Assembly: GCF_003344865.1 (NCBI RefSeq)
Contig: NZ_CP031165.1
Location: 1,493,910-1,557,909 of the forward strand
Direction: 5' to 3'
Length of the DNA: 64,000 nt
Source: Euzebya pacifica
GTDB lineage: Bacteria; Actinomycetota; Nitriliruptoria; Euzebyales; Euzebyaceae
The translations under genes and the position numbers were made by a program. The notes below the pieces were generated by a model. That model was not told the origin of the DNA and did no database searches. It worked only from the letters and a program-made list of their open reading frames with translations. This document shows positions 1 through 64,000 of the stretch, piece after piece. Each line of letters opens with the position of its first letter. Position 1 is the stretch's first letter.

Positions 1-1101
1 GCGCACCGCGGTGCGCAGGCGCACGCTGACGTGCACCAGGACCTCGTCGCCGACGTCGTGCCCGTGCCGGTCGTTGATGGCCTTGAAGCCGTTGAGGTCC
101 ACGAAGAGCAGCGTCACGTGCTGCCCGTCGGCCACGGCTCGGCTGACCGATCGCTGGATGGCCCGTCGGTTCTCCAGCAGGGTCAAGGCATCGGTGTGGG
201 CTGCCTCGTGCAGCGCCATCGTGATCTCGTCGTTCTCCCGGATGACCTGCGACACCCGCCAGAGGAGCAGGACCGCCAGCAGCGGCAGGCCCACAACACT
301 GCCTGCGCTGGCCAGCCAGCCGCTGCGGATGCCGTGGACGCTGTTCAGCCCGGTCAGCAGCAGCAGGCCGATGCCGATCATGGCGAGCCGTGGGCGGTGC
401 GTGCGCTGGGGGGTGCTCGGCCGGATCAGGTCGGCGGCGTCGTGGGCCAGCGGGCTGACCAGCACGAGGACCCGCGCCATGAACGCCACGACGCTGATCC
501 ACGCGTCCGGGACGAGCTCGCCGCGGAACATCGCGGCGACCAGGGCGAGGGTCACGCCGAGGCACAGCACGGTCAGCGCCCGGGGCTTGGCTCCCGGACT
601 CGTGGCCAGGCCCACGATGATGCTCATGATGAGGGTGGACAGGACCACCACCGTGGCCGTCCCGGTGTCGAGGGCGCCGCCGTCGGGCCCGATCATCACC
701 GTCCACAGGACGACACCGACGGCCAGGCTGACGAACAACGTGTCGACCAGGCTGTCGCTGCGGCCCTCGTGGCGGGCACGCATCCGCAGCAGCCGGATCC
801 CCGTCAGCGTGCCAAGGGCGTAGGTCACGATGTAGAAGGGCGTGGACGCGTCGGCTCGCCCGGTAACGGCCACCGACAGGTCGCCCAGGGGAAGCGCGGC
901 CATGGTCAGGAACAACCCGACCCAGATGTGGCGGCCGGGGAGCTGCCACGCCCGCACGACGAAGACGGCGAGCAACACCACGGTGCCGAGGGCGCGCAAC
1001 CCGTACAGGAGCACCGGATCACCCTGCAGCGAATGGAGGATCGCGAACACCAGGGCGGCGCCCGCTACCCCCACGTCCCGTCCCAACCCGTTCGGCTTCA
1101 C
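1..1101 (-). CDS. GGDEF-domain membrane protein, C-terminus cut by window edge
   Basis: Partial gene on the minus strand; 367 codons are visible and the 3' end lies outside the window. Translation from a GTG at 1101 (a GAGAGAG Shine-Dalgarno lies just upstream) gives a hydrophobic N-terminal two thirds with several membrane segments. The last ~60 codons read as the start of a GGDEF domain: TDALTLLENRRA, then FVDLNGFKAINDRHGHDVGDE near positions 55-105. This is the usual I-site-proximal half of a diguanylate cyclase. The GGDEF signature itself would lie beyond position 1, so catalytic competence cannot be judged. Likely role: membrane-bound cyclic-di-GMP synthase. No partner gene is visible. 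Confidence 0.85.
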   Translation of the reverse strand, partial: MKPNGLGRDVGVAGAALVFAILHSLQGDPVLLYGLRALGTVVLLAVFVVRAWQLPGRHIWVGLFLTMAALPLGDLSVAVTGRADASTPFYIVTYALGTLTGIRLLRMRARHEGRSDSLVDTLFVSLAVGVVLWTVMIGPDGGALDTGTATVVVLSTLIMSIIVGLATSPGAKPRALTVLCLGVTLALVAAMFRGELVPDAWISVVAFMARVLVLVSPLAHDAADLIRPSTPQRTHRPRLAMIGIGLLLLTGLNSVHGIRSGWLASAGSVVGLPLLAVLLLWRVSQVIRENDEITMALHEAAHTDALTLLENRRAIQRSVSRAVADGQHVTLLFVDLNGFKAINDRHGHDVGDEVLVHVSVRLRTAVR

Positions 1102-1132
1102 ACCATCTCTCTCGGCTCGATCGAGATCGACT

Positions 1133-1633
1133 TTAGCGGCCCGGTCGGTCCCGATCCCGCCGCCGGCACATGCGCAGGTCGGCCATGTCGGCCCCCCTTG
1201 CCTCCGCCGCGGCGAGGTCGAGCAGCCGATCGAGCGCCCAGCCGGCCAGCGGGGTGTAGGCGACCAGCGCGGGGGCAGCCAGCACGCTCGGGGCGGACCA
1301 CTCGAGGGTCACGGCCACACGCGTCGAGCCGCCGTCGGCGATCAGGTCGTGCCGGGAGGTGATCGGGCCGAGCACGGGGACGTGTGCGTCCATGGTCCAC
1401 GAGCGACCGGGGTCGACCGCGGTGATGGTCAGGGGCAGCCCCAACCGAGACAGCGGGGAGACGATCCGCAACGCCTGCCCGACCTCGATGGGGCCGGCGG
1501 CACTCCCGTCGGCACCTTCCACGTGCCACATGTGCGGCGCCCATGCCGGCCAGCAGGAGGGCTGGGCCATCAGGTCCCAGACTCGACCGGCGGGTGCCTC
1601 TCCCGTTCGCGCGATCGTCCTCGAGGTGGTCAC
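1133..1633 (-). CDS. SRPBCC (START-like) family protein
   Basis: A 166-residue protein beginning with TSRTIARTGEAPAGRVWDLM and containing WPAWAPHM, the typical opening of polyketide cyclase/dehydrase-type SRPBCC folds: an N-terminal strand followed by the helix that closes a hydrophobic cavity. No membrane segment or signal peptide is seen. The GTG start has no Shine-Dalgarno but a -10-like TAGAGT (1640-1645, minus strand) six bases upstream, with TTGACA further upstream, so the mRNA may be leaderless. The ligand cannot be predicted. It stands alone, with its 3' end just upstream of the GGDEF gene. Confidence 0.75.
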   Translation of the reverse strand: MTTSRTIARTGEAPAGRVWDLMAQPSCWPAWAPHMWHVEGADGSAAGPIEVGQALRIVSPLSRLGLPLTITAVDPGRSWTMDAHVPVLGPITSRHDLIADGGSTRVAVTLEWSAPSVLAAPALVAYTPLAGWALDRLLDLAAAEARGADMADLRMCRRRDRDRPGR

Positions 1634-1795
1634 GGTCGCACTCTAACCGCCGTGTGGTCGTGTCAATCGTGCTGTCGCCAGCAGCCCGGGAGGGCGGGAG
1701 CGCTGGAGTAGGCTCATCGGACCCGCAGGCCCGGCACGGCCAGCCGGCGTGGCCGACCGGGCCGCAAGACGACGACTGCAGCAAGGGGCCGATGC

Positions 1796-3304
1796 ATGGG
1801 CCGCGACATCGACACCATCCAGTTCACCCGCGAGGACCGGCGGCGGTACCGCGAGAAGGTCAAGATGTGCCTGCGCGTGCTGGAGGGGCTGATCGACGCG
1901 GGGCGGTTCTCCACCGGCCGACGAACCCTGGGGGTCGAGCTCGAGGTCTACCTGACCGACGACCGTGCACAGGTGCTGCCGGTCAACGCCGAGGTGCTGG
2001 CAGCGCTCGCCTCACCGGACTTCCAGACCGAGCTGGCCCAGTTCAACATGGAGTTCGCCACACCGCCGCGACCGGTCCAGGGAGACTGCTTCGTGCAGGT
2101 CGAGGACGAGCTTCGCCAGTCCCTGATCCGCGCATCGGCCAAGGCGGAGGACTTCGACGCCCACGTGGTCATGATCGGGATCCTCCCGACCCTCACCGAC
2201 TTCGACGTCACCGAGCAGAACCTGTCGGCCAACCCGCGCTACAAGGCCCTCAACGACGCCATCCTGAACGCGCGTGGCGAGGACCTCATCATCCACATCG
2301 AGGGTGACGAGACCCTGTCGACGGTCACCAACTCGATCCTGTTCGAGGCCGCCTGCACGTCGATGCAGCTGCACCTGCAGGTCGACCCCGACGACTTCGC
2401 CCGGTACTGGAACGCTGCCCAGGTCGTGTCCGGTCCGCTGGTCGCCATGGCCGCCAACTCCCCGTTCTTCCTCGGCAAGCGCCTGCACCACGAGACCAGG
2501 ATCGCGCTGTTCGAGCAGGCCACCGACACCCGAACCGAGGAGCTCGCCGAGCAGGGTGTGCGCCCGAGGGTCTGGTTCGGCGAGAAGTGGCTGACCCAGG
2601 GGGTGCTGGAGCTGTTCGAGGAGAACGTGCGCTACTTCCCCTCGCTGCTGCCGATCACCGAGGCCACCGACCCCGACGAGATCCTCGCGTCCGGTGACAT
2701 CCCCCGGCTGGAGGAGCTGACGCTGCACAACGGCACGGTGTACCGCTGGAACCGTCCGGTGTACGACATCGCGGGTGGGCGGCCACACCTGCGGATCGAG
2801 AACCGGGTGCTGCCCGCCGGTCCCACGGTGATCGACTGCGCCGCCAACGTCGCGCTGTACTACGGGCTGCTCGCCGGGCTGGCCGACACCCAGGCGCCGG
2901 TGTGGCCGGAGATGAGCTTCACCGCCGCGGAGGACAACTTCTTCGCCGCCGCCCGCTACGGCATCGGCGCGGAGCTGTACTGGCCCGGCATCGGCATGGT
3001 CGGGGCCCAGGAGCTGATGCTGCGGCACCTGATCCCGCTGGCCCAGCGAGGCCTGGAGGCCTGGGACATCGACGCCTCCGACATCGACCGCTACCTGTCC
3101 ATCATCGAACGGCGGGCGGTGACGGGTCGCAACGGCGCGGTCTGGCAGATCGAGGCGTTCGACCACGTGCTGGAGTCCCACGGCCTGTCACGTGCGGCGG
3201 CCCGGGAAGCCGTCACCACGCGCTACACCGAGCTGCACCAGCAGGGCGAGCCGGTCCACACCTGGCCGGTCACCGCTGGGGACGCCCTCGGGAACGGGGC
3301 GTAG
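1796..3304 (+). CDS. GCS2-family glutamate-cysteine ligase-like amide ligase
   Basis: A 502-residue protein of the GCS2 (glutamate-cysteine ligase type 2 / YbdK / EgtA) superfamily. Visible family features are the early GVELEVYL strand that binds metal-ATP, EFNMEFAT, and a late HLRIENRVLP segment. Such enzymes join an amino-acid carboxylate to an amine using ATP. Since mycothiol genes lie in the window, a glutathione role is unlikely; an ergothioneine-type gamma-glutamyl-cysteine or other amide product is possible. An AAGGGG Shine-Dalgarno lies about seven bases before the ATG. The stop is three bases from the start of the next gene, a zinc deacylase-like enzyme, suggesting linked synthesis and hydrolysis of an amide. 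The substrate is unknown. Confidence 0.8.
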   Translation: MGRDIDTIQFTREDRRRYREKVKMCLRVLEGLIDAGRFSTGRRTLGVELEVYLTDDRAQVLPVNAEVLAALASPDFQTELAQFNMEFATPPRPVQGDCFVQVEDELRQSLIRASAKAEDFDAHVVMIGILPTLTDFDVTEQNLSANPRYKALNDAILNARGEDLIIHIEGDETLSTVTNSILFEAACTSMQLHLQVDPDDFARYWNAAQVVSGPLVAMAANSPFFLGKRLHHETRIALFEQATDTRTEELAEQGVRPRVWFGEKWLTQGVLELFEENVRYFPSLLPITEATDPDEILASGDIPRLEELTLHNGTVYRWNRPVYDIAGGRPHLRIENRVLPAGPTVIDCAANVALYYGLLAGLADTQAPVWPEMSFTAAEDNFFAAARYGIGAELYWPGIGMVGAQELMLRHLIPLAQRGLEAWDIDASDIDRYLSIIERRAVTGRNGAVWQIEAFDHVLESHGLSRAAAREAVTTRYTELHQQGEPVHTWPVTAGDALGNGA

Positions 3305-3307
3305 CGG

Positions 3308-4363
3308 GTGCTGTTCCACCACATCGAGGACGACGACGCGATCTGGGACCTCGTCGCCGGTCGGTCCGACGAGGAGGTGCTGACCGCGCTCGACGGCAAG
3401 CCTGCGCTGATGCACCTCGAGGGTGACCTGCCGGGACCGCACCGGATGATCTCGGTCATGCTGCACGGCAACGAGGACTCTGGCCTGCGGGGGCTCCTTG
3501 CCTGGCTGCGCGACAAGCCCCGCCCCACCCACCCGCTGTGGCTGTTCATCGGCAACGTCCGTGCGGCCACGGAGGACGGCTGGTTCGCCCACCGGTACCT
3601 GCCGGACCAGGAGGACTTCAACCGGGTGTGGGGCATCCACCCGGTGTCGACCCGGATGCGCCGGTGCGCGGCAGAGGTGCTGGAGATCGTGACGGCCCAC
3701 CCGCTGGAGGCCGCGATCGACGTGCACAACAACACCGGCGACAACCCCCTCTACGCCATCGTGCCCCGTCCGCTGGAGGAGACCTACGCGCTGGCCGGTG
3801 CGGTGTCGGACGTCGGCCTGCTCTGGGGCACGCAGGAGTTCACGCTGATGCAGGCCCTGGAGCCGTACTGCCCCGCGATCGCGGTGGAGTGCGGCATGGC
3901 CGGCGTGCCCGAGCACGGTGACCTCGCCAAGGGCGTCATCGAGCGGTTCGTCGCGATGCGGCATGTCGACCCGACCATGCCCCGACCACCCCACCTGTTC
4001 GAGGTGCGGTACCGCGTCGAGGTCCGCCCCGAGGTGGCGTTCGACTTCGTCGACGACCTCGACCCCGACGAGCTGGACTTCGCGATCGTGCCGGGGCTGG
4101 ACCGCAACAACTTCGGGATGTTGCTGGCGGGCGTGCCGATCGGGAAGATCCTGCCCGGCAGCGACCTGCCGCTCGTGGTCACCGACGTCGACGGCAACGA
4201 CGAGACCGAGCGGCTGTTCGACGTCCGTGCCGACGGCACCGTCGTGACGTCGGAGGACATGGTTCCCGCGATGATGACGCGTACCCACCTGCAGACACGC
4301 CGCGACTGCCTGTTCTACGTCGTGCGACGGCGTCCAGAGGCAGGAGGCAAGCCGTGGGCCTGA
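3308..4363 (+). CDS. Succinylglutamate desuccinylase/aspartoacylase-family (M14-like) zinc hydrolase
   Basis: A 351-residue cytoplasmic protein. MLHGNEDSG near residue 57 supplies the H-x2-E zinc pair and DVHNNTGDNP the later zinc histidine and substrate region of AstE/aspartoacylase enzymes; AVECGMAGVPEHG matches the conserved C-terminal glutamate segment. Members remove acyl groups from amino acids or peptides. The GTG start follows the stop of the GCS2 ligase by three bases, and the 3' end overlaps the acyltransferase gene by 10 bp, so the three are probably one mRNA. The natural substrate may be the ligase product (inference). Confidence 0.8.
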   Translation: MLFHHIEDDDAIWDLVAGRSDEEVLTALDGKPALMHLEGDLPGPHRMISVMLHGNEDSGLRGLLAWLRDKPRPTHPLWLFIGNVRAATEDGWFAHRYLPDQEDFNRVWGIHPVSTRMRRCAAEVLEIVTAHPLEAAIDVHNNTGDNPLYAIVPRPLEETYALAGAVSDVGLLWGTQEFTLMQALEPYCPAIAVECGMAGVPEHGDLAKGVIERFVAMRHVDPTMPRPPHLFEVRYRVEVRPEVAFDFVDDLDPDELDFAIVPGLDRNNFGMLLAGVPIGKILPGSDLPLVVTDVDGNDETERLFDVRADGTVVTSEDMVPAMMTRTHLQTRRDCLFYVVRRRPEAGGKPWA

Positions 4364-5754
4364 TGCCCCTCACCGATTCGGGGTTCCTCGACGTGGAGGG
4401 CCGCGAACGCCCGATGCACGTCGGCAGCCTCGCGTTGTTCACCCCGCCACCGGGTGCGGGGCCGGCGTTCGCCGGAGACCTCTACCGGCGGGCCATGGCC
4501 ACCCAGGAGGTCTCGCGGCGCCTCCGCATGAAGCCGGTCCGCAAGGGGGGCGTGGGGCCCTGGGAGTGGCAGGAGGACGACGCGATCGACCTCGAGTACC
4601 ACGTCCGGCACTCCGCCCTGCCCCACCCGGGTCGGGTCCGCGAGCTGCTGGCGCTGGCCGGACGGCTGCACGGCACCCTCCTGCACCGCAGCCGCCCGTT
4701 GTGGGAGTCCAACGTCATCGAGGGGCTCGAGGACGGCCGCTTCGCGGTCTACACCAAGATGCACCACGCACTCGTCGACGGCGTGACCGGCATGAAGCTG
4801 CTCCAACGGTCGTTGTCCACCGATCCCGACGAACGCGACCTGCCGGCGCCGTGGGCTCGCATGGACCCGCCACCGCGCACCGCGGACCCGGGGGAACCGA
4901 CGGGGCGGCCGAACCCGTTGCGAGCGGTGTCTGGAGCTGTCTCCGGCGTGGCCTCCGGAGCTCGTGAGGGCGTGCGTGCGGTGACCGGCTCCTCCGAGGC
5001 AGCCGTGCGGACGCTGTGGCGGTCGTTCTCCGAGGAAGCCTCCCGCATGCCGTTCCAGGCGCCGCGGACCATGTTCAACGTCCCGATCAGCGGCGCCCGA
5101 CGGTTCGCCGCCGACGGCTACGCCATGGATCGCATCCGCGCGGTCCGAGACGCCACCGGTGCCACGCTGAACGATGTCGTCATGGCCATGTCGGCCGGTG
5201 CGCTTCGTCGCTACCTGCTGGACCTCGACGCGTTGCCGGACGACCCGCTGATCGCGGCCGTGCCCGTGTCACTGCACGGCGAGGGGTCCGGTGACGGCAA
5301 CAACGTCGGCATCGTGCTGTGCAACCTCGGCACCCACCTGGCTCGCCCCGAGGAGCGGTTGGAGCTGGTCCGCGAGTCGATGGACCGCGGCAAGCTGACG
5401 CTGAAGGGCCTCAACCAGCTGGGCACGCTGATGCTGTCGGCGATGAACTTCGTGCCAGCTGGTCTGGGCGCCCTGCCGTTCGACCTCGACGCGCTGCGCC
5501 GGCCGGCGTTCAACGTGCTGATCTCCAACGTGCCCGGCCCCCGTCAGCCCCTCTACTTCAGCGGGGCCAGGCTGGACGGGCTGTACCCGATGTCGATCCC
5601 GACCGACGGCCTGGCGCTCAACATCACCGTGACCACCTACGACGGCGAGCTGCAGGTGGGCCTGACCGGTTGCCGGCGGACGGTGCCGCACCTCCAGCGG
5701 CTGCTGACCCACCTCGACGACTCCCTGGCGGAGCTGGAGGCGATCGGCGGCTGA
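4354..5754 (+). CDS. Wax ester synthase/diacylglycerol acyltransferase (WS/DGAT)
   Basis: A 466-residue bifunctional acyltransferase of the bacterial WS/DGAT family, which uses acyl-CoA to make wax esters or triacylglycerol at the membrane. The catalytic HHxxxDG motif is intact as HHALVDG (H137, H138, D142). Other family signatures are the opening PLTDSGFL, RSRPLWE and the late NVLISNVPGP. The GTG at 4354 was chosen because AGGAGG lies six bases upstream; an ATG at 4363 overlapping the previous stop as TGATG is the alternative. It is translationally coupled to the deacylase gene. Storage-lipid synthesis is typical of actinobacteria; the link to the two upstream amide enzymes is unexplained. 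Confidence 0.9.
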   Translation: MGLMPLTDSGFLDVEGRERPMHVGSLALFTPPPGAGPAFAGDLYRRAMATQEVSRRLRMKPVRKGGVGPWEWQEDDAIDLEYHVRHSALPHPGRVRELLALAGRLHGTLLHRSRPLWESNVIEGLEDGRFAVYTKMHHALVDGVTGMKLLQRSLSTDPDERDLPAPWARMDPPPRTADPGEPTGRPNPLRAVSGAVSGVASGAREGVRAVTGSSEAAVRTLWRSFSEEASRMPFQAPRTMFNVPISGARRFAADGYAMDRIRAVRDATGATLNDVVMAMSAGALRRYLLDLDALPDDPLIAAVPVSLHGEGSGDGNNVGIVLCNLGTHLARPEERLELVRESMDRGKLTLKGLNQLGTLMLSAMNFVPAGLGALPFDLDALRRPAFNVLISNVPGPRQPLYFSGARLDGLYPMSIPTDGLALNITVTTYDGELQVGLTGCRRTVPHLQRLLTHLDDSLAELEAIGG

Positions 5755-5772
5755 CCGTCGTGTCGGTCAGCC
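5749..5772. terminator. Bidirectional terminator overlapping two stop codons
   Basis: Perfect 9-bp stem, GGCTGACCG / CGGTCAGCC, with a 6-base loop. It contains the TGA stop of the acyltransferase (5752-5754) and the stop of the convergent NUDIX gene (5767-5769). There is no T-tract, as is common in GC-rich actinobacteria. Confidence 0.7.
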
Positions 5773-6267
5773 GGTCAGGATGCCGGCCAGGCCCTGGGGT
5801 TCGACGAGGTCCTGGAGCTCGGCGTGGTGCAGCCGGCGGGTGGCAACGTCCATCAGGCGTGGCCAGGTGCGGCGCAGCCGCGGGTGCAGCGGCAGCCGCT
5901 CGGCCGACTCCCGGGTGACCCAACGGGCGCCGGCGATCTCCCATCCGTCGGGGCCGTCGGCGCGGATGGGCACGCACGCCGGGGTACGGGCGATGACGGT
6001 GTGGAACGCCCATCGCGGGGTGACGATGTCGGTGACCGTGCCGAGGACCTCCAGCGGCGGGACGTCGCCCAGCTCCTCGGCCACCTCCCGCAGCGCCCCG
6101 TGGACGGGGTCCTCACCGGCCTCCAGCGCGCCGGCCGGCACACTCCAGGTGTGGGGGTGGGTCACCGCGCCCGATCGGAGGGCGAGCAGTGCTCGAGGGA
6201 TGCGGTCGCCGACAACCATCAGCAGGCCGGCGGCGCCGTGCGGTCCGTGCAGGTGCAGGTCGTTCAC
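5767..6267 (-). CDS. NUDIX hydrolase
   Basis: A 166-residue protein with a full NUDIX box: G-x5-E-x7-REVAEELGD (GALEAGE then REVAEELG), the magnesium-binding loop-helix-loop that hydrolyses nucleoside diphosphates linked to another moiety. The preceding HTWSVPAG strand is the usual entry to the box. The substrate cannot be inferred. The GTG start has a weak CAGTCT -10-like element seven bases upstream and no clear Shine-Dalgarno. It is convergent with the acyltransferase gene, and both share a hairpin over their stop codons. Confidence 0.88.
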   Translation of the reverse strand: MNDLHLHGPHGAAGLLMVVGDRIPRALLALRSGAVTHPHTWSVPAGALEAGEDPVHGALREVAEELGDVPPLEVLGTVTDIVTPRWAFHTVIARTPACVPIRADGPDGWEIAGARWVTRESAERLPLHPRLRRTWPRLMDVATRRLHHAELQDLVEPQGLAGILTG

Positions 6268-6384
6268 GCCAACGAGACTGCATCGTCCGGGTGCGCTCGT
6301 GGGGGATGTGACCCGACCGGAACCAAGTGTTCGCCGAGCGGTCCCCGGGCCGTAACCGGAGCGGTCAGGAACGAGGCGGTCCTG

Positions 6385-7269
6385 TCAGGGACGGGTGACG
6401 GACAGCCCGGCGAAGAGGTCGTCCTCGGGCTTGTCGGTCGCGACCTCGCTGTGGGCCAGCCGGAAGTCCTCCCACGGGTAGATCTCGGCGACCAGGTCGT
6501 CGGGCACCTTGAACCAGTTGCCCGTCGGGTCGACCTGGGTGCGGTGGGCCCGCAGGGCCTGGCCCCGGAGGCCGACGTACTCGCTGACGTCGATCGACGT
6601 CGTGATCCGCTCGGCGCGGGAGGTGTCCCAGCCGTCGATCCACTCACGGAACGGCGACTCGATGCCCCGGACCTCGCACTCGGCCTGCAGCATCGTCAGC
6701 CGCCGGTACGTGAAGGTCATCTGGTAGTAGACCTTCGACGCGCGCCAGGCCGGCCCCGCCTCGGGCATGAACGACGGGTCCGCCGCCGCCCGCCATGCCG
6801 CCATCGTGGCGGTGTGGGTGCGGATGTGGTCGGGGTGGGGATATCCGCCCCGCTCGTCGTAGGTCACGAGGACCTGCGGACGGGTCCGGCGGATGATCGG
6901 CACGACCCGCTCCAGCACGTCGGCCATCGGGACGTTGTAGAAGCAGTCGTCGGTCAGCACCGACCCGTCACCGTCGAAGTCCTTGACGTAGCCGGAGTCG
7001 GGGAAGCCGATGTCGAAGTGGTCGGTCACGCCGAGCAGTCGCAGGGCCTCCGCCAGCTCCCCCTTGCGTACCTCGACGAGGTTCTCGAGCACGTCGGGCT
7101 CGTCGGCCATCGCCGGGTTGAGGATCTCGCCCTGCCCACCGTCGGTGAAGGTCAGCACCGACACGCGGTACCCCTCCTTGGCGTAGCGGGCCATCGTCCC
7201 GGCGCCCTTGGAGGACTCGTCGTCGGGATGGGCGTGCAGGAACATCACGTGGGGTTCGGAGGCGCGCAT
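6385..7269 (-). CDS. mca: Mycothiol conjugate amidase
   Basis: A 294-residue zinc amidase of the MshB/Mca (PIG-L) family. HAHPDDE (H14, D17) and the later HPDHIRTH provide the zinc ligands; ESSKGAGTMA and FTDGGQGEILNP are typical of Mca rather than MshB. Mca cleaves mycothiol S-conjugates to a mercapturic acid and GlcN-Ins, detoxifying electrophiles. The ATG at 7269 was chosen because homologues begin just before this motif; the reading frame stays open far upstream, but that part overlaps the CinA-like gene. TACCCT lies eight bases upstream with no Shine-Dalgarno, suggesting a leaderless mRNA. mshC is present at 26683-27828. Confidence 0.9.
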   Translation of the reverse strand: MRASEPHVMFLHAHPDDESSKGAGTMARYAKEGYRVSVLTFTDGGQGEILNPAMADEPDVLENLVEVRKGELAEALRLLGVTDHFDIGFPDSGYVKDFDGDGSVLTDDCFYNVPMADVLERVVPIIRRTRPQVLVTYDERGGYPHPDHIRTHTATMAAWRAAADPSFMPEAGPAWRASKVYYQMTFTYRRLTMLQAECEVRGIESPFREWIDGWDTSRAERITTSIDVSEYVGLRGQALRAHRTQVDPTGNWFKVPDDLVAEIYPWEDFRLAHSEVATDKPEDDLFAGLSVTRP

Positions 7270-7376
7270 CGGCGCACAGGGTAGCGGGCAGCAGCCGACC
7301 GAGGACCCCTCGGAGCTCGTGAGGAGGCCCGCAGGGAGGCGTCTCGGGTGCCTGCGAATCGAGCCAGCTGTCCTGT

Positions 7377-8207
7377 TCAGTCGGTCCAGCGGGCCGCCCA
7401 GGCCGTTTTGAGCTCGTTCGCGCCGGGGTCGTCGTCCAGCTCGTCGAGGTAGGCGCGCACGACCGCGCCGGCGGCCTCGACCTTCCCGCGTTCGCCCTTC
7501 AGCCGGATCGTGCACTGCTTGCCCGGGTAGGAGCCCAGGTGCACGTCGGGGAACTCCGCGACCAACCGGTCGAAGACGGGATTCAGCGAGGACTCCGGGT
7601 AGCCGTGGGTCATCTCGACCACGTGCTGCGGCGTGCCGACCCCTGCCAGCAGCTCGGGCACGATCCCGTCGCTGTAGATCCGCTTCAGCTCGCCGGGGAT
7701 GCCCGGCAGGATGACGATCGTCACACCCCCGTCGGCCAGCCCACCATCGACGTCGAGGGCCACCCCCGGGGCCACCCCCCGCGCGCCCTGCAGCAGGTAG
7801 GTCCCCTCGGGCACCCGGGCCATGCGACGCATCGCCCGCTCGTGGTCGGCGGTCACGGTCGCGCCGGTACCGGCCGTCCACTCCAGCGCCAGCGTGATGC
7901 GGTGGTCGATGTCCTCGTTGACCACCAGGCCGCGACCGAGGGTGGCAGCGACCGCCTCCATCGTCAGGTCGTCGGGCGTCGAGCCGATGCCGCCGGAGGT
8001 CATGATCAGCCGGGGTCGGCTGCGGCCGAGCTCCATCCGCAGGCCCTCGTCGATGGCGGCCATGGTGTCGGGCACGGTCTGCACGCGGTCCAGCGGGATG
8101 CCGTGGGTCTGCAGCTGCCCGGCCAGCCAGTGGCTGTTGGTGTCGTGCACGAAACCACCGAGGATCTCGTCGCCGATGACGACGATCGAGGCGCGCAGGT
8201 CCGACAT
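7377..8207 (-). CDS. CinA/MoaB-type molybdopterin-binding-fold protein
   Basis: A 276-residue protein with the MoaB/Mog fold found in competence/damage-inducible protein CinA: IVVIGDEILGGFVHDTNS at the N-terminus and MTSGGIGSTPDD at about residue 90 are the two classic motifs. The C-terminal nicotinamide-nucleotide amidase domain of full CinA is missing, so it resembles the stand-alone N-terminal type, some of which are ADP-ribose pyrophosphatases. The role is uncertain. It is divergently transcribed from the membrane-protein gene with only 42 bp between start codons. Confidence 0.8.
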   Translation of the reverse strand: MSDLRASIVVIGDEILGGFVHDTNSHWLAGQLQTHGIPLDRVQTVPDTMAAIDEGLRMELGRSRPRLIMTSGGIGSTPDDLTMEAVAATLGRGLVVNEDIDHRITLALEWTAGTGATVTADHERAMRRMARVPEGTYLLQGARGVAPGVALDVDGGLADGGVTIVILPGIPGELKRIYSDGIVPELLAGVGTPQHVVEMTHGYPESSLNPVFDRLVAEFPDVHLGSYPGKQCTIRLKGERGKVEAAGAVVRAYLDELDDDPGANELKTAWAARWTD

Positions 8208-8249
8208 GGATCACAGCATGGCACGCCACGCGCACTACGCTGCGGCGCG

Positions 8250-9116
8250 ATGTACATGTCCACCGACGACGCCCGCAGCGACTTCTTCCTGGCCGCGGCC
8301 GTGTACGTGATCGGGCCCACCCTGCTCAGCGCGGTCCTGCGCAGCACCGGCGGGCTCCTCAACGGCACGGTCGGCCAGTGGCTCCTCGCCGTCGGGGTTC
8401 CCGTGCTGCTGATCGCCGCCATGCCGCTGTACCTGATGCGGTATCGAGACGAGAGCTGGTCGAGCCTGGTGCGCGGCTCCGGCGATGCCGCACCGCTCGG
8501 GCTGGCCCTGGTCGCCCCGGTGGTCGTCGGGGTGCTCCTCGGCGACCTGATCGCCGGTGGCGGCCTGGTCGACGGCCTGACCGGCACCTTCCAGGATCCG
8601 ATCATCCTCGTGGGCCGGGTGCTGCGCTGGCTGTCCATCGCCGTGCTGGCCGTCTTCCTGTGGCGCCGTGCGGAGTACGCCTTCCGATCGATCAGCGAAC
8701 GCATGGAGGTGCTGGTCACCCGTGCCGCCGCGGCCACGATCGGCGCCTCCGTCGTCGCGTCGCTGCTCCTGCTGCCCCGGGTGTCCACCATCGGGTTCGC
8801 CATGGCGCCGCTGGGCTTCGCCGCGGCGTGGTTCCTGGCCACACGGCTGGTCCCCGCGGTCGGCATGGGGGAGCAGTGGCAGGTCTACGCCCCGCTGATC
8901 ACGCTGGCGCTCGGACCGCTGGAGATCTTCGCGCTGCTGACCGATCCGCTGGACTTCCTCGTCGGGCTGCGCACCGCGGGCATGGTGGCGGGTTTCGGTC
9001 TGCTGGCCGTGATGGGCCTGTCCGCCGGCAAGGGCCCCCGCATGCCGCTGGTCATGGCGGCAGCGTTCGCGCTGCTGACCAGCGTGCCCGTCTTCGGGGC
9101 GTCGCTGGGCCTCTAG
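8250..9116 (+). CDS. Polytopic membrane protein, CPBP-like but unassigned
   Basis: A 288-residue protein made almost wholly of hydrophobic segments, about eight predicted helices, separated by short loops such as MRYRDESWSS and WRRAEYAFRS. I do not recognise conserved catalytic residues; the EExxR of CPBP proteases is absent. The start is ATG 8250, with ATG 8256 in the same frame as alternative. TACGCT sits eight bases upstream and no Shine-Dalgarno is seen, so it may be leaderless. The intergenic space to the divergent CinA-like gene is 42 bp, so both promoters overlap. Confidence 0.65.
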   Translation: MYMSTDDARSDFFLAAAVYVIGPTLLSAVLRSTGGLLNGTVGQWLLAVGVPVLLIAAMPLYLMRYRDESWSSLVRGSGDAAPLGLALVAPVVVGVLLGDLIAGGGLVDGLTGTFQDPIILVGRVLRWLSIAVLAVFLWRRAEYAFRSISERMEVLVTRAAAATIGASVVASLLLLPRVSTIGFAMAPLGFAAAWFLATRLVPAVGMGEQWQVYAPLITLALGPLEIFALLTDPLDFLVGLRTAGMVAGFGLLAVMGLSAGKGPRMPLVMAAAFALLTSVPVFGASLGL

Positions 9117-9151
9117 CAGCCAACGGCCGGCAACGTCCCTACTGTGGGGAC

Positions 9152-10168
9152 ATGCCGAACAGGACGTGGATGCTCGGCGTGGCCGTGGTGTTCCTCGCCC
9201 TCGCAAGCGTTGCCCTGTCCGAACCGGCTGACGAGGGGCCGCGCTGGATGCTCACCGGCGACGTCGGCACCAAGATCCTCGACGCCGGTCGGCAGCACAC
9301 GCTGACCATCGACCGCCTCGACGGCGAGCTGCTGCGCCTGCACGGGCCCAAACCCCAGGCCGCGCCACCCGCGCCGGGGGAGGAGCTCGCGGCCTTCGCG
9401 GGGCTGTCGACGTGGATCGACACCTACGACACCGACCTGACGCCCGCCCAGCAGGTCGACCTGGCCGCCGCCAACGGGGTCCAGGCGATCTACCTGCAGG
9501 TCTCGCGGGAGTCGACCAACGGCGCCCTGCACGACCACGAGCGGCTGGCCGAGGTCATCGAGCTGGCCCACGACGCCGGGCTGCGCGTCATGGTGTGGAC
9601 GATCCCCGAGTTCGAGGACCCGGACACCGACCTCGCCCGCGCCAAGGCCGCGATGGCCTTCGTCACGCCACGCGGCGACCGGCCCGACGCCTTCGGCCTG
9701 GACATCGAGGTCGACGACCTGGCCGACGTCGGCCTGCGCACCCAACGGGTGCTCGAGCTGTCCGCCGAGCTGCGCAGCTGGGTCGGTCCGGACTACCCGA
9801 TGGCGGCGATCGTCCTGCCGCCCATGCAGCTGGAGGTCAACACCACCTGGTGGCCGGGCTTCCCGTATGCGGAGCTGGCCGAGCACTACGACGTGTTCGT
9901 CCCGATGAGCTACTCCAGCTATCGCGGCACCGACACGGTCATCACCCACCAGTGGAACCACGACAACGTCGTCCGGTTGCGTCAGCTGGTCGGCGACCCC
10001 GACCTGCCGGTGCACCTCGCCGGCGGCATCGCCGACCGGCTGCCGGAGGTCGAGACCTTCGTGCGGGCCGCCCAGGACACCGGGGTCATCGGTGCCGGCC
10101 TGTACGACCTGCGCACGACCCCACCAGCGGCCTGGGCCGCACTGCAGGCGCTGCGAACCGACGGCTGA
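9152..10168 (+). CDS. Secreted or membrane-anchored TIM-barrel glycoside-hydrolase-like protein
   Basis: A 338-residue protein with an N-terminal hydrophobic segment (residues 5-22) followed by a barrel-like fold. STWIDTYDTDL opens it; GVQAIYLQVSR, AHDAGLRVMVWTIPEF, AFGLDIEVDD, PMAAIVLPP, DVFVPMSYSSYRG and LAGGIADR look like successive strand ends. The acidic pair in GLDIEVDD is a candidate active site. It resembles GH18/DUF4015-type putative glycosidases; substrate unknown. TACTGT lies six bases before the ATG, suggesting a leaderless transcript. Confidence 0.65.
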   Translation: MPNRTWMLGVAVVFLALASVALSEPADEGPRWMLTGDVGTKILDAGRQHTLTIDRLDGELLRLHGPKPQAAPPAPGEELAAFAGLSTWIDTYDTDLTPAQQVDLAAANGVQAIYLQVSRESTNGALHDHERLAEVIELAHDAGLRVMVWTIPEFEDPDTDLARAKAAMAFVTPRGDRPDAFGLDIEVDDLADVGLRTQRVLELSAELRSWVGPDYPMAAIVLPPMQLEVNTTWWPGFPYAELAEHYDVFVPMSYSSYRGTDTVITHQWNHDNVVRLRQLVGDPDLPVHLAGGIADRLPEVETFVRAAQDTGVIGAGLYDLRTTPPAAWAALQALRTDG

Positions 10169-10246
10169 GGTCGGGCTCGGATCACGCCGCTTCGACGTCG
10201 AGGACGCGAGTTCCTGCTGTCCGACCGGACGCGATGGGGTTTCGGT

Positions 10247-10270
10247 GATACTTAGGTGTCCTTTACCTTA
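10247..10270 (+). promoter_or_regulatory. DtxR/IdeR-like iron box over the promoter of the haem operon
   Basis: TTAGGTGTCCTTTACCTTA (10252-10270) matches the 19-bp DtxR/IdeR consensus at 12 of 19 positions, including the outer TTAGGT and ACCT halves. It overlaps a -10-like GATACT (10247-10252), where an iron-loaded repressor would block transcription. The haem oxygenase gene starts 39 bases downstream. Confidence 0.75.
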
Positions 10271-10309
10271 GTTCGAGTCACGCGTCCCCCTCGCCCTGGG
10301 AATCACTCG

Positions 10310-10963
10310 ATGTCCACCACGAAGTCCGTCGCCGATCCGTTCTCGGAGGTCCTCCGCCAGGAGACCCTCGACGCCCACCGCGCCGCCGAGCGTGCCCCGT
10401 TCGTGGGGGCGTTGATGGGTGGCCAGCTCGGGGGAGAGGCCTACGTGGACTTCCTCGCCCAGCTGTATCGCGTCTACACCGCCCTCGAGGAGTGCGCGGA
10501 GATCGTCGCTGAGGACCCGATCGCCGGGGACTTCCTCGACGCACGCTTGCTCCGGGTGTCGGCGATCGAGGCCGACATGGAGGCCCTCGTCGGGCATCGC
10601 TGGCGTGCCGTCCTGCCGTCGGCGGTGGCGTCCACGACCGCCTACGTCGAGCGCATCTGGACCGCCCCCCAGGAATGGCCCAGCGCGTTCGTGGCCCACC
10701 ACTACGTCCGGTACATGGGTGACCTGTCCGGCGGGCAGATCATCGCCCGGATGCTCGCCACGAACTACGGCTTCGGACCCGACAAGCTGTCGATGTACCA
10801 CTTCGCCGACGTCAAGGGCCCCGTGGTCAAGGCGACCTACCGCGACCGGCTCGACCGGGCGCCGTGGAGCGAGGACGAGCGCCAGCGCATGGTCGAGGAG
10901 TCGATCTTCGCCTACGAGTTCAACGCGCGCATCTTCGACGATCTGGGCGCTCGGTACCTGTGA
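10310..10963 (+). CDS. hmuO: Haem oxygenase (biliverdin-producing)
   Basis: A 217-residue haem oxygenase, close to the usual bacterial size. The proximal haem histidine is H23 in ETLDAHRAAE; HHYVRYMGDLSGGQ forms the flexible distal helix. It opens haem to biliverdin, CO and ferrous iron in the cytosol. The ATG at 10310 is preceded by a weak GGGAA. The gene is first after an iron box and overlaps the following surface-protein gene by 4 bp (GTGA). Together with hmuTUV this makes a haem-iron acquisition operon, expected to be induced when iron is scarce. Confidence 0.95.
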   Translation: MSTTKSVADPFSEVLRQETLDAHRAAERAPFVGALMGGQLGGEAYVDFLAQLYRVYTALEECAEIVAEDPIAGDFLDARLLRVSAIEADMEALVGHRWRAVLPSAVASTTAYVERIWTAPQEWPSAFVAHHYVRYMGDLSGGQIIARMLATNYGFGPDKLSMYHFADVKGPVVKATYRDRLDRAPWSEDERQRMVEESIFAYEFNARIFDDLGARYL

Positions 10964-12012
10964 GCACGCTGTTTGTGCGCACGGTGCCCGTGCGCGCCTT
11001 CCGGACGCGGGCGACCGCGCGCGTCGCCGCCGTGCTCCTCGTCGGGCTCGGGCTGGCCCTGGTCGCGGGAACGCCAGCCCACGCGGCACCGCGCATCGAC
11101 GTCACCCCCGACAGCGACCTCGACCCGGCCGGCCAGGTCGTCACGGTGCGCGGTGAGGGGTACGACACGACCAAGGGCATCTACGTCGCCTGGTGTGTGG
11201 TGCCGCCCCCCGGTCAGGTGCCCTCGCCCTGTGGCGGCGGCGCGGACCAGGACGGCACGTCGGGCTCCTCGGTCTGGGTGTCGTCCAACCCGCCCCCGTA
11301 CGGCGTCGGCCTGGCCCGGCCCTACGGGCTGGGTGGCACGTTCGAGGTGGACGTCGAGGTCACCCGCTGGATCAACGACGAGGTCGACTGCCTCGTGACC
11401 GCGTGTGCCGTGACGACCCGCAACGACCACACCCGGACCAACGACCGGTCCCAGGACGTCTTCTACCCGGTGTCGTTCCGTGCCGAGCCGACGGCCGAAC
11501 CGACCCCGCGTTCGACCCCGGCGCCCCAGCCCACCGCTCCCGCCGAGCCATCGACGGCACCACAGCCCACGCAGCCGGCGCCGTCCCAGCAGCCCCCGGC
11601 ATCGACGCAGCCTGCCCCCACGCAGCCCGCGTCGACACCTACCGAACCGTCCAGCCAGGCGACCTCCGCGTCGAGGTCGACCGTCCCCGCTGCCACGCCG
11701 ACCCCGGGCAGCACCACGGCCCCGCTGGGCGACGCCACTCCCGAGCCGCTGGTCCCCTCCGCCGATGGCACCACCGTCCCTGATGACACGGCCGGCACCG
11801 GGACCACGACGACCGCCGCGCCCCCAAGCGCCGACGCCCCCGCCCTCGCCGAGGGTCCTGACGGCGGTCCGGCCGCCGGTGACGACGACGCCGCGCTTGC
11901 CTCCACCACAGGCGCGGAGGCGCCGAACCGCGGCCCGCTGATCCTCCTTGCGGCGTTGCTGACCTCCTCCACCGGTGTGGCGGCGATCCGACAGAAGCGG
12001 CAGGAACCGTGA
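10960..12012 (+). CDS. Membrane-anchored surface protein with neocarzinostatin-like 4-Cys domain (putative haem relay)
   Basis: 350 residues: signal peptide (1-42, ending AHA), an Ig-like domain (about 45-173), a Pro/Ser/Thr/Gln-rich stalk (about 175-318) and a C-terminal membrane helix followed by RQKRQEP. There is no LPxTG. The domain has cysteines at 79, 91, 144 and 149: a C-x11-C pair and C-x4-C. This is close to the two disulfides of the neocarzinostatin family, and the same pattern occurs in the gene at 15012. Its GTG overlaps the hmuO stop and its end overlaps hmuT, so it sits inside the haem operon where HtaA-type proteins sit in corynebacteria. No HtaA or NEAT motif was seen. Haem binding is inference. 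Confidence 0.75.
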   Translation: MSTLFVRTVPVRAFRTRATARVAAVLLVGLGLALVAGTPAHAAPRIDVTPDSDLDPAGQVVTVRGEGYDTTKGIYVAWCVVPPPGQVPSPCGGGADQDGTSGSSVWVSSNPPPYGVGLARPYGLGGTFEVDVEVTRWINDEVDCLVTACAVTTRNDHTRTNDRSQDVFYPVSFRAEPTAEPTPRSTPAPQPTAPAEPSTAPQPTQPAPSQQPPASTQPAPTQPASTPTEPSSQATSASRSTVPAATPTPGSTTAPLGDATPEPLVPSADGTTVPDDTAGTGTTTTAAPPSADAPALAEGPDGGPAAGDDDAALASTTGAEAPNRGPLILLAALLTSSTGVAAIRQKRQEP

Positions 12013-13013
12013 CCCGCTGGCTGTGCGCTGCGCTCGCGATCCTCGCCCTGCTGACCGGCTGCTCGAGCGGCACATCGAGCCAGCCCCTTGCCGATGCGGC
12101 CGCCGACGCGACCGAGCCCGGTCGCGACGTGCCGCTGGTCGACGAGCCGTTGCCGGTCATGCCTGCGCCCACGCCACAGCTGCCCGTCACCGTCGAGTCT
12201 GCTGACGGGCCCACCGTCGAGGTCGCCGACGTCTCCCGCATCCTGCCGCTGTCCGGTGGCGTGGCCGAGGTCGTCTACTCGCTGGGCCTGGGCCAGGCGA
12301 TGGTCGGACGGGACGAGCAGGCCACCTTCGCCGAGGTCGCCGACCTGCCGGTGGTCACCGACGCCCACTCCGTGTCGGCCGAAAGCGTCCTGTCGCTGCA
12401 ACCGACCGTCGTCATCGGCGACACCCTGACCGGGCCGCCCGAGGCGCTCGACGCCATCCGCGGCGCCGGCGTCCCCGTCGTGCTCGTCCCCGAGGCGTGG
12501 ACGCTGGAGGACATCTACCCGCGGATCCAGGCGGTCGCCGACGCCCTCGGGGTCACCGGTGCGGGGGCCGAGCTGATCGACGCCACCCGACAGCGCGTGG
12601 ATGCGGCCGGCGCACAGCCGCTGGAGCCGGCACCCACCGTCGCCTTCCTCTACCTGCGGGGGACCGCCGGGGTCTACCTGTTGGGTGGCGACGGCTCCGG
12701 CGCCGACGCGCTGATCGAGGCGGCGGGCGGCATCGACGCCGGGTCCGCCCTCGGCCTTGCCCCCTTCACCCCGCTGACCAGCGAAGCGCTGGTCTCCGCC
12801 GCACCCGACGTGCTGCTGATCATGTCCCGCGGCCTGGAGAGCGTCGGCGGGATGGACGGCCTGGCCGAGGTCCCCGGCATCGCCCAGACGCCGGCCGGGG
12901 CCAGCGGCGACGTCATCGTCGTCGACGACGGCCTGCTGCTGTCCTTCGGCGCCCGAACCCCCGCCGTGGTCGAGTACCTCGCCGGACAGCTCCAGGGGTG
13001 GGCCGCCCCGTGA
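12009..13013 (+). CDS. hmuT: Haem ABC transporter substrate-binding lipoprotein
   Basis: A 334-residue lipoprotein: signal LALLTGCSS with lipobox cysteine near residue 18, then a Pro/Asp-rich linker and a periplasmic-binding-protein class III fold. Landmarks are RILPLSGGVAEVVYSLGLG, VVGRDEQATF, ESVLSLQPTVVIG and PDVLLIMSRGLESVGG, all typical of HmuT/ChuT haem-binding proteins. It would hand haem to HmuU. ATG 12009 overlaps the previous stop by 4 bp, and the stop overlaps hmuU in the same way. Confidence 0.93.
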   Translation: MTRWLCAALAILALLTGCSSGTSSQPLADAAADATEPGRDVPLVDEPLPVMPAPTPQLPVTVESADGPTVEVADVSRILPLSGGVAEVVYSLGLGQAMVGRDEQATFAEVADLPVVTDAHSVSAESVLSLQPTVVIGDTLTGPPEALDAIRGAGVPVVLVPEAWTLEDIYPRIQAVADALGVTGAGAELIDATRQRVDAAGAQPLEPAPTVAFLYLRGTAGVYLLGGDGSGADALIEAAGGIDAGSALGLAPFTPLTSEALVSAAPDVLLIMSRGLESVGGMDGLAEVPGIAQTPAGASGDVIVVDDGLLLSFGARTPAVVEYLAGQLQGWAAP

Positions 13014-14098
13014 CCGCTGCCGCCCCCACCGCCGCCTCGTCGACGCGACGTCACCCGGATGTCCCCCGGCTTCGCCTGTCCGGCCGGAGCCTGCTTGGCC
13101 TGCTCGGGCTGCTGTGCGTGGCGGTCACGGTCGCGGCCATCGCCGCGGGGGCCTTCGAGGTCGGGACGGCCGACGTCGTGCGCATCCTGGCCGACCCGTT
13201 CACCGGCAGCGCTGCTGACGTCGACCCGATCGCCCGCGACGTGGTCCTGCAGATCAGGCTGCCCCGTGTGCTGCTCGGCCTGGTCGTCGGCGCCGGACTC
13301 GGCACGGCGGGCGCGCTGCTGCAGGGGATGTTCGGCAACCCGCTGGCCGAACCCAGCATCATCGGCGTGTCCGCCGGGTCCGCCGTCGGCGGGGTGTTCG
13401 CCATCGCGCTGGGTGCGACCGCAGCCGGCATCTGGGTGCTGCCGGCCGCCGCGTTCGCCGGCGGGCTGCTGACCACCCTGCTGGTCTACGCCGGAGCCCG
13501 ATCCGGCGGGCGCACCGAGACGGTCACGCTCGTCCTGACCGGCATCGCGGTCAACGCCATCGCCGGTGCGCTGATCGGCCTGGCGATGTTCATCTCCGAC
13601 GACGCCGAGATCCGCTCGATCACGTTCTGGTCCCTCGGCAGCGTCGCCTCGGCATCGTGGCGCAGCCTGCTCGTCGCCGGACCCCTGGTGCTGATCGGCC
13701 TGCTGGTCGCGGGACGCTTCGCCCGGCCGCTGGACCTGCTGGGCCTGGGGGAGGGGCCCGCCGGCCACCTCGGGGTCGACGTCGGCCGGCTCCGCCTGCA
13801 GCTGATCACCGTCGTGGCCGTCCTCACCGCTGCGGGTGTGGCCGTGTCGGGGATCATCGCCTTCGTCGGGCTGGTCGTCCCCCACCTCGTGCGGCTGCTG
13901 GCCGGCCCCGCCCACCGGACCGTCCTGCCCGCGAGCGCCCTCGGCGGGGCCATCGTGCTGACCGCCGGCGACATGCTTGCCCGCACCATCGCCGCCCCGG
14001 CGGAGATCCCGCTGGGTGTCCTCACCGCGCTGCTGGGCGCTCCTGTGTTCCTTGTGCTGCTGCGCCGGACCCGCCGCCAGCAGGGAGGCTGGGCATGA
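13010..14098 (+). CDS. hmuU: Haem ABC transporter permease (FecCD family)
   Basis: A 362-residue permease with about ten membrane helices. Family motifs are RLPRVLLGLVVGAGLGTAG, GNPLAEPSIIGVSAG and GIIAFVGLVVPHLVRLL, which contact substrate and the ATPase. The GTG start at 13010 (GTGA overlap with hmuT) places the hydrophilic N-terminus at TAAAPTAASSTRR; the open frame extends upstream, but only as a shadow of hmuT. It forms the HmuUV channel with the next gene. Confidence 0.95.
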   Translation: MTAAAPTAASSTRRHPDVPRLRLSGRSLLGLLGLLCVAVTVAAIAAGAFEVGTADVVRILADPFTGSAADVDPIARDVVLQIRLPRVLLGLVVGAGLGTAGALLQGMFGNPLAEPSIIGVSAGSAVGGVFAIALGATAAGIWVLPAAAFAGGLLTTLLVYAGARSGGRTETVTLVLTGIAVNAIAGALIGLAMFISDDAEIRSITFWSLGSVASASWRSLLVAGPLVLIGLLVAGRFARPLDLLGLGEGPAGHLGVDVGRLRLQLITVVAVLTAAGVAVSGIIAFVGLVVPHLVRLLAGPAHRTVLPASALGGAIVLTAGDMLARTIAAPAEIPLGVLTALLGAPVFLVLLRRTRRQQGGWA

Positions 14099-14937
14099 CC
14101 GCCGTCGTCACGGACCGTTCGGTGGCCGATGGGGGCACCCCGCACCGGACCCCTCGCCCAGCCGTCGGCTCGACCGTCCTCGCCCTCCGGTCGGTCGCCA
14201 TGACCCGCCGGGACCGCACCGTGCTGGACGACGTCTGCTTCGACGTCGCCGCAGGTGAGCTGGTCGCCGTCGTCGGAGCCAACGGGGCCGGCAAGTCCAC
14301 CCTCCTCCACGGCGTTGCCGGTGACCTGGCCGTGTCGTCGGGGTCCATCGAGCTGTGCGGAACGGCGCTGACGTCACAGCGGGCCCTCGACGCCGCACGC
14401 CACCGGGCGGTCCTGACCCAAGACGCCACCGTGGCGTTCCCGTTCTCCGCTCGTGACGTGGTGGCCATGGGACGTGCGCCCTGGCACGGCACAGCCGCAG
14501 CTCGTGCAGACGACGCGATCGTCGACTGGGCCATGGACGCCGTCGACGTCACCGACATGGCGGCCCGGTCGGTCACCCAGCTGTCGGGTGGCGAGCGTGC
14601 CCGGGTGATGCTGGCCCGCACCCTCGCCCAGGACACACCGCTGCTGCTGCTCGACGAACCCGTCGCGGCCCTGGACCCCCATCACGCCGACCGGGTGCTC
14701 GCGGTCCTCGCCTCCCGTGCCCGGGCCGGTGACGCCGCCGTGGTCGTGCTCCACGACCTGACCGCCGCCGCGGCATGGGCCGACCGGATCGTGCTCCTCG
14801 CCGACGGCGGGGTGCTCGCCGCCGGCCCACCCCGAACGGTCATGACCCCCGAGCTGCTCGGTCGTGCCTACCGCGCACCGATGGAGGTCATCGCCCACCC
14901 CGAGACCGGCGCGCCGATCGTGCTGCCGGCCCGCTGA
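14095..14937 (+). CDS. hmuV: Haem ABC transporter ATP-binding protein
   Basis: A 280-residue ABC ATPase. Walker A is GANGAGKST, the signature is LSGGE (QLSGGERARVMLART) and Walker B is LLLLDEP, followed by the H-loop VVLHDL. FSARDVVAMGR is characteristic of FecE/HmuV importers. The ATG overlaps the hmuU stop (ATGA). It energises haem import. The next gene starts 74 bp later without an evident terminator, so it may be cotranscribed. Confidence 0.95.
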   Translation: MTAVVTDRSVADGGTPHRTPRPAVGSTVLALRSVAMTRRDRTVLDDVCFDVAAGELVAVVGANGAGKSTLLHGVAGDLAVSSGSIELCGTALTSQRALDAARHRAVLTQDATVAFPFSARDVVAMGRAPWHGTAAARADDAIVDWAMDAVDVTDMAARSVTQLSGGERARVMLARTLAQDTPLLLLDEPVAALDPHHADRVLAVLASRARAGDAAVVVLHDLTAAAAWADRIVLLADGGVLAAGPPRTVMTPELLGRAYRAPMEVIAHPETGAPIVLPAR

Positions 14938-15011
14938 GCGCCGGCGACCCTGCCGTCCGTCCCCACCCGCTGATCGTCGTCCTGCCGCCCGACCCCGAGG
15001 TCCTCCACGCC

Positions 15012-16385
15012 ATGTCATCCCGATCCTTGCTGCCCACCCGCCTCCTGCTGGTGCTGGGTGTGCTCGCCCTCCTCAGCGGCCTGGTCCTGCCCGCCGTGGC
15101 GCAGGAGGAGTTCAGCCTGACCGTCGCACCGACCGTCGGGTTGGCCGAGACCGACACCGTCAGCGTCACGCTGGCCGGGACACCGTCCGGTGAGGGCCTG
15201 TACGTGCGCCAGTGCATCGCCCCCGTGGGGGAGGAGCGGCCGACCGTCTGCGACGGCACGGGATCGTGGGCCACACTGCCCGCCGGCCTGCCCGGGACGC
15301 CCGACGGATCGCTGCAGCCGTCGCAGGGCACCTTCGACTTCCCGGTCGCCCAGGCCTTCGGTGACGTCGACTGCACCGTCGTGCAGTGCGGCATCTTCAC
15401 CCGACGCGACCACAACGACCCGGGCGACACCTCCCTGGACCGATGGGTGCCGATCACCTTCGCCGCCGGCGTGCCCGGGGGCGCGCGGGCGGTCGAGCGC
15501 GTGCAGGGCAGCGACCGGTTCACCACCGCGGCCGTGGCGTCGGGATCGTTCGAGGCGTCGTCGGTGGCCTTCGTCGCCAACGGCACTGGGTTCGCCGACG
15601 CCCTCGCCGGCGGCCCGGCAGCGGTCATCAACGGCGCCCCGTTGCTGCTGGTCGAGGCCGACACCGTGCCCCCCGCCACGTCGGATGCACTGACCGCGTT
15701 GGCTCCCGAGCAGATCGTCCTGCTCGGTGGCGAGGGCGCGATCAGCGCTGCCGTCGAGCAGGAGCTGGCCGCCATCGCGCCGACCTCCCGCCGATCCGGG
15801 GTCGATCGGTGGGCCACCGCGGCGGCCGTCAGCGCGGCGGCGTGGCCCGACGGGGCCACCGATGTGCTGGTCGCCTCGGGCATCGACCACCCCGACGCGC
15901 TGTCCGGCGGCGCCGGGGCCGGGATGCTCGGGTCGCCGCTGCTGCTGGTCGCCACCGACACGGTGCCCGAGGCGACACGGGCGGAGCTCGAGCGGTTGTC
16001 CCCCTCGCGCATCACGATCCTCGGTGGGCAGTCGTCGGTGTCGGCGGCGGTGCAGCAGGAGCTGAACGGCATCGCGCCGACCACGCGGATCGCCGGGACC
16101 AGCCGGTTCGACACCGCCGCGACCGTGGCCACGACCCTGTGGTCCTCGGGGACCCGTCGAGCTGTCGTGGTCAACGGCGAGGGCTTCGCCGACGCCCTGT
16201 CGGCGGCACCCCTGGCCGGGCTGTACGGCGGGCCGGTACTGCTGGTCACCCGTGACACCGCGCCGCAGGAGACCCTGGATGCGCTCGACCAGCTGGGCGT
16301 GACGACCGTGACCGTCCTCGGTGGCCCGGGTGTGGTCAGCAACGCGGTGCTGGAGGCCCTTGTCGGCGGCGGCGCGTCGCAGTAA
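15012..16385 (+). CDS. Secreted 4-Cys domain protein fused to three cell-wall-binding repeats
   Basis: 457 residues: signal peptide (1-30), a neocarzinostatin-like domain (about 34-152; Cys68, 80, 121, 126) paralogous to that of the gene at 10960, then three cell-wall-binding repeat 2 (CWB2/PF04122) units from about residue 160. Each begins like RVQGSDRFTTAA, RSGVDRWATAA or RIAGTSRFDTAA and ends in an LLGG/ILGG/VLGG turn. CWB2 repeats hold proteins on the wall non-covalently. Sharing VDC-x4-C and the R-x-DH motif with the membrane-anchored partner suggests a relay from wall to membrane to HmuT (inference). Confidence 0.82.
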   Translation: MSSRSLLPTRLLLVLGVLALLSGLVLPAVAQEEFSLTVAPTVGLAETDTVSVTLAGTPSGEGLYVRQCIAPVGEERPTVCDGTGSWATLPAGLPGTPDGSLQPSQGTFDFPVAQAFGDVDCTVVQCGIFTRRDHNDPGDTSLDRWVPITFAAGVPGGARAVERVQGSDRFTTAAVASGSFEASSVAFVANGTGFADALAGGPAAVINGAPLLLVEADTVPPATSDALTALAPEQIVLLGGEGAISAAVEQELAAIAPTSRRSGVDRWATAAAVSAAAWPDGATDVLVASGIDHPDALSGGAGAGMLGSPLLLVATDTVPEATRAELERLSPSRITILGGQSSVSAAVQQELNGIAPTTRIAGTSRFDTAATVATTLWSSGTRRAVVVNGEGFADALSAAPLAGLYGGPVLLVTRDTAPQETLDALDQLGVTTVTVLGGPGVVSNAVLEALVGGGASQ

Positions 16386-16580
16386 CCTGCGTTCCACAAT
16401 GCGCCTGTAGAGCACCCTTCCGACCGCCACCACGGCTTTCCGTGTCGCGCGCGTCGTCATGGGTGCTCGTCGCGTTTTCGCGCGAATCGTCGGTGGTGTC
16501 GGTCTGCTGTTGTGGGCTCGGACCGCTGTCGCGCGAGGCCGAGGGTGCTGCGCGCGCGGAAAGCAGGAGAGGAATCGTCC

Positions 16581-16751
16581 ATGCCTGCCTCGTTCAACAA
16601 CCGCTCGCGCCGTCCCGCCCCGACCCCACGTCGTCCCGCCCGCCCGTCCAACGGACCCGGCGGACCCAAGGGGCCACGCGGAAAGGGGCCGAAGCGGCCG
16701 CCCCCGCCGCGGCCGGCACGTCGCCACCCCGGCCGTCACGGCCAACGCTAG
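16581..16751 (+). CDS. Small Arg/Pro-rich basic protein
   Basis: 56 residues with very high Arg/Pro/Gly content (RRPAPTPRRPARPSNGPGG, then GPRGKGPKRPPPP); no fold or family recognised. It is supported as a gene by AGGAGAGG eight bases upstream of the ATG and by a strong hairpin 12 bases after the stop. Its net charge suggests a nucleic-acid or ribosome partner, but that is a guess. The 195 bp upstream (16386-16580) contain no other credible gene. Confidence 0.55.
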   Translation: MPASFNNRSRRPAPTPRRPARPSNGPGGPKGPRGKGPKRPPPPRPARRHPGRHGQR

Positions 16752-16762
16752 ACACCTGACCA

Positions 16763-16795
16763 ACGCCGGCCGCCCCTCCCCGGGGCGGTCGGCGT
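16763..16795 (+). terminator. Terminator hairpin after the small basic protein gene
   Basis: 14-base arms, ACGCCGGCCGCCCC and GGGGCGGTCGGCGT, pair with one G-T wobble around a 5-base loop, directly after the stop at 16751. Confidence 0.7.
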
Positions 16796-16929
16796 GTCGT
16801 GCCCCGATCGGCGTAACCAGTCGTCCTTCTCGGGCGGGGGTTTGTCCGCAACGGGCGTCTTGGCCGGAGAAGATTGGCAAGCCATGCCGACCTCATCGAA
16901 CAAGAACTCGACATCCCTATTCTTACCCG

Positions 16930-17499
16930 ATGACCCCCCGCACCCTGCTCGTGGCCGCTCTCCTGGTCGGGACCTGCGCCTGTGCAGCCCCCGACCAGGG
17001 GGCCCAACCCGATCCATCCAGCCCGCCGTCCACCGAGACGACCCAGTCGACGGCCTGTCCTGACCGTGAACAGATCGAGGATTTTCTGGGCAGCGATGAC
17101 GCCGTCCTCTTCGGTGAAGACGAACCGGTCATCAACCCCGACGCTGCGCTTGCCGTGCAGCTGGACTCGACCAACGTCATCCGCTTCACCATCACCAACA
17201 CCGGGGCTGCCCCGATTGGCGTAGGTCGGGCCGGCTTCCTTCATGACTGCTCAACCGGTGAGTGGAGCATCATCGTCACCGACCCCGACCCCGACGGCGC
17301 CACCGCCGGGCGGATCGAGCCCGCTGGTACCGCGGTGGACATCGAAACGGTCAACCGGGAACTTCCCCCTGGAGAAGAAGGTGGACCATGGTTCGTCGGG
17401 CCCGTCGGGGACGCCACAGCGTCTCGCGTGGCGGCCATTGCACTGGTGGATCCGGAGTCCGGCACGTCGTTGGGCTACGTCACCGCCGAGTTCAACTGA
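16930..17499 (+). CDS. Hypothetical secreted lipoprotein-like protein
   Basis: 189 residues: hydrophobic leader TLLVAALLVGTCACAAP with cysteines in a non-canonical lipobox context, a short Ser/Thr/Pro linker, then a ~140-residue domain. The domain contains VIRFTITNTGAAPIGVG and DCSTGEWSIIVTDPDP, resembling an Ig-like/beta-sandwich fold seen in small actinobacterial lipoproteins. No function is recognised. Base composition is slightly less GC-biased at third positions than in the neighbours. Its stop lies one base from a LuxR-gene remnant, which suggests that this gene arrived next to a broken regulator gene. Confidence 0.65.
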   Translation: MTPRTLLVAALLVGTCACAAPDQGAQPDPSSPPSTETTQSTACPDREQIEDFLGSDDAVLFGEDEPVINPDAALAVQLDSTNVIRFTITNTGAAPIGVGRAGFLHDCSTGEWSIIVTDPDPDGATAGRIEPAGTAVDIETVNRELPPGEEGGPWFVGPVGDATASRVAAIALVDPESGTSLGYVTAEFN

Positions 17500-17500
17500 T

Positions 17501-17602
17501 CGACACCGCCTGGCCGGCCTCTACCTCCGGCTCGGCGTGACCAACCGAGACCAAGCCGTCGCCTTCGCCGCGCGCTACGGCGACCTCCCGCAGGTCCCGT
17601 AG
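17501..17602 (+). pseudogene. Severed 3' end of a LuxR-family regulator gene
   Basis: The last 33 codons before the TAG at 17600 read RHRLAGLYLRLGVTNRDQAV followed by AFAARYGDL. This is the second half of a LuxR-type helix-turn-helix (recognition helix plus the usual LGVxNRxQAV ending). Nothing upstream in the frame resembles the rest of a LuxR protein; the preceding sequence belongs to the lipoprotein gene in another frame. It looks like the residue of a deletion or insertion event. Confidence 0.65.
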
Positions 17603-17621
17603 AGCACCCGTCGCGACGTGA

Positions 17622-18275
17622 TCAACCGCCGTGGGCGCCGGACCACAGCGGCCGCAGGTGGTCGCGGAAGGACGGGGCAAGGGTCGTGGGAAGGACTGCG
17701 GGGGTGCGCTGCCTGATGGTCAGCCATGCCGCATCCACTGCAGGCACCGGCCTGAACGCCTGTCGGGGGACATGGCCGCCGACGGTGAAGGTCCACCACG
17801 GCGCCCAGGCGGCCGACCGAAGCGTTGTCGGAGGCGCCGCTGCGCGTTTGTGGGCCACCTCGGCCTGCACCAGCAGATCGGCTCGAGTCGGCCCCTTGTC
17901 CGGGTCGTCGAGCAGCGCGTCGAGGATGTCGCTCGTCACGCCGAACGGGACGTTGCCGACCACCCGGTAGGGCTCGCGTGGCCAACGGAACCGACGGATG
18001 TCGCAGGTGATCACACGGACCCGATCAACGTCGGCGTAGCGGCTGCGAAGCCGTTCCGCGAGCTGGCGGTCACGCTCGACTGCCACGACCCTGACGCCCG
18101 TCTCGGCGAGCGGATCGGTCAGCGCGCCGCGTCCGGCCCCGATCTCGACGACCAGGTCATCGGGGTCGAGGGCGAGCCGCTCAACGGCTCGGGCGACCAC
18201 CCCTGAGTCGACGAGGAAGTTCTGGCCGTGGGTTCGTCGTCGCTGGTCGGCCGCTGAGCGGCGTCGCACAGCCAC
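17622..18275 (-). CDS. erm: Erm-family 23S rRNA adenine-N6-methyltransferase, short C-terminus
   Basis: A 217-residue Rossmann methyltransferase of the KsgA/Erm family. THGQNFLVDSGVV near residue 15 is the Erm/KsgA opening, EIGAGRGALT (44-53) is motif I, and NVPFGVTSD (N108-G112) is the catalytic motif IV. Methylation of A2058 confers MLS resistance. The chain stops soon after VDAAWLTIRQR and lacks the C-terminal helical domain of typical Erm enzymes (about 240-380 residues), as in mycobacterial Erm(37). The GTG at 18275 has GAGG seven bases upstream; GTG 18269 is an alternative. A short ORF with a strong Shine-Dalgarno overlaps the start. Confidence 0.85.
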   Translation of the reverse strand: MAVRRRSAADQRRRTHGQNFLVDSGVVARAVERLALDPDDLVVEIGAGRGALTDPLAETGVRVVAVERDRQLAERLRSRYADVDRVRVITCDIRRFRWPREPYRVVGNVPFGVTSDILDALLDDPDKGPTRADLLVQAEVAHKRAAAPPTTLRSAAWAPWWTFTVGGHVPRQAFRPVPAVDAAWLTIRQRTPAVLPTTLAPSFRDHLRPLWSGAHGG

Positions 18276-18306
18276 GGTGGCGCCTCGTGAGCATGAAGGT
18301 TGGCAT
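18181..18306 (-). CDS. Putative leader ORF overlapping the erm start
   Basis: A 41-codon ORF starting at ATG 18306, with a strong GGAGG six bases upstream. It reads MPTFMLTRRHRGCATPL and continues out of frame through the first ~30 codons of erm. The only good Shine-Dalgarno in the erm leader serves this ORF. It may be a regulatory leader peptide, a device for translational coupling, or the true N-terminus of erm displaced by a frameshift. It resembles no known protein. Confidence 0.35.
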   Translation of the reverse strand: MPTFMLTRRHRGCATPLSGRPATTNPRPELPRRLRGGRPSR

Positions 18307-18436
18307 GACGGTCCTCCGCGTCGGTCGGTGTCGTTGCAGCCGATGGACGATAGCGGACTTGCGGTGTCGGGAACAGAGGCTTGTGAAAACGTGGTCCGCG
18401 CACACACGGATCCCGGCCCCGATGTCACACCCAGGC

Positions 18437-18450
18437 CGTACACTTGTTCG
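18437..18450 (+). promoter_or_regulatory. LexA-like SOS box overlapping a leaderless -10
   Basis: CGTAC-actt-GTTCG differs at one base from a perfect dyad of the actinobacterial LexA box (CGAAC-N4-GTTCG). It contains the -10-like TACACT (18439-18444) and ends one base before the ATG at 18452, so LexA would cover the transcription start. Confidence 0.65.
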
Positions 18451-18451
18451 T

Positions 18452-19798
18452 ATGAAGGTCGGGCTGGATCGAGCGCCGGGTGGAGGGTCCTCCGCCGGTG
18501 TCGGTGTGCTCGATCCGGTTGACTCGGCGGTCTCGTTGCTGCGCGAGGTCGACCGGCTGATGGCCCGGTTGCTGCGCTGCATCCAGCAGGCCGGCGGCGT
18601 CGCCAGGGATGGTCTGCCGGCCCGCCGACTGATCGGCCTCGCCGCGGACGTGACCGGTGCCGAAGCGGCGTTCCTCGAGCGGTGTGTGCAGACGCTGTCG
18701 GCGATGCCCGAGACCTGGCAGGCCTTCGACCAGGGCTGCCTGTCGTGGTCACAGGTCCGCGCCATCGTCATGCACGCCCGCGACCTGTCCGTCGCCCAAC
18801 GACAGACCCTCGACGACCAGCTCGCCGCCGCCGTCGGTACCGCCCGCGACGTCGAACCCGACCGGATCGGCGAGATCACCGCCGACCTCGCCTGGCGCAT
18901 CGACCGCACGGCCGTCGACACGGCCGCCGAGCGGGCACCGGATCATCCGTCGGCGGTCTGCCAGCCCTCCTTCGACGGATGGGGCGACTGGTACATCCAC
19001 GCCGACCCCGAGCTCAACGCCGTCCTCGGCCAGGCCATGAACGCCGCCGCCAACCGACCCACAGCCGCACAGGGACCCGCAGGGCACGACCACCACCTCG
19101 ACGTCCCTGACGACGCGGTTGGCGACGACGACCCCGAGATCCCGGACGTGCCGACTGATGACGAGGGCACGCCGATCCCCAAGAAGTACCGGGACACCCG
19201 GCCACGACGGGTCCAGCTCGCCGAAGGGCTGTACCGGGCGCTCAGCGAGTGGCTTGCCACCCCCGCCCCCGGACGACCAGCCCGACCCCGCCTGTCGGCC
19301 ATCGTCGACGTCAAGGACCTCCTCGCCGACAGTGACGGTCCGGACGGCCGGGCGACCGGGCGGTTGTTGTGGCAGACCGCCGGCGGATCCACCCGCATCA
19401 GCCAGGTCACCGCCCAGGCATGGGCCTGCGACGCCACCATGATTCCCATCATCACCGACGGCACCCTCGTGATGGCCGCCGGACGTGGCGACACCCCCGT
19501 CACCAAACCCCATCGTGATGCCCTCGACGCCAGGGACCAGAGCTGCCGGTTCCCCGGCTGTCGTGCGCCGGCACGGTGGACCGACGCCCACCACGTCATC
19601 CCACGGCCCGGCCCGACCGACACCACCAACATGGTGTTGCTGTGCCGCCGTTGCCACCTGCGGGTCCACGCCCCCGGCTGGACCCAGACCCTCCAGCCCG
19701 ACGGCACCTACACAGTCCAGCACGGTCGCACCCGGCTGGTCTCCCGACCCCCGCTGCGACCGACCCAACCAAGACCGGCCCAGCCAAGACCGACCTGA
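18452..19798 (+). CDS. DUF222 / HNH endonuclease-domain protein (13E12-type)
   Basis: 448 residues. The N-terminal two thirds are a DUF222 region (LLREVDRLMARLLRC, GCLSWSQVRAIVMHARDL). The C-terminus is an HNH nuclease: CRFPGCRAPARWTDAHHVIP, then N-x-VLLCRRCHLRVH, with zinc cysteines and the catalytic histidines intact. The family is abundant in actinobacteria; several mycobacterial members belong to the SOS regulon, consistent with the LexA-like box here. TACACT lies seven bases before ATG, so the mRNA is probably leaderless. Pro/Arg/Gln repeats fill the last 15 residues. It is divergent from erm. Confidence 0.9.
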   Translation: MKVGLDRAPGGGSSAGVGVLDPVDSAVSLLREVDRLMARLLRCIQQAGGVARDGLPARRLIGLAADVTGAEAAFLERCVQTLSAMPETWQAFDQGCLSWSQVRAIVMHARDLSVAQRQTLDDQLAAAVGTARDVEPDRIGEITADLAWRIDRTAVDTAAERAPDHPSAVCQPSFDGWGDWYIHADPELNAVLGQAMNAAANRPTAAQGPAGHDHHLDVPDDAVGDDDPEIPDVPTDDEGTPIPKKYRDTRPRRVQLAEGLYRALSEWLATPAPGRPARPRLSAIVDVKDLLADSDGPDGRATGRLLWQTAGGSTRISQVTAQAWACDATMIPIITDGTLVMAAGRGDTPVTKPHRDALDARDQSCRFPGCRAPARWTDAHHVIPRPGPTDTTNMVLLCRRCHLRVHAPGWTQTLQPDGTYTVQHGRTRLVSRPPLRPTQPRPAQPRPT

Positions 19799-19862
19799 CC
19801 CGCACCCCACCGACCAGGTGGGGCCGCAGCCGTGCGGTCGGGCCGGCCGTACGCTGTCGCCC

Positions 19863-21512
<1,650 letters not shown>

Positions 21513-21556
21513 CCCCCCCGCGAGCCGGCCCCCGCCGGCCCCGCTGCGATCGTCGG

Positions 21557-21604
21557 CGCGATCGGGGCCTGCGTCGCCGTGGGCCGATCGGGCCCCCGAT
21601 CGCG
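21557..21604. terminator. Long inverted repeat between the two ABC-F genes
   Basis: Perfect 11-bp arms CGCGATCGGGG (21557-21567) and CCCCGATCGCG (21594-21604) separated by 26 bases. It may terminate the upstream ABC-F gene or act as an operator for ettA, whose -10-like element follows 24 bases later. GATCG occurs five times between 21547 and 21602. Confidence 0.5.
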
Positions 21605-21641
21605 CCGGTCATCGTGCGGGGTACCGATAGCCTGTGCCGCC

Positions 21642-23312
<1,671 letters not shown>

Positions 23313-23329
23313 CCAGCCGCCAGATCACC

Positions 23330-23362
23330 CGACGCCCGGCCCTCGAAGGGGGCCGGGCGTCG
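23330..23362 (+). terminator. Terminator hairpin after ettA
   Basis: A perfect 13-bp stem, CGACGCCCGGCCC / GGGCCGGGCGTCG, with a 7-base loop, 17 bases after the ettA stop. There is no T-run. Confidence 0.8.
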
Positions 23363-23404
23363 TCGTTCGGGCGCGCGGGTTGGCAGGAGCTGTCAGCACG
23401 CATG

Positions 23405-23433
23405 TTGACGCCGTCAAGTTGACGTCGTTATCT
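23405..23433 (+). promoter_or_regulatory. Promoter with embedded palindrome for the MMPL-TetR operon
   Basis: TTGACG (-35, 23405-23410), 17 bases, then TTATCT (-10, 23428-23433). The 13-bp palindrome TTGACGCCGTCAA (23405-23417) covers the -35, and TTGACG is repeated at 23419. This is a plausible operator for the TetR regulator encoded at the end of the operon. The GTG start is 40 bases downstream. Confidence 0.7.
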
Positions 23434-23473
23434 TCGACTCGACCCCGTCACTTCGCATCGAAAGCGACCAATC

Positions 23474-25744
23474 GTGTCGACCACCCCCGCCACACGCAGC
23501 CCGCTGTCCGTCCGCCGCCCGTGGCTGATCGCCCTCCTCGCCCTCGTCGGCTTCGTCGTCGCCGGCGCGCTGGGTGGTGACGTCCAGGACTCCCTGGTCT
23601 CGGGCGGCTTCGACGACCCGGGGTCGGAGTCCTCGGCGGCCGCCGCGGTCGTCGCCGACACCTTCGACGGCGGCGCCCCCGATGTGGTGCTGCTCGTCAC
23701 CGCCGCCGACGGTTCGGTCGATGCGCCCGAGGTGGCCGCGGCCGGCGTGGCCCTCACCGAGGACCTGGCGAGCCGTGGCGAGGTCGTGCAGGCCACGAGC
23801 TACTGGACGCTGGCTTCGGCCCCGCCGTTGCGCTCCACCGACGGCGACCGGGCGCTGGTCCTCCTCCGCTTCGCCGGTGACGAGAGCGAACGGCTCGACC
23901 GTGCCGGGGAGCTGCGGGAGGAGCTGCACGAGCGCGACCTCGACGGGGTGGCCGAGGTCACCGTCGGTGGGATGTCCGCGGTGTTCAGCGAGGTCAACGA
24001 AACTGTCGAGTCCGACCTGGTCCTCGCCGAGGTCGTCGCCCTGCCGTTGACGCTGATCCTGCTGATCATCATCTTCGGGTCCGTTGTCTCTGCGATGCTC
24101 CCACTGGCCATCGGTGGCCTCTCCATCGTCGGCACGTTCCTGGCGCTGGAGCTCATCGCCGGCCTGACCGACGTCTCGATCTTCGCCCTCAACTTCACCA
24201 CCGCCCTCGGCCTCGGGTTGGCCATCGACTACGCGCTGCTGGTGGTCAACCGCTACCGGGAGGAGCTCGCCGCCGGCCACGACCCCACGACGGCGGTCAC
24301 CCGGACCGTCCGCACCGCCGGCCGCACGGTGGTGTTCTCCGGCCTGACCGTCGCCTCCAGCCTCGTCGCCCTGCTCGTGTTCCAGTTCGCCTTCCTCAAG
24401 TCCTTCGCCTACGCCGGCATCGCCGTGGTCGGCCTGGCCGTGGTCGGTGCGGTCGTTGTCCTGCCGGCGATCCTCGTCCTGCTCGGCCACCGCGTGAACG
24501 CCCTCACCGTCCGCCGTCCGAAGGTCACCGCCCCCGGCGAGGAGACCGACGGCGTGTGGCATCGCATCGCCATGACCGTCATGCGTCGGCCCGTGCCGAT
24601 CGCCACGGTGTCCACGCTGGTCCTGCTGCTGCTCGGCGTCCCCTTCCTCGGCGTGGAGCTCGGCTTCCCCGACGACCGGGTGCTGCCGCCCGGCGCGGAG
24701 ACCCGAGAGGTCAGCCAGGTCCTGCGTACCGAGTTCGACAGCCGCGAGCAGTCGGCCCTGTCGGTGGTCGTGCCCGACGTGGACGCCCGCGGCACCGACG
24801 CCGCGGCCATCAGCGGGTACGCCCAGGAGCTCAGCACCCTCGACGGGGTCGCCCGGGTCGACGCGGCCGTGGGGTCCTTCATCGGCGGCGTCCGGCTGCC
24901 CGTCGAGCTGCCCTTCGCCGCCACGCTGGCCACCTCCGACGCCACCTACCTGCAGGTCGTCCCCGACGTCGAACCGATCTCCGCCGCGGGCGAGCAGCTG
25001 GTCGCCGACGTCCGCGCCGTCGATGCTCCCGCCGACGGTGTGCTGGTCGGCGGCCCGTCCGCGGAGCTGGCGGACTCCAAGCAGGGGTTGGTCGACCGCC
25101 TCCCCCTCGCCCTCGCGCTGATCGCCGTCATCACCTTCGTCGTGCTGTTCCTGTCCTTCGGGTCGGTGCTGATGCCGATCAAGGCGATCGTCCTGAACCT
25201 GCTCAGCCTGACCGCGACCCTGGGAGCGATGGTGTGGGTCTTCCAGGACGGACGTTTCCAGGATGCGCTGGGGTTCACCGCCACCGGGGCGTTGACCGTC
25301 ACGATGCCTATCCTGCTGTTCGTGCTCGCGTTCGGGCTGTCGATGGACTACGAGGTGTTCCTGCTGTCACGCATCAAGGAGGAGTGGGACCGCACCGGCG
25401 ACCCGATCGGCTCGGTCGCCCAGGGGCTGGAACGCACCGGCCGCATCGTCACCGCCGCTGCCGTCCTCATCGCCGTGGTCTTCGTGTCCTTCGGCATCAC
25501 CGGGTCCGTCAGCTTCATGAAGCTGTTCGGGTTCGGCATGACCCTGGCCGTGCTCGTCGACGCCTTCGTCGTGCGCACGACCCTGGTCCCGGCGTTCATG
25601 CGCCTGGCCGGCGGGGCGAACTGGTGGGCCCCCGCGCCGTTGCGCCGGTTCCACGACCGCTTCGGGTTCAGCGAACACGTCGACCTCGACGACGACGAGA
25701 TCGTCCTGAACCCGCCTCGACAACCGATGGATGCCACCCTGTGA
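23474..25744 (+). CDS. MMPL-family (RND) transporter
   Basis: 756 residues with the twofold MMPL plan: one helix, a soluble domain (about 30-170), five or six helices, then a second copy. Signature stretches are GLGLAIDYALLVVNRYREEL and FGLSMDYEVFLLSRIKEEW, which carry the Asp-Tyr pairs of the proton relay. MMPL proteins export lipids or drugs across the membrane. The GTG start follows a clear promoter. The stop overlaps the TetR gene by 4 bp, a common exporter-repressor layout. The substrate is unknown. Confidence 0.92.
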   Translation: MSTTPATRSPLSVRRPWLIALLALVGFVVAGALGGDVQDSLVSGGFDDPGSESSAAAAVVADTFDGGAPDVVLLVTAADGSVDAPEVAAAGVALTEDLASRGEVVQATSYWTLASAPPLRSTDGDRALVLLRFAGDESERLDRAGELREELHERDLDGVAEVTVGGMSAVFSEVNETVESDLVLAEVVALPLTLILLIIIFGSVVSAMLPLAIGGLSIVGTFLALELIAGLTDVSIFALNFTTALGLGLAIDYALLVVNRYREELAAGHDPTTAVTRTVRTAGRTVVFSGLTVASSLVALLVFQFAFLKSFAYAGIAVVGLAVVGAVVVLPAILVLLGHRVNALTVRRPKVTAPGEETDGVWHRIAMTVMRRPVPIATVSTLVLLLLGVPFLGVELGFPDDRVLPPGAETREVSQVLRTEFDSREQSALSVVVPDVDARGTDAAAISGYAQELSTLDGVARVDAAVGSFIGGVRLPVELPFAATLATSDATYLQVVPDVEPISAAGEQLVADVRAVDAPADGVLVGGPSAELADSKQGLVDRLPLALALIAVITFVVLFLSFGSVLMPIKAIVLNLLSLTATLGAMVWVFQDGRFQDALGFTATGALTVTMPILLFVLAFGLSMDYEVFLLSRIKEEWDRTGDPIGSVAQGLERTGRIVTAAAVLIAVVFVSFGITGSVSFMKLFGFGMTLAVLVDAFVVRTTLVPAFMRLAGGANWWAPAPLRRFHDRFGFSEHVDLDDDEIVLNPPRQPMDATL

Positions 25745-26412
25745 CCGATCCCGCCGCCGTTCCCACATCCGACGGAGCCCCGCAGCGACGGGCCGTGGGG
25801 CATCGCGCCGACGCGGGGCAGGGCGAGCTGCTCCGTGCCCAGCTGCTCGACGCGGCGGAGGCCCAGCTGGCCACCCGGGGGTCGATCCAGGCCGTGTCCC
25901 TGCGCCAGGTCGCTCGCGACGTGGGGGTGAGCGCCACGTCGGTGTACCTGCACTTCGCCGACAAGGACGACCTGTTCATCGGGGTCTGCCAACGACGGTT
26001 CGAGGCGTTCGCGCAGCTGCTCCGGGAGGCGCGGGAGGGGCTCGACAGCGCGGCGGCGCAGGTCAAGGCGACGGGCAAGGCCTACGTTCGCTTCGGCATG
26101 GAGCATCCCGAGCAGTACGCCATCCTCTTCGGGGGCGTGGTGCCGGTCGAGACGGTCAAGGCCCGCATTCCGGAAGAGGAGCTGGCGGGGTACCAAGCCC
26201 TCCTCGAGCTCGCTGCGATCGTGCGTCAGGGCATCGAGTCGGGAGAGTTCCGCCAGGTCGATGCGTTCATGGCGACGTTGACGTTGTGGTCGACCGTCCA
26301 TGGCCTCGTGGGCGTGCTGGCCCACGGGTTCGGGATGATCGGTGAGGTCGACGTCCAGTCCGCCACCGATACGGTCACCGATCTGCTGCTGGACGGCCTC
26401 AGGGCTCCCTGA
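25741..26412 (+). CDS. TetR/AcrR-family regulator (WHG-type C-terminus)
   Basis: 223 residues. The N-terminal HTH reads LLDAAEAQLATRG...VSLRQVARDVGVSATSVYLHFADKDDL across residues 35-80, a canonical TetR DNA-binding domain. The C-terminus includes YVRFGMEHPEQYAILFGG and WSTVHGLVGVLA, typical of the WHG ligand domain. The GTG overlaps the MMPL stop (GTGA), so repressor and pump are made together, and the palindrome in the operon promoter is the likely target (inference). Confidence 0.9.
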   Translation: MTDPAAVPTSDGAPQRRAVGHRADAGQGELLRAQLLDAAEAQLATRGSIQAVSLRQVARDVGVSATSVYLHFADKDDLFIGVCQRRFEAFAQLLREAREGLDSAAAQVKATGKAYVRFGMEHPEQYAILFGGVVPVETVKARIPEEELAGYQALLELAAIVRQGIESGEFRQVDAFMATLTLWSTVHGLVGVLAHGFGMIGEVDVQSATDTVTDLLLDGLRAP

Positions 26413-26430
26413 CGCCAGCTGGGTGAGGGG

Positions 26431-26619
26431 TCAGGCGCTGCGCGGCGCGTGCACGCTGAAGCGACGGGTGTCCCGTCCCTCGACGGCGATCTGGGCCAGG
26501 AGGCGTTCCACGACCAGACCGGCATCCTGCGGCTCCATCACGTGGAGGTTGGCGAGGGTGGCGTCGAGTCGCTGGCGGGCGGTGGGCGGGGTCAGGGTGA
26601 TGGGGCTCATGACCTCCAT
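26431..26619 (-). CDS. Small hypothetical protein downstream of mshC
   Basis: 62 residues (ends RRFSVHAPRSA). It is soluble, with helix-forming DATLANLHVMEPQDAGLVVE in the middle. Codon third positions are strongly G/C, as in true genes of this genome. It starts 64 bases after the mshC stop on the same strand. No Shine-Dalgarno is evident for ATG 26619; a second ATG four codons in has GGAGG too close. No family recognised. Confidence 0.5.
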   Translation of the reverse strand: MEVMSPITLTPPTARQRLDATLANLHVMEPQDAGLVVERLLAQIAVEGRDTRRFSVHAPRSA

Positions 26620-26682
26620 ATCGGCGGTGCCGACGAGACCATGAGCCCCATTGTCCAGGCTGGACCAGCGGGCCCGGTCCGA

Positions 26683-27828
26683 TCACACCCCGAGGAAGAA
26701 ACCGAGCTGGGTGGCAGCAGCCCGGGCGGCCATCCCGTTGCCAGCCGACACCGCGTCGTCGATCAGCCGGATGGCCCGCGGGGTGTCGAGGTCGTCGTCC
26801 ACCGCAGCGGCCACCGCGGCGACCACGCCGTCGACCGCCAACGGGTCACCGTCTGCCGCGCCGTGCCAGCCCTTGACCGCGGTGGCAGCCGACTCCATGT
26901 CGGCCTCGGTGTAGGTCCAGCCCGACCGGTAGTGGTTGGACAGCATCAGGCGGCGAACTGCGTCGGGGTCGTAGCGGTCCAGCAAGTCACCGAGGAAGAC
27001 GAGGTTGCCCAGGCTCTTGGACATCTTCACGTCCTCCAGCGCCACCATGCCCACGTGCATCCACACCCGGGCGAAGGGGCCCTGCCCGGTCAGCGCCTCG
27101 GACTGCAGGATCTCGGCTTCGTGGTGGGGGAAGATCAGGTCGTTCCCGCCCCCGTGGATGTCGATCGTCGAGCCGAGGTGCTCCATGGCCATCGCCGAGC
27201 ACTCCAGGTGCCAGCCCGGCCGTCCGGCGCCCCAGGGGGTCGCCCACGACGGTTCGTCGGGCAGGCTCGGCTGCCACAGCAGGAAGTCCAGCTTGTTGCG
27301 CTTGCCCTCGGCGTCGGGGTCCCCGCCCTTCTCCGTGAACTGCCGCAGCGCCTCGTCCCGATCCAACCCCGAGAACGCCAGGTAGTCGTCCATCGCGTCG
27401 ACGTCGGCGTACACCCGGCCGTCGGCCAGGGCATAGGCGACCCCCCGCTCGAGCAGTCCCGACACCATCGGGATCATCGCCGGGACGGCCTCGGTGGCGA
27501 AGGGGATGACGTCCGGCGGGCGCAGGCCGAGCCGGGTGAGGTTCGCGTGGAAGGCCGCTGCCTCGCTGCGCGAGAGGACCTGGTAGTCCACGCCGCGTTC
27601 GCGGGAGGTCCGCAGGATGTCGTCATCGACATCGGTCACGTTCCGGACGTAGACGACCTTGTGGCCCTTGGCCTCGAGACGCCTGATCAGCACGTCGAAG
27701 ACGGTGTAGACGAAGGCGTGTCCGAGGTGGGCGGAGTCGTAGGGGGTGATGCCGCACACGTACAACCGCACGGTGGCGCCGGCCACGAAAGGAGCGGTGG
27801 TGGACGTGCGCGTGTCGAACAGCTGCAT
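26683..27828 (-). CDS. mshC: Cysteine:GlcN-Ins ligase of mycothiol synthesis
   Basis: 381 residues, a class I cysteinyl-tRNA synthetase relative. YVCGITPYDSAHLGHAF (zinc ligand C25 and the HIGH-like HLGH) carries the Ile-Thr-Pro of MshC rather than the Pro-Thr-Val of CysS. WHLECSAMAMEHLG supplies the second zinc cysteine, GGGNDLIFPHHE the cysteine pocket and KMSKSLGNL the ATP loop. The anticodon-binding tail of CysS is absent. It joins cysteine to GlcN-Ins, the penultimate mycothiol step. ATG 27828 (MQLFDT) was chosen; upstream in-frame codons are not conserved-looking. The leader contains several hairpins. Confidence 0.88.
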   Translation of the reverse strand: MQLFDTRTSTTAPFVAGATVRLYVCGITPYDSAHLGHAFVYTVFDVLIRRLEAKGHKVVYVRNVTDVDDDILRTSRERGVDYQVLSRSEAAAFHANLTRLGLRPPDVIPFATEAVPAMIPMVSGLLERGVAYALADGRVYADVDAMDDYLAFSGLDRDEALRQFTEKGGDPDAEGKRNKLDFLLWQPSLPDEPSWATPWGAGRPGWHLECSAMAMEHLGSTIDIHGGGNDLIFPHHEAEILQSEALTGQGPFARVWMHVGMVALEDVKMSKSLGNLVFLGDLLDRYDPDAVRRLMLSNHYRSGWTYTEADMESAATAVKGWHGAADGDPLAVDGVVAAVAAAVDDDLDTPRAIRLIDDAVSAGNGMAARAAATQLGFFLGV

Positions 27829-27943
27829 GGGTGCGTGATCCTGTCTGGCGAACGCGTCGTTGGCCGGCCCCAACGTAGCGTCGCGACCCTGCATTCCCGC
27901 ACCTGCGCGATGCCTCGGTGGGAGCGACCCCGAAAAAGGGAGA

Positions 27944-27980
27944 AGCCCGGCGAAGAGCGCAGTCAACTCTCCGCCGGGCT
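27944..27980 (-). terminator. Hairpin with T-run in the mshC leader / after rnhB
   Basis: Arms AGCCCGGCG and CGCCGGGCT plus an inner AGAG/CTCT make a 13-bp stem with one mismatch. On the minus strand TTCTCCCTTTTT follows. It lies after rnhB and about 115 bases before the mshC start, so it is either the rnhB terminator or a leader attenuator. Two smaller hairpins sit upstream (27983-28002 and 28013-28041). Confidence 0.6.
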
Positions 27981-28074
27981 GTCGGGGCGCCCTGGGGCCC
28001 CGGAGACTTCATCATGGCGGCCCCTTCCCCGCGTCGCCATGGTTATTGGGGATGGTTGTCCATACCCGAAATGA

Positions 28075-28785
28075 CTAGTCAGTTCTCACTCTGGGTGAGT
28101 GAGGTTCACCGTCGAGCAGCTCCGCGATGGGCGTCCAGGACGTGCGATGCAGGACGCACGGGCCCTGCTCGCGCAGCGCTCGTCGATGGGCAGGGGAGGG
28201 GTACCCCTTGTTGGAGTGGAAGGCGTAGGGCGGATGGATCGGCGAGTGGTCGACCATCTGCCGGTCACGGGTCACCTTGGCCACGATCGAGGCGGCGGCG
28301 ATCGACGCGGAGTGGGCGTCGCCGTGGACGATCAGCTCGTTGTGGGTGCCGAGTCCCGCGAGGAAGTCCCAGTTGCCGTCGAGGAGCAACACGTCCGGGG
28401 TGAGGGACAGGCCCTCGACGGCCCGCCTCGCGGCCAGCTGCATCGCCGCGCTCATCCCCAGCTCGTCGATCTCGTCGTTGGAGGCCGAGGCGATCGACAC
28501 CCCCAGGGCGAAGTCCATGACGCGGTCGTGCAGCTCCTCGCGCCGTGCGTGGTCCAGCTGCTTGGAGTCGCGCAGCTTGTACATGCGCCGGTCGGTCGGC
28601 AGGACGACGGCCGCGTAGGTGACTGGCCCCGCCCAGGCGCCGCGCCCCACCTCGTCGACACCGGCGACCACCTGCCCGTCGTCCCAGTGGCGGCGTTCGT
28701 GACGCAGCCCGGGCACATCGGGCAGGCGGATGCGTCGGCCGTTGACATAGGTCACGTTCTTGCGGCGGGAAACGGGCAGTCCCAT
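28075..28785 (-). CDS. rnhB: Ribonuclease HII
   Basis: 236 residues. GVDEVGRGAWAGPV gives the catalytic D44-E45 pair, LLLDGNWDF a third aspartate, and SIAAASIVAKVTRDR the conserved substrate helix. It removes RNA primers and misincorporated ribonucleotides from DNA. The N-terminal ~35 basic residues precede the core. The ATG at 28785 has no close Shine-Dalgarno. It is transcribed toward mshC. Confidence 0.95.
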   Translation of the reverse strand: MGLPVSRRKNVTYVNGRRIRLPDVPGLRHERRHWDDGQVVAGVDEVGRGAWAGPVTYAAVVLPTDRRMYKLRDSKQLDHARREELHDRVMDFALGVSIASASNDEIDELGMSAAMQLAARRAVEGLSLTPDVLLLDGNWDFLAGLGTHNELIVHGDAHSASIAAASIVAKVTRDRQMVDHSPIHPPYAFHSNKGYPSPAHRRALREQGPCVLHRTSWTPIAELLDGEPHSPRVRTD

Positions 28786-29045
28786 GGGCCTTCGGTCGCG
28801 TCGGGGTCGGGTCGTGCTGGCAGGGTAGCGCCCCGGTGCCGTCCCCCCGCAGGAGCGACCAGCCGTGACTCCAGCCAGTGACTCGCGGTGCCCTTGCAGA
28901 GCGTCGGCCGGAAACGCCTAAGGTAATCGCGCCCTCGTGCCGATGTGGCAGGCAAGAGGATCGCCAAGGACCGGCGGTCGACGAAGTACGGGCAATGGAC
29001 GCCCCATCAGTGACCCGCTCGCGCGGGTCGGAAGGTCGTCCCGCG

Positions 29046-29522
29046 ATGCCCACCACGATCCCAGTCCCCACCGCCCATGCGACATGCCTGCACGAGACGC
29101 TCGACGCGGTGCGTGGCGAGACCCAGGTCCTCAAGATGGCCGGGCTGCTGTCGGTCAGCGCCGACGACCTGCTCGATGGTGGCGGCACGGGGCTCGGCGA
29201 CTGGATGGGCGACCTCGCGGTCGCGGTCGAGGACGCGTCCGGTGCGACCGTGCTCCTGCCCGTTCGCGACCCCGGCATGCTGCAGCACATCGTCTACGGC
29301 ATGTCCGCGGTCCTCGTGTGGGCCAACGAGCTTCGTACCGAGGGGCGCCTGGCCACCACCATCCCGACCGAGGCCGTCGCCGCGTGGTCGGAGATCGAGC
29401 GGGTTGCCGGGCTCGGCGGTCGCACGGCGATGGCCATGGGCTACGAGAGTGGCCGGCTGACGGGCGCGCCGGACCTCCGTGTCGAGACCATCCAGGAGAC
29501 GGCCGCAACCGCAGCCGCCTGA
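29046..29522 (+). CDS. Hypothetical protein
   Basis: 158 residues, mainly helical, without membrane segments: HETLDAVRGETQVLKMAGLL, a Gly-rich turn, then VLLPVRDPGMLQHIVYG and AAWSEIERVAGLGGRTAMA. No family recognised. ATG 29046 was chosen at the start of conserved-looking sequence; ATG 28995 in the same frame is an alternative. TAAGGT (28919-28924) could be its -10. The region 28786-28994 between it and divergent rnhB shows only promoter-like sequence. It is convergent with the malic enzyme gene. Confidence 0.6.
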   Translation: MPTTIPVPTAHATCLHETLDAVRGETQVLKMAGLLSVSADDLLDGGGTGLGDWMGDLAVAVEDASGATVLLPVRDPGMLQHIVYGMSAVLVWANELRTEGRLATTIPTEAVAAWSEIERVAGLGGRTAMAMGYESGRLTGAPDLRVETIQETAATAAA

Positions 29523-29528
29523 AGGGCT

Positions 29529-29548
29529 GGCCGCCACGCGGCGGCCAC
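29529..29548. terminator. Bidirectional terminator between convergent genes
   Basis: Perfect 8-bp stem TGGCCGCC / GGCGGCCA with a 4-base loop, lying between the stops at 29522 (plus) and 29554 (minus). Confidence 0.6.
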
Positions 29549-29553
29549 CCGGG

Positions 29554-30945
29554 TCAGCTGGCGTCGTTCGCAGCCACCCGTTCGACCGCCGCAGCCACGG
29601 CCGGGGCCACCTCGGCGTTGAAGACGCTCGGGACGATGTAGTTGGCGTGCAGCTCGTCGGCTGACACGACGTTGGCGATGGCGTGCGCGGCGGCCACCTT
29701 CATCTCCTCGGTGATGTCGCGCGCCTTGGCGTTCAGGGCGCCGCGGAAGACCCCCGGGAAGGCCAGGACGTTGTTGATCTGGTTGGGATAGTCGCTGCGA
29801 CCCGTGGCCACGACCCTGGCGTGACGCGCGGCGATCGCCGGATCGATCTCGGGCTCCGGGTTGGCCATGGCGAACACGATCGCGTCGTCGGCCATCGACG
29901 CGACGTCGTCCTCGGTCAGCACCCCCGGTCCGCTGACCCCGATGAACACGTCGCTGCCGGCGATCACCTCGCTGACCGAACCGGAACGCTGCTCGGGGTT
30001 GGTGTTGGCCTGCAGCCACTGCTTGGAGTCGTCGACCTCCGGCACGCCCTTGTGGATGGCGCCGTCACGGTCGCAGATGACGATGTTGGTGGCACCGGCG
30101 TCCTGCAGGATCTTCAGGATGGCCACCCCGGCTGCGCCCGCCCCGGTCATGGTGATGCGCACGTCCCCCAGGCGCTTGCCGACCACGCGCAGGGCGTTGG
30201 TCAACGCCGCAAGCGTGACGATGGCGGTGCCGTGCTGGTCGTCGTGGAAGACCGGGATGTCCAGGGTCTCGCGCAGGCGACGTTCGATCTCGAAGCAGCC
30301 GGGGGCGGCGATGTCCTCCAGGTTGATCCCGCCGTAGGTGGGTGCGAGGGCCTGGACGACCTTGACGATCTCGTCGGGGTCCTGGGTGGCCAGGCACACC
30401 GGCCACGCGTCGACCCCACCGAACTCCTTGAACAGCACCGCTTTGCCCTCCATCACCGGCATGGCGGCTTCCGGGCCGATGTTGCCCAACCCCAGCACCG
30501 CCGATCCGTCGGTGACCACGGCGACGGTGTTGCGCTTGATCGTCAGCCGCCAGGCGTCCTCGGGCTTGTCGTGGATGGCCATGCAGACCCGCGCGACGCC
30601 CGGCGTGTAGGCGCGAGACAGGTCGTCACGGGTGCGCAGCCCGACCTTGGACCGGATCTCCATCTTGCCGCCGAGGTGGATGAGGAAGGTCCGGTCGGAG
30701 ATCTTGTGGACCGTCGCGCCGTCGACGGCGTTGACGGCGTCCCGGATGGTGTTGGCGTGCTCGACGTCGCCGGCGTTGGCGGTGATGTCGGCCGTCATGC
30801 CGTCGGGGTGGGACTCGACGATGTCCACGCCGGTGACCGCCCCGCCGGCTTCGCCGACGGCGGTCGTCACCCGCCCGAGGGCCGTGGTGTCGTGGTCCAT
30901 GCGGACGCGGAGGATGATGGCGTAGGACGCGCTTGGTGCCGCCAT
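29554..30945 (-). CDS. NAD-dependent malic enzyme with N-terminal ACT-like domain
   Basis: 463 residues. The first ~75 form an ACT-like regulatory domain (SYAIILRVRMDHDTTALGRV). The catalytic part has SRAYTPGVARVCMAI with the catalytic tyrosine, KRNTVAVVTDGSAVLGLGNIG, CFEIERRLRE and FHDDQHGTAIV for metal, and GAGAAGVA for NAD. It oxidatively decarboxylates malate to pyruvate. ATG 30945 has GAAGG nine bases upstream and a TAGGCT -10-like element about 40 bases upstream; an in-frame GTG at 30981 lies too near that -10. With PPDK in the same window this could serve C4-C3 interconversion. Confidence 0.92.
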   Translation of the reverse strand: MAAPSASYAIILRVRMDHDTTALGRVTTAVGEAGGAVTGVDIVESHPDGMTADITANAGDVEHANTIRDAVNAVDGATVHKISDRTFLIHLGGKMEIRSKVGLRTRDDLSRAYTPGVARVCMAIHDKPEDAWRLTIKRNTVAVVTDGSAVLGLGNIGPEAAMPVMEGKAVLFKEFGGVDAWPVCLATQDPDEIVKVVQALAPTYGGINLEDIAAPGCFEIERRLRETLDIPVFHDDQHGTAIVTLAALTNALRVVGKRLGDVRITMTGAGAAGVAILKILQDAGATNIVICDRDGAIHKGVPEVDDSKQWLQANTNPEQRSGSVSEVIAGSDVFIGVSGPGVLTEDDVASMADDAIVFAMANPEPEIDPAIAARHARVVATGRSDYPNQINNVLAFPGVFRGALNAKARDITEEMKVAAAHAIANVVSADELHANYIVPSVFNAEVAPAVAAAVERVAANDAS

Positions 30946-31119
30946 GGGAGGTGCCTTCGGTGTCGACGAGGTCGGGAGCACCGCAGCCTAGGCCGACTGC
31001 CCGTTCCGGCGAAGGGTCTTCGGGGGCGAGACCAAGAACTCCGACGATCGGAGCAGGAGATCGGGTGTGGATGGGCAACAGGGCTGTGTCATCCACCCCC
31101 GGAACCCAAGGAGAACCCC

Positions 31120-31281
31120 ATGCGTGCTCGTCTCGCGGCCCTCGTCGCCGCTGTGTCCCTGCTGACCCTCGGCCTGCCCGTCGCCGCAAGCGCCAGCTGC
31201 ACCCAGACGGAGTTCGGCTGTGCCGAGGACCTGGTCTGCGCCGCGGTCAACGCCGTCAAGCCGGTCGACTGCGTGGAGTAG
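31120..31281 (+). CDS. Tiny secreted four-cysteine peptide
   Basis: 53 residues: a classic signal peptide (RARLAALVAAVSLLTLGLPV, cleavage after ASA) and a mature peptide of about 28 residues, SCTQTEFGCAEDLVCAAVNA plus VKPVDCVE, with four cysteines that could form two disulfides. AAGGAGA lies seven bases before the ATG and a strong terminator follows, so it is its own transcription unit. Secreted disulfide peptides include bacteriocins, inhibitors and structural peptides; no family is recognised and no processing or immunity gene is adjacent. Confidence 0.7.
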   Translation: MRARLAALVAAVSLLTLGLPVAASASCTQTEFGCAEDLVCAAVNAVKPVDCVE

Positions 31282-31299
31282 GGAGACTCGGACGTCGAC

Positions 31300-31325
31300 G
31301 AGGCCGTCCCGACCGGGGCGGCCTC
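31300..31325 (+). terminator. Terminator after the four-cysteine peptide gene
   Basis: 11-bp stem GAGGCCGTCCC / GGGGCGGCCTC with a G-T wobble and a 4-base loop, 18 bases after the stop. Confidence 0.75.
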
Positions 31326-31335
31326 GTGTCATTCT

Positions 31336-31388
31336 CCAGCGACCGCAGGGCTGGAGGCGACGCAGGGCTGGGGGCAACGCAGGGCTAG
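31336..31388. repeat. Short tandem repeat at the 3' end of the groES-like gene
   Basis: Three copies of a 17-18-bp unit with core CGCAGGGCTGG (third copy CGCAGGGCTAG); the third contains the stop codon of the minus-strand GroES-like gene. Confidence 0.6.
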
Positions 31389-31747
31389 AGGTACAGCCCG
31401 GTGCCGCTGGCGTCGCGTTCGGCGGACGCGATGGCGTGCACGTCTCGTTCGCGGATGATGATGTAGTCCTTGCCGTGGATGTCGACCTCGATGGCGGCGT
31501 CGGGCAGGAACAGGACCTTGTCGCCCGTCGATGCCGAGCGCACGAGCGGTCCGACCTCCATGACCTCGGCCCACACACCGTGGCGGTCCTTCGACTGGGC
31601 CGTGGCGGGGATGAGGATGCCGCCGCGCGACCGCTTCTCCCCGCCGTCGTCGATCCCGCAGAGGATGCGGTCGGCGGTCACGCGGACCGCGAAGCCGGCG
31701 GCCTCGCCGGACGGATCATCGGTGGTGGAGGGTTCGTGGGTGCTCAT
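31385..31747 (-). CDS. GroES-like co-chaperonin, orphan
   Basis: A 120-residue protein with a Cpn10 core: AVRVTADRILCGIDD, then RSRGGILIPATAQSK (mobile loop), VMEVGPLV and KVLFLPDAAIEVDI...DYIIIRERDV. It carries extra N- (about 20) and C-terminal (about 15) residues compared with standard 95-100-residue GroES, and no groEL is adjacent. It may be a paralogue with a special role. The ATG at 31747 has no clear Shine-Dalgarno. Its 3' end lies in a short tandem repeat. Confidence 0.8.
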   Translation of the reverse strand: MSTHEPSTTDDPSGEAAGFAVRVTADRILCGIDDGGEKRSRGGILIPATAQSKDRHGVWAEVMEVGPLVRSASTGDKVLFLPDAAIEVDIHGKDYIIIRERDVHAIASAERDASGTGLYL

Positions 31748-31841
31748 CGAGCCGCCGAGAGTACCGGGCGAGGTCCCGAGGACCCGAGCGACGCAGCACC
31801 CGACAGGAGTAGCGTGGACCTCCCCGTCGGAGAGGTCAGCG

Positions 31842-32387
31842 ATGCGACGCAGCGTCAGGGTCCATGCCGAGGTCGGGCCGGAGGCCCGGCTCGCCGCCGC
31901 GATCACGACGCTGCCGCCCGGGGCGCAGCGGGCGCTGGTCACCATCGCCGACCGCGAGGACCTGCCGTTGGCGGCCGGGTCGTGGGAGGACGGGGCCGGA
32001 GGCTGCCTGGTCAGCAACGTCGTGCGTGCGCTGGGGACCCCGGTCGATCCCGATCAGGGTGCGAGGACCGTGGACCTGCGGATGCTGGACCTGCTGCCCG
32101 AGCTGTCCAGCCAGGACCTCAACCACCTGATCGTCGCGTGGGACGAGGCCGCGATGCAGGAGGGCCGCGGGGCGACCGATCCGGTCCTGCGCCGCTTGTT
32201 GCGCGGCGCCCTGGTCCGGGCTGGCATCCCCCCGACCATGGAGGCCCTGCCCGAGTGGGACCGGGACGCGTCAGTCGTTGGTGCGGACCCCGCCGAGGGT
32301 GACCTCGACCTCTCGAGTCCGGCCGTCGGCGCCGTAGAGGGTGACCGTCACGACGTCGTCGGGGCCGTATCCGCGGATCGCGGCTGA
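31842..32387 (+). CDS. Hypothetical protein, 3' end overlapping htrA
   Basis: 181 codons. The first ~145 residues look like a genuine soluble helical protein (LAAAITTLPPGAQRALVTIA, LRMLDLLPELSSQDLNHLIV). The last ~38 are the antisense of the htrA 3' end, probably a readthrough after a lost stop codon. GGAGAGG lies six bases before the ATG. No family recognised. It is divergent from the GroES-like gene, with 94 bp between starts. Confidence 0.55.
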   Translation: MRRSVRVHAEVGPEARLAAAITTLPPGAQRALVTIADREDLPLAAGSWEDGAGGCLVSNVVRALGTPVDPDQGARTVDLRMLDLLPELSSQDLNHLIVAWDEAAMQEGRGATDPVLRRLLRGALVRAGIPPTMEALPEWDRDASVVGADPAEGDLDLSSPAVGAVEGDRHDVVGAVSADRG

Positions 32388-33938
32388 CAGGTCCGACATC
32401 GACGTGACGTCGTCGCCGTCGATGGCGACCACCACGTCACCGGGCACGATGCCGGCGTCGTCGGCGGCGCTGTCGGGCACGACCTCGCCGATGTAGGCAC
32501 CGTTGGTGGTCTCCAGGCCCAGCTCCTCGGCCTGTGCAGGCTGCAGGTCGCCACCGGTCACCCCGAGCAGCGCGTACTCGAAGAAGCCCTGCTCGATCAG
32601 CTGGTCGGCAACCCGGAGGACCGTGGACGTGGGGACCGCGAAGCCCACGCCGTCGTTGGTCCCACCGCCGACGATGGCGGTGTTGATGCCGATGACCTGG
32701 CCGGCCGCGTTCACCAGCGCCCCACCCGAGTTGCCGGGGTTGATGGCGGCGTCGGTCTGCACGAGGTCGACGAGGCTGACGTTGCTGATCGGATCCGACA
32801 GGGTCCGGCCGAGCGCGGAGACGATGCCCGAGGTGACGGTGGAGTCGAAGCCGAACGGCGCCCCGATCGCGATGGCGGTCTCGCCGACGCGCGGGTCGCC
32901 GTCGGCGTACTCCGGCACCATCAGGTCGTCGGCGTCGATCTGCAGCACGGCGAGGTCGAAGCTGGCCGCGGTGCCGACCACCGTCGCGTCACGCGTACGG
33001 CCGTCGGTCAGCCGCACCCGGACGTCGCGAGCCCCCGCGATGACATGGTTGTTGGTGATCAGGAAGCCGTCGGCCCGGTAGACCACGGCCGAGCCGGAAC
33101 CGGTGTTGGTCTCCACGACCGCGACGGACGGCAGCAGCGCTTCGGCGACGTCGGCGACGGTGTCGGTGGTCATGCTCGCCGGCGGGGCAGCGGGCGCCAC
33201 CGGCGTCTCGTCCTGCGGGGTGTCCTGGGGGGCGTTGATCGGGGTGACCGGTGCGTTGGCCGCCTGGTCCGCCGCGTCGGGGGCCAGGGCCAGCGTGGTC
33301 GGCACCGCGACCGCCACGGCCACCAGCGCCCCCACGAGCGCGGCCACGACGGCGGTGCGCCCGGTGCCCCGGCCGGCCGTGTCGTCACGGGAACCGCGGT
33401 CGTCAGCGGTGACGTCGCGGGCGAGGTCGCTGTCGTGGGACGGGTCGGTCGGCGGCTGGGACGCGGAACCGTCGGTGGGCTCCGGTGCGGAGGGCCAGTC
33501 GCCGCCCACCGGGGGTGGGGTGGTGGGGTCGGTGGGCGGCGTGGCCGTCGGGGTGGTCTGGAGGGGCTGGCCGGGCTGAAGGGGCTGACCGGGCTGCCCT
33601 GGATGTGAGGGGTATCCCTGCGGCGCGGGTGGCGCGGGCTGCCAGGTCGGGGCGGGTGCAGGCGCACCCCAGCCCGTCTGTCCCGAGGATGATCCTCCCG
33701 GGGCACCCCATGAACCGGACTGCACCCAGGGAGACGATGCCGCTGCCGGCCACGCACCGCCGTCGTGGTCCGGCGGCGTCTGCTGGGCGGTCGGCTCGGC
33801 CGCTGGTCCATCGTCGGTGTTCGGCGAATCGTCGGGCTGTGCGGGGGGTCCGGGCACACCAGCATCGGCACCGGAGCGATCGGCCGGGCGCCGTTCGCCG
33901 CCGGTCCACTCGTCGTCGTCGAGCCATGTGGAGTTCAC
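32271..33938 (-). CDS. htrA: HtrA/DegP-like membrane serine protease with one PDZ domain
   Basis: 555 residues: a cytosolic Pro/Gly/Gln-rich N-terminus (1-~185), one membrane helix (VVAALVGALVAVAVAV), a linker, a trypsin-fold protease and a single PDZ domain. The triad is H298 (TNNHVIAG), D328 (SFDLAVLQI) and S404 (NPGNSGGAL). HtrA proteins degrade misfolded exported proteins and act in envelope stress. GTG 33938 follows AGAGGA at 11 bases. It is divergent from a response regulator gene, an arrangement that suggests common envelope-stress control (MprA-PepD-like); that is inference. Confidence 0.92.
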   Translation of the reverse strand: MNSTWLDDDEWTGGERRPADRSGADAGVPGPPAQPDDSPNTDDGPAAEPTAQQTPPDHDGGAWPAAASSPWVQSGSWGAPGGSSSGQTGWGAPAPAPTWQPAPPAPQGYPSHPGQPGQPLQPGQPLQTTPTATPPTDPTTPPPVGGDWPSAPEPTDGSASQPPTDPSHDSDLARDVTADDRGSRDDTAGRGTGRTAVVAALVGALVAVAVAVPTTLALAPDAADQAANAPVTPINAPQDTPQDETPVAPAAPPASMTTDTVADVAEALLPSVAVVETNTGSGSAVVYRADGFLITNNHVIAGARDVRVRLTDGRTRDATVVGTAASFDLAVLQIDADDLMVPEYADGDPRVGETAIAIGAPFGFDSTVTSGIVSALGRTLSDPISNVSLVDLVQTDAAINPGNSGGALVNAAGQVIGINTAIVGGGTNDGVGFAVPTSTVLRVADQLIEQGFFEYALLGVTGGDLQPAQAEELGLETTNGAYIGEVVPDSAADDAGIVPGDVVVAIDGDDVTSMSDLSAAIRGYGPDDVVTVTLYGADGRTREVEVTLGGVRTND

Positions 33939-34222
33939 GCCGCGGGTCCTCTCTCGGGTTCGTCGGTCGCAGTGCATCCGCGCCGACGCGGTCCATCGTG
34001 CAGTGTGCTCGGGTGGGCGCTCTGCCACACTCGTGGTCCGTCGCACGAACCGAATCGGCCGAGACATCATGGTGTCGACCGAGGTCGACGGTAGTAGTCG
34101 GTTCCTCCTGCAGGGCCCGGTGAGCGGCAAACATTCCGTAAAGGGCCCGTCTGCCCGGTGACCGAACGGCACCCTTGGACGGCCCGGCACACTCGACGGG
34201 AAGCAACGACCAAGGAGTCCGC
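33939..34222. promoter_or_regulatory. Divergent htrA / two-component promoter region
   Basis: 284 bp without a gene. CACACT (34187-34192) is a -10-like element for the response regulator, about 30 bases before its GTG. A -10-like CACACT is also present on the minus strand. No repeat clear enough to name a regulator site was seen. Confidence 0.4.
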
Positions 34223-34936
34223 GTGAGCGGCCAGCCCGACAGCGAACTGCAGAAGGTCCTGCTCGTCGAGGACGACGACGGCATCGCCAACCCGCTGGCC
34301 GCAGCGCTCGGCGGGGGTGGCTACGCCGTCACCCGCGTGGCCACCGGACGCGAGGCGTTGGCGCTTGCCCACGACGAGCTCGCGGCCGTCGTCCTGGACC
34401 TGGGCCTGCCCGACATCGACGGGGTCGAGGTCTGCCGGCGACTGCACGATGCGCACCCCGGTGTCCCGGTCCTGATGCTGACCGCCCGGACCAGCGAGGC
34501 CGACGTGGTCGTCGGCCTCGATGCGGGCGCCGATGACTACGTCACCAAGCCGTTCCGCCTCGCCGAGCTGCTCGCGCGCCTGCGCGCCCTCGTCCGCCGT
34601 GCCCAGTCCAGCCAGGGCGCCCCGGTGGAGGAGGAGTACGCCGCGATGGACGTCCGTGTCGACGTCGCTGCCCGCCGGGCCTGGCGCGGCGACCACGAGC
34701 TCGACCTGACACCCAAGGAGTTCGACCTGCTGGCCATGCTCGTCCGCCAGGCCGGCACCGTCGTCACCCGCGAGGACATCATGCGCGAGGTGTGGGAGAC
34801 CAACTGGTTCGGGTCCACCAAGACCGTCGACATGCACGTGTCATGGCTGCGACGCAAGCTCGGCGACGACGCGTCGGCCCCCAAGTACCTCACCACCGTC
34901 CGTGGCGTCGGGCTGCGGTTCGAGACCGACTCCTAG
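34223..34936 (+). CDS. OmpR/PhoB-family response regulator
   Basis: 237 residues. Receiver domain: acidic patch VLLVEDDDG (16-19), phosphoryl acceptor D59 in VVLDLGLPD, and VTKPF lysine near 109. The C-terminal winged helix has LTPKEFDLLAMLVRQAG, TKTVDMHVSWLRRKLG and TTVRGVGLRFE. GTG 34223 has AAGGAG five bases upstream. It is followed after 12 bases by a sensor kinase and then a lipoprotein. Candidate targets include the divergent htrA. Confidence 0.95.
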   Translation: MSGQPDSELQKVLLVEDDDGIANPLAAALGGGGYAVTRVATGREALALAHDELAAVVLDLGLPDIDGVEVCRRLHDAHPGVPVLMLTARTSEADVVVGLDAGADDYVTKPFRLAELLARLRALVRRAQSSQGAPVEEEYAAMDVRVDVAARRAWRGDHELDLTPKEFDLLAMLVRQAGTVVTREDIMREVWETNWFGSTKTVDMHVSWLRRKLGDDASAPKYLTTVRGVGLRFETDS

Positions 34937-34948
34937 ACAGGCCCGCGC

Positions 34949-36295
34949 GTGCGAAAACGTCTGCTCGTCGCGACCGTCGGTACCGTTGCCATCGGGGTGC
35001 TGCTGCTCGGCCTGCCCCTGGCGGTCGCCGTGCGGGGCGTGCTGACGACCCAGGCCTTCGAGACCCTGCAGCGCCAGGCCGAACAGGTGCAGGTGCTGTT
35101 CAACCAGCAGCAGCTGTCGGGCACCGAGCGGCGGGACCTGCTGCACGACCTCGCCGGCCAGTTCGACGTGCGCTTCCAGGTCTTCGACCGGGTCATCCGT
35201 GACGGCAGCCGGGTGGGCTTCCTGCTGACCGAGGACACCGGGGAGATGGCCAACGAGGAGGTCGACTTCACCGACGACCTCGACGCGGCGTTCGACGGCG
35301 AGCTCGGCCGGGCCGGCCGCGACGGGGTCCTGGCGGTGTCGGTCCCGCTGCGCATCGCGGGCGTCCCGCAGGTGTTGCGGGCCATCGCCCCCGACGACGA
35401 GCTGCGGTCCTCGTTGTCGGCGGCGTGGCTGTCGATCGGCGGGCTGGCGATCACCTCGTTGGGCATCGCGGGCTTCGTGGGCCTGATGGTCGCTCGCCGG
35501 ATCGCCACCCCCCTGGAGGACCTCGCGGAGGCGGCCACGGCGCTGGGGGAGGGCGACTTCTCCGCACGGGCGATGGCCAGCGGCATCCCCGAGTCCGACC
35601 AGCTGGCCGCCGCCCTCAACATCACCGCCGAACGCCTCGGGATCCTGGTCGAGCGGAGCAAGTCCTTCGGCGCCGACGCGAGCCACCAGCTGCGCACCCC
35701 GCTGACTGCCCTCCGCCTGGACCTGGAGGCCCTTCAGCTGGCCGGCGCCGACGAGGCGCTGCTGGGTGCGGCGTTCAGCGAGGCCGACCGGCTGGAGTCC
35801 ACGATCGAGGAGCTGCTGGCCCTGGCCGACGTGCCGATGGGCGACGAGCACATCCAGCTGGCCACCCTGGTGGAGGAACGGGTCGAGTCGTGGCGGGCGC
35901 TGGCCCAGGCCGAGGACCGTCGTGTTGAGGTGTCCGCCGACCCGGTACCGCTGGTGCGGGGGCGGTCGGCGGCCATCGGGCAGTGCCTGCAGGTGCTGCT
36001 CGACAACGCGCTGGAGCACGGCGAGGGCACGATCAGCGTCACCGTGACGAGCGTCGAGTCGCCGCTGGTCCCCGAACGCGGATGGGTACGCCTGTGCGTG
36101 ACCGACGAGGGCGAGGGGTTCGCCGAGGAGTCCGTCCCGGGCCGTGGCCTGCGCCTGGCCAAGTCGTTGGTCCAGGCCGAGGGTGGGCGCATCAAGGTCC
36201 AGCGCCCCTCCACCGTCTGCCTGCTGCTGCCGGCCATGGGTGTCGACACCGGTCGGCTGATCCAGCCCAGCCTTGCCGAGGGCGAGCTGCGGTGA
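34949..36295 (+). CDS. Sensor histidine kinase
   Basis: 448 residues: two membrane helices (about 7-30 and 160-185) flanking an extracytoplasmic sensor with acidic patches, HAMP (RIATPLEDLAEAATALGEGD), HisKA with the phosphoacceptor H246 in ASHQLRTPLTALR, and an ATPase domain with the N-box DNALEHG and G-box DEGEGFAEES...GRGLRLAKSLV. The N-box asparagine is present and the G1 box slightly abbreviated. It is cognate to the response regulator 12 bases upstream. The stop overlaps the lipoprotein start (GTGA). Confidence 0.93.
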   Translation: MRKRLLVATVGTVAIGVLLLGLPLAVAVRGVLTTQAFETLQRQAEQVQVLFNQQQLSGTERRDLLHDLAGQFDVRFQVFDRVIRDGSRVGFLLTEDTGEMANEEVDFTDDLDAAFDGELGRAGRDGVLAVSVPLRIAGVPQVLRAIAPDDELRSSLSAAWLSIGGLAITSLGIAGFVGLMVARRIATPLEDLAEAATALGEGDFSARAMASGIPESDQLAAALNITAERLGILVERSKSFGADASHQLRTPLTALRLDLEALQLAGADEALLGAAFSEADRLESTIEELLALADVPMGDEHIQLATLVEERVESWRALAQAEDRRVEVSADPVPLVRGRSAAIGQCLQVLLDNALEHGEGTISVTVTSVESPLVPERGWVRLCVTDEGEGFAEESVPGRGLRLAKSLVQAEGGRIKVQRPSTVCLLLPAMGVDTGRLIQPSLAEGELR

Positions 36296-36987
36296 GCGGG
36301 TCCAGGAACCGGTCAGTGCTGCGCGTGGGGCTGCTGGGCATCGTGCTGGTGCTCGCCCTGTCCGGCTGCCAGTTGGTCGACCGCCAGGAGAACCTGCAGC
36401 CGACCGGCGACCCGTCTGCGACGGAGGCCGAGGAGCTGCTCGGCAATCCCGACGAGGACTTCCCGGCCACGCTGGCGGGCCTGCGGGCCTTCGCGGGCCC
36501 CGAGGCGCTGACGTGGCAGGACGACCCGGTCCTGGCCGACATGACGGTGTGGCTGACGCCGACCGGCATGTGGGACCGGCTGCGTGCCACCTACGTGGCC
36601 GCCGACGCCGACCGCATGATGACCGTCCGGGCAGATCCCGACCGCCTGCGGGTCGAGCGGCCGAGGCTCGAGGGCCTCGGCCTGCCCGAGCTGCCCGACG
36701 CCGCGGTGGCCGAGCTGCCGCCGGTGCCCGAGGGACTCCTCGAACCCGCCGACCTCGGCGCCGCGGCGGCCGACGCCCTGGCGTCGTGCGACGCCGGCGG
36801 CCAGCCGGTCGTCGCCGTCGTCTACGCCACCGGCGCCCCCGCCGCCTGGGACGGCTCGACCTGGACCACGCCGCCGGTCTGGCGATCCACGGTCATCACC
36901 GAGACCGCCGGCGTGGCCGTCGACCCGACCACCGGCACCCCCCTCGAGCCCCTCACCTGCGTCGACCCGATCCTCCCCGACGAGTAG
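36292..36987 (+). CDS. Lipoprotein cotranscribed with the two-component system
   Basis: 231 residues: signal VLRVGLLGIVLVLALSGC with lipobox LSGC, then a ~205-residue acidic domain with LTWQDDPVLADMTVWLTPTG and CVDPILPDE. No family is recognised. The GTG start overlaps the kinase stop, so it is the third gene of the operon and may modulate the kinase outside the membrane. A terminator follows. Confidence 0.75.
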   Translation: MSGSRNRSVLRVGLLGIVLVLALSGCQLVDRQENLQPTGDPSATEAEELLGNPDEDFPATLAGLRAFAGPEALTWQDDPVLADMTVWLTPTGMWDRLRATYVAADADRMMTVRADPDRLRVERPRLEGLGLPELPDAAVAELPPVPEGLLEPADLGAAAADALASCDAGGQPVVAVVYATGAPAAWDGSTWTTPPVWRSTVITETAGVAVDPTTGTPLEPLTCVDPILPDE

Positions 36988-36994
36988 GGGTGGA

Positions 36995-37017
36995 CCGAGC
37001 CTGCCGAGCAGGCTCGG
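36995..37017 (+). terminator. Terminator of the two-component operon
   Basis: Perfect 10-bp stem CCGAGCCTGC / GCAGGCTCGG with a 3-base loop, 8 bases after the lipoprotein stop. Confidence 0.8.
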
Positions 37018-37050
37018 CACCGCCGCCGTCCCCGAAATTGGTCGTTGCCG

Positions 37051-37178
37051 ACAATTGTGGTCTCCGGTGCATCGGTGCACCCCTCGCCACAATCGTGGCC
37101 AAATGACGCGTTCACGTCATTGGCATCTCACGACGATTGTGGTCCCGGGTGCACCCGTGCTCCGCCAGCCACAATTGT
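37051..37178. repeat. 128-bp nested imperfect dyad element
   Basis: Three pairs of inverted segments share one centre near 37114: ACAATTGTGG (37051) with CCACAATTGT (37169); CCACAATCGT (37087) with ACGATTGTGG (37133); CCAAATGACG (37099) with CGTCATTGG (37115). GGTGCACC and GGGTGCACCC lie symmetrically between them. It fills the gap between the terminator of the upstream operon and the 3' end of ccrA. It is more A/T-rich than its surroundings. It may be a MITE/REP-like element or a structured 3' element. Confidence 0.75.
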
Positions 37179-37202
37179 GGCCGGATGCCATTCAGGGCCG
37201 TC

Positions 37203-38552
37203 TTACTGGAGGGTCTTCCAGGCGTTGAGGTCGTCGATGATCGCCTCGCGCTTGGCGGTGTCCTGGACGCCTTCGCCCTCCTGGCGGGCGTTGACGAGCA
37301 CGCCGAGCTTCCCGGTGTGGGCGTTGGTGTGCATCGCCCACGCACCCTCGGCAGCCTCGTCGAGGTTGTAGGTGCGGGTCAGGATGGGGTGGATCATGCC
37401 CAGGTCGACCAGGCGGTTGGCCTCCCACGCCTCCTTGTAGTTGGCGAAGTGGCTGGACACGATCGACTTGAGGTTCATCCACAGGTACCGGTTGTCGTAC
37501 TCGTGCATGTAGCCCGACGTCGAGGCGCAGGTGATGATCTTGCCGCCCTTCCGGGTGACGAACACGCTGGCGCCGAAGGTGGCGCGCCCCGGGTGCTCGA
37601 AGACCATGTCGACGTCGCGACCGCCGGTGAACTCGCGGATCTTCTTGCCGAACCGCTTCCACTCGTCGGGACGCTGCGTGTCGCCGTCCCAGAACTGGTA
37701 CCCCTCGGCCTTGCGGTCGATGACGGTGTCCACGCCGAGGTCGTTGAGCAGCTCGACCTTGTCGGGGGAGGACACCACACAGATCGGGATGCCGCCGCCG
37801 TTGCGAACCAGCTGCACGGCGAACCCGCCGAGGCCGCCGGTGGCGCCCCAGATCAGCACGGTGTCGCCCTGCTTCATGCCGCCGGCGTTCTGCGAGACGA
37901 GCATGCGGTAGCTGGTCGCCAGCGTGAGGCCCAACGAGCCGGCTTCCTCCCACGTCAGGTGGGTGGGCATCGGCATCAGCTGGTTGGCCTTGACCATCGA
38001 CACCTCGGCCATGCTGCCGAAGTTGGTCTCGAAGCCCCAGATCCGCTGCCGGTCGTCGATCATGGAGTCGTCGTGGCCCTCGGGGCCCTCCATGTCCACG
38101 TAGTTGCAGTGGACGGTGACGCGGTCGCCGGGCTGCCAGCGGGTGACGCCGGGGCCGGTGCGCAGGACCACACCAGCCGCGTCGGAACCGACGATGTGGT
38201 ACGGCAGGTCATGGCGTGCGCCGAGCTCTCCCTCGCGGGCGAACCGCTTGAGGAACCCGAAGGTCGACATCGGCTCGAAGATGGAGGTCCACACGGTGTT
38301 GAAGTTCAGCGCGGAGGCCATCGGGGCGATGAGCACCTCGTTGGGCCCCAGCGGCGGCAGGTCGACCTCGTCGACGTGGAGCGACTTGCGCGGGTCCTTG
38401 TCGGCGGAGTCGACGCCGTCGAACATGTCGACCTCGTCCGCGCGGACGACCGCCGCGCGCATCGACTCGGGAAGGGGAGTGTTGGCGATGTCCTCGGGTG
38501 TGGCATCGGGGGACAGCGCCACGTTCAGAAGATCGTGCATGGCGGAGGTCAT
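37203..38552 (-). CDS. ccrA: Crotonyl-CoA carboxylase/reductase
   Basis: 449 residues of the MDR (zinc-independent alcohol dehydrogenase-like) superfamily in the Ccr lineage. FNTVWTSIFEP and FLKRFAREGE near residues 83-105, HIVGSDAAGVV, WGFETNFGSMAEVSMVK, GLTLATSYRML, WGATGGLGGFAVQL for NADPH and FEHPGRATFGASVFV are diagnostic. It reductively carboxylates crotonyl-CoA to ethylmalonyl-CoA, for the ethylmalonyl-CoA pathway or polyketide extender supply; no other pathway gene is in the window. AAGGAGAG lies seven bases before the ATG, and a TetR-like palindrome lies over its promoter. Confidence 0.94.
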   Translation of the reverse strand: MTSAMHDLLNVALSPDATPEDIANTPLPESMRAAVVRADEVDMFDGVDSADKDPRKSLHVDEVDLPPLGPNEVLIAPMASALNFNTVWTSIFEPMSTFGFLKRFAREGELGARHDLPYHIVGSDAAGVVLRTGPGVTRWQPGDRVTVHCNYVDMEGPEGHDDSMIDDRQRIWGFETNFGSMAEVSMVKANQLMPMPTHLTWEEAGSLGLTLATSYRMLVSQNAGGMKQGDTVLIWGATGGLGGFAVQLVRNGGGIPICVVSSPDKVELLNDLGVDTVIDRKAEGYQFWDGDTQRPDEWKRFGKKIREFTGGRDVDMVFEHPGRATFGASVFVTRKGGKIITCASTSGYMHEYDNRYLWMNLKSIVSSHFANYKEAWEANRLVDLGMIHPILTRTYNLDEAAEGAWAMHTNAHTGKLGVLVNARQEGEGVQDTAKREAIIDDLNAWKTLQ

Positions 38553-38605
38553 GAGGGGCTCTCCTTCGCCGCCCGGAACCCGGGCGCTCGAGGTCGGGAT
38601 GTCGG

Positions 38606-38627
38606 CAGGTTACCGGTCGGTAGCCTG
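38606..38627 (-). promoter_or_regulatory. TetR-type palindromic operator upstream of ccrA
   Basis: CAGGTTACCG / CGGTAGCCTG around a central GT makes a 22-bp dyad with one mismatch; its core ACCGACCGGT (minus strand) is the half-site arrangement many actinobacterial TetR regulators of acyl-CoA metabolism use. It overlaps TAACCT, a possible -10 for ccrA about 55 bases before the ATG. Confidence 0.55.
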
Positions 38628-38700
38628 CGGATGCCAAACCGGGCAAGGGGCTCGGGAGCGCTCCGTGATCGGACAGCAAACGGCCCCGAGGTGCCTGGAT

Positions 38701-38727
38701 CCGTCCTCCCTTCCCCTTGGAGGACGG
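38701..38727. terminator. Hairpin in the ccrA-zincin intergenic region
   Basis: Perfect 9-bp stem CCGTCCTCC / GGAGGACGG with a 9-base loop. It could end transcription arriving from the zincin gene. Confidence 0.5.
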
Positions 38728-38797
38728 CCCGGCTGTGCCTCGAGGCCGCTCGCGTGTCGGACACGGTACGGGTGTCCTGGATGGCCGTCAATCGACC

Positions 38798-38988
38798 TTG
38801 TCCACACCCCCTCGACCGATGGTCGAGGGCTGGGCCGCTGACCTGCACGAACGCGAATCAGGAGCGTGGGGACAACTGTGGACAACCGGTGGAAAACTTC
38901 ACCCGAACGGCGCTGACCTGCGGAAACGCCCGTGTGGAAAACAAAGTTGCTGTGGATTGACGAACCCTCGACCAACGGTCGAGGGTTC
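38798..38988. other. DnaA-box-like cluster framed by two copies of one palindrome
   Basis: Within 162 bp lie TTGTCCACA (38798-38806, perfect), TGTGGACAA (38877-38885, perfect reverse), TGGGGACAA (38867) and TGTGGAAAA (38933), each one mismatch, and two weaker sites, GGTGGAAAA (38888) and TGTGGATTG (38951). Palindromes CCCTCGACC-N3-GGTCGAGGG occur at 38809-38829 and 38965-38985 (the latter extended to 12-bp arms). No coding sequence is present. dnaA, dnaN and parAB are not in the window, so an origin is not claimed. Confidence 0.6.
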
Positions 38989-39026
38989 TGCTCCTGCGGC
39001 CCGCGGAACGTGCGGTCCGGGGCGTG

Positions 39027-40325
39027 TCAGAGGTCCAGGCCACCGAGGTCGTCGGGGATCTCGACGTCGGCCGCCGGAAGGTCGTCGGTGGCCGGGGCGA
39101 CGCCTTCGTCGGCCTCTTCCGCCGCCAGGCGAAGCAGCCACCGGCTGGGGTCGGCGATCTCCGCGGGGGACGGCAGATGGGCGGGATCGCGCCACACCGC
39201 ATCCAGGCCGGGCACGCCGCGGGCGGTCAGCACCGCCTCGCAGAACCGACGGCCCTGCTCGGTGTCGGAGGGACGAAGGTCCAGGCCGATCAGCTGGGTG
39301 AGGAACCGCTCGCCGGTGCCCGCCTCGGCACGCCGTCGACGGGTGACCTCCTCGATGCGTGCAAGGGAGGAGAGCTTGCCCTCGCCTGCCCGCGACACCA
39401 TCACATCGGCGTAGCCGGCGACCAGCGACACCATCGCCTGGACACGGGACATGATCTCGCGCTGTGCGGGGGAGGGCTGCAGGCCCATGTCTCCGGCCTG
39501 CTCGGCCAACCGCTGCATCGCCTCGGGGTCCCCCAGCATCTCCGGCGACAGCGACTCGAGCCCGCCCATCTGCTCGGTCAGGCGGGCCGGGTCGATCTCG
39601 GCGGCGGCGGCGAAGCGTCCCATCTCGTCGGTCAGGTGGTCGGTGAACCAGTCGACGCCGGCGAACACCCGGCGGTGCACGACCTCGCGCAGCGCCAACC
39701 AGAAGCGCATCTCGTGGACGTCCAGCCCGTACTCCTTGGCCAGCTTGCCGGCGGCGTCACCGACCGTGGCGACCACGTCGGGTTCCATGGTGGGCACGCC
39801 CAGGTCGTAGCCGCCCATGAGCTGACCGGCGAGGTGGCCGGCGATCGTGCCCACCTGCATGCCGGTCAGCATCGCGGTCATCGGGCCCATGGCGCTCTGC
39901 AGGCCGCCGAGTCCGGCCATCCCGCCGGGCAGCTGGTCGGCGAGGCCCTTGCCCAGCGCCTCCTGCATGCCGGTCGCGATCGGCTCGACGTACCGGGCGA
40001 TGCCGCCCTCGGAGGCCGCGAGGCGCACCCATTCCTGGCTGGTCAGCGCCAGCGCCCGCCCGTTCACCGCCGGCAGGCCCGTGTGGCCCTCCAGCCACGA
40101 CTCGGTGACACGGACCGCGTCGGCCCAGGCCTCCTGGTCGGCGTCCACGCCGATCGCCAGCTGCGGCTCGCCCGCAAGGCCTGCCGCCGTCTGTCGGGCG
40201 ATGTCCCAGTTCACTGGGCCGCCCTGCCAGCTCATGAGCTTCTGGAGCTCCTTGAACAGCGGGATGTTGGACAGCGCCTCGGGGTCGAAGCCGAAGGGGC
40301 CCTGGTCGAACTCGTCGTTGGCCAT
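39027..40325 (-). CDS. DUF2342 / zincin-like metalloprotease family protein
   Basis: 432 residues of the actinobacterial zinc-dependent hydrolase family often labelled coenzyme-F420 biosynthesis-associated (DUF2342). GPVNWDIARQTAAG near residue 37, the Gly/Met-rich middle (MAGLGGLQSAMGPMTAML), then LDVHEMRFWLALREVVHRRVF around residue 210 match the family pattern of a metal-binding helix. The Asp/Glu-rich tail is typical. Function is not established; peptidase activity is inferred from the fold. No Shine-Dalgarno is obvious for ATG 40325. The 110 bp to the divergent SDR gene hold both promoters. Confidence 0.82.
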   Translation of the reverse strand: MANDEFDQGPFGFDPEALSNIPLFKELQKLMSWQGGPVNWDIARQTAAGLAGEPQLAIGVDADQEAWADAVRVTESWLEGHTGLPAVNGRALALTSQEWVRLAASEGGIARYVEPIATGMQEALGKGLADQLPGGMAGLGGLQSAMGPMTAMLTGMQVGTIAGHLAGQLMGGYDLGVPTMEPDVVATVGDAAGKLAKEYGLDVHEMRFWLALREVVHRRVFAGVDWFTDHLTDEMGRFAAAAEIDPARLTEQMGGLESLSPEMLGDPEAMQRLAEQAGDMGLQPSPAQREIMSRVQAMVSLVAGYADVMVSRAGEGKLSSLARIEEVTRRRRAEAGTGERFLTQLIGLDLRPSDTEQGRRFCEAVLTARGVPGLDAVWRDPAHLPSPAEIADPSRWLLRLAAEEADEGVAPATDDLPAADVEIPDDLGGLDL

Positions 40326-40435
40326 ACCGCCACTGTAGTGAGCAGTCCACTCCCACGAGAGGGCGGGGGGAGGCCGGGGGCACCGGACCGTGGTAGACGT
40401 GGGCCGCCCTCGACGCTGACAGGAGCTCCCACACC

Positions 40436-41482
40436 ATGGCCATGCCCCGGACCGTCACGGTCATCGGGTCCTCCACCCCCCTCGGCAGCGCCGCCGTCGA
40501 ACGGCTGTCCACCGACAGCTCCGTGGTCGCCATCGACGGCACCGCCCCGAGCATGCCCCTCGGCGGCGTCGACGTGCGGATCATGGACCCGCGCGACCGG
40601 CTGCTGCCCCTCGCGCTGGAGGGGACCGACGCCGTCGTGCACGCCGCGTTCAGCGACGACCTGACCGCTGGTCCCGACGCCTTGTACGGCCACAACGTCG
40701 GAGGAACACGCAACGTCCTGGAGGCCTGTGCCCGGGCCGACGTCGGCCGCCTCGTGGTGCTGTCCACCGCGGCGGTGTACGGCGCCCATGCCGACAACCC
40801 CGTGCCGCTCGACGAGTACGCCCCCATGCGGGCCAACCCCGGGTTCGCGTGGGCCTACCAGCGACAGGTGGTGGAGGAGCTCGTGGAGGACTGGGCCGAC
40901 GCGCATCCCGACGTGGCCGTCACCGTCCTGCGCCTGGTGCCCGTGCTCGGCCCGGAGCTGGAGAACGCGCTGTCGCACCTGCTGGCCGCACCGCGCCTGC
41001 TGGTGCCGGCGGGCGGACAACCGCTGTGGCAGCTGCTGCGCGTCGGCGATGCTGCCGACGCCGTCGCCCACGTCCTGCAGCACGACCTCGCCGGCATCTA
41101 CAACGTCGCCCCCGACGGGTGGTTGTCCACCGAGGAGACGGCTGCCGCCCTGCACACCGCCGTGCAGGCGGTGGGCCAGACCACGTTCGCCCAGATCCTG
41201 CGCGCCGGGCAGGCCGCCGGGATCGCCCCGGCACCCGAGGAGTCGTTGGCCTACCTGACCCATCCGTGGGCCGTCGACGGCACCCGGCTCCGTGAGACCG
41301 GATGGCGCCCGCGATCCAGCACCCGTGACTGCCTGCAGGCGTTCGCGGAGTCCCGGCAGGGCACCGTCTCGATCGGCACGGTGCGCGTGGAGACCGCCGA
41401 CCTGCGGCGAGCCGGAACCGTGGCCGCGCTGGTGTCGGCGCTGATCGGATGGCGCCTGCTGCGCCGAGGAGGCCGTTCGTGA
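40436..41482 (+). CDS. NAD-dependent epimerase/dehydratase-like (extended SDR) with altered active site
   Basis: 348 residues. Rossmann opening VTVIGSSTPLGSAAVERL, DAVVHAAF, NVGGTRNVLEACARADVGR and VVLSTAAVYG follow the extended SDR plan. The catalytic YxxxK is YQRQV here, so the lysine is missing. The C-terminus ends in a hydrophobic helix (VAALVSALIGWRLLRRGG), suggesting membrane attachment. It overlaps moaE by 4 bp (GTGA). It may be a binding or regulatory SDR. Confidence 0.75.
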   Translation: MAMPRTVTVIGSSTPLGSAAVERLSTDSSVVAIDGTAPSMPLGGVDVRIMDPRDRLLPLALEGTDAVVHAAFSDDLTAGPDALYGHNVGGTRNVLEACARADVGRLVVLSTAAVYGAHADNPVPLDEYAPMRANPGFAWAYQRQVVEELVEDWADAHPDVAVTVLRLVPVLGPELENALSHLLAAPRLLVPAGGQPLWQLLRVGDAADAVAHVLQHDLAGIYNVAPDGWLSTEETAAALHTAVQAVGQTTFAQILRAGQAAGIAPAPEESLAYLTHPWAVDGTRLRETGWRPRSSTRDCLQAFAESRQGTVSIGTVRVETADLRRAGTVAALVSALIGWRLLRRGGRS

Positions 41483-41934
41483 CCCCCGCCCGCATCCACT
41501 CCGCCATCGTGGCGTCGCCCCTGTCGGTTGCCGACGCCCACGCCTTCGTCGCCGATCCTGCGTCGGGCGCGACCGTGGTCTTCACCGGCCAGGTCCGGGA
41601 CCACGCCGTGCCTGACGAGACCCCGGATGCGGATGCCCGGGACGTGGCGGGCCTGGACTACGAGGTCTACGAGGGCGTCGCCCAGGACACGCTCGCGGCG
41701 CTGGTCGCGGAGGTCGCCGAACGCTGGCCGACCGTGCGGGCCATCTGGGCCGAGCACCGGATCGGCTCGTTGGCCATCAGCGACCTGGCCGTGGTCGTGG
41801 GCGTGTCGAGTCCCCACCGCGACACGGCTTTCGAGGCCGGCCGCTACCTGATCGACACGCTCAAGGCGACGGTGCCGATCTGGAAGAAGGAGCACTGGGC
41901 CGAGGGGGGCCACCACTGGCCGGGCACCGACTGA
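41479..41934 (+). CDS. moaE: Molybdopterin synthase catalytic subunit
   Basis: A 151-residue MoaE. ATVVFTGQVRDH opens the fold; LDYEVYEG, AEHRIGSLAISDLAV, VSSPHRDTAFEAGRYLIDTL and TVPIWKKEHW contain the conserved catalytic lysines. It inserts dithiolene sulfur into precursor Z with MoaD, which is not in the window. GTG 41479 overlaps the SDR stop. Confidence 0.95.
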   Translation: MTPARIHSAIVASPLSVADAHAFVADPASGATVVFTGQVRDHAVPDETPDADARDVAGLDYEVYEGVAQDTLAALVAEVAERWPTVRAIWAEHRIGSLAISDLAVVVGVSSPHRDTAFEAGRYLIDTLKATVPIWKKEHWAEGGHHWPGTD

Positions 41935-41979
41935 GGAACGTTCAGATGCCTCGGACCACCGGACAGGGGGTAGCACAGC

Positions 41980-42006
41980 GTGCGTTCAACGCACGCCCCG
42001 TATGAT
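41980..42006 (+). promoter_or_regulatory. Palindrome plus -10 before the small membrane protein gene
   Basis: GTGCGTTCAACGCAC (41980-41994) is a perfect dyad placed where a -35 would be; TATGAT (42001-42006) is a near-consensus -10, nine bases before the ATG. Confidence 0.6.
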
Positions 42007-42015
42007 GAACGGACC

Positions 42016-42240
42016 ATGTCCGCCCTCATTGCCCTGATCCTGTTGGTCGCCGCAGGTTGGTTCGTCACCAACCTCGCCGGCGGTTCCGCGACCGGTCGAC
42101 GCGAGCCGATGGACTCCGTCCACGACTTCTCGCGCGCCATGTCCGCGCTGGATCCCTCGCGCCCCATGCCCGCTGCCCGCCCGCCTGCTCCGGCCCGTCA
42201 GCCGGGTCCGAACCGCCGAATCGCGGCCACACGCCGTTAG
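42016..42240 (+). CDS. Small single-span membrane protein
   Basis: 74 residues: an N-terminal membrane helix (SALIALILLVAAGWFVTNLA) then a basic, Pro/Arg-rich cytosolic tail with SVHDFSRAMSAL. No family recognised. The ATG is nine bases from TATGAT with no Shine-Dalgarno, so the transcript is probably leaderless. It lies 69 bp upstream of mreB on the same strand; a divisome or cell-shape link is only suggested by position. Confidence 0.65.
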   Translation: MSALIALILLVAAGWFVTNLAGGSATGRREPMDSVHDFSRAMSALDPSRPMPAARPPAPARQPGPNRRIAATRR

Positions 42241-42309
42241 CAGGGCTGGGCACGCACCGGGGACGGCGGCGGGCCCACCACCCCGGTGGACACTAAGGTG
42301 GCCGGCAGC

Positions 42310-43308
42310 ATGAGCGGCGACCTCGCCATCGACCTCGGGACGGCCAACACCATCGTGTGGGCGCGACACCGCGGCATCGTGCTGCGCGAACCCACGGTGG
42401 TGGCTGTCGACGCACGGACGAGCAAGGTCATCGCCGCGGGCCTCGGGGCCTACGAGGCGGTGCGGGCCGCGACCCAGCCCGCCGTGCTCGAGCGGCCGCT
42501 GTCCGGCGGGGCCGTGACAGACTTCGTGATGACCTCGCGGATGCTCCGGCTGCTGTTCGAGCGGCTCGGGGTCGGACGGTTCAGCCGGTCGCGGGTGCTC
42601 ATCTCCGTCCCCAGCGGCGTGACCAACGTCGAACGCTCGGCCCTCCGTGACGCGGCCAAGCAGGCCGGAGCCGGCCGGGTGTACCTGATCGAGGAACCCA
42701 TGGCGGCCGCCATCGGGGCCAACATGCCCGTCGAGGACCCCGTCGGGTCGATGATCGTCGACATCGGCGGCGGCAACACCGACGTCGCGGTCATCTCCCT
42801 CGGGGGTGTCGTGGTCAGCCGGGCGATCCGGGTGGGCGGCTTCGACCTTGACCACGCCATCCAGGACTGGGTACGGGACGCCTTCGGCATCGCGATCGGT
42901 GACCGCACCGCGGAGGAGCTCAAGATCGCGTTGGGACGGGTCTTCCCCACGACCAACCCGACGCGGGCAGAGGTCACCGGCCGCGACCTCGAGACCGGTC
43001 TGGCCAGCACGATCACCATCGACTCCGACCAGGTCCGCTCGGCGCTTGACCGCCAGGCGGCGGCGATCGCCGGCTGCGTGGTCGACACGCTGTCGGACTG
43101 CCCGCCGGAGCTGGCCCAGGACGTCATGTCGGGCGGCATCCTGCTGGTCGGTGGCGGGGCCCTGCTGGGCGGCCTCGACGAGCTGATCGCCTCCATCACC
43201 CAGGTCAAGGTGCACGTGGCCGACAACCCGCTGGATGCCGTCATCACCGGCGCCGGGGCGGCCATCGACGCCGAGTGGGACCTCGGCGCGGTCTTCTCCT
43301 CCGACTGA
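42310..43308 (+). CDS. mreB: Rod shape-determining protein MreB
   Basis: A 332-residue bacterial actin: LAIDLGTANT (phosphate 1), SRVLISVPSGVTNVERSA, LIEEPMAAAIG, MIVDIGGGNTDVAVI (phosphate 2) and LLVGGGALLGGLDE (adenosine loop). It forms membrane filaments guiding wall synthesis. ATG 42310 is preceded by AAGGTGG at eight bases; a GTG 24 bases upstream is unlikely. mreC and mreD are not adjacent. A terminator follows. MreB is patchily distributed in actinobacteria. Confidence 0.95.
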   Translation: MSGDLAIDLGTANTIVWARHRGIVLREPTVVAVDARTSKVIAAGLGAYEAVRAATQPAVLERPLSGGAVTDFVMTSRMLRLLFERLGVGRFSRSRVLISVPSGVTNVERSALRDAAKQAGAGRVYLIEEPMAAAIGANMPVEDPVGSMIVDIGGGNTDVAVISLGGVVVSRAIRVGGFDLDHAIQDWVRDAFGIAIGDRTAEELKIALGRVFPTTNPTRAEVTGRDLETGLASTITIDSDQVRSALDRQAAAIAGCVVDTLSDCPPELAQDVMSGGILLVGGGALLGGLDELIASITQVKVHVADNPLDAVITGAGAAIDAEWDLGAVFSSD

Positions 43309-43310
43309 CC

Positions 43311-43335
43311 CCGGCCCGCGCGCGTATCGGGCCGG
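43311..43335 (+). terminator. Terminator after mreB
   Basis: 8-bp stem CCGGCCCG / CGGGCCGG with a 9-base loop immediately after the stop. Confidence 0.65.
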
Positions 43336-43430
43336 AAAGTCCTCAAGGCGTCCGTGTCCGTTGCCGATGAAGGAGGAGTCGTCTCGCGTGCGACGTGTCC
43401 AGCCGACCCCCATCCCTTCGAGGCCACACG

Positions 43431-43796
43431 ATGCAACACCTGGTTCGTTTCCGTACCGCCGAGGGCCGTGACGGCCACCACATCGCGGAGACCCTCGAGG
43501 AGGGTGTCGCCTTCGTCGAGCGCCTGCGCAACACCGAGGGCAGCAGCGACGTCGAGCTCTTTCGCCTGACCGCTGTGCCGATCGAGTTCAAGACCTACTA
43601 CCGGGTCGAGGTCAACGGCGCCGAGGTGCCCGTCACCCCTGCCGCCGCGCCGAGCATCGGGACCGCCCACTCGCCGTCGGCCGCGCCTGTCGTCGCCGCC
43701 GTCGAGGAGCCAGCCGCTCCCGCCGTGCCTGCGTCCACCGACTCCTTGCCCGAGTCCGCCGCCGCCAACGGGCGCCGGCTGTTCTCCCGCACCTGA
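43431..43796 (+). CDS. Hypothetical protein with disordered tail
   Basis: 121 residues: a compact N-terminal domain (~60) with HLVRFRTAEGRDGHHIAETL, VAFVERLRNTEGSSDVELFR and PIEFKTYYRVEV, then an Ala/Pro-rich tail ending NGRRLFSRT. The N-terminal part looks like a small alpha/beta fold; family unknown. The ATG is preceded by GAGG seven bases upstream. Confidence 0.6.
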   Translation: MQHLVRFRTAEGRDGHHIAETLEEGVAFVERLRNTEGSSDVELFRLTAVPIEFKTYYRVEVNGAEVPVTPAAAPSIGTAHSPSAAPVVAAVEEPAAPAVPASTDSLPESAAANGRRLFSRT

Positions 43797-43873
43797 GGCG
43801 CTGCCGGCCCGACGACCCCTCCGCGTGTAGCGTCCTCGGCTCGCCGACCCCGAGCAGCTGAGGAGCAACGACC

Positions 43874-44590
43874 GTGGACACCGCCATGGACGCCGTCGTC
43901 CTGGACCGCGACCACGCCCACGAGGCGTCCGGCGTCGTGGTCGTCATCGACGTCCTGCGGGCCTTCACCACCGGCAGCCTCGCCGTCGCGAACGGCGTAC
44001 CGACCATCCACCTGGTCGCCGACCCCGCCGACGCGTTCGCCCTCCGTGACGCCCATCCCGACGTCCTGCTGATGGGGGAGGAGGGGGGCCTGCCCATCGA
44101 CGGGTTCGACCTGTCCAACTCCCCGGTCGAGCTGATCGCCAGCGACGTGCGCGGCCGCGAGCTGGTGCACCGCACGTCCTCGGGGACCCGTGCTGCCGTG
44201 GCCGCCTTCGCCGGCGCCGACCGGCTGTACTGCGCGTCGCTGCTGTCCGCCGTCGCCACCGCCCAGGCGATCGGCGAGGACACCCCGACCTATGTCGTCT
44301 CCGGACGCTCCGCGGAACGGGCGGCCTTCGACGACGGTGACGACGACCTCGCCGTCGCCGAGCACATCGAGGCCCTCCGGCTGGGACGGACACCGCCGGC
44401 CGACACCAGCCACCGCATCATCACCTCGCCCGCGGCCGCCCGCCTGCGCGAGATCGGCGTGGCCGAAGCCGACATCCGTTGTGCGGCGACCCCTGTCCAC
44501 GGCCCGACGCTGATGGCTGCCCGCGACGACCGTGGCCTGCGGCTGACCCCGGTGCCGCCGACCTGGCGGCCCGTCGCCGACCCCCGCTAG
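43874..44590 (+). CDS. ComB-family 2-phosphosulfolactate phosphatase-like protein
   Basis: 238 residues. VVVIDVLRAFTTGSLAVANG is the diagnostic ComB opening with the catalytic Asp-Val-Leu-Arg; LLMGEEGGLPIDGFDLSNSPVE and HRTSSGTRAAVAA are the other two motifs. ComB acts in coenzyme M synthesis in archaea; bacterial members have uncertain substrates. GTG 43874 follows GAGGAGC. It stands alone between two plus-strand genes. Confidence 0.88.
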   Translation: MDTAMDAVVLDRDHAHEASGVVVVIDVLRAFTTGSLAVANGVPTIHLVADPADAFALRDAHPDVLLMGEEGGLPIDGFDLSNSPVELIASDVRGRELVHRTSSGTRAAVAAFAGADRLYCASLLSAVATAQAIGEDTPTYVVSGRSAERAAFDDGDDDLAVAEHIEALRLGRTPPADTSHRIITSPAAARLREIGVAEADIRCAATPVHGPTLMAARDDRGLRLTPVPPTWRPVADPR

Positions 44591-44629
44591 CACCTCACCA
44601 CCATGTCCGACCCGTACACTCGCTGACAC

Positions 44630-47380
44630 ATGGTCGGGGTCCCTTCAGCGCTGCATCTGGCGGCCGCCCTGCTGGCGGTCGCCGCTTCGGTGGGCCTGGG
44701 TTTCGCGATCGCCGAAGGCGTCCTGACCGGCCGCCCGGTCGACACGCGCCACCGGCAGCCGATGGGGACCTGGCGGACGATCGGCGTCCTCGGCGCCCTG
44801 GTGTACGCCGCCGGCCACGTGATGGCGGGCGCGCTCGTCGGTGATCCGACCCTGTGGACGTGGCTGCACGTCGGTGGGCTGGCCGGCCTCGCCGTCGGTG
44901 CCGGCCCCGCCGGTGACCACGACCGCAGCCTGCCGCTGCTGATCCCTGTGGTGCCCCAGACGCCGTCGTGGTTCGCCGCAGGTGCCGGCCTCCTCGTGGC
45001 CGTGCGCATGCTCGGGGCCGGCCGGGCCCACCTCGGAGCGGCGCTCGGCATGGTCCTGCTCGGCCTCGGCCATGCCGCCGCCCCCCTCGAACCGGTCATC
45101 GGCGACTGGTTGACCATCGCCGGTGCCGTGTCCCTCGGCGGCTGGCTGTGGGTCGCTGCCCGCCACCGGATCCTCGCCAAGCTGCTCGCGGCCTTCGGGA
45201 CGGCGCTGCTGGCCCTGGCGATCCTGCTCGCTGCCGTGTTGTCCACCGTGGGCGCCGCGCAGCTGACCAACGACGAGCTGACTCGCCTGTCCCGGCTCGC
45301 GGAAACCCTCGTGCAGGAGGTGTCGCAGTGGCCGGCGGAGGCGGTCAACTCCGCCGCCGCCATCGCCATCGCGCCGCGTTCGTTGCTGGAGACCCGGTTC
45401 GCCGCGCAGGAAGCCGCCGAGCTCTACCGCGTCGGATTCGCCGACCAGGACTTCTTCCTCGTGCTCGACGCCGCCGGACAGGTCGTCAACCAGCACCCGC
45501 AGGACCTCGGTGGATCACTCGTCCTGTCGCTGACCGGCGACCCCCTCGTCGGCACCGTTCGGGCGGGCACCGGCGACGTCCAGCAGGCCGGCGGCATGCT
45601 GTCGACCGGCGGCCGGGTCGTGGCCTTCGGTGCAGTGGCGCTCCGACCCGACGGGCTGCTGCCCGAGGACCCGCCCGGGGGCGTGCTGGTCACCGGGCGG
45701 CTCGTCGACGTGGTGTGGGCCGAGCAGGAGTCGGCGTCGCTGGATGTCGGCATCGTCGGGGTCGTCGACGACAGCCCGGCGTTCACCGCCGCGGCAGTCG
45801 GCACGACCGGCGATGCGGTGCTGGACGGCCTGGGCACCCGCGACCGGGCCGACCTCGGCGAGCAGGGGCTGACGCTCTTCGCGGCCAGCGCCCCGATCGT
45901 CGATCCCGAGTCCGGGGCCACGCTCGGACGGATCATCACCACATCGACCCCTGCGGTGATCGCGGCCGTCGAGCGGGCGCAGACCCAGCGACTGTTCGTC
46001 GTCGCCCTCGCCGGTGGCCTGCTGGCCATCGTGGCGGGTGCCATCGTGACGCGACGGTTCGTCCGGCCGATCAGCCAGCTGACCGAGGCGGCCCGTCAGA
46101 TCGGCGCGGGTGACCTCGGGGCGCGTGCGGGCGTCGACAGCGCCGACGAGGTCGGCCTGCTCGGCCGCACGTTCGACGAGATGGTCGGTTCGCTGTCCAC
46201 ACAGCGAGCCGAGCTGACCGACGCCGCACGGACCGAGTCCAAGCTGCGCGGCCGCCTCGAGTCCCTCACCACGTCCATGAGCGACGGCCTGATCGCCGCC
46301 GACGCCGATGGGCACATCATCCAGTTCAACCCGGCCGCCGAAGCGCTCACCGGCCTGCTGGCGGTCGAGGTCATCGGCGAAGCGCTCGCAACGGTCATGG
46401 CCGAACGGATTGCCGCGGAGTCCGCCACGGAAGCCGTTCCCGGCATGAGCGGCGAGGCCGACCTGCACCTCGACGACCCGTTGGCGGACAGCAGCTCGGC
46501 CGCCCGGGTGCTGCTGGTCCGACCCGACGGTGAGCAGACCCCCGCCGCCGTCACCGCCGCCCCCGTGCGCTCACCCGACGGCGAGCTGCTCGGTCGCGTG
46601 TTCGTCCTCCGCGACATCAGCCGCGAGATCGAGGTGGAGCGGATGAAAACGGAGTTCCTCGCCAACGTCTCCCACGAGCTGCGGACCCCGATCACCCCGA
46701 TCAAGGGCTACGCCAACGTGCTCGCCCGTCGAGACGTCGGGGCGGAAGCCACCCAGCGCTTCGCCGGGGAGATCCTCAACTCCACCGCTCGGCTCGAGCG
46801 GATCGTCGGCATGATCGTGGACTTCGCTGGCCTCGACTCCGGTCGTGTCGTCCTCGAACCCGAACCCATCGACCTGACGGCGATGGTGGCAGAGACCCTG
46901 GAGGAGTGGCGGGCCGGCCACGACGGCCGCGAGTTCGGCAACTTCCTCAACGGCGGCCTGCCGCCGGTCCTGGCCGACCCGGTCTACCTCCGGCGGGTCC
47001 TCGACGAGCTGCTGGACAACGCGGTGAAGTTCTCGCCCGACGGGGACCCCGTCGACGTGACCGCGCGTGCCGAGGGTGGCCACGTCCGCCTGTCGGTCAT
47101 CGACCGGGGGATCGGCATCGACCCCAAGGCGGCCGCTCACCTGTTCACCGACTTCCGGCAGGTCGACGGCACCGAGACCCGCCACTACGGCGGGCTGGGG
47201 CTGGGGCTCGGCCTGGTCAAGCGCATCCTCGACGGGTCCGGAGCCACCGCCGAGGTCGACTCCGACCCCGGTGTCGGGGCGACCGTCAGCCTGCTGCTGC
47301 CGGTGGGTGGGCCGGTGCCGGTGCCGGCGCTACCGATGCCGCCGCTGCGAGCGGGCACCGTCCCGCCTCCCCCGCTGTGA
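44630..47380 (+). CDS. Large PAS-domain sensor histidine kinase
   Basis: 916 residues: six or seven N-terminal membrane helices (1-~175), a further helix and an extracytoplasmic sensor (about 200-455), a last helix, HAMP (RRFVRPISQLTEAARQIGAGD), PAS (SLTTSMSDGLIAADADGHII), HisKA with H682 in NVSHELRTPITP, and an ATPase domain with DNAVKFSPDG and IDRGIGIDPKAA. There is no response regulator gene beside it. TACACT lies nine bases before the ATG with no Shine-Dalgarno (leaderless). The two-part membrane region is unusual. Confidence 0.93.
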   Translation: MVGVPSALHLAAALLAVAASVGLGFAIAEGVLTGRPVDTRHRQPMGTWRTIGVLGALVYAAGHVMAGALVGDPTLWTWLHVGGLAGLAVGAGPAGDHDRSLPLLIPVVPQTPSWFAAGAGLLVAVRMLGAGRAHLGAALGMVLLGLGHAAAPLEPVIGDWLTIAGAVSLGGWLWVAARHRILAKLLAAFGTALLALAILLAAVLSTVGAAQLTNDELTRLSRLAETLVQEVSQWPAEAVNSAAAIAIAPRSLLETRFAAQEAAELYRVGFADQDFFLVLDAAGQVVNQHPQDLGGSLVLSLTGDPLVGTVRAGTGDVQQAGGMLSTGGRVVAFGAVALRPDGLLPEDPPGGVLVTGRLVDVVWAEQESASLDVGIVGVVDDSPAFTAAAVGTTGDAVLDGLGTRDRADLGEQGLTLFAASAPIVDPESGATLGRIITTSTPAVIAAVERAQTQRLFVVALAGGLLAIVAGAIVTRRFVRPISQLTEAARQIGAGDLGARAGVDSADEVGLLGRTFDEMVGSLSTQRAELTDAARTESKLRGRLESLTTSMSDGLIAADADGHIIQFNPAAEALTGLLAVEVIGEALATVMAERIAAESATEAVPGMSGEADLHLDDPLADSSSAARVLLVRPDGEQTPAAVTAAPVRSPDGELLGRVFVLRDISREIEVERMKTEFLANVSHELRTPITPIKGYANVLARRDVGAEATQRFAGEILNSTARLERIVGMIVDFAGLDSGRVVLEPEPIDLTAMVAETLEEWRAGHDGREFGNFLNGGLPPVLADPVYLRRVLDELLDNAVKFSPDGDPVDVTARAEGGHVRLSVIDRGIGIDPKAAAHLFTDFRQVDGTETRHYGGLGLGLGLVKRILDGSGATAEVDSDPGVGATVSLLLPVGGPVPVPALPMPPLRAGTVPPPPL

Positions 47381-47472
47381 CGCCGGAAACGACACTCTGA
47401 GCACCTGACTGGTCACTGTTCGTCACCTGCTGGTGCTGGCCGCGGCGGCGTCGCGGGTGCACACTGGCAGCG

Positions 47473-48621
47473 ATGCGTCGGGCCCTGATCGTCGTGGCCG
47501 CGCTTGCCCTCCTGGCGAGCGGGTGCACCTCGTCGAGCCGATCCGCCGGTGACATCTCCCTCGTGGAGGGTCAGCTGGAGCGCCTCGACGACGACGGCTG
47601 GGTCCTGGTCAGCCACGCCGCCGATGGGGACCGCGTCCGTGCGGTCACCGACAGCCGGCTGCAGGTCGACGGGGATCAGGTGTTCCTGCTGGAGGACGCC
47701 GAAGCCGTCATCACCGAGCAGGAGGTCGAGCTGGTTCACGGTGACGTCGTCGTCGACGGCGACGCGCTGCAGGTCCGGATCGACGACGCGGTGGTGGACG
47801 GGATCGGGACCTTCCGGGTGGACGCCGGAGCGACCCCCCGGGTGGCCATCTACGCCGGTACCGCGGAGGTCAGGCGGCCGGGAGAGGGGTACCGGCTGCA
47901 GCCCTACCGACAGCTCAGCCTGACCAGCCGCCGCTTCGACGGCCTGGACGACCCGCTGGCCTACGCCGTCGATGACCCCGTTGACCAGCGGCTGCTCAGC
48001 AAGGCCATCAACTTCGATGGCGAGGTGGCCCGCTACAGCACCCGTCTGGCCGAGCTGTACGGCACCGGACTGCAGCCCGCGGCGTTCTACGCCTCCTTCG
48101 CGGAGGTCCAGGCCGACGAGGTCGACGTGCTGCTGCAGGCCGCGCCGAACCGCAACGCCGACGGTGCGGTCGGACCGCCTGCGGACGCGCTGATCGGCCT
48201 GTTCGTCTCGCGTGCGCTGGCCCAGGGCCAGTCCGGCGACCTGGCCAGCATGGCCGAGCGGGTTGCCACGCTGCGCGCGGAGGGGGCCAGGTGGGGGCTG
48301 ATCGCGATGGCGCTGGACCTCGGCCAGGTCACCTTCGGCGCGACGGTCGACCAGGCCGTCGCCGCCCGTGAGGTCGTGGAGGCGTCCGTGCCTGCGCCCG
48401 CACCGGTGTCCCCCGCGGCCCCGGCGCCAACGGTGCCGACGGTGACCGACCCCGACCCGGGCCCCGCGCCCACCACCCCGCCGGCGCCGCCGCCACCCGC
48501 ACCACCACCGCCGCCTCCCGAACCGGATCCCGACCCGGTCCTGGGCCCGGTTGGCACCCTCATCGACGAGGTTCTCGACATCGTGCCGGCGGCGATCGGC
48601 CTGCTCGACCCGGCCGGCTAG
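47473..48621 (+). CDS. FecR-like lipoprotein with proline-rich tail
   Basis: 382 residues: lipoprotein signal ending LLASGC, a beta-rich domain with SLVEGQLERLDDDGWVLVS and RVRAVTDSRLQVDGDQVFLL that resembles the FecR fold, an alpha-helical middle (LAQGQSGDLASMAERVATLR), then a long Pro/Ala-rich tail with PPPPAPPPPPP. A sigma/anti-sigma partner is absent. CACACT lies seven bases before the ATG (leaderless). Confidence 0.75.
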   Translation: MRRALIVVAALALLASGCTSSSRSAGDISLVEGQLERLDDDGWVLVSHAADGDRVRAVTDSRLQVDGDQVFLLEDAEAVITEQEVELVHGDVVVDGDALQVRIDDAVVDGIGTFRVDAGATPRVAIYAGTAEVRRPGEGYRLQPYRQLSLTSRRFDGLDDPLAYAVDDPVDQRLLSKAINFDGEVARYSTRLAELYGTGLQPAAFYASFAEVQADEVDVLLQAAPNRNADGAVGPPADALIGLFVSRALAQGQSGDLASMAERVATLRAEGARWGLIAMALDLGQVTFGATVDQAVAAREVVEASVPAPAPVSPAAPAPTVPTVTDPDPGPAPTTPPAPPPPAPPPPPPEPDPDPVLGPVGTLIDEVLDIVPAAIGLLDPAG

Positions 48622-48692
48622 CACCTCGTTCCACGAGAACTCCGGTCCAGCTGGTTCGCCTCGTCCTGTCCGGCCTCTAGACTCCCCGGGAC

Positions 48693-49370
48693 GTGACCGA
48701 CAACCGAAAGGCTCCTGGGGTGCTGACGCCAGAGGACATCCAGTCACGAGAGTTCCTCGTGTCCCTGCGCGGGTACGACCGCGACGAGGTGCATGCGTTC
48801 CTCGACGAGGTCGCCGAGGACTTCGCATCGCTGCTCGGCCGCAGCGGCGGTGCCGCGTCGCCCGCGAAGGACGACACGCCGGCGACCGATGACGCCGACA
48901 CCGTCGCTGATGTCGACGGCGACGCGGAGGTCGTGGAGGAGGCGACGCCCGAACCGGTCGTCGAACCTGCCCCGGAGCCCGCGCCCCCGGCCGACGCCAT
49001 CGCCTCCTTCGCCGCCATCGGTGCGGAGACCCAGCGCATCCTCGAAGCAGCCCACGCGGCTGGTGAGGAGATCCGCCGCAAGGCCGAGACCGAGGCCGAG
49101 TCGCTGCGCGAGTCCCGCCTGAAGGACGCCCAGGACGAGGTCGACGGGCTGCGCGAACAGGCCGCGGCCATCCGCAAGCAGATCGACGACCTCGAGGGCC
49201 GCCGTGACGAGCTGGCCAACCGGCTCCGCCAGGCCAAGGAGACCGTCGACCTGGCGCTGCTGGAGGTCGAGGAGATCGAGGCCGACGCCGAACCGGCCGA
49301 CGCCAACACCTCCGTCCTCGCCGCAGAGGCGGCCGATGACGATGCCGAAGAAGGCACCGAAGCGGACTGA
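48693..49370 (+). CDS. DivIVA-domain protein
   Basis: 225 residues. VLTPEDIQSREFLVSLRGYD and RDEVHAFLDEVAEDF are the N-terminal DivIVA membrane-binding and coiled-coil start; a low-complexity Asp/Glu/Ala linker and a second coiled coil (KAETEAESLRESRLKDAQDE through EEIEADAE) follow. Wag31/DivIVA proteins mark cell poles in actinobacteria; this one is short and highly acidic. TAGACT lies nine bases before the GTG. Confidence 0.87.
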   Translation: MTDNRKAPGVLTPEDIQSREFLVSLRGYDRDEVHAFLDEVAEDFASLLGRSGGAASPAKDDTPATDDADTVADVDGDAEVVEEATPEPVVEPAPEPAPPADAIASFAAIGAETQRILEAAHAAGEEIRRKAETEAESLRESRLKDAQDEVDGLREQAAAIRKQIDDLEGRRDELANRLRQAKETVDLALLEVEEIEADAEPADANTSVLAAEAADDDAEEGTEAD

Positions 49371-49424
49371 CGGGTCCCCTTGGCGGCAGGGGCCGACTGG
49401 CTGGATTAGGTTGGGCGACCCACC

Positions 49425-52373
49425 ATGAACACCATCATCGCCGAGCTGCGCCGCCGCTGGCTCCTCGTCCTTTTCGCCCTCGTCGTCCTGGTGGCGGTGG
49501 TCGGACCTCGTCTGGCCACCTTCTACACCGACGTCCTCTGGTACCAGTCGATCGGTTTCGCCGACGTCTTCTGGAACCTGCTGCAGACCCGTTTCGGACT
49601 GGGCGCTGCCGCCACCGTCGTGATGGTGGCGCTGCTGGGCACCAACCTCTTCCTCGCCCGACGCCTGACGCCGGAGTTCCGGATCCCGTCGGAGGGGGAA
49701 GAGGTCATCGAGCGGTACCGCCGCATGGTGACGCCCATCGCGCGGCCGCTGCTGGTCGCGCTCACCGTCGTCGTGGCGCTGCTGAGCGGGTCGTCGCTGT
49801 TCGGGGAGTGGCGCACGTTCCTGCTGTGGGCCAACGGCGGCAGCTTCGGGATCGACGACCCGCACTTCGGGCTCGACCTGGGGTTCTTCGTCTTCGACCT
49901 GCCGTTCTGGACGATGATCAACTCGTGGTTGTTCACCGCGTTGACCATCACGATCCTGCTGACCGCTGGCGCGCACTACCTCTTCGGCGGCATCCGTCCG
50001 CAGAGCACCGGGCAGAAGATCACCTCCGGCGCCAACGTGCACGTGTCGGTGCTGCTGGCAAGCCTCATCGCCGTCCGGGCGTGGGGCTTCTGGCTGGACC
50101 GCTACATGCTCAGCTACAGCGACCGCGGGTTGGTCACCGGCCTGTCCTACACCGATGTCAACGCCGAGCTTCGTGCCTTCGAGCTGCTGACGATCATCGC
50201 GGCGGTCTGTGTCGTGCTGTTCCTGGCCAACATCCGCTTCCGCGGCGCGGTCCTGCCGACCGCCGGCGTGGGCATCCTGCTGGTGGCCTCCCTGCTGCTG
50301 GGTGGGATCTACCCCGCCGTCATCCAGGCGGTGCAGGTCAACCCGCAGGAGCTGGACCGCGAACGCCCCTTCATCGAGCGCAACCTGGACTTCACGCGCT
50401 ACGCATGGGGCATCGAGACCGAGGTCGCCGAGGTCGGTGAGGGAACCGTCAGCTACGAGGGGTTTCCGGCATCGGAGAACCTGACCCGCGAGGAAGTCGA
50501 GGAGAACGCCGCCACGCTGGAGGCCATCCGACTCTGGGACCCGGCCACGCTGCAGAACACCTACCAGCAGCTGCAGGAGCTGCGGCCCTACTACGAGTTC
50601 CGCGACGTCGACGTCGACCGCTACGAGATCGAGGGCGACCCGCAGCAGGTGATGATCTCGGTCCGCGAGATCTCCATCGACGACCTGCAGGAGCCGTCCT
50701 GGCAGAACCAGCGGCTGGAGTTCACCCACGGCTACGGCGTGGTTGCCTCGGTCGTCTCCACCGCGGCCAGCAACGGTCAGCCCGAGTTCCTTGCCCGTGA
50801 CATCCCCAACCGGGGCGTGGCCGAGCTGGAGCTCGAGGAGCCCCGTATCTACTTCGGTGAGCGGCCGCCCAGCTACTCCATCGTGAACGCGACGCTGGAC
50901 GAGTTCGACTTCGAGACCGAGACGCGTCAGGAGCGCAACCGCTACGACGGCGCCGACGGCGTCAACGTCGGGGGCATCCTCAACCGGGTCGCCTTCGCCC
51001 TGCGGTACGGCGAACCCAACATCGTGCTCTCGGGGCTGATCCAGCCCGACTCCCGCATCATGTTCAACCGGTCGATCCAGGAACGTGTCGAAGCGGTCGC
51101 GCCGTTCGTCCAGCTCGACCACGACCCGTACCCGATCGTGGTCGACGGCGAGGTCAAGTGGGTCCAGGACGCCTACACCACCACCGACATGATCCCCTAC
51201 AGCGAACGGCTGGACCTGGCGGATCCCACTCGGATCGTCGAACGGCAGACCGTTTTCGTGCAGCAGGCCGACGGCAGCGTCACCACCGAGGAGCAGATCG
51301 TCGGCATCCCCGGGCTGACCGGGCAGGCGAACTACATCCGCAACTCCGTCAAGGCGGTCGTCGACGCCTACGACGGCACCGTGGAGCTGTACGTCAATGA
51401 CCCCGACGACCCGCTGATCCAGGCGTGGGACCGGGCCTTCCCGGGCGTCCTGACGCCGATGGAGGAGATCGACCCGGCGATCAAGCAGCACTTCCGCTAC
51501 CCCGAGGACATGTTCCGGGTGCAGTCCGAGCTGCTGCAGCGCTACCACATCCCCGACGCCGACGGCTTCTACAACGCCTCCGACGAGTGGGAGCTGCCGT
51601 CCGACAACGCCTTCGCCGACAACAACGGCAGCAACATCACCCGGACCTTCCCGCCGACCTACCAGCTGATCCGCCTGCCGGGTGAGGAGGAGGAGGACTT
51701 CTCACTCATCCAGCCCTTCACTCCGGCGGACCGCGACGTGCTGTCGGCCTACGTCGCCGCGTCCGGCGACCCCGACAACCCCGAGCTGCGGGTGCTGCGG
51801 ATGCCGCCGACGGAGACGGTCTTCGGTCCCGAACAGATCCATGCGCGGATCCAGCAGGACGCCGACGTCAGTGAGCTGATCACCCTGCTGGGTGATGCCG
51901 GGTCCTCCATCATCCTGGGCAACCTCATCGTCGTGCCGGTCGAGGAGTCGTTGCTGTACGCCCAGCCGCTGTTCCTCAAGTCCGACCAGTCCGACATCCC
52001 GGAGCTGCGCCGGGTGGTCCTGGTCTACGGTGACCGGGTGGTGATGGAACCTCGCCTCGACCTGGCGCTGGAGACGTTGTTCGGTGACCTCGAGGTGTTC
52101 GAGGACGTGCCGTCGCTGCCGGAACCGGGCGCCTCGGACGAACCGACCGAACCCATCGACCCCGAGGCCGAACCCATCCCGGAGGGCACCGAGGCCCCGT
52201 CGGCCCCGGTGGAGGTGGACGGCGACGCGCAGTCGCTGATCGCCCGGGCCATCGAGGCGTTCGCCGCGGCCGACGAGGCGTTGGCTGCCGGTGACCTCGG
52301 GACCTACCAGGAACAGGTGGAGCAGGCCCAGGACTTCCTCGAAGCCCTCGAGCTCGTGCTCGAAGCAGGATGA
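49425..52373 (+). CDS. UPF0182-family membrane protein
   Basis: 982 residues: seven membrane helices in the first ~300, then a large extracytoplasmic domain of the UPF0182 family. Landmarks are VGPRLATFYTDVLWYQSIGF, FDLPFWTMINSW and ERPFIERNLDFTRYAWGI, the strongly conserved junction. It ends in an acidic Pro/Glu linker and a helical tail. The function is unknown; the family is broad in actinobacteria and cyanobacteria. The methyltransferase gene follows after 7 bases. Confidence 0.93.
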   Translation: MNTIIAELRRRWLLVLFALVVLVAVVGPRLATFYTDVLWYQSIGFADVFWNLLQTRFGLGAAATVVMVALLGTNLFLARRLTPEFRIPSEGEEVIERYRRMVTPIARPLLVALTVVVALLSGSSLFGEWRTFLLWANGGSFGIDDPHFGLDLGFFVFDLPFWTMINSWLFTALTITILLTAGAHYLFGGIRPQSTGQKITSGANVHVSVLLASLIAVRAWGFWLDRYMLSYSDRGLVTGLSYTDVNAELRAFELLTIIAAVCVVLFLANIRFRGAVLPTAGVGILLVASLLLGGIYPAVIQAVQVNPQELDRERPFIERNLDFTRYAWGIETEVAEVGEGTVSYEGFPASENLTREEVEENAATLEAIRLWDPATLQNTYQQLQELRPYYEFRDVDVDRYEIEGDPQQVMISVREISIDDLQEPSWQNQRLEFTHGYGVVASVVSTAASNGQPEFLARDIPNRGVAELELEEPRIYFGERPPSYSIVNATLDEFDFETETRQERNRYDGADGVNVGGILNRVAFALRYGEPNIVLSGLIQPDSRIMFNRSIQERVEAVAPFVQLDHDPYPIVVDGEVKWVQDAYTTTDMIPYSERLDLADPTRIVERQTVFVQQADGSVTTEEQIVGIPGLTGQANYIRNSVKAVVDAYDGTVELYVNDPDDPLIQAWDRAFPGVLTPMEEIDPAIKQHFRYPEDMFRVQSELLQRYHIPDADGFYNASDEWELPSDNAFADNNGSNITRTFPPTYQLIRLPGEEEEDFSLIQPFTPADRDVLSAYVAASGDPDNPELRVLRMPPTETVFGPEQIHARIQQDADVSELITLLGDAGSSIILGNLIVVPVEESLLYAQPLFLKSDQSDIPELRRVVLVYGDRVVMEPRLDLALETLFGDLEVFEDVPSLPEPGASDEPTEPIDPEAEPIPEGTEAPSAPVEVDGDAQSLIARAIEAFAAADEALAAGDLGTYQEQVEQAQDFLEALELVLEAG

Positions 52374-52380
52374 CCTGCCG

Positions 52381-53403
52381 ATGACCGCCCAGGGGGGGTG
52401 GGGGCTGCCCGAGGACGTGGTGTTCGACGGGCAGCGCCTGCGGCAGGTCGGTCCGGACGGCGGGCACGTGACCTTCCGCGACCCCGCGGCCGAACAGGCG
52501 GCGTGGGCGACCTTCGCGCGGCGGCTGCAGGCCCAGCGGTTGCGGGCCGAGGCCGCGGCGGGTGTGCCGTCGCCCGACTGCCTGCTGATGGACCCCAACC
52601 CACCGGCCTACCGGGCGGCGGTGGACGCCTTCCTCGACCATGCGCGGGACAGCGTCCTGCACGGGTCGCTGACCCAGACCTACTTGGGCGTGAACTTCTT
52701 CCTCGGCTGGGCAGGCCTGGTTGAGGCACACCGGCCGCTGCAGGGTGCGCGGGTGTACGCGTCGGGCTGCGGCATGGCGGGGACCGTGCTGGCCTATCAC
52801 GCCTTCGGCGCCGCCGAGGTCGTCGGCACCGAGATCGACGACGAGACCGTCCAGCTCGGACGGCTGCGCACCCGGGGCCTGCCCGGGGTGGACGTGCGGC
52901 TCATCGACCCCGCACGGCCGCTGCCGTTCCCCGACGGGCACTTCGACGTCGTCGAGTCCCTCGACGTGATCGAGCACGTCACGGAGCTCGAGCCCTACGC
53001 CCGCGAGCTGGGGCGCGTCCTGGCACCCGGCGGGGTGGCCATCGTCGGGGCCCCCAACCGCATGTACCCCGTCGAGCAGCACACCGAGGTGCGCTGGGTG
53101 CCCTGGCTGCCCCACGAACTGGGCAGCACGGTCGCCTCGATTGGTGCCCGCCTGCCCAGCGCGACCGCCGAGCAGCGCGAACGTCGCGCCGGTGTGGCCG
53201 ACGTCCGGACCGCCAACATCAGCTGGCGGACCATCGAGCAGGTCGCGCGCTGGATGGACGCCACGCCCCAACGGCTGCACCGCAGGGACCACCCCAGCTG
53301 GCCGCTGAACCCCGACCCGGCATGGGTCGAATGGCTGTCCCGGCAGCCCCGCGGCGCCAACCTCGCACCCACCCGCCAGGTGATTGGACTGTTGACCAAG
53401 TAG
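52381..53403 (+). CDS. SAM-dependent methyltransferase
   Basis: 340 residues with a class I Rossmann methyltransferase core: GARVYASGCGMAGTVLAYHA (motif I), VGTEIDDETVQLG (motif II), LPFPDGHFDVVESLDVIEHV (motif IV) and LGRVLAPGGVAIVGAP (motif V). A ~110-residue N-terminal extension precedes it. It starts 7 bases after UPF0182, so it is cotranscribed. The substrate is unknown. Confidence 0.85.
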   Translation: MTAQGGWGLPEDVVFDGQRLRQVGPDGGHVTFRDPAAEQAAWATFARRLQAQRLRAEAAAGVPSPDCLLMDPNPPAYRAAVDAFLDHARDSVLHGSLTQTYLGVNFFLGWAGLVEAHRPLQGARVYASGCGMAGTVLAYHAFGAAEVVGTEIDDETVQLGRLRTRGLPGVDVRLIDPARPLPFPDGHFDVVESLDVIEHVTELEPYARELGRVLAPGGVAIVGAPNRMYPVEQHTEVRWVPWLPHELGSTVASIGARLPSATAEQRERRAGVADVRTANISWRTIEQVARWMDATPQRLHRRDHPSWPLNPDPAWVEWLSRQPRGANLAPTRQVIGLLTK

Positions 53404-53442
53404 GCCTTTGCAAGGTCGTTGACCCGCCGCTACTGTTCTTCA

Positions 53443-53516
53443 TGCGAGGTGGAGCAGTTCGGTAGCTCGCCGGGCTCATAACCCGGAGGTCGTAGGTTCA
53501 AATCCTGCCCTCGCAA
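53443..53516 (+). tRNA. tRNA-fMet (initiator, anticodon CAU)
   Basis: 74 nt with full cloverleaf: acceptor TGCGAGG/CCTCGCA, D stem GAGC/GCTC, anticodon arm CCGGG-CTCATAA-CCCGG, T arm GTAGG-TTCAAAT-CCTGC. The three consecutive G-C pairs flanking the anticodon loop are the initiator hallmark. The 1:72 position is a U-A pair. CCA is not encoded. Confidence 0.95.
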
Positions 53517-53532
53517 CTACCACCGAAGTGAA

Positions 53533-53560
53533 CGAAGGCCCGCCACACGGCGGGCCTTCG
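53533..53560 (+). terminator. Terminator after tRNA-fMet
   Basis: Perfect 12-bp stem, CGAAGGCCCGCC / GGCGGGCCTTCG, with loop ACAC, 16 bases after the tRNA. The 156 bp that follow (53561-53716) contain only the promoter of the next gene. Confidence 0.85.
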
Positions 53561-53716
53561 TCGTGTGATGGGGGCCGGGACCAGGCGCCGACGACGGGTC
53601 GAAGCGCACCCTGAGTAGGTGCCGAAGACCGTTCAGTAAGAGGCTGGCTCACTCGCTGTGCGCCGTGTTACGTTCGGTCGAGTTGGGCGCACGAGCGGGC
53701 GCGGGCCGGAGGGGCT

Positions 53717-56700
53717 ATGGACGACCGGAGACGTTGTCCATGGCGCGCTGCGCCGGCCGCCAGCGTGACCCGCGCGGTCGTCGCCACAGCAGTCGCACTC
53801 GTCGTGGCCCTCGTCATCCCCGTCGATGCCAACCGAGCTAGCGCGCAGGGAAGCGATCCGTGGGGGAGCGGGCCCCATGCGTACCGCTTGGCCCTCACCG
53901 TGCAGCCGGCCGCCGACGGCCAGACGCTCCACGTCGTCGCCGGGATCGACTTCACGACCGCGTTCGCCCAGGCCGGTGCCGCAGGCGCCACGCTCGACCC
54001 CGAGTCCCTCGTCGTCCACGAGGTCGACGCCACCGGGACCATCCTGGACCCCGTGGTCGCGTTCCAGTTCGACCCGGGTCCCGGGTACGACGCCACGACC
54101 AACGCCGTGGGCGAGCTGGTCGTCGAGGTCGCCGCCCCCACGTCGGCGGCCGAGGACCGCAGGTACCTCGCCTACTTCGACACCCCGTCGGCCGGGGCGC
54201 CGGGGACGGCCGTCGCCGACCAGGTGGAGGTGGCCACCGCCGTGGTCGACGAGGGCCTGCCGGCCATGTCGATCACGACACGCACTGCAACGTGGTGGTA
54301 CCAGACCGAGGCGGGTGGTTTCTCCAGCCTCGTGGGCCCGACCGGGGCGGACTGGATCAGCTGGAGCACGGCGTCCGGCGCCTCGGGACAGTACCGGGGC
54401 ATCCCCAACCTGGTCTACCCGGCGGGGTGGTTCCACCCAGGCGCCACCGGTCACACCACGACGCTGGAGGTTGACGGTCCACTCCGCACGACCTTCGCGA
54501 CGACCAGCCCCGACGGGTTGTGGGCGATGCAGTGGGACGTCTTCCCGACACGCGCCGTCGGGACCGTCGTCGAGCACGACGCCAACTACTGGTTCCTCTA
54601 CGAAGGGACACCGGGCGGCGCCGTCGAGGCGGACTCGGACTTCTACGCCCTCAGCGACGGCGCGAGCAGTCCGCTGACGGGGTCCTTCAGCAGCGACATC
54701 GCCGCCCCCGAATGGGTGCAGTTCGGCGATCCCGTCGTGGACCGGTCGCTGTTCCTGATCCACCACGACGACGACGCTGCAACCGACTCCTACTACACCC
54801 TCGCGGACGAGATGACGGTCTTCGGGTTCGGGCGCAGCGGCCTGAGTCGTCACATGGGCGGCAACGACCGTCGGTTCACCGTGGGCATCCTCGACACCGC
54901 CGACCAGCAAGCCGCGGCGGCATCCATCGGCGCCCTCACCGCCGCCCCGACCGTGCTGGTCGGTCCGGGGCAGTCCTCCACCTCCACCGATGACACCCCA
55001 CCGGTCATCACCACGGGCCCGACGGCGGTCGCGACCGACGATCAGCTCGAGGTCAGCTGGGCCACCGACGAGTACGCCACCTCCGAGCTGTCCGTCGGCC
55101 TGTCGGCCGCCCTCGAGCTCGGCACGTCCACCACCCCCGGCCTCCACCAGTCACATGCCGTCACGGCGACGGGGCTTGCCTGCGAGACGACGTACCACTG
55201 GGCTGTCACGTCCACCGACGGCAGCGGGAACGCCGTCTCGAGTCCCACCCAGCAGACGACGACCGAGGCGTGCCCGGCGGGTCCGTCGCGTGTGGGTGGG
55301 GAGCTGGTGTTGTACGAGTTCGGGGTGGTCGGTGCTGGTGGTGGTGCGGGGGTGGTGCCGGATTCGGCTGGTGTGGGGGTGCCGTTGGATCTGGTGGTGG
55401 GGGAGGGTGTGGGTGTGTGGGGTGCGGGTGGGTTGGTGTTGTCGGGGTCCTCCTCTGGTGTGGTGGCCTCTGATGGTGGTGCGGTGAAGGTGGTTGATGC
55501 GGTCGGTGTCTCGGGTGCGGTGTCGGTGGAGGTGTGGGTGGATCCGGCTGATGTGACCCAGGGCGGGCCGGCGCGGATCGTTGAGGTGGGGTCGGGGCCG
55601 TTGGCGCGGAACGTGATGTTGGGGCAGGGGGCGTGGGGGAAGCTGCCGGATGCGGTGTTTGCTGGTCGGGTGCGGACGTCGTCGTCGGTGGCGGGGACGC
55701 CGACGTTGTTCTCTGCGGTGGGGTCGGCGTCGGTTGGGTTGTCGCATGTGGTGTTGACCCGTGATGGGTCGGGTGCGGTGTCGTTGTGGGTGGATGGGGT
55801 GCTGGAGGGGTCGGGCAACATTGGTGGGGTGTTGTCGAATTGGGATGGGGGGTTCCCGTTGGTGGTGGGCAACACCGCGGATGGGTCGCGGCCGTGGGCT
55901 GGGACGGTGTGCTTGGTGGCGGTGCACGATGTGGCGTTGTCGGCGGAGGACGTGGCGGCCAACCACCAGGCCGGCTGCCCCACCGCCGAGGCGACCAACG
56001 CCGACCCGGTGATCGATCCGGTGGGGGACCAGGTCAGCGCGCCCGGGGCCACGGTGTCGTTGGCGGTGACGGCGTCGGATCCCGACGGTGACGACCTGGC
56101 GTACGCCGCGGGCGGGCTTCCCCCCGGGCTCGGCATCGACGCGGTCACCGGACAGATCCAGGGCACCATCCAAGAGGACGCCGTGGTGGGCACGTCGTAC
56201 CCGGTGACGGTGACCGTCGACGACCAGCAGGGCGGCGTCGCACAGGTCTCGTTCGACTGGACGATCGACGATGCCCCGGCGGGTCCGTCGCGTGTGGGTG
56301 GGGAGCTGGTGTTGTACGAGTTCGGGGTGGTCGGTGCTGGTGGTGGTGCGGGGGTGGTGCCGGATTCGGCTGGTGTGGGGGTGCCGTTGGATCTGGTGGT
56401 GGGGGAGGGTGTGGGTGTGTGGGGTGCGGGTGGGTTGGTGTTGTCGGGGTCCTCCGTTGGTGTGGTGGCCTCTGATGGTGGGGCGGTGAAGGTGGTTGAT
56501 GCGGTCGGGGTCTCGGGTGCGGTGTCGGTGGAGGCGTGGGTGGATCCGGCTGATGTGACCCAGGACGGGCCGGCGCGGATCGTTGAGGTGGGGTCGGGGC
56601 CGTTGGCGCGGAACGTGATGTTGGGGCAGGGGGCGTGGGGGAAACTGCCGGATGCGGTGTTTGCTGGTCGGGTTCGGACGTCGTCGTCGGTGGCGGGGAC

Positions 56701-59590
56701 GCCGACGTTGTTCTCTGCGGTGGGGTCGGCGTCGGTTGGGTTGTCGCATGTGGTGTTGACCCGTGATGGGTCGGGTGTGGTGTCGTTGTGGGTGGATGGG
56801 GTGCTGGAGGGGTCGGGCAGCCTTGGTGGGGTGTTGTCGAACTGGGATGGGGGGTTCCCGTTGGTGGTGGGCAACACCGCGGATGGGTCGCGGCCGTGGG
56901 CCGGGACGGTGTGCTTGGTGGCGGTGCACGATGTGGCGTTGTCGGCGGAGGACGTGGCGGCCAACCACCAGGCCGGCTGCCCCACCACACCCCCCGGTCC
57001 GAACGACCCACCGACCACGGCCGACGATGCGTACGCGGTGGCCGAGGACGATCAGCTGGTCGTCACGGCCCCGGGTGTGCTGGCCAACGACGCCGACCCG
57101 GACCTCGACCCGCTGACCGCCCAGCTCGCCACCGACGCCGGCGAGGGCACGCTGACGCTGCAGGACGACGGCTCGTTCACCTATGACCCGGACCCGAACT
57201 TCTTCGGGACCGACACCTTCACGTACCGGGCCACCGACGGCATCGCCCAATCGGCTGCAGCAACCGTGACGATCACCGTCGACCCGGTCGACGACGATCC
57301 CGTCGCGGTGGTCGACAGCTACGGCACCGCCCCCGACACCTCCCTGTCGATTGCGGCCCCCGGCGTGCTGGGCAACGACCACGATCCCGATGGGGAGCCG
57401 ATCGTCGCCGAGCTCCTCGTCGACGCCTCCGACGGCACCCTCGCGCTGGCGTCGGACGGCTCGTTCGACTACGCACCCGACCCGGGCTTCCTGGGCACCG
57501 ACACGTTCACGTACCGAGCGACCGACGGCACCACGTCCTCGGCCCCGACGACGGTCACGATCGCCGTCGCCACCTCGAGCGAACCGCCACGCTTCGTCAC
57601 GGGCACCCTCGGGTTCACCCGGCAGGTGATCGCCACCGACGTCGACGAGACCCACATCGCCGTCGCAGCCGACTTCGACGCCGACGGTGCGCTCGACGTC
57701 GTGGCCACCGACTTCGTCGACGACCAGGTGCTGCTGCTGCGGGCCGACGGGACCGGCGGGTACATCCGGACGGTCCTCGACCCGGCGCTCGACGGTGCCT
57801 ATCCCGCCAACGTCGGTGACGTCGACGGCGATGGTGACTCCGACGCCCTGGCCGCCGGCTACGAGGCCGACACCTACGTCTGGTACGACAACGACGGCTC
57901 GGGTGCGTTCACGCGGCGGGTCATCGACGACAGCGCCGACGGCGCCCACTCGATCGTGGTCCACGACCTCGACGGTGACGGGGACAGCGACCTGCTCGCC
58001 GCCAACCAGGATGCCGACACGATCACCTGGTACGACAACGACGGTGCGCAGCAGTACACCCTGCGCACGATCGACCCGGCCGCCAACGGGGCCAAGCGAG
58101 CCGAGGTCGGTGACATCGACGGGGACGGGGATCCCGATGTCGTCGCCGCGAGCTTCTTCGACGACACGATCGCCTGGCACGAGAACGACGGGACCGGTGG
58201 GTTCACGAAACGGGTGATCGACACCGACGCCAACGGCGCCTACTTCGCCATCGCCGGCGACGTGGACGGGGACGGACTGCTCGACGTCCTCTCGGCCAGC
58301 CAGAAGGACAACACGATCGCCTGGTACCGCAACGACGGAACGGGGGGCTGGACCAAGCAGGTGATCGACGGATCCGCGCTCGGTGCACGGACCGTGGAGG
58401 TCGCCGACGTCGACGGTGACGGTGACCTCGACGCGCTGTCGGCGGCGGCCGACGGCGACTCCCTCGCGTGGTACGAGAACGACGGCACGGGCCTGTTCAG
58501 CGCCGCACCGATCGACCTGACCGTCGACGGGGCCTACGGCCTCGTGGCGGTCGACATCGACGGGGACGGCGACATCGACGCGCTGTCGGCGGGCCGCGAC
58601 GACAACACGATCTCGGTGCACCTCCAGCGCCGCACGCACGGCGCCACCGTGGCCGCATCCGGCACGTTGTCCATCGGACCGGCAGTCCTCGCGGCGGCTG
58701 ACCCCGACACGCCGCCCTCGGGGTTGGTGTTCACCCTTGCCGAGCCCCCCACGGCGGGTGAGTTCCGTCGCGACGGGGTGGTGCTCGGGGCGGGCGAGTC
58801 ATTCACCCAGGCCGATGTCGACGGCGACCTCATCGCCTACGTCCGCGGCGGTGCCGGCTCCAGCGACGGGTTCGAGCTGTTGCTCTCCGACCTCGGGGCC
58901 AACCCCCCGCTCGCGACGACGTTCGACGTCGCGGTCGACGACGGCACCGATGTGGCGGTCCACCTGACGCTCGACGAGGGTGCAGGCACCGTCGCGGCCG
59001 ATGCCAGCGGGAGCGGCAACGACGGCACGCTGGTGGGCGGTGCGGTGTTCGACCCAAGGACTACCGATGGCAGCCCGTCGTCGGTCGACCTGAACGGATC
59101 GTCCAGCAGGATCGACCTGCCCGCCGTCGACCTGACCGGCGGTTCGGGGCTGACGCTCGCGCTGCGGTTCCGGGCCGACGACTTCGGTGTCTCCGACGCC
59201 CGACTCGTGTCGCAGGCAGCGGGCACGGCGGCCAACGACCACCTCGTCATGCTCAGCACGGTGAAGGCCGGAAGCGAGCACGTGTTGCGCGGCCGGGTAC
59301 GCATCGGTGGGATCACCCAGACCGTCGTCGCCAACGGCGGCCCCATCCAGCCGGGGACGTGGCACCACGCCGCGTTGACCCACGACGGCTCCACGGTCCG
59401 GCTGTTCCTGGACGGGGTCGAGGTCGGGGGCACCCTCCACCCGGGCGAGGTCGACACCGACCCGACCATCCCGTTCGCCGTCGGCGGGCAGCCGATGGGT
59501 CCGGGCCGGCACTTCGACGGGCTCGTCGACGACGTCCGGATGCTCAGACGAGCACTTGGCCCGACGGAGATGCTGGTGCTCGCCAGCTGA
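53717..59590 (+). CDS. Giant secreted multidomain protein with LamG, Ig-like and FG-GAP modules
   Basis: 1957 residues: signal peptide (1-~43); a unique N-terminal domain (to ~430); an Fn3-like domain (~435-520); a LamG-like module (520-756); a He_PIG Ig-like domain (757-853); a near-identical second LamG-like module (854-1090); two cadherin-like/Big_9 domains (~1094-1290, GVLANDADPD and GVLGNDHDPD); seven FG-GAP/VCBS repeats (~1293-1635, DVDGDGD calcium loops); a cadherin_3-like domain; and a C-terminal LamG domain (~1745-1957). No cell-wall anchor or transmembrane tail is seen, so it is probably released or held by carbohydrate. Role: adhesin or polysaccharide-binding (inference). GGAGGGG lies close to the ATG. 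Confidence 0.88.
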   Translation: MDDRRRCPWRAAPAASVTRAVVATAVALVVALVIPVDANRASAQGSDPWGSGPHAYRLALTVQPAADGQTLHVVAGIDFTTAFAQAGAAGATLDPESLVVHEVDATGTILDPVVAFQFDPGPGYDATTNAVGELVVEVAAPTSAAEDRRYLAYFDTPSAGAPGTAVADQVEVATAVVDEGLPAMSITTRTATWWYQTEAGGFSSLVGPTGADWISWSTASGASGQYRGIPNLVYPAGWFHPGATGHTTTLEVDGPLRTTFATTSPDGLWAMQWDVFPTRAVGTVVEHDANYWFLYEGTPGGAVEADSDFYALSDGASSPLTGSFSSDIAAPEWVQFGDPVVDRSLFLIHHDDDAATDSYYTLADEMTVFGFGRSGLSRHMGGNDRRFTVGILDTADQQAAAASIGALTAAPTVLVGPGQSSTSTDDTPPVITTGPTAVATDDQLEVSWATDEYATSELSVGLSAALELGTSTTPGLHQSHAVTATGLACETTYHWAVTSTDGSGNAVSSPTQQTTTEACPAGPSRVGGELVLYEFGVVGAGGGAGVVPDSAGVGVPLDLVVGEGVGVWGAGGLVLSGSSSGVVASDGGAVKVVDAVGVSGAVSVEVWVDPADVTQGGPARIVEVGSGPLARNVMLGQGAWGKLPDAVFAGRVRTSSSVAGTPTLFSAVGSASVGLSHVVLTRDGSGAVSLWVDGVLEGSGNIGGVLSNWDGGFPLVVGNTADGSRPWAGTVCLVAVHDVALSAEDVAANHQAGCPTAEATNADPVIDPVGDQVSAPGATVSLAVTASDPDGDDLAYAAGGLPPGLGIDAVTGQIQGTIQEDAVVGTSYPVTVTVDDQQGGVAQVSFDWTIDDAPAGPSRVGGELVLYEFGVVGAGGGAGVVPDSAGVGVPLDLVVGEGVGVWGAGGLVLSGSSVGVVASDGGAVKVVDAVGVSGAVSVEAWVDPADVTQDGPARIVEVGSGPLARNVMLGQGAWGKLPDAVFAGRVRTSSSVAGTPTLFSAVGSASVGLSHVVLTRDGSGVVSLWVDGVLEGSGSLGGVLSNWDGGFPLVVGNTADGSRPWAGTVCLVAVHDVALSAEDVAANHQAGCPTTPPGPNDPPTTADDAYAVAEDDQLVVTAPGVLANDADPDLDPLTAQLATDAGEGTLTLQDDGSFTYDPDPNFFGTDTFTYRATDGIAQSAAATVTITVDPVDDDPVAVVDSYGTAPDTSLSIAAPGVLGNDHDPDGEPIVAELLVDASDGTLALASDGSFDYAPDPGFLGTDTFTYRATDGTTSSAPTTVTIAVATSSEPPRFVTGTLGFTRQVIATDVDETHIAVAADFDADGALDVVATDFVDDQVLLLRADGTGGYIRTVLDPALDGAYPANVGDVDGDGDSDALAAGYEADTYVWYDNDGSGAFTRRVIDDSADGAHSIVVHDLDGDGDSDLLAANQDADTITWYDNDGAQQYTLRTIDPAANGAKRAEVGDIDGDGDPDVVAASFFDDTIAWHENDGTGGFTKRVIDTDANGAYFAIAGDVDGDGLLDVLSASQKDNTIAWYRNDGTGGWTKQVIDGSALGARTVEVADVDGDGDLDALSAAADGDSLAWYENDGTGLFSAAPIDLTVDGAYGLVAVDIDGDGDIDALSAGRDDNTISVHLQRRTHGATVAASGTLSIGPAVLAAADPDTPPSGLVFTLAEPPTAGEFRRDGVVLGAGESFTQADVDGDLIAYVRGGAGSSDGFELLLSDLGANPPLATTFDVAVDDGTDVAVHLTLDEGAGTVAADASGSGNDGTLVGGAVFDPRTTDGSPSSVDLNGSSSRIDLPAVDLTGGSGLTLALRFRADDFGVSDARLVSQAAGTAANDHLVMLSTVKAGSEHVLRGRVRIGGITQTVVANGGPIQPGTWHHAALTHDGSTVRLFLDGVEVGGTLHPGEVDTDPTIPFAVGGQPMGPGRHFDGLVDDVRMLRRALGPTEMLVLAS
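55274..55984 (+). repeat. Duplicated LamG-like module, copy A
   Basis: 711 bp in frame, matching copy B at +1002 bp without indels and with about 13 differences counted by eye. Third positions are G/T-rich and the strand is strongly G-skewed, unlike the flanks. Confidence 0.9.
56276..56986 (+). repeat. Duplicated LamG-like module, copy B
   Basis: Copy B of the 711-bp module (see copy A). The 291 bp between the copies have the usual C-ending codons of the genome. Confidence 0.9.
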
Positions 59591-59607
59591 GGGGCGGCTT
59601 CCGGGCG

Positions 59608-60759
59608 TCAGCCGACCCACGGCGGGACCGCTGCCCGGACCGCGTCCTGGAGCTCTTGCACCCGGGGCTCGGCGGTCGTGAGGAGGCCGTCGGCCTGCAG
59701 CCTGCGGGCGAGGTCGAGGTGGGGCAGGCCGAGCTTGCCGGCCATGAGGAGTGCGTGGTCACCGGGGTGGTCCGCCAAGTGGTTGCCGACGGACCGGAGG
59801 CCCCGCAGGTAGACGACGTCCTTCAGCGGGGAACCGGGCACGGTCAGGTCAGCCATGCCGCGCTTGGACCGGATGGCGATCGGGAACGCGGTGGCAGGGT
59901 CGACGTGGTCGGTCAGCCGCCCCATGACGTCGGCCAGACCGCCCCGCAGCGCGGCGTCGGCCGCGAGGACGCGTAGCGCGAACGTGCGCAGGCGCTTCGG
60001 TCGTGGGTCGACCTGCGCCTCGTGGTGGGTGGCCAGCCCCTCCTCCGTCTCGAGGTAACCGGGCAGGCCGCGGGCAAGCATCTGGAGGGGTTGGCGCGAC
60101 CCCTCGTCGGCCCGGAGCACGTGGGTGCCGACCTCGTGGACGATCAGGCCGGGAAGCTGGGCAGCCGAGAAGGTGCTGTCCGCGCGGATCCGCACCTCCC
60201 TTGCGCTGGAGGCCACCGCCATCCGAGCGATCGACCGTTCCCGGACGATCGCGGTCCAGCCGCGTACGCCCATCCACGCGAGGACCCGATCGACGAGGTC
60301 GGCCAGGGCCGTGGCGTCGATCGCCGTGGCTCGCTCCTTCTCGTCGGTCGGGTCATCGGTCGGGTCGTCTGCCGCAGGAGTCGCCAGCACGTCCTCGGCG
60401 TGGGCAACCAGGTCCGGAGTCGGTGTGCCGTACTCGGCCTCACCGAAGGCGGTGATCGCGTCGGCACCGCGATCCGACAGGGCTCGCGCGAACCCCAGCG
60501 TGGTGTCGAGGGACTGCGTGACGAGGCTGAGGAACGGGGCGTCCTTGCCCTCCAGCTGCTCGGCCATCGCCGCCAGCCGTGCCACGTGATCCGGCGGGAC
60601 AGGGACGTACTCGGGCCGAACCGCCTCGGTCGCAGAGTCCAGCGCGGCCGCACGGATCCGGCCGAGGTTGGTCGGGGTCTGGTGTCTCGACAGCTCAACC
60701 TCGTCGGTCGTTGCCCACAGCCGCGCCGTCCACGCGTTCACGGCAGTCAGGTCGGTCAT
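59608..60759 (-). CDS. DUF1704 / MATCAP-like HExxxH metallopeptidase
   Basis: 383 residues. VHEVGTHVLRADEG gives HExxxH (H208, E209, H213), and the downstream TEEGLATHHE provides the glutamate (QEGLA motif variant). This is the DUF1704 family, annotated in bacteria as flavohemoglobin expression-modulating QEGLA protein and related to the eukaryotic tubulin carboxypeptidase MATCAP. Such enzymes cleave C-terminal residues; the bacterial target is unknown. The ATG at 60759 lacks a Shine-Dalgarno. It is convergent with the giant gene, with 17 bp between stops. Confidence 0.85.
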   Translation of the reverse strand: MTDLTAVNAWTARLWATTDEVELSRHQTPTNLGRIRAAALDSATEAVRPEYVPVPPDHVARLAAMAEQLEGKDAPFLSLVTQSLDTTLGFARALSDRGADAITAFGEAEYGTPTPDLVAHAEDVLATPAADDPTDDPTDEKERATAIDATALADLVDRVLAWMGVRGWTAIVRERSIARMAVASSAREVRIRADSTFSAAQLPGLIVHEVGTHVLRADEGSRQPLQMLARGLPGYLETEEGLATHHEAQVDPRPKRLRTFALRVLAADAALRGGLADVMGRLTDHVDPATAFPIAIRSKRGMADLTVPGSPLKDVVYLRGLRSVGNHLADHPGDHALLMAGKLGLPHLDLARRLQADGLLTTAEPRVQELQDAVRAAVPPWVG

Positions 60760-60892
60760 GGTGCGAGCATGCCCGCTCAGCTGGTCGGTAGCTCGGTCAC
60801 CCGCGAGGTCACGTCACCCGCAGCCCGCCCCGTGTCGGCTCAGTCGACCCTGCTGCGACTCAGGCGACACGCCTCCGGGGGCTGGAACGCGG

Positions 60893-60920
60893 ACGACCCG
60901 TGGACTGGTCCACGGGTCGT
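60893..60920 (-). terminator. Terminator after the BON-domain gene
   Basis: A 28-bp palindrome with 13-base arms (ACGACCCGTGGAC / GTCCACGGGTCGT), 20 bases downstream of the BON gene stop. Confidence 0.75.
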
Positions 60921-60939
60921 CGGGGGTCTGCAGGTCGGG

Positions 60940-61368
60940 TCAGCTGGTCATGTTGGGGGCCGGCTGGTCGCTGGCGTGCAGGTAGCTGGCCACGGCGTCG
61001 ACGCCGGTCACGTTGCTGACCTCGTTGACCAGGCGGTCGCGTCGGTCGGCGTCGTCGACGGTGCCACGGAGGCTCACGGAACCCTCGTGGGCGTCGACGT
61101 TGATGACCAGGTCGCTGAAGTCATCACGGCCGAGCACCTCGGTGCGGACCTTGTCGACGAGCTCCCTGTCCGAGCCCGGGGCCGTCTCGGTCACCGAGCG
61201 GGTGGCCTCGATGGCCTGGCCGGCCAGCTTCTGGGCCTGCGGGCTGTCGGCCAGCTCGCGGGCACGCTGCTGGGCATCGCGGCGACGGGTCTCGCCGTTG
61301 TTGGGGTCGAGCAGGTACATGATCGCGGCACCGGTTGCGGCACCTAGGGCGAAGGTCAGCTTGCGCAT
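60940..61368 (-). CDS. BON-domain protein with N-terminal membrane helix
   Basis: 142 residues: a glycine-rich hydrophobic N-terminus (KLTFALGAATGAAIMYLLDP), a short charged segment, then a BON domain (DRELVDKVRTEVLGRDDFSD through GSVSLRGTVDDADRRDRLV). BON domains bind phospholipid and occur in osmotic-shock proteins such as OsmY. ATG 61368 has GAGGAGC eight bases upstream; the open frame extends further but without conservation. It is divergent from ppdK. Confidence 0.85.
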   Translation of the reverse strand: MRKLTFALGAATGAAIMYLLDPNNGETRRRDAQQRARELADSPQAQKLAGQAIEATRSVTETAPGSDRELVDKVRTEVLGRDDFSDLVINVDAHEGSVSLRGTVDDADRRDRLVNEVSNVTGVDAVASYLHASDQPAPNMTS

Positions 61369-61597
61369 CCTCGTCAGCTCCTCTGGATCGGGGGTAGGTA
61401 TGAGAAGACCTTTACCCACGCGCGCCGACCCCAAGCGTGTCCACCCGTTCCCGGTGACGTTCCGGGACCTTGGTCGACCGGGGCGGGGCCCTTCGGCCTG
61501 CCTCCCGACCTGCCCGGGCGGCCATGGTGACCGCAGGCCCTGCGTCCGCAGGGCAGCCGTCGATCGGGTGGACATCCGCCCGGGGAGCAGCGTTCAC

Positions 61598-64000
61598 GTG
61601 TCCATCACCACCACCCCGACCTGGGTCCACCCCTTCGACCGACTCGACGCCGTCGAGGCGTCGCTGGACGGCTCCTGGGATGCCGTCCGGAGCCTGCTCG
61701 GCGGCAAGGGCGCCAACCTCGCCGGGATGACCCGGCTGGGCATCCCCGTCCCCCCCGGCTTCACCGTGACGACCGAGGCCTGCCTCGCCCACCTCGAGGC
61801 CGGCAACGTCCCGCCCGACGGCATGTGGGACCAGGTGGCCGACGCGCTCCAGGCGGTCGAGGCCAGCACCGGCAAGCGGTTCGGCGACCCCTCCTCCCCG
61901 CTGCTGCTGTCGTGCCGATCCGGGGCCAAGTTCTCCATGCCCGGCATGATGGACACCGTCCTCAACATCGGCCTGAACGACGAGACCGCCAAGGGACTGA
62001 TCGCCCTCACCGGTGACGAGCACTTCGTCATGGACTCCTACCGGCGGCTCATCCAGATGTTCGGCAGCGTCGTCCTCGGCCTGCGAGACGACCTGTTCGA
62101 GCACGTGCTCGACGAGGCCCGCGCCGCACGGGGAGTGGCCACCGACGCCGAGCTGACGGTGGAGGACCTGCACGGCGTCGTGCAGGCGTTCCGCCGCATC
62201 GCCGTCCGCTTCCCGACCGACCCCATGGAGCAGCTGCGGATGGCCGTCGAAGCCGTCTTCTCCTCCTGGAACGGCAAGCGCGCCGTGGACTACCGCAACG
62301 CCGCCGGCATCGCCCACGACCTGGGTACCGCCGTCAACGTGCAGACGATGGTGTTCGGCAACCTCGGCGAGGACTCCGCCACCGGTGTGGCGATGACCCG
62401 CAGCGGGTCGACCGGCGCCCCCGGCCTGGAAGGCGACTTCCTGGTCAACGCCCAGGGAGAGGACGTCGTCTCGGGTACACGGGCCACCCGGCCCATCGAG
62501 GACCTCGCCGAGCTGATGCCGGCGTCCTACAGCCAGCTGGAGACCATCGCGCGGGTCCTCGAGCTGCACTACCGCGACATGCAGGACATCGAGTTCACCA
62601 TCGAGGCCGGCACGCTCTGGCTGCTGCAGACCCGTGACGGCAAGCGCACGGCCCGGTCGGCCGTCCGCATCGCGGTGGACCTGGCCACCGAGGACCTGAT
62701 CACCCAAGCGGAGGCGCTCGCGCGGGTCACCCCCGACCAGGTCGACTTCTTCCTGCACCCCCAGCTGGACGCGACCTCGAGGGCCGCTGCCATCGCCGAC
62801 GGTCGTGCGCTGGCGACGGGCCTGAACGTCTCGCCGGGCGCCGCGGTCGGGGTCGTCGCCTTCGATCCCGACGTCGCGGTGACCTGGGCGGCGGAGGGCA
62901 GGGACGTCCTGCTCGTCCGCGCCGAGACCAAGCCCGACGACGTGCACGGCATGCTGGCGGCCAAGGGCATCCTGACCACACGGGGCGGGCGGACCAGCCA
63001 CGCAGCGCTGGTTGCCCGCCAGTTCGGCAAGCCCGCCGTGGTCGGCGTGGCCGCCCTGGACATCGACATGACGACGCACACCGCCACTGTCGCCACCGAG
63101 CACGGCGAGGTCGTCATCAGCGAGGGGGACTGGCTGTCGCTGGACGGCAGCTCCGGCGAGGTCTTCATCGGGCGGCTGGACACCGTCGTCCCCGACCTGT
63201 CCGACGAGTGGCTGTCCACCCTCCTGGGATGGGCCGACGAGGTCCGGCGGCTCGGGATCCGGGCGAACGCCGACTACCCCGTCGACGCGGAGCGTGCGCG
63301 TGGCTACGGCGCCGAGGGCATCGGGCTGTGCCGCACCGAGCACATGTTCTTCCAGGCCGACCGCCTGCCGATCATGCAGCGGATGATCACGGCCACGACG
63401 ACCGCTGACCGTCGAGACGCCCTCGAGGAGCTCCTGCCCATGCAGGAGGGCGACTTCCTGGGGCTGCTGCGGGCCATGGACGGCCTGCCGGTCATCATCC
63501 GGTTGCTCGACCCGCCGCTGCACGAGTTCCTGCCCACCCACGAGGAGCTCGGATCGCGCATCACCGACGCCAAGATCCGGCTGACCGCGGCGGGGTCCCT
63601 CGCCGACGTCGACGAGCTGCTCGGTGGCCTGCGTGCCGACGAGGACCTCGACGACCGCGTCCGTGCCCTGCAGGAGGCCAACCCGATGCTCGGCCTCCGC
63701 GGCGTCCGGCTGGGCCTGGTGCACCCCGAGATCCTGCGCATGCAGACCCGGGCGATCGTGCAGGCTGCGTGCGCGGCGGTGACCGAAGGGCTCGACCCGC
63801 GGCCCGAGATCATGGTCCCGCTCGTCAGCCACGTCGGTGAGCTGCGTACCGCACGGGAGATCGTGGAGGCGGAAGCGGCGGCCGTCCTCGCCGAGCACGG
63901 CGTCGAGGTCCCGATCGTCATCGGCACCATGGTCGAGACCCCTCGGGCCGCCATCACCGCCGGCCAGCTGGCCGGCGAGGCGGACTTCCTGTCCTTCGGC
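61598..64000 (+). CDS. ppdK: Pyruvate phosphate dikinase, 3' end outside the window
   Basis: 801 codons visible of about 880-900. FDRLDAVEASLDG precedes the N-terminal ATP-grasp domain (GGKGANLAGMTRLGIPVPPG, SCRSGAKFSMPGMMDTVLN). The swivelling phosphohistidine domain has GGRTSHAALVARQFGKPA with H468, and the C-terminal TIM barrel begins with GIGLCRTEHMF and continues to the window edge. It interconverts pyruvate and phosphoenolpyruvate with ATP and phosphate. GTG 61598 follows GGAG at 10 bases. With malic enzyme it can feed gluconeogenesis from C4 acids. Confidence 0.93.
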   Translation, partial: MSITTTPTWVHPFDRLDAVEASLDGSWDAVRSLLGGKGANLAGMTRLGIPVPPGFTVTTEACLAHLEAGNVPPDGMWDQVADALQAVEASTGKRFGDPSSPLLLSCRSGAKFSMPGMMDTVLNIGLNDETAKGLIALTGDEHFVMDSYRRLIQMFGSVVLGLRDDLFEHVLDEARAARGVATDAELTVEDLHGVVQAFRRIAVRFPTDPMEQLRMAVEAVFSSWNGKRAVDYRNAAGIAHDLGTAVNVQTMVFGNLGEDSATGVAMTRSGSTGAPGLEGDFLVNAQGEDVVSGTRATRPIEDLAELMPASYSQLETIARVLELHYRDMQDIEFTIEAGTLWLLQTRDGKRTARSAVRIAVDLATEDLITQAEALARVTPDQVDFFLHPQLDATSRAAAIADGRALATGLNVSPGAAVGVVAFDPDVAVTWAAEGRDVLLVRAETKPDDVHGMLAAKGILTTRGGRTSHAALVARQFGKPAVVGVAALDIDMTTHTATVATEHGEVVISEGDWLSLDGSSGEVFIGRLDTVVPDLSDEWLSTLLGWADEVRRLGIRANADYPVDAERARGYGAEGIGLCRTEHMFFQADRLPIMQRMITATTTADRRDALEELLPMQEGDFLGLLRAMDGLPVIIRLLDPPLHEFLPTHEELGSRITDAKIRLTAAGSLADVDELLGGLRADEDLDDRVRALQEANPMLGLRGVRLGLVHPEILRMQTRAIVQAACAAVTEGLDPRPEIMVPLVSHVGELRTAREIVEAEAAAVLAEHGVEVPIVIGTMVETPRAAITAGQLAGEADFLSFG

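Follow-up and report, generated by a model that had tools for sequence, protein, structure and literature searches.

The window, i.e. the whole 64-kb stretch of Euzebya pacifica DNA that was analyzed, contains a predicted haem uptake operon encoding six proteins. Two of the products, NCS1 and NCS2, carry a domain with a predicted neocarzinostatin (NCS) fold. The features are listed with the profile or alignment on which each assignment is based.

10252-10270, no strand assigned: DtxR/IdeR-like iron box TTAGGTGTCCTTTACCTTA, 14/19 to the DtxR consensus
10310-10963, + strand: HO, haem oxygenase of the HmuO type (PF01126, Heme_oxygenase, 1.3e-49; alignment with HmuO 1iw0)
10960-12012, + strand: NCS1, signal peptide, NCS-fold domain, Pro/Thr-rich linker and C-terminal membrane anchor (sequence; chromo_anti 1.2e-8)
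11092-11484, + strand: predicted NCS-fold domain of NCS1 (63-sequence alignment; model pLDDT 89.6, pTM 0.85; NCS Z 12.4)
11428-11430: codon of His157 of NCS1
12009-13013, + strand: HmuT, predicted haem-binding lipoprotein (PF01497, Peripla_BP_2, 1.5e-29; alignment with 5az3)
13010-14098, + strand: HmuU permease, FecCD (PF01032, 8.3e-91)
14095-14937, + strand: HmuV ATPase (NF010068 haem ABC ATPase, 279 bits, cut-off 261)
15012-16385, + strand: NCS2, signal peptide, NCS-fold domain and three CWB2 cell-wall repeats (CW_binding_2 1.6e-50, three stretches)
15117-15467, + strand: NCS-fold domain of NCS2 (chromo_anti 1.7e-12; C-1027 apoprotein 3.7e-5; PF00960 above cut-off in the whole-genome search)

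The first five genes, in the order HO-NCS1-HmuT-HmuU-HmuV, overlap by 4 bp at every junction and the NCS2 gene starts 74 bp beyond the end of HmuV, exactly the gene run, gap and coordinates given by an earlier sequence-only reading of this DNA. The upstream DtxR/IdeR-like box which that reading had also noticed lies 40 bp before the HO ATG. It is the top DtxR-type site across the window, its score was reached in 15/5000 local shuffles, and 0.01 occurrences of its core pattern are expected in 64 kb. A congener, G002, has a box at the equivalent place (15/19). The genome encodes one DtxR-family regulator, and together with the 19-bp operator upstream this would place the operon in a DtxR/IdeR regulon. 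Scans for sigma-70 promoters and terminators detected none, which can be expected at >70% GC, and there were no Rfam matches within 9–18 kb. Downstream of the operon, the frame at 17622-18270 (- strand) resembles an Erm/KsgA-type rRNA methyltransferase (HGQNFLVD...EIGAGRGALT...NVPFGVTSDIL). By eye, 18287-19798 (+ strand) encodes a DUF222/HNH-like protein; the next product, which extends to 21512, is an ABC-F-like ATPase.

HO aligned with HmuO 1iw0 at E 1.9e-37, with the proximal haem-ligand His (His23) and the helix HHYVRY-GDLSGGQ conserved. It combines the three attributes of an HmuO-type enzyme, namely a PF01126 match, the proximal His and the distal Gly-rich helix. HmuT aligned with Corynebacterium glutamicum HmuT (5az3) at E 3.4e-50. 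The haem contacts of the C. glutamicum protein are His141, Tyr240 and Arg242 (PMC4926363), and all three are conserved in HmuT as His120, Tyr215 and Arg217. The initial assignment of a haem uptake operon was upheld by the family models and by the retained haem residues of HO and HmuT. Judged from these sequences, the operon almost certainly imports and breaks down haem.

The two surface proteins are related to each other through a common domain (BLASTP E 9e-11) in which four Cys are kept, as had been described. In NCS1 the C-terminal hydrophobic segment ends with a basic tail. A PDB search with the NCS1 domain as single query returned nothing useful and profiles were required. A profile (A2) built from seven such domains found neocarzinostatin at E 1.8e-10. 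The NCBI chromoprotein model chromo_anti matched NCS2 and NCS1 at 1.7e-12 and 1.2e-8 respectively, under its 86-bit equivalog cut-off, and PF00960 scored above cut-off for NCS2 only in the whole-genome search. The domain had been called both neocarzinostatin-like and unrecognised. The first description agrees with the profile and structural matches. The second stands insofar as detection is weak and fails insofar as PF00960 and the chromoprotein model do detect the domain. An AlphaFold model of the NCS1 domain was generated from 63 sequences and compared with known structures. The best ten VIA-align entries all belonged to the NCS family (Z 9.2–12.4, rmsd 1.8–2.6 Å), the next unrelated entry scored 6.4, and macromomycin was the sole Foldseek match at E ≤ 0.001. 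Other folds, mostly antibodies and SKICH domains, had Z < 6.5 and were set aside as sharing the common sandwich arrangement. The model thus predicts an NCS β-sandwich with both disulfides conserved.

Tyr75, Cys79, Cys91, Trp106, Cys144, Cys149, Asp156 and His157 are invariant across the 63 sequences. The NCS2 domain conserves the four Cys and a His (His134) and has no equivalent of Tyr114. Asp156-His157 aligns with NCS residues 100–101 (the printed alignment stops at 100, and 101 follows by contiguity), part of a loop that helps to bind the ligand of an NCS variant (PMC3754942). The alignment places the invariant His157 beside the putative cleft, a mapping that falls short of demonstrating haem binding, and the conservation of His157 and Trp106 could instead be structural or serve protein contact. 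If the domain were a mere structural spacer raising other modules off the membrane, as Ig-like domains frequently are, the tandem NCS copies in some loci would be understandable. NCS1 has no other domain to raise, however, and 18 positions are invariant among 63 sequences that are only 50–67% identical to NCS1. We consider a spacer function hardly credible.

Other genomes were scanned for the domain, one genome per species, using a domain-only profile. The A2 profile was too diverse for scanning contigs and the close set A4 was used in its place. The scan generated 228 relatives, and 80 loci were retained. HmuT was present in 78/80 loci, HmuU in 62/80, HmuV in 58/80 and HO in 36/80, whereas HmuT was found in 0/17 generic PF00960 loci (Streptomyces TIG-like proteins and others), which have an unrelated context and were kept as the control rather than as relatives. 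The search for the domain beside hmuTUV, suggested by the sequence-only reading, thus revealed a tight linkage. The NCS and HmuT genes are adjacent, divergent in 42 loci and co-directional in 36, with a median gap of 425 bp from domain edge to domain edge. The two loci lacking HmuT are L172, which stops soon after the NCS gene, and L215 from Streptomyces, which has HO and HmuU. An iron box of at least 15/19 was detected in 56/81 loci (the 80 related loci plus G002) and in none of the Markov shuffles, and in 52 of the 56 it precedes a haem-locus gene by no more than 500 bp. No relatives were found among plasmid records. NCS proteins very probably act in the haem pathway.

Some loci deserve separate mention. 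The most elaborate NCS-only arrangement found is L122 (G399), where at least 7 NCS domains in at least 3 proteins surround HmuT-HmuU-HmuV at 8373-16711 in a genome without HtaA. Two MAGs titled Dehalococcoidia (Chloroflexota), L142 and L202, carry an NCS-HmuTUV-HO locus; these may place the locus outside Actinomycetota or may be binning errors. Within the genus, the operon is conserved in G002 at 77–93% identity, and the congeners G001 and G003 have neither HO nor NCS nor HmuT. Because G002 holds the whole operon and the other two lack these genes together, it is the operon as a unit that comes or goes within the genus.

The NCS proteins had been proposed to stand in for the HtaA proteins of corynebacteria and the NEAT proteins of Firmicutes. 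A Pfam scan of the six operon proteins matched neither HtaA nor NEAT, and a search of the whole E. pacifica genome for HtaA (PF04213) gave no match at E ≤ 1, as the proposal would have it. The proposed replacement of HtaA is borne out here and in at least 28 further genomes; 28/35 genomes without HtaA near the NCS locus have none anywhere in the genome. It does not hold for the family as a whole, since HtaA lies within 8 kb of 45/80 loci and several genomes join NCS and HtaA domains within a single protein. In a 396-genome sample of the phylum, the NCS domain was found in 12 genomes, and HtaA was present in 8/12 of these versus 11/384 others (p 2e-9). The HtaA state changed on the NCS tree at least 4 times (starred branches) and up to 8 times. 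Given these associations, fusions and state changes, NCS is the steady companion of HmuTUV. It is a general partner that is functional also where HtaA is absent, and HtaA comes and goes. Corynebacterial htaC was considered as an explanation of the operon and rejected, HtaC containing an HtaA domain. ThiX-type genes were likewise considered, and ThiX is a homologue.

The fused copies form a separate class in which the first disulfide and Tyr114 are mostly missing and the His is present in under half, so from sequence it appears that not every NCS copy can bind ligand alike. They also bear on whether the domain binds haem at all. NCS domains might work in the haem system as haemoprotein receptors, or as a platform on which HmuT or HtaA docks, with haem passing straight to HmuT. 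The linkage to HmuT would fit such a role, the fusion partner HtaA is already a haem binder, the His is often lost in the fused copies, and some surface proteins of corynebacterial haem operons (CirA-like) lack an HtaA domain. We nevertheless think a non-binding role unlikely, as the conserved loop coincides with the ligand loop of NCS and the apparent haem auxotrophs described below keep NCS without HtaA, leaving no other surface haem binder apparent.

Seventeen loci have NCS and HmuT, mostly with HmuUV, in the absence of HO, HtaA or an iron box. They come from freshwater actinobacteria of the Nanopelagicales type and from Acidimicrobiia, and the set was fixed ahead of the hemB test. hemB (HemB, PF00490), the single haem-pathway gene tested in the 37 genomes, was missing in 14/17 of these genomes versus 0/20 others, the window genome included (Fisher p 1.1e-7), a comparison of mostly draft genomes from two lineages that are not phylogenetically independent, so that the p-value overstates independence. 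The hemB-less loci, which lack HtaA, a local HO and an iron box, are L159, L161, L164, L168, L173, L174, L177, L178, L179, L180, L186, L199, L207 and L213. Haem auxotrophy has been reported for the acI lineage. As hemB is absent and the locus is kept without iron control or haem breakdown, these organisms most simply import haem as a cofactor. L174, L180 and L193 are from MAGs titled Bifidobacterium breve; their NCS genes cluster with those of freshwater actinobacteria, and the MAGs are probably mislabelled or mixed bins.

The ligand could also be another small hydrophobic molecule, such as a haem precursor, a corrinoid or a siderophore, imported via the same ABC transporter. FecCD importers take several substrates, HmuU resembles BtuC models, and NCS proteins natively hold non-haem chromophores. 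This alternative is nonetheless very unlikely in our view: there is an HO within the operon, the haem ligands of HmuT are conserved and the family is associated with hemB loss.

In the Isd/NEAT relay of Firmicutes, Ig-like domains, some attached to the wall by sortase, deliver to a lipoprotein-ABC importer. The present system is alike in that wall-held and membrane-held Ig-like domains would feed such an importer. It differs in having no NEAT match, a different β-sandwich family, CWB2 repeats in place of sortase attachment, and a C-terminal helix without a sortase motif. The HtaA/ChtA-HmuTUV system of Corynebacterium (PMC12494546) shares the iron-boxed operon and the anchored surface protein beside HmuT, HmuUV and HO, and comparable chemistry at the haem, through His or Tyr, is plausible. 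The NCS proteins lack the CR (HtaA, PF04213) domain, however; NCS is a 7-strand sandwich with two disulfides, whereas CR is an 11-strand fold with an axial Tyr on a helix. The apoproteins of neocarzinostatin, C-1027 and macromomycin (PF00960) share the fold (Z 9–12), both disulfides and the position of the pocket-side loop. They are only 22–29% identical to the present domains, which are membrane- or wall-anchored, linked to hmuTUV, and next to the cleft carry an insert of another kind (GGG...WISSNPPPY). Apart from the chromoproteins, the closest chain of solved structure is C. glutamicum ThiX (PDB 7qhm_M; E 2.9e-10), a homologous domain with the Trp and Asp-His-Thr conserved. Chain M of 7qhm is annotated as thiamine biosynthesis protein X. 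In the bcc-aa3 supercomplex ThiX is a lipoprotein subunit; it has been described as thiamine-related, and its soluble domain is absent from the structure (PMC8795186). It shows that the NCS fold is capable of other work.

Building on the operon, its box, the NCS fold, an HmuT and HO competent for haem, and the linkage of the family to HmuT and to haem auxotrophy, each established computationally, we propose the following model. The operon would be repressed by iron, and haem would be imported and its iron released. NCS2, kept in the wall via its CWB2 repeats, and NCS1, whose Pro/Thr stalk and C-terminal helix tie it to the membrane, would handle haem outside the cytoplasm. The cleft that antitumour chromoproteins use for the enediyne would here catch haem, and the haem iron would lie near the invariant His157 and perhaps also Tyr75 or Tyr114. 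The relay would run from NCS2/NCS1 to HmuT, then HmuUV and finally HO. Direct haem binding, the ligand residue and the relay order are what we infer. An iron-repressed haem-import and iron-release operon with NCS-fold surface proteins that handle haem is, taken as a whole, a reading we hold to be quite probable. That the NCS domain itself binds haem we hold to be probable.

In the open-access literature, with most subscription papers lying outside it, no description of an NCS-HmuTUV family was found, neocarzinostatin and HtaA never occurred together, and the term 'neocarzinostatin family' appeared only for a phage metagenome. The family is likely new to the literature. We lean slightly toward counting the NCS fold, after NEAT and HtaA/CR, as a third type of haem-binding domain on Gram-positive surfaces, and toward seeing it as the core HmuTUV receptor across much of Actinomycetota, including the haem-auxotrophic freshwater lineages. 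If so, the carriers of enediyne drugs would share ancestry with haem-binding proteins. For ThiX, as part of the respiratory supercomplex of corynebacteria, a haem-related role would become a new hypothesis, provided the domain binds haem. Haem binding by NCS would also fill a gap in haem acquisition by the many actinobacteria without HtaA, name the sole surface receptor for the apparent freshwater haem auxotrophs, and give a natural context to a fold that has been met almost exclusively in anticancer chromoproteins.
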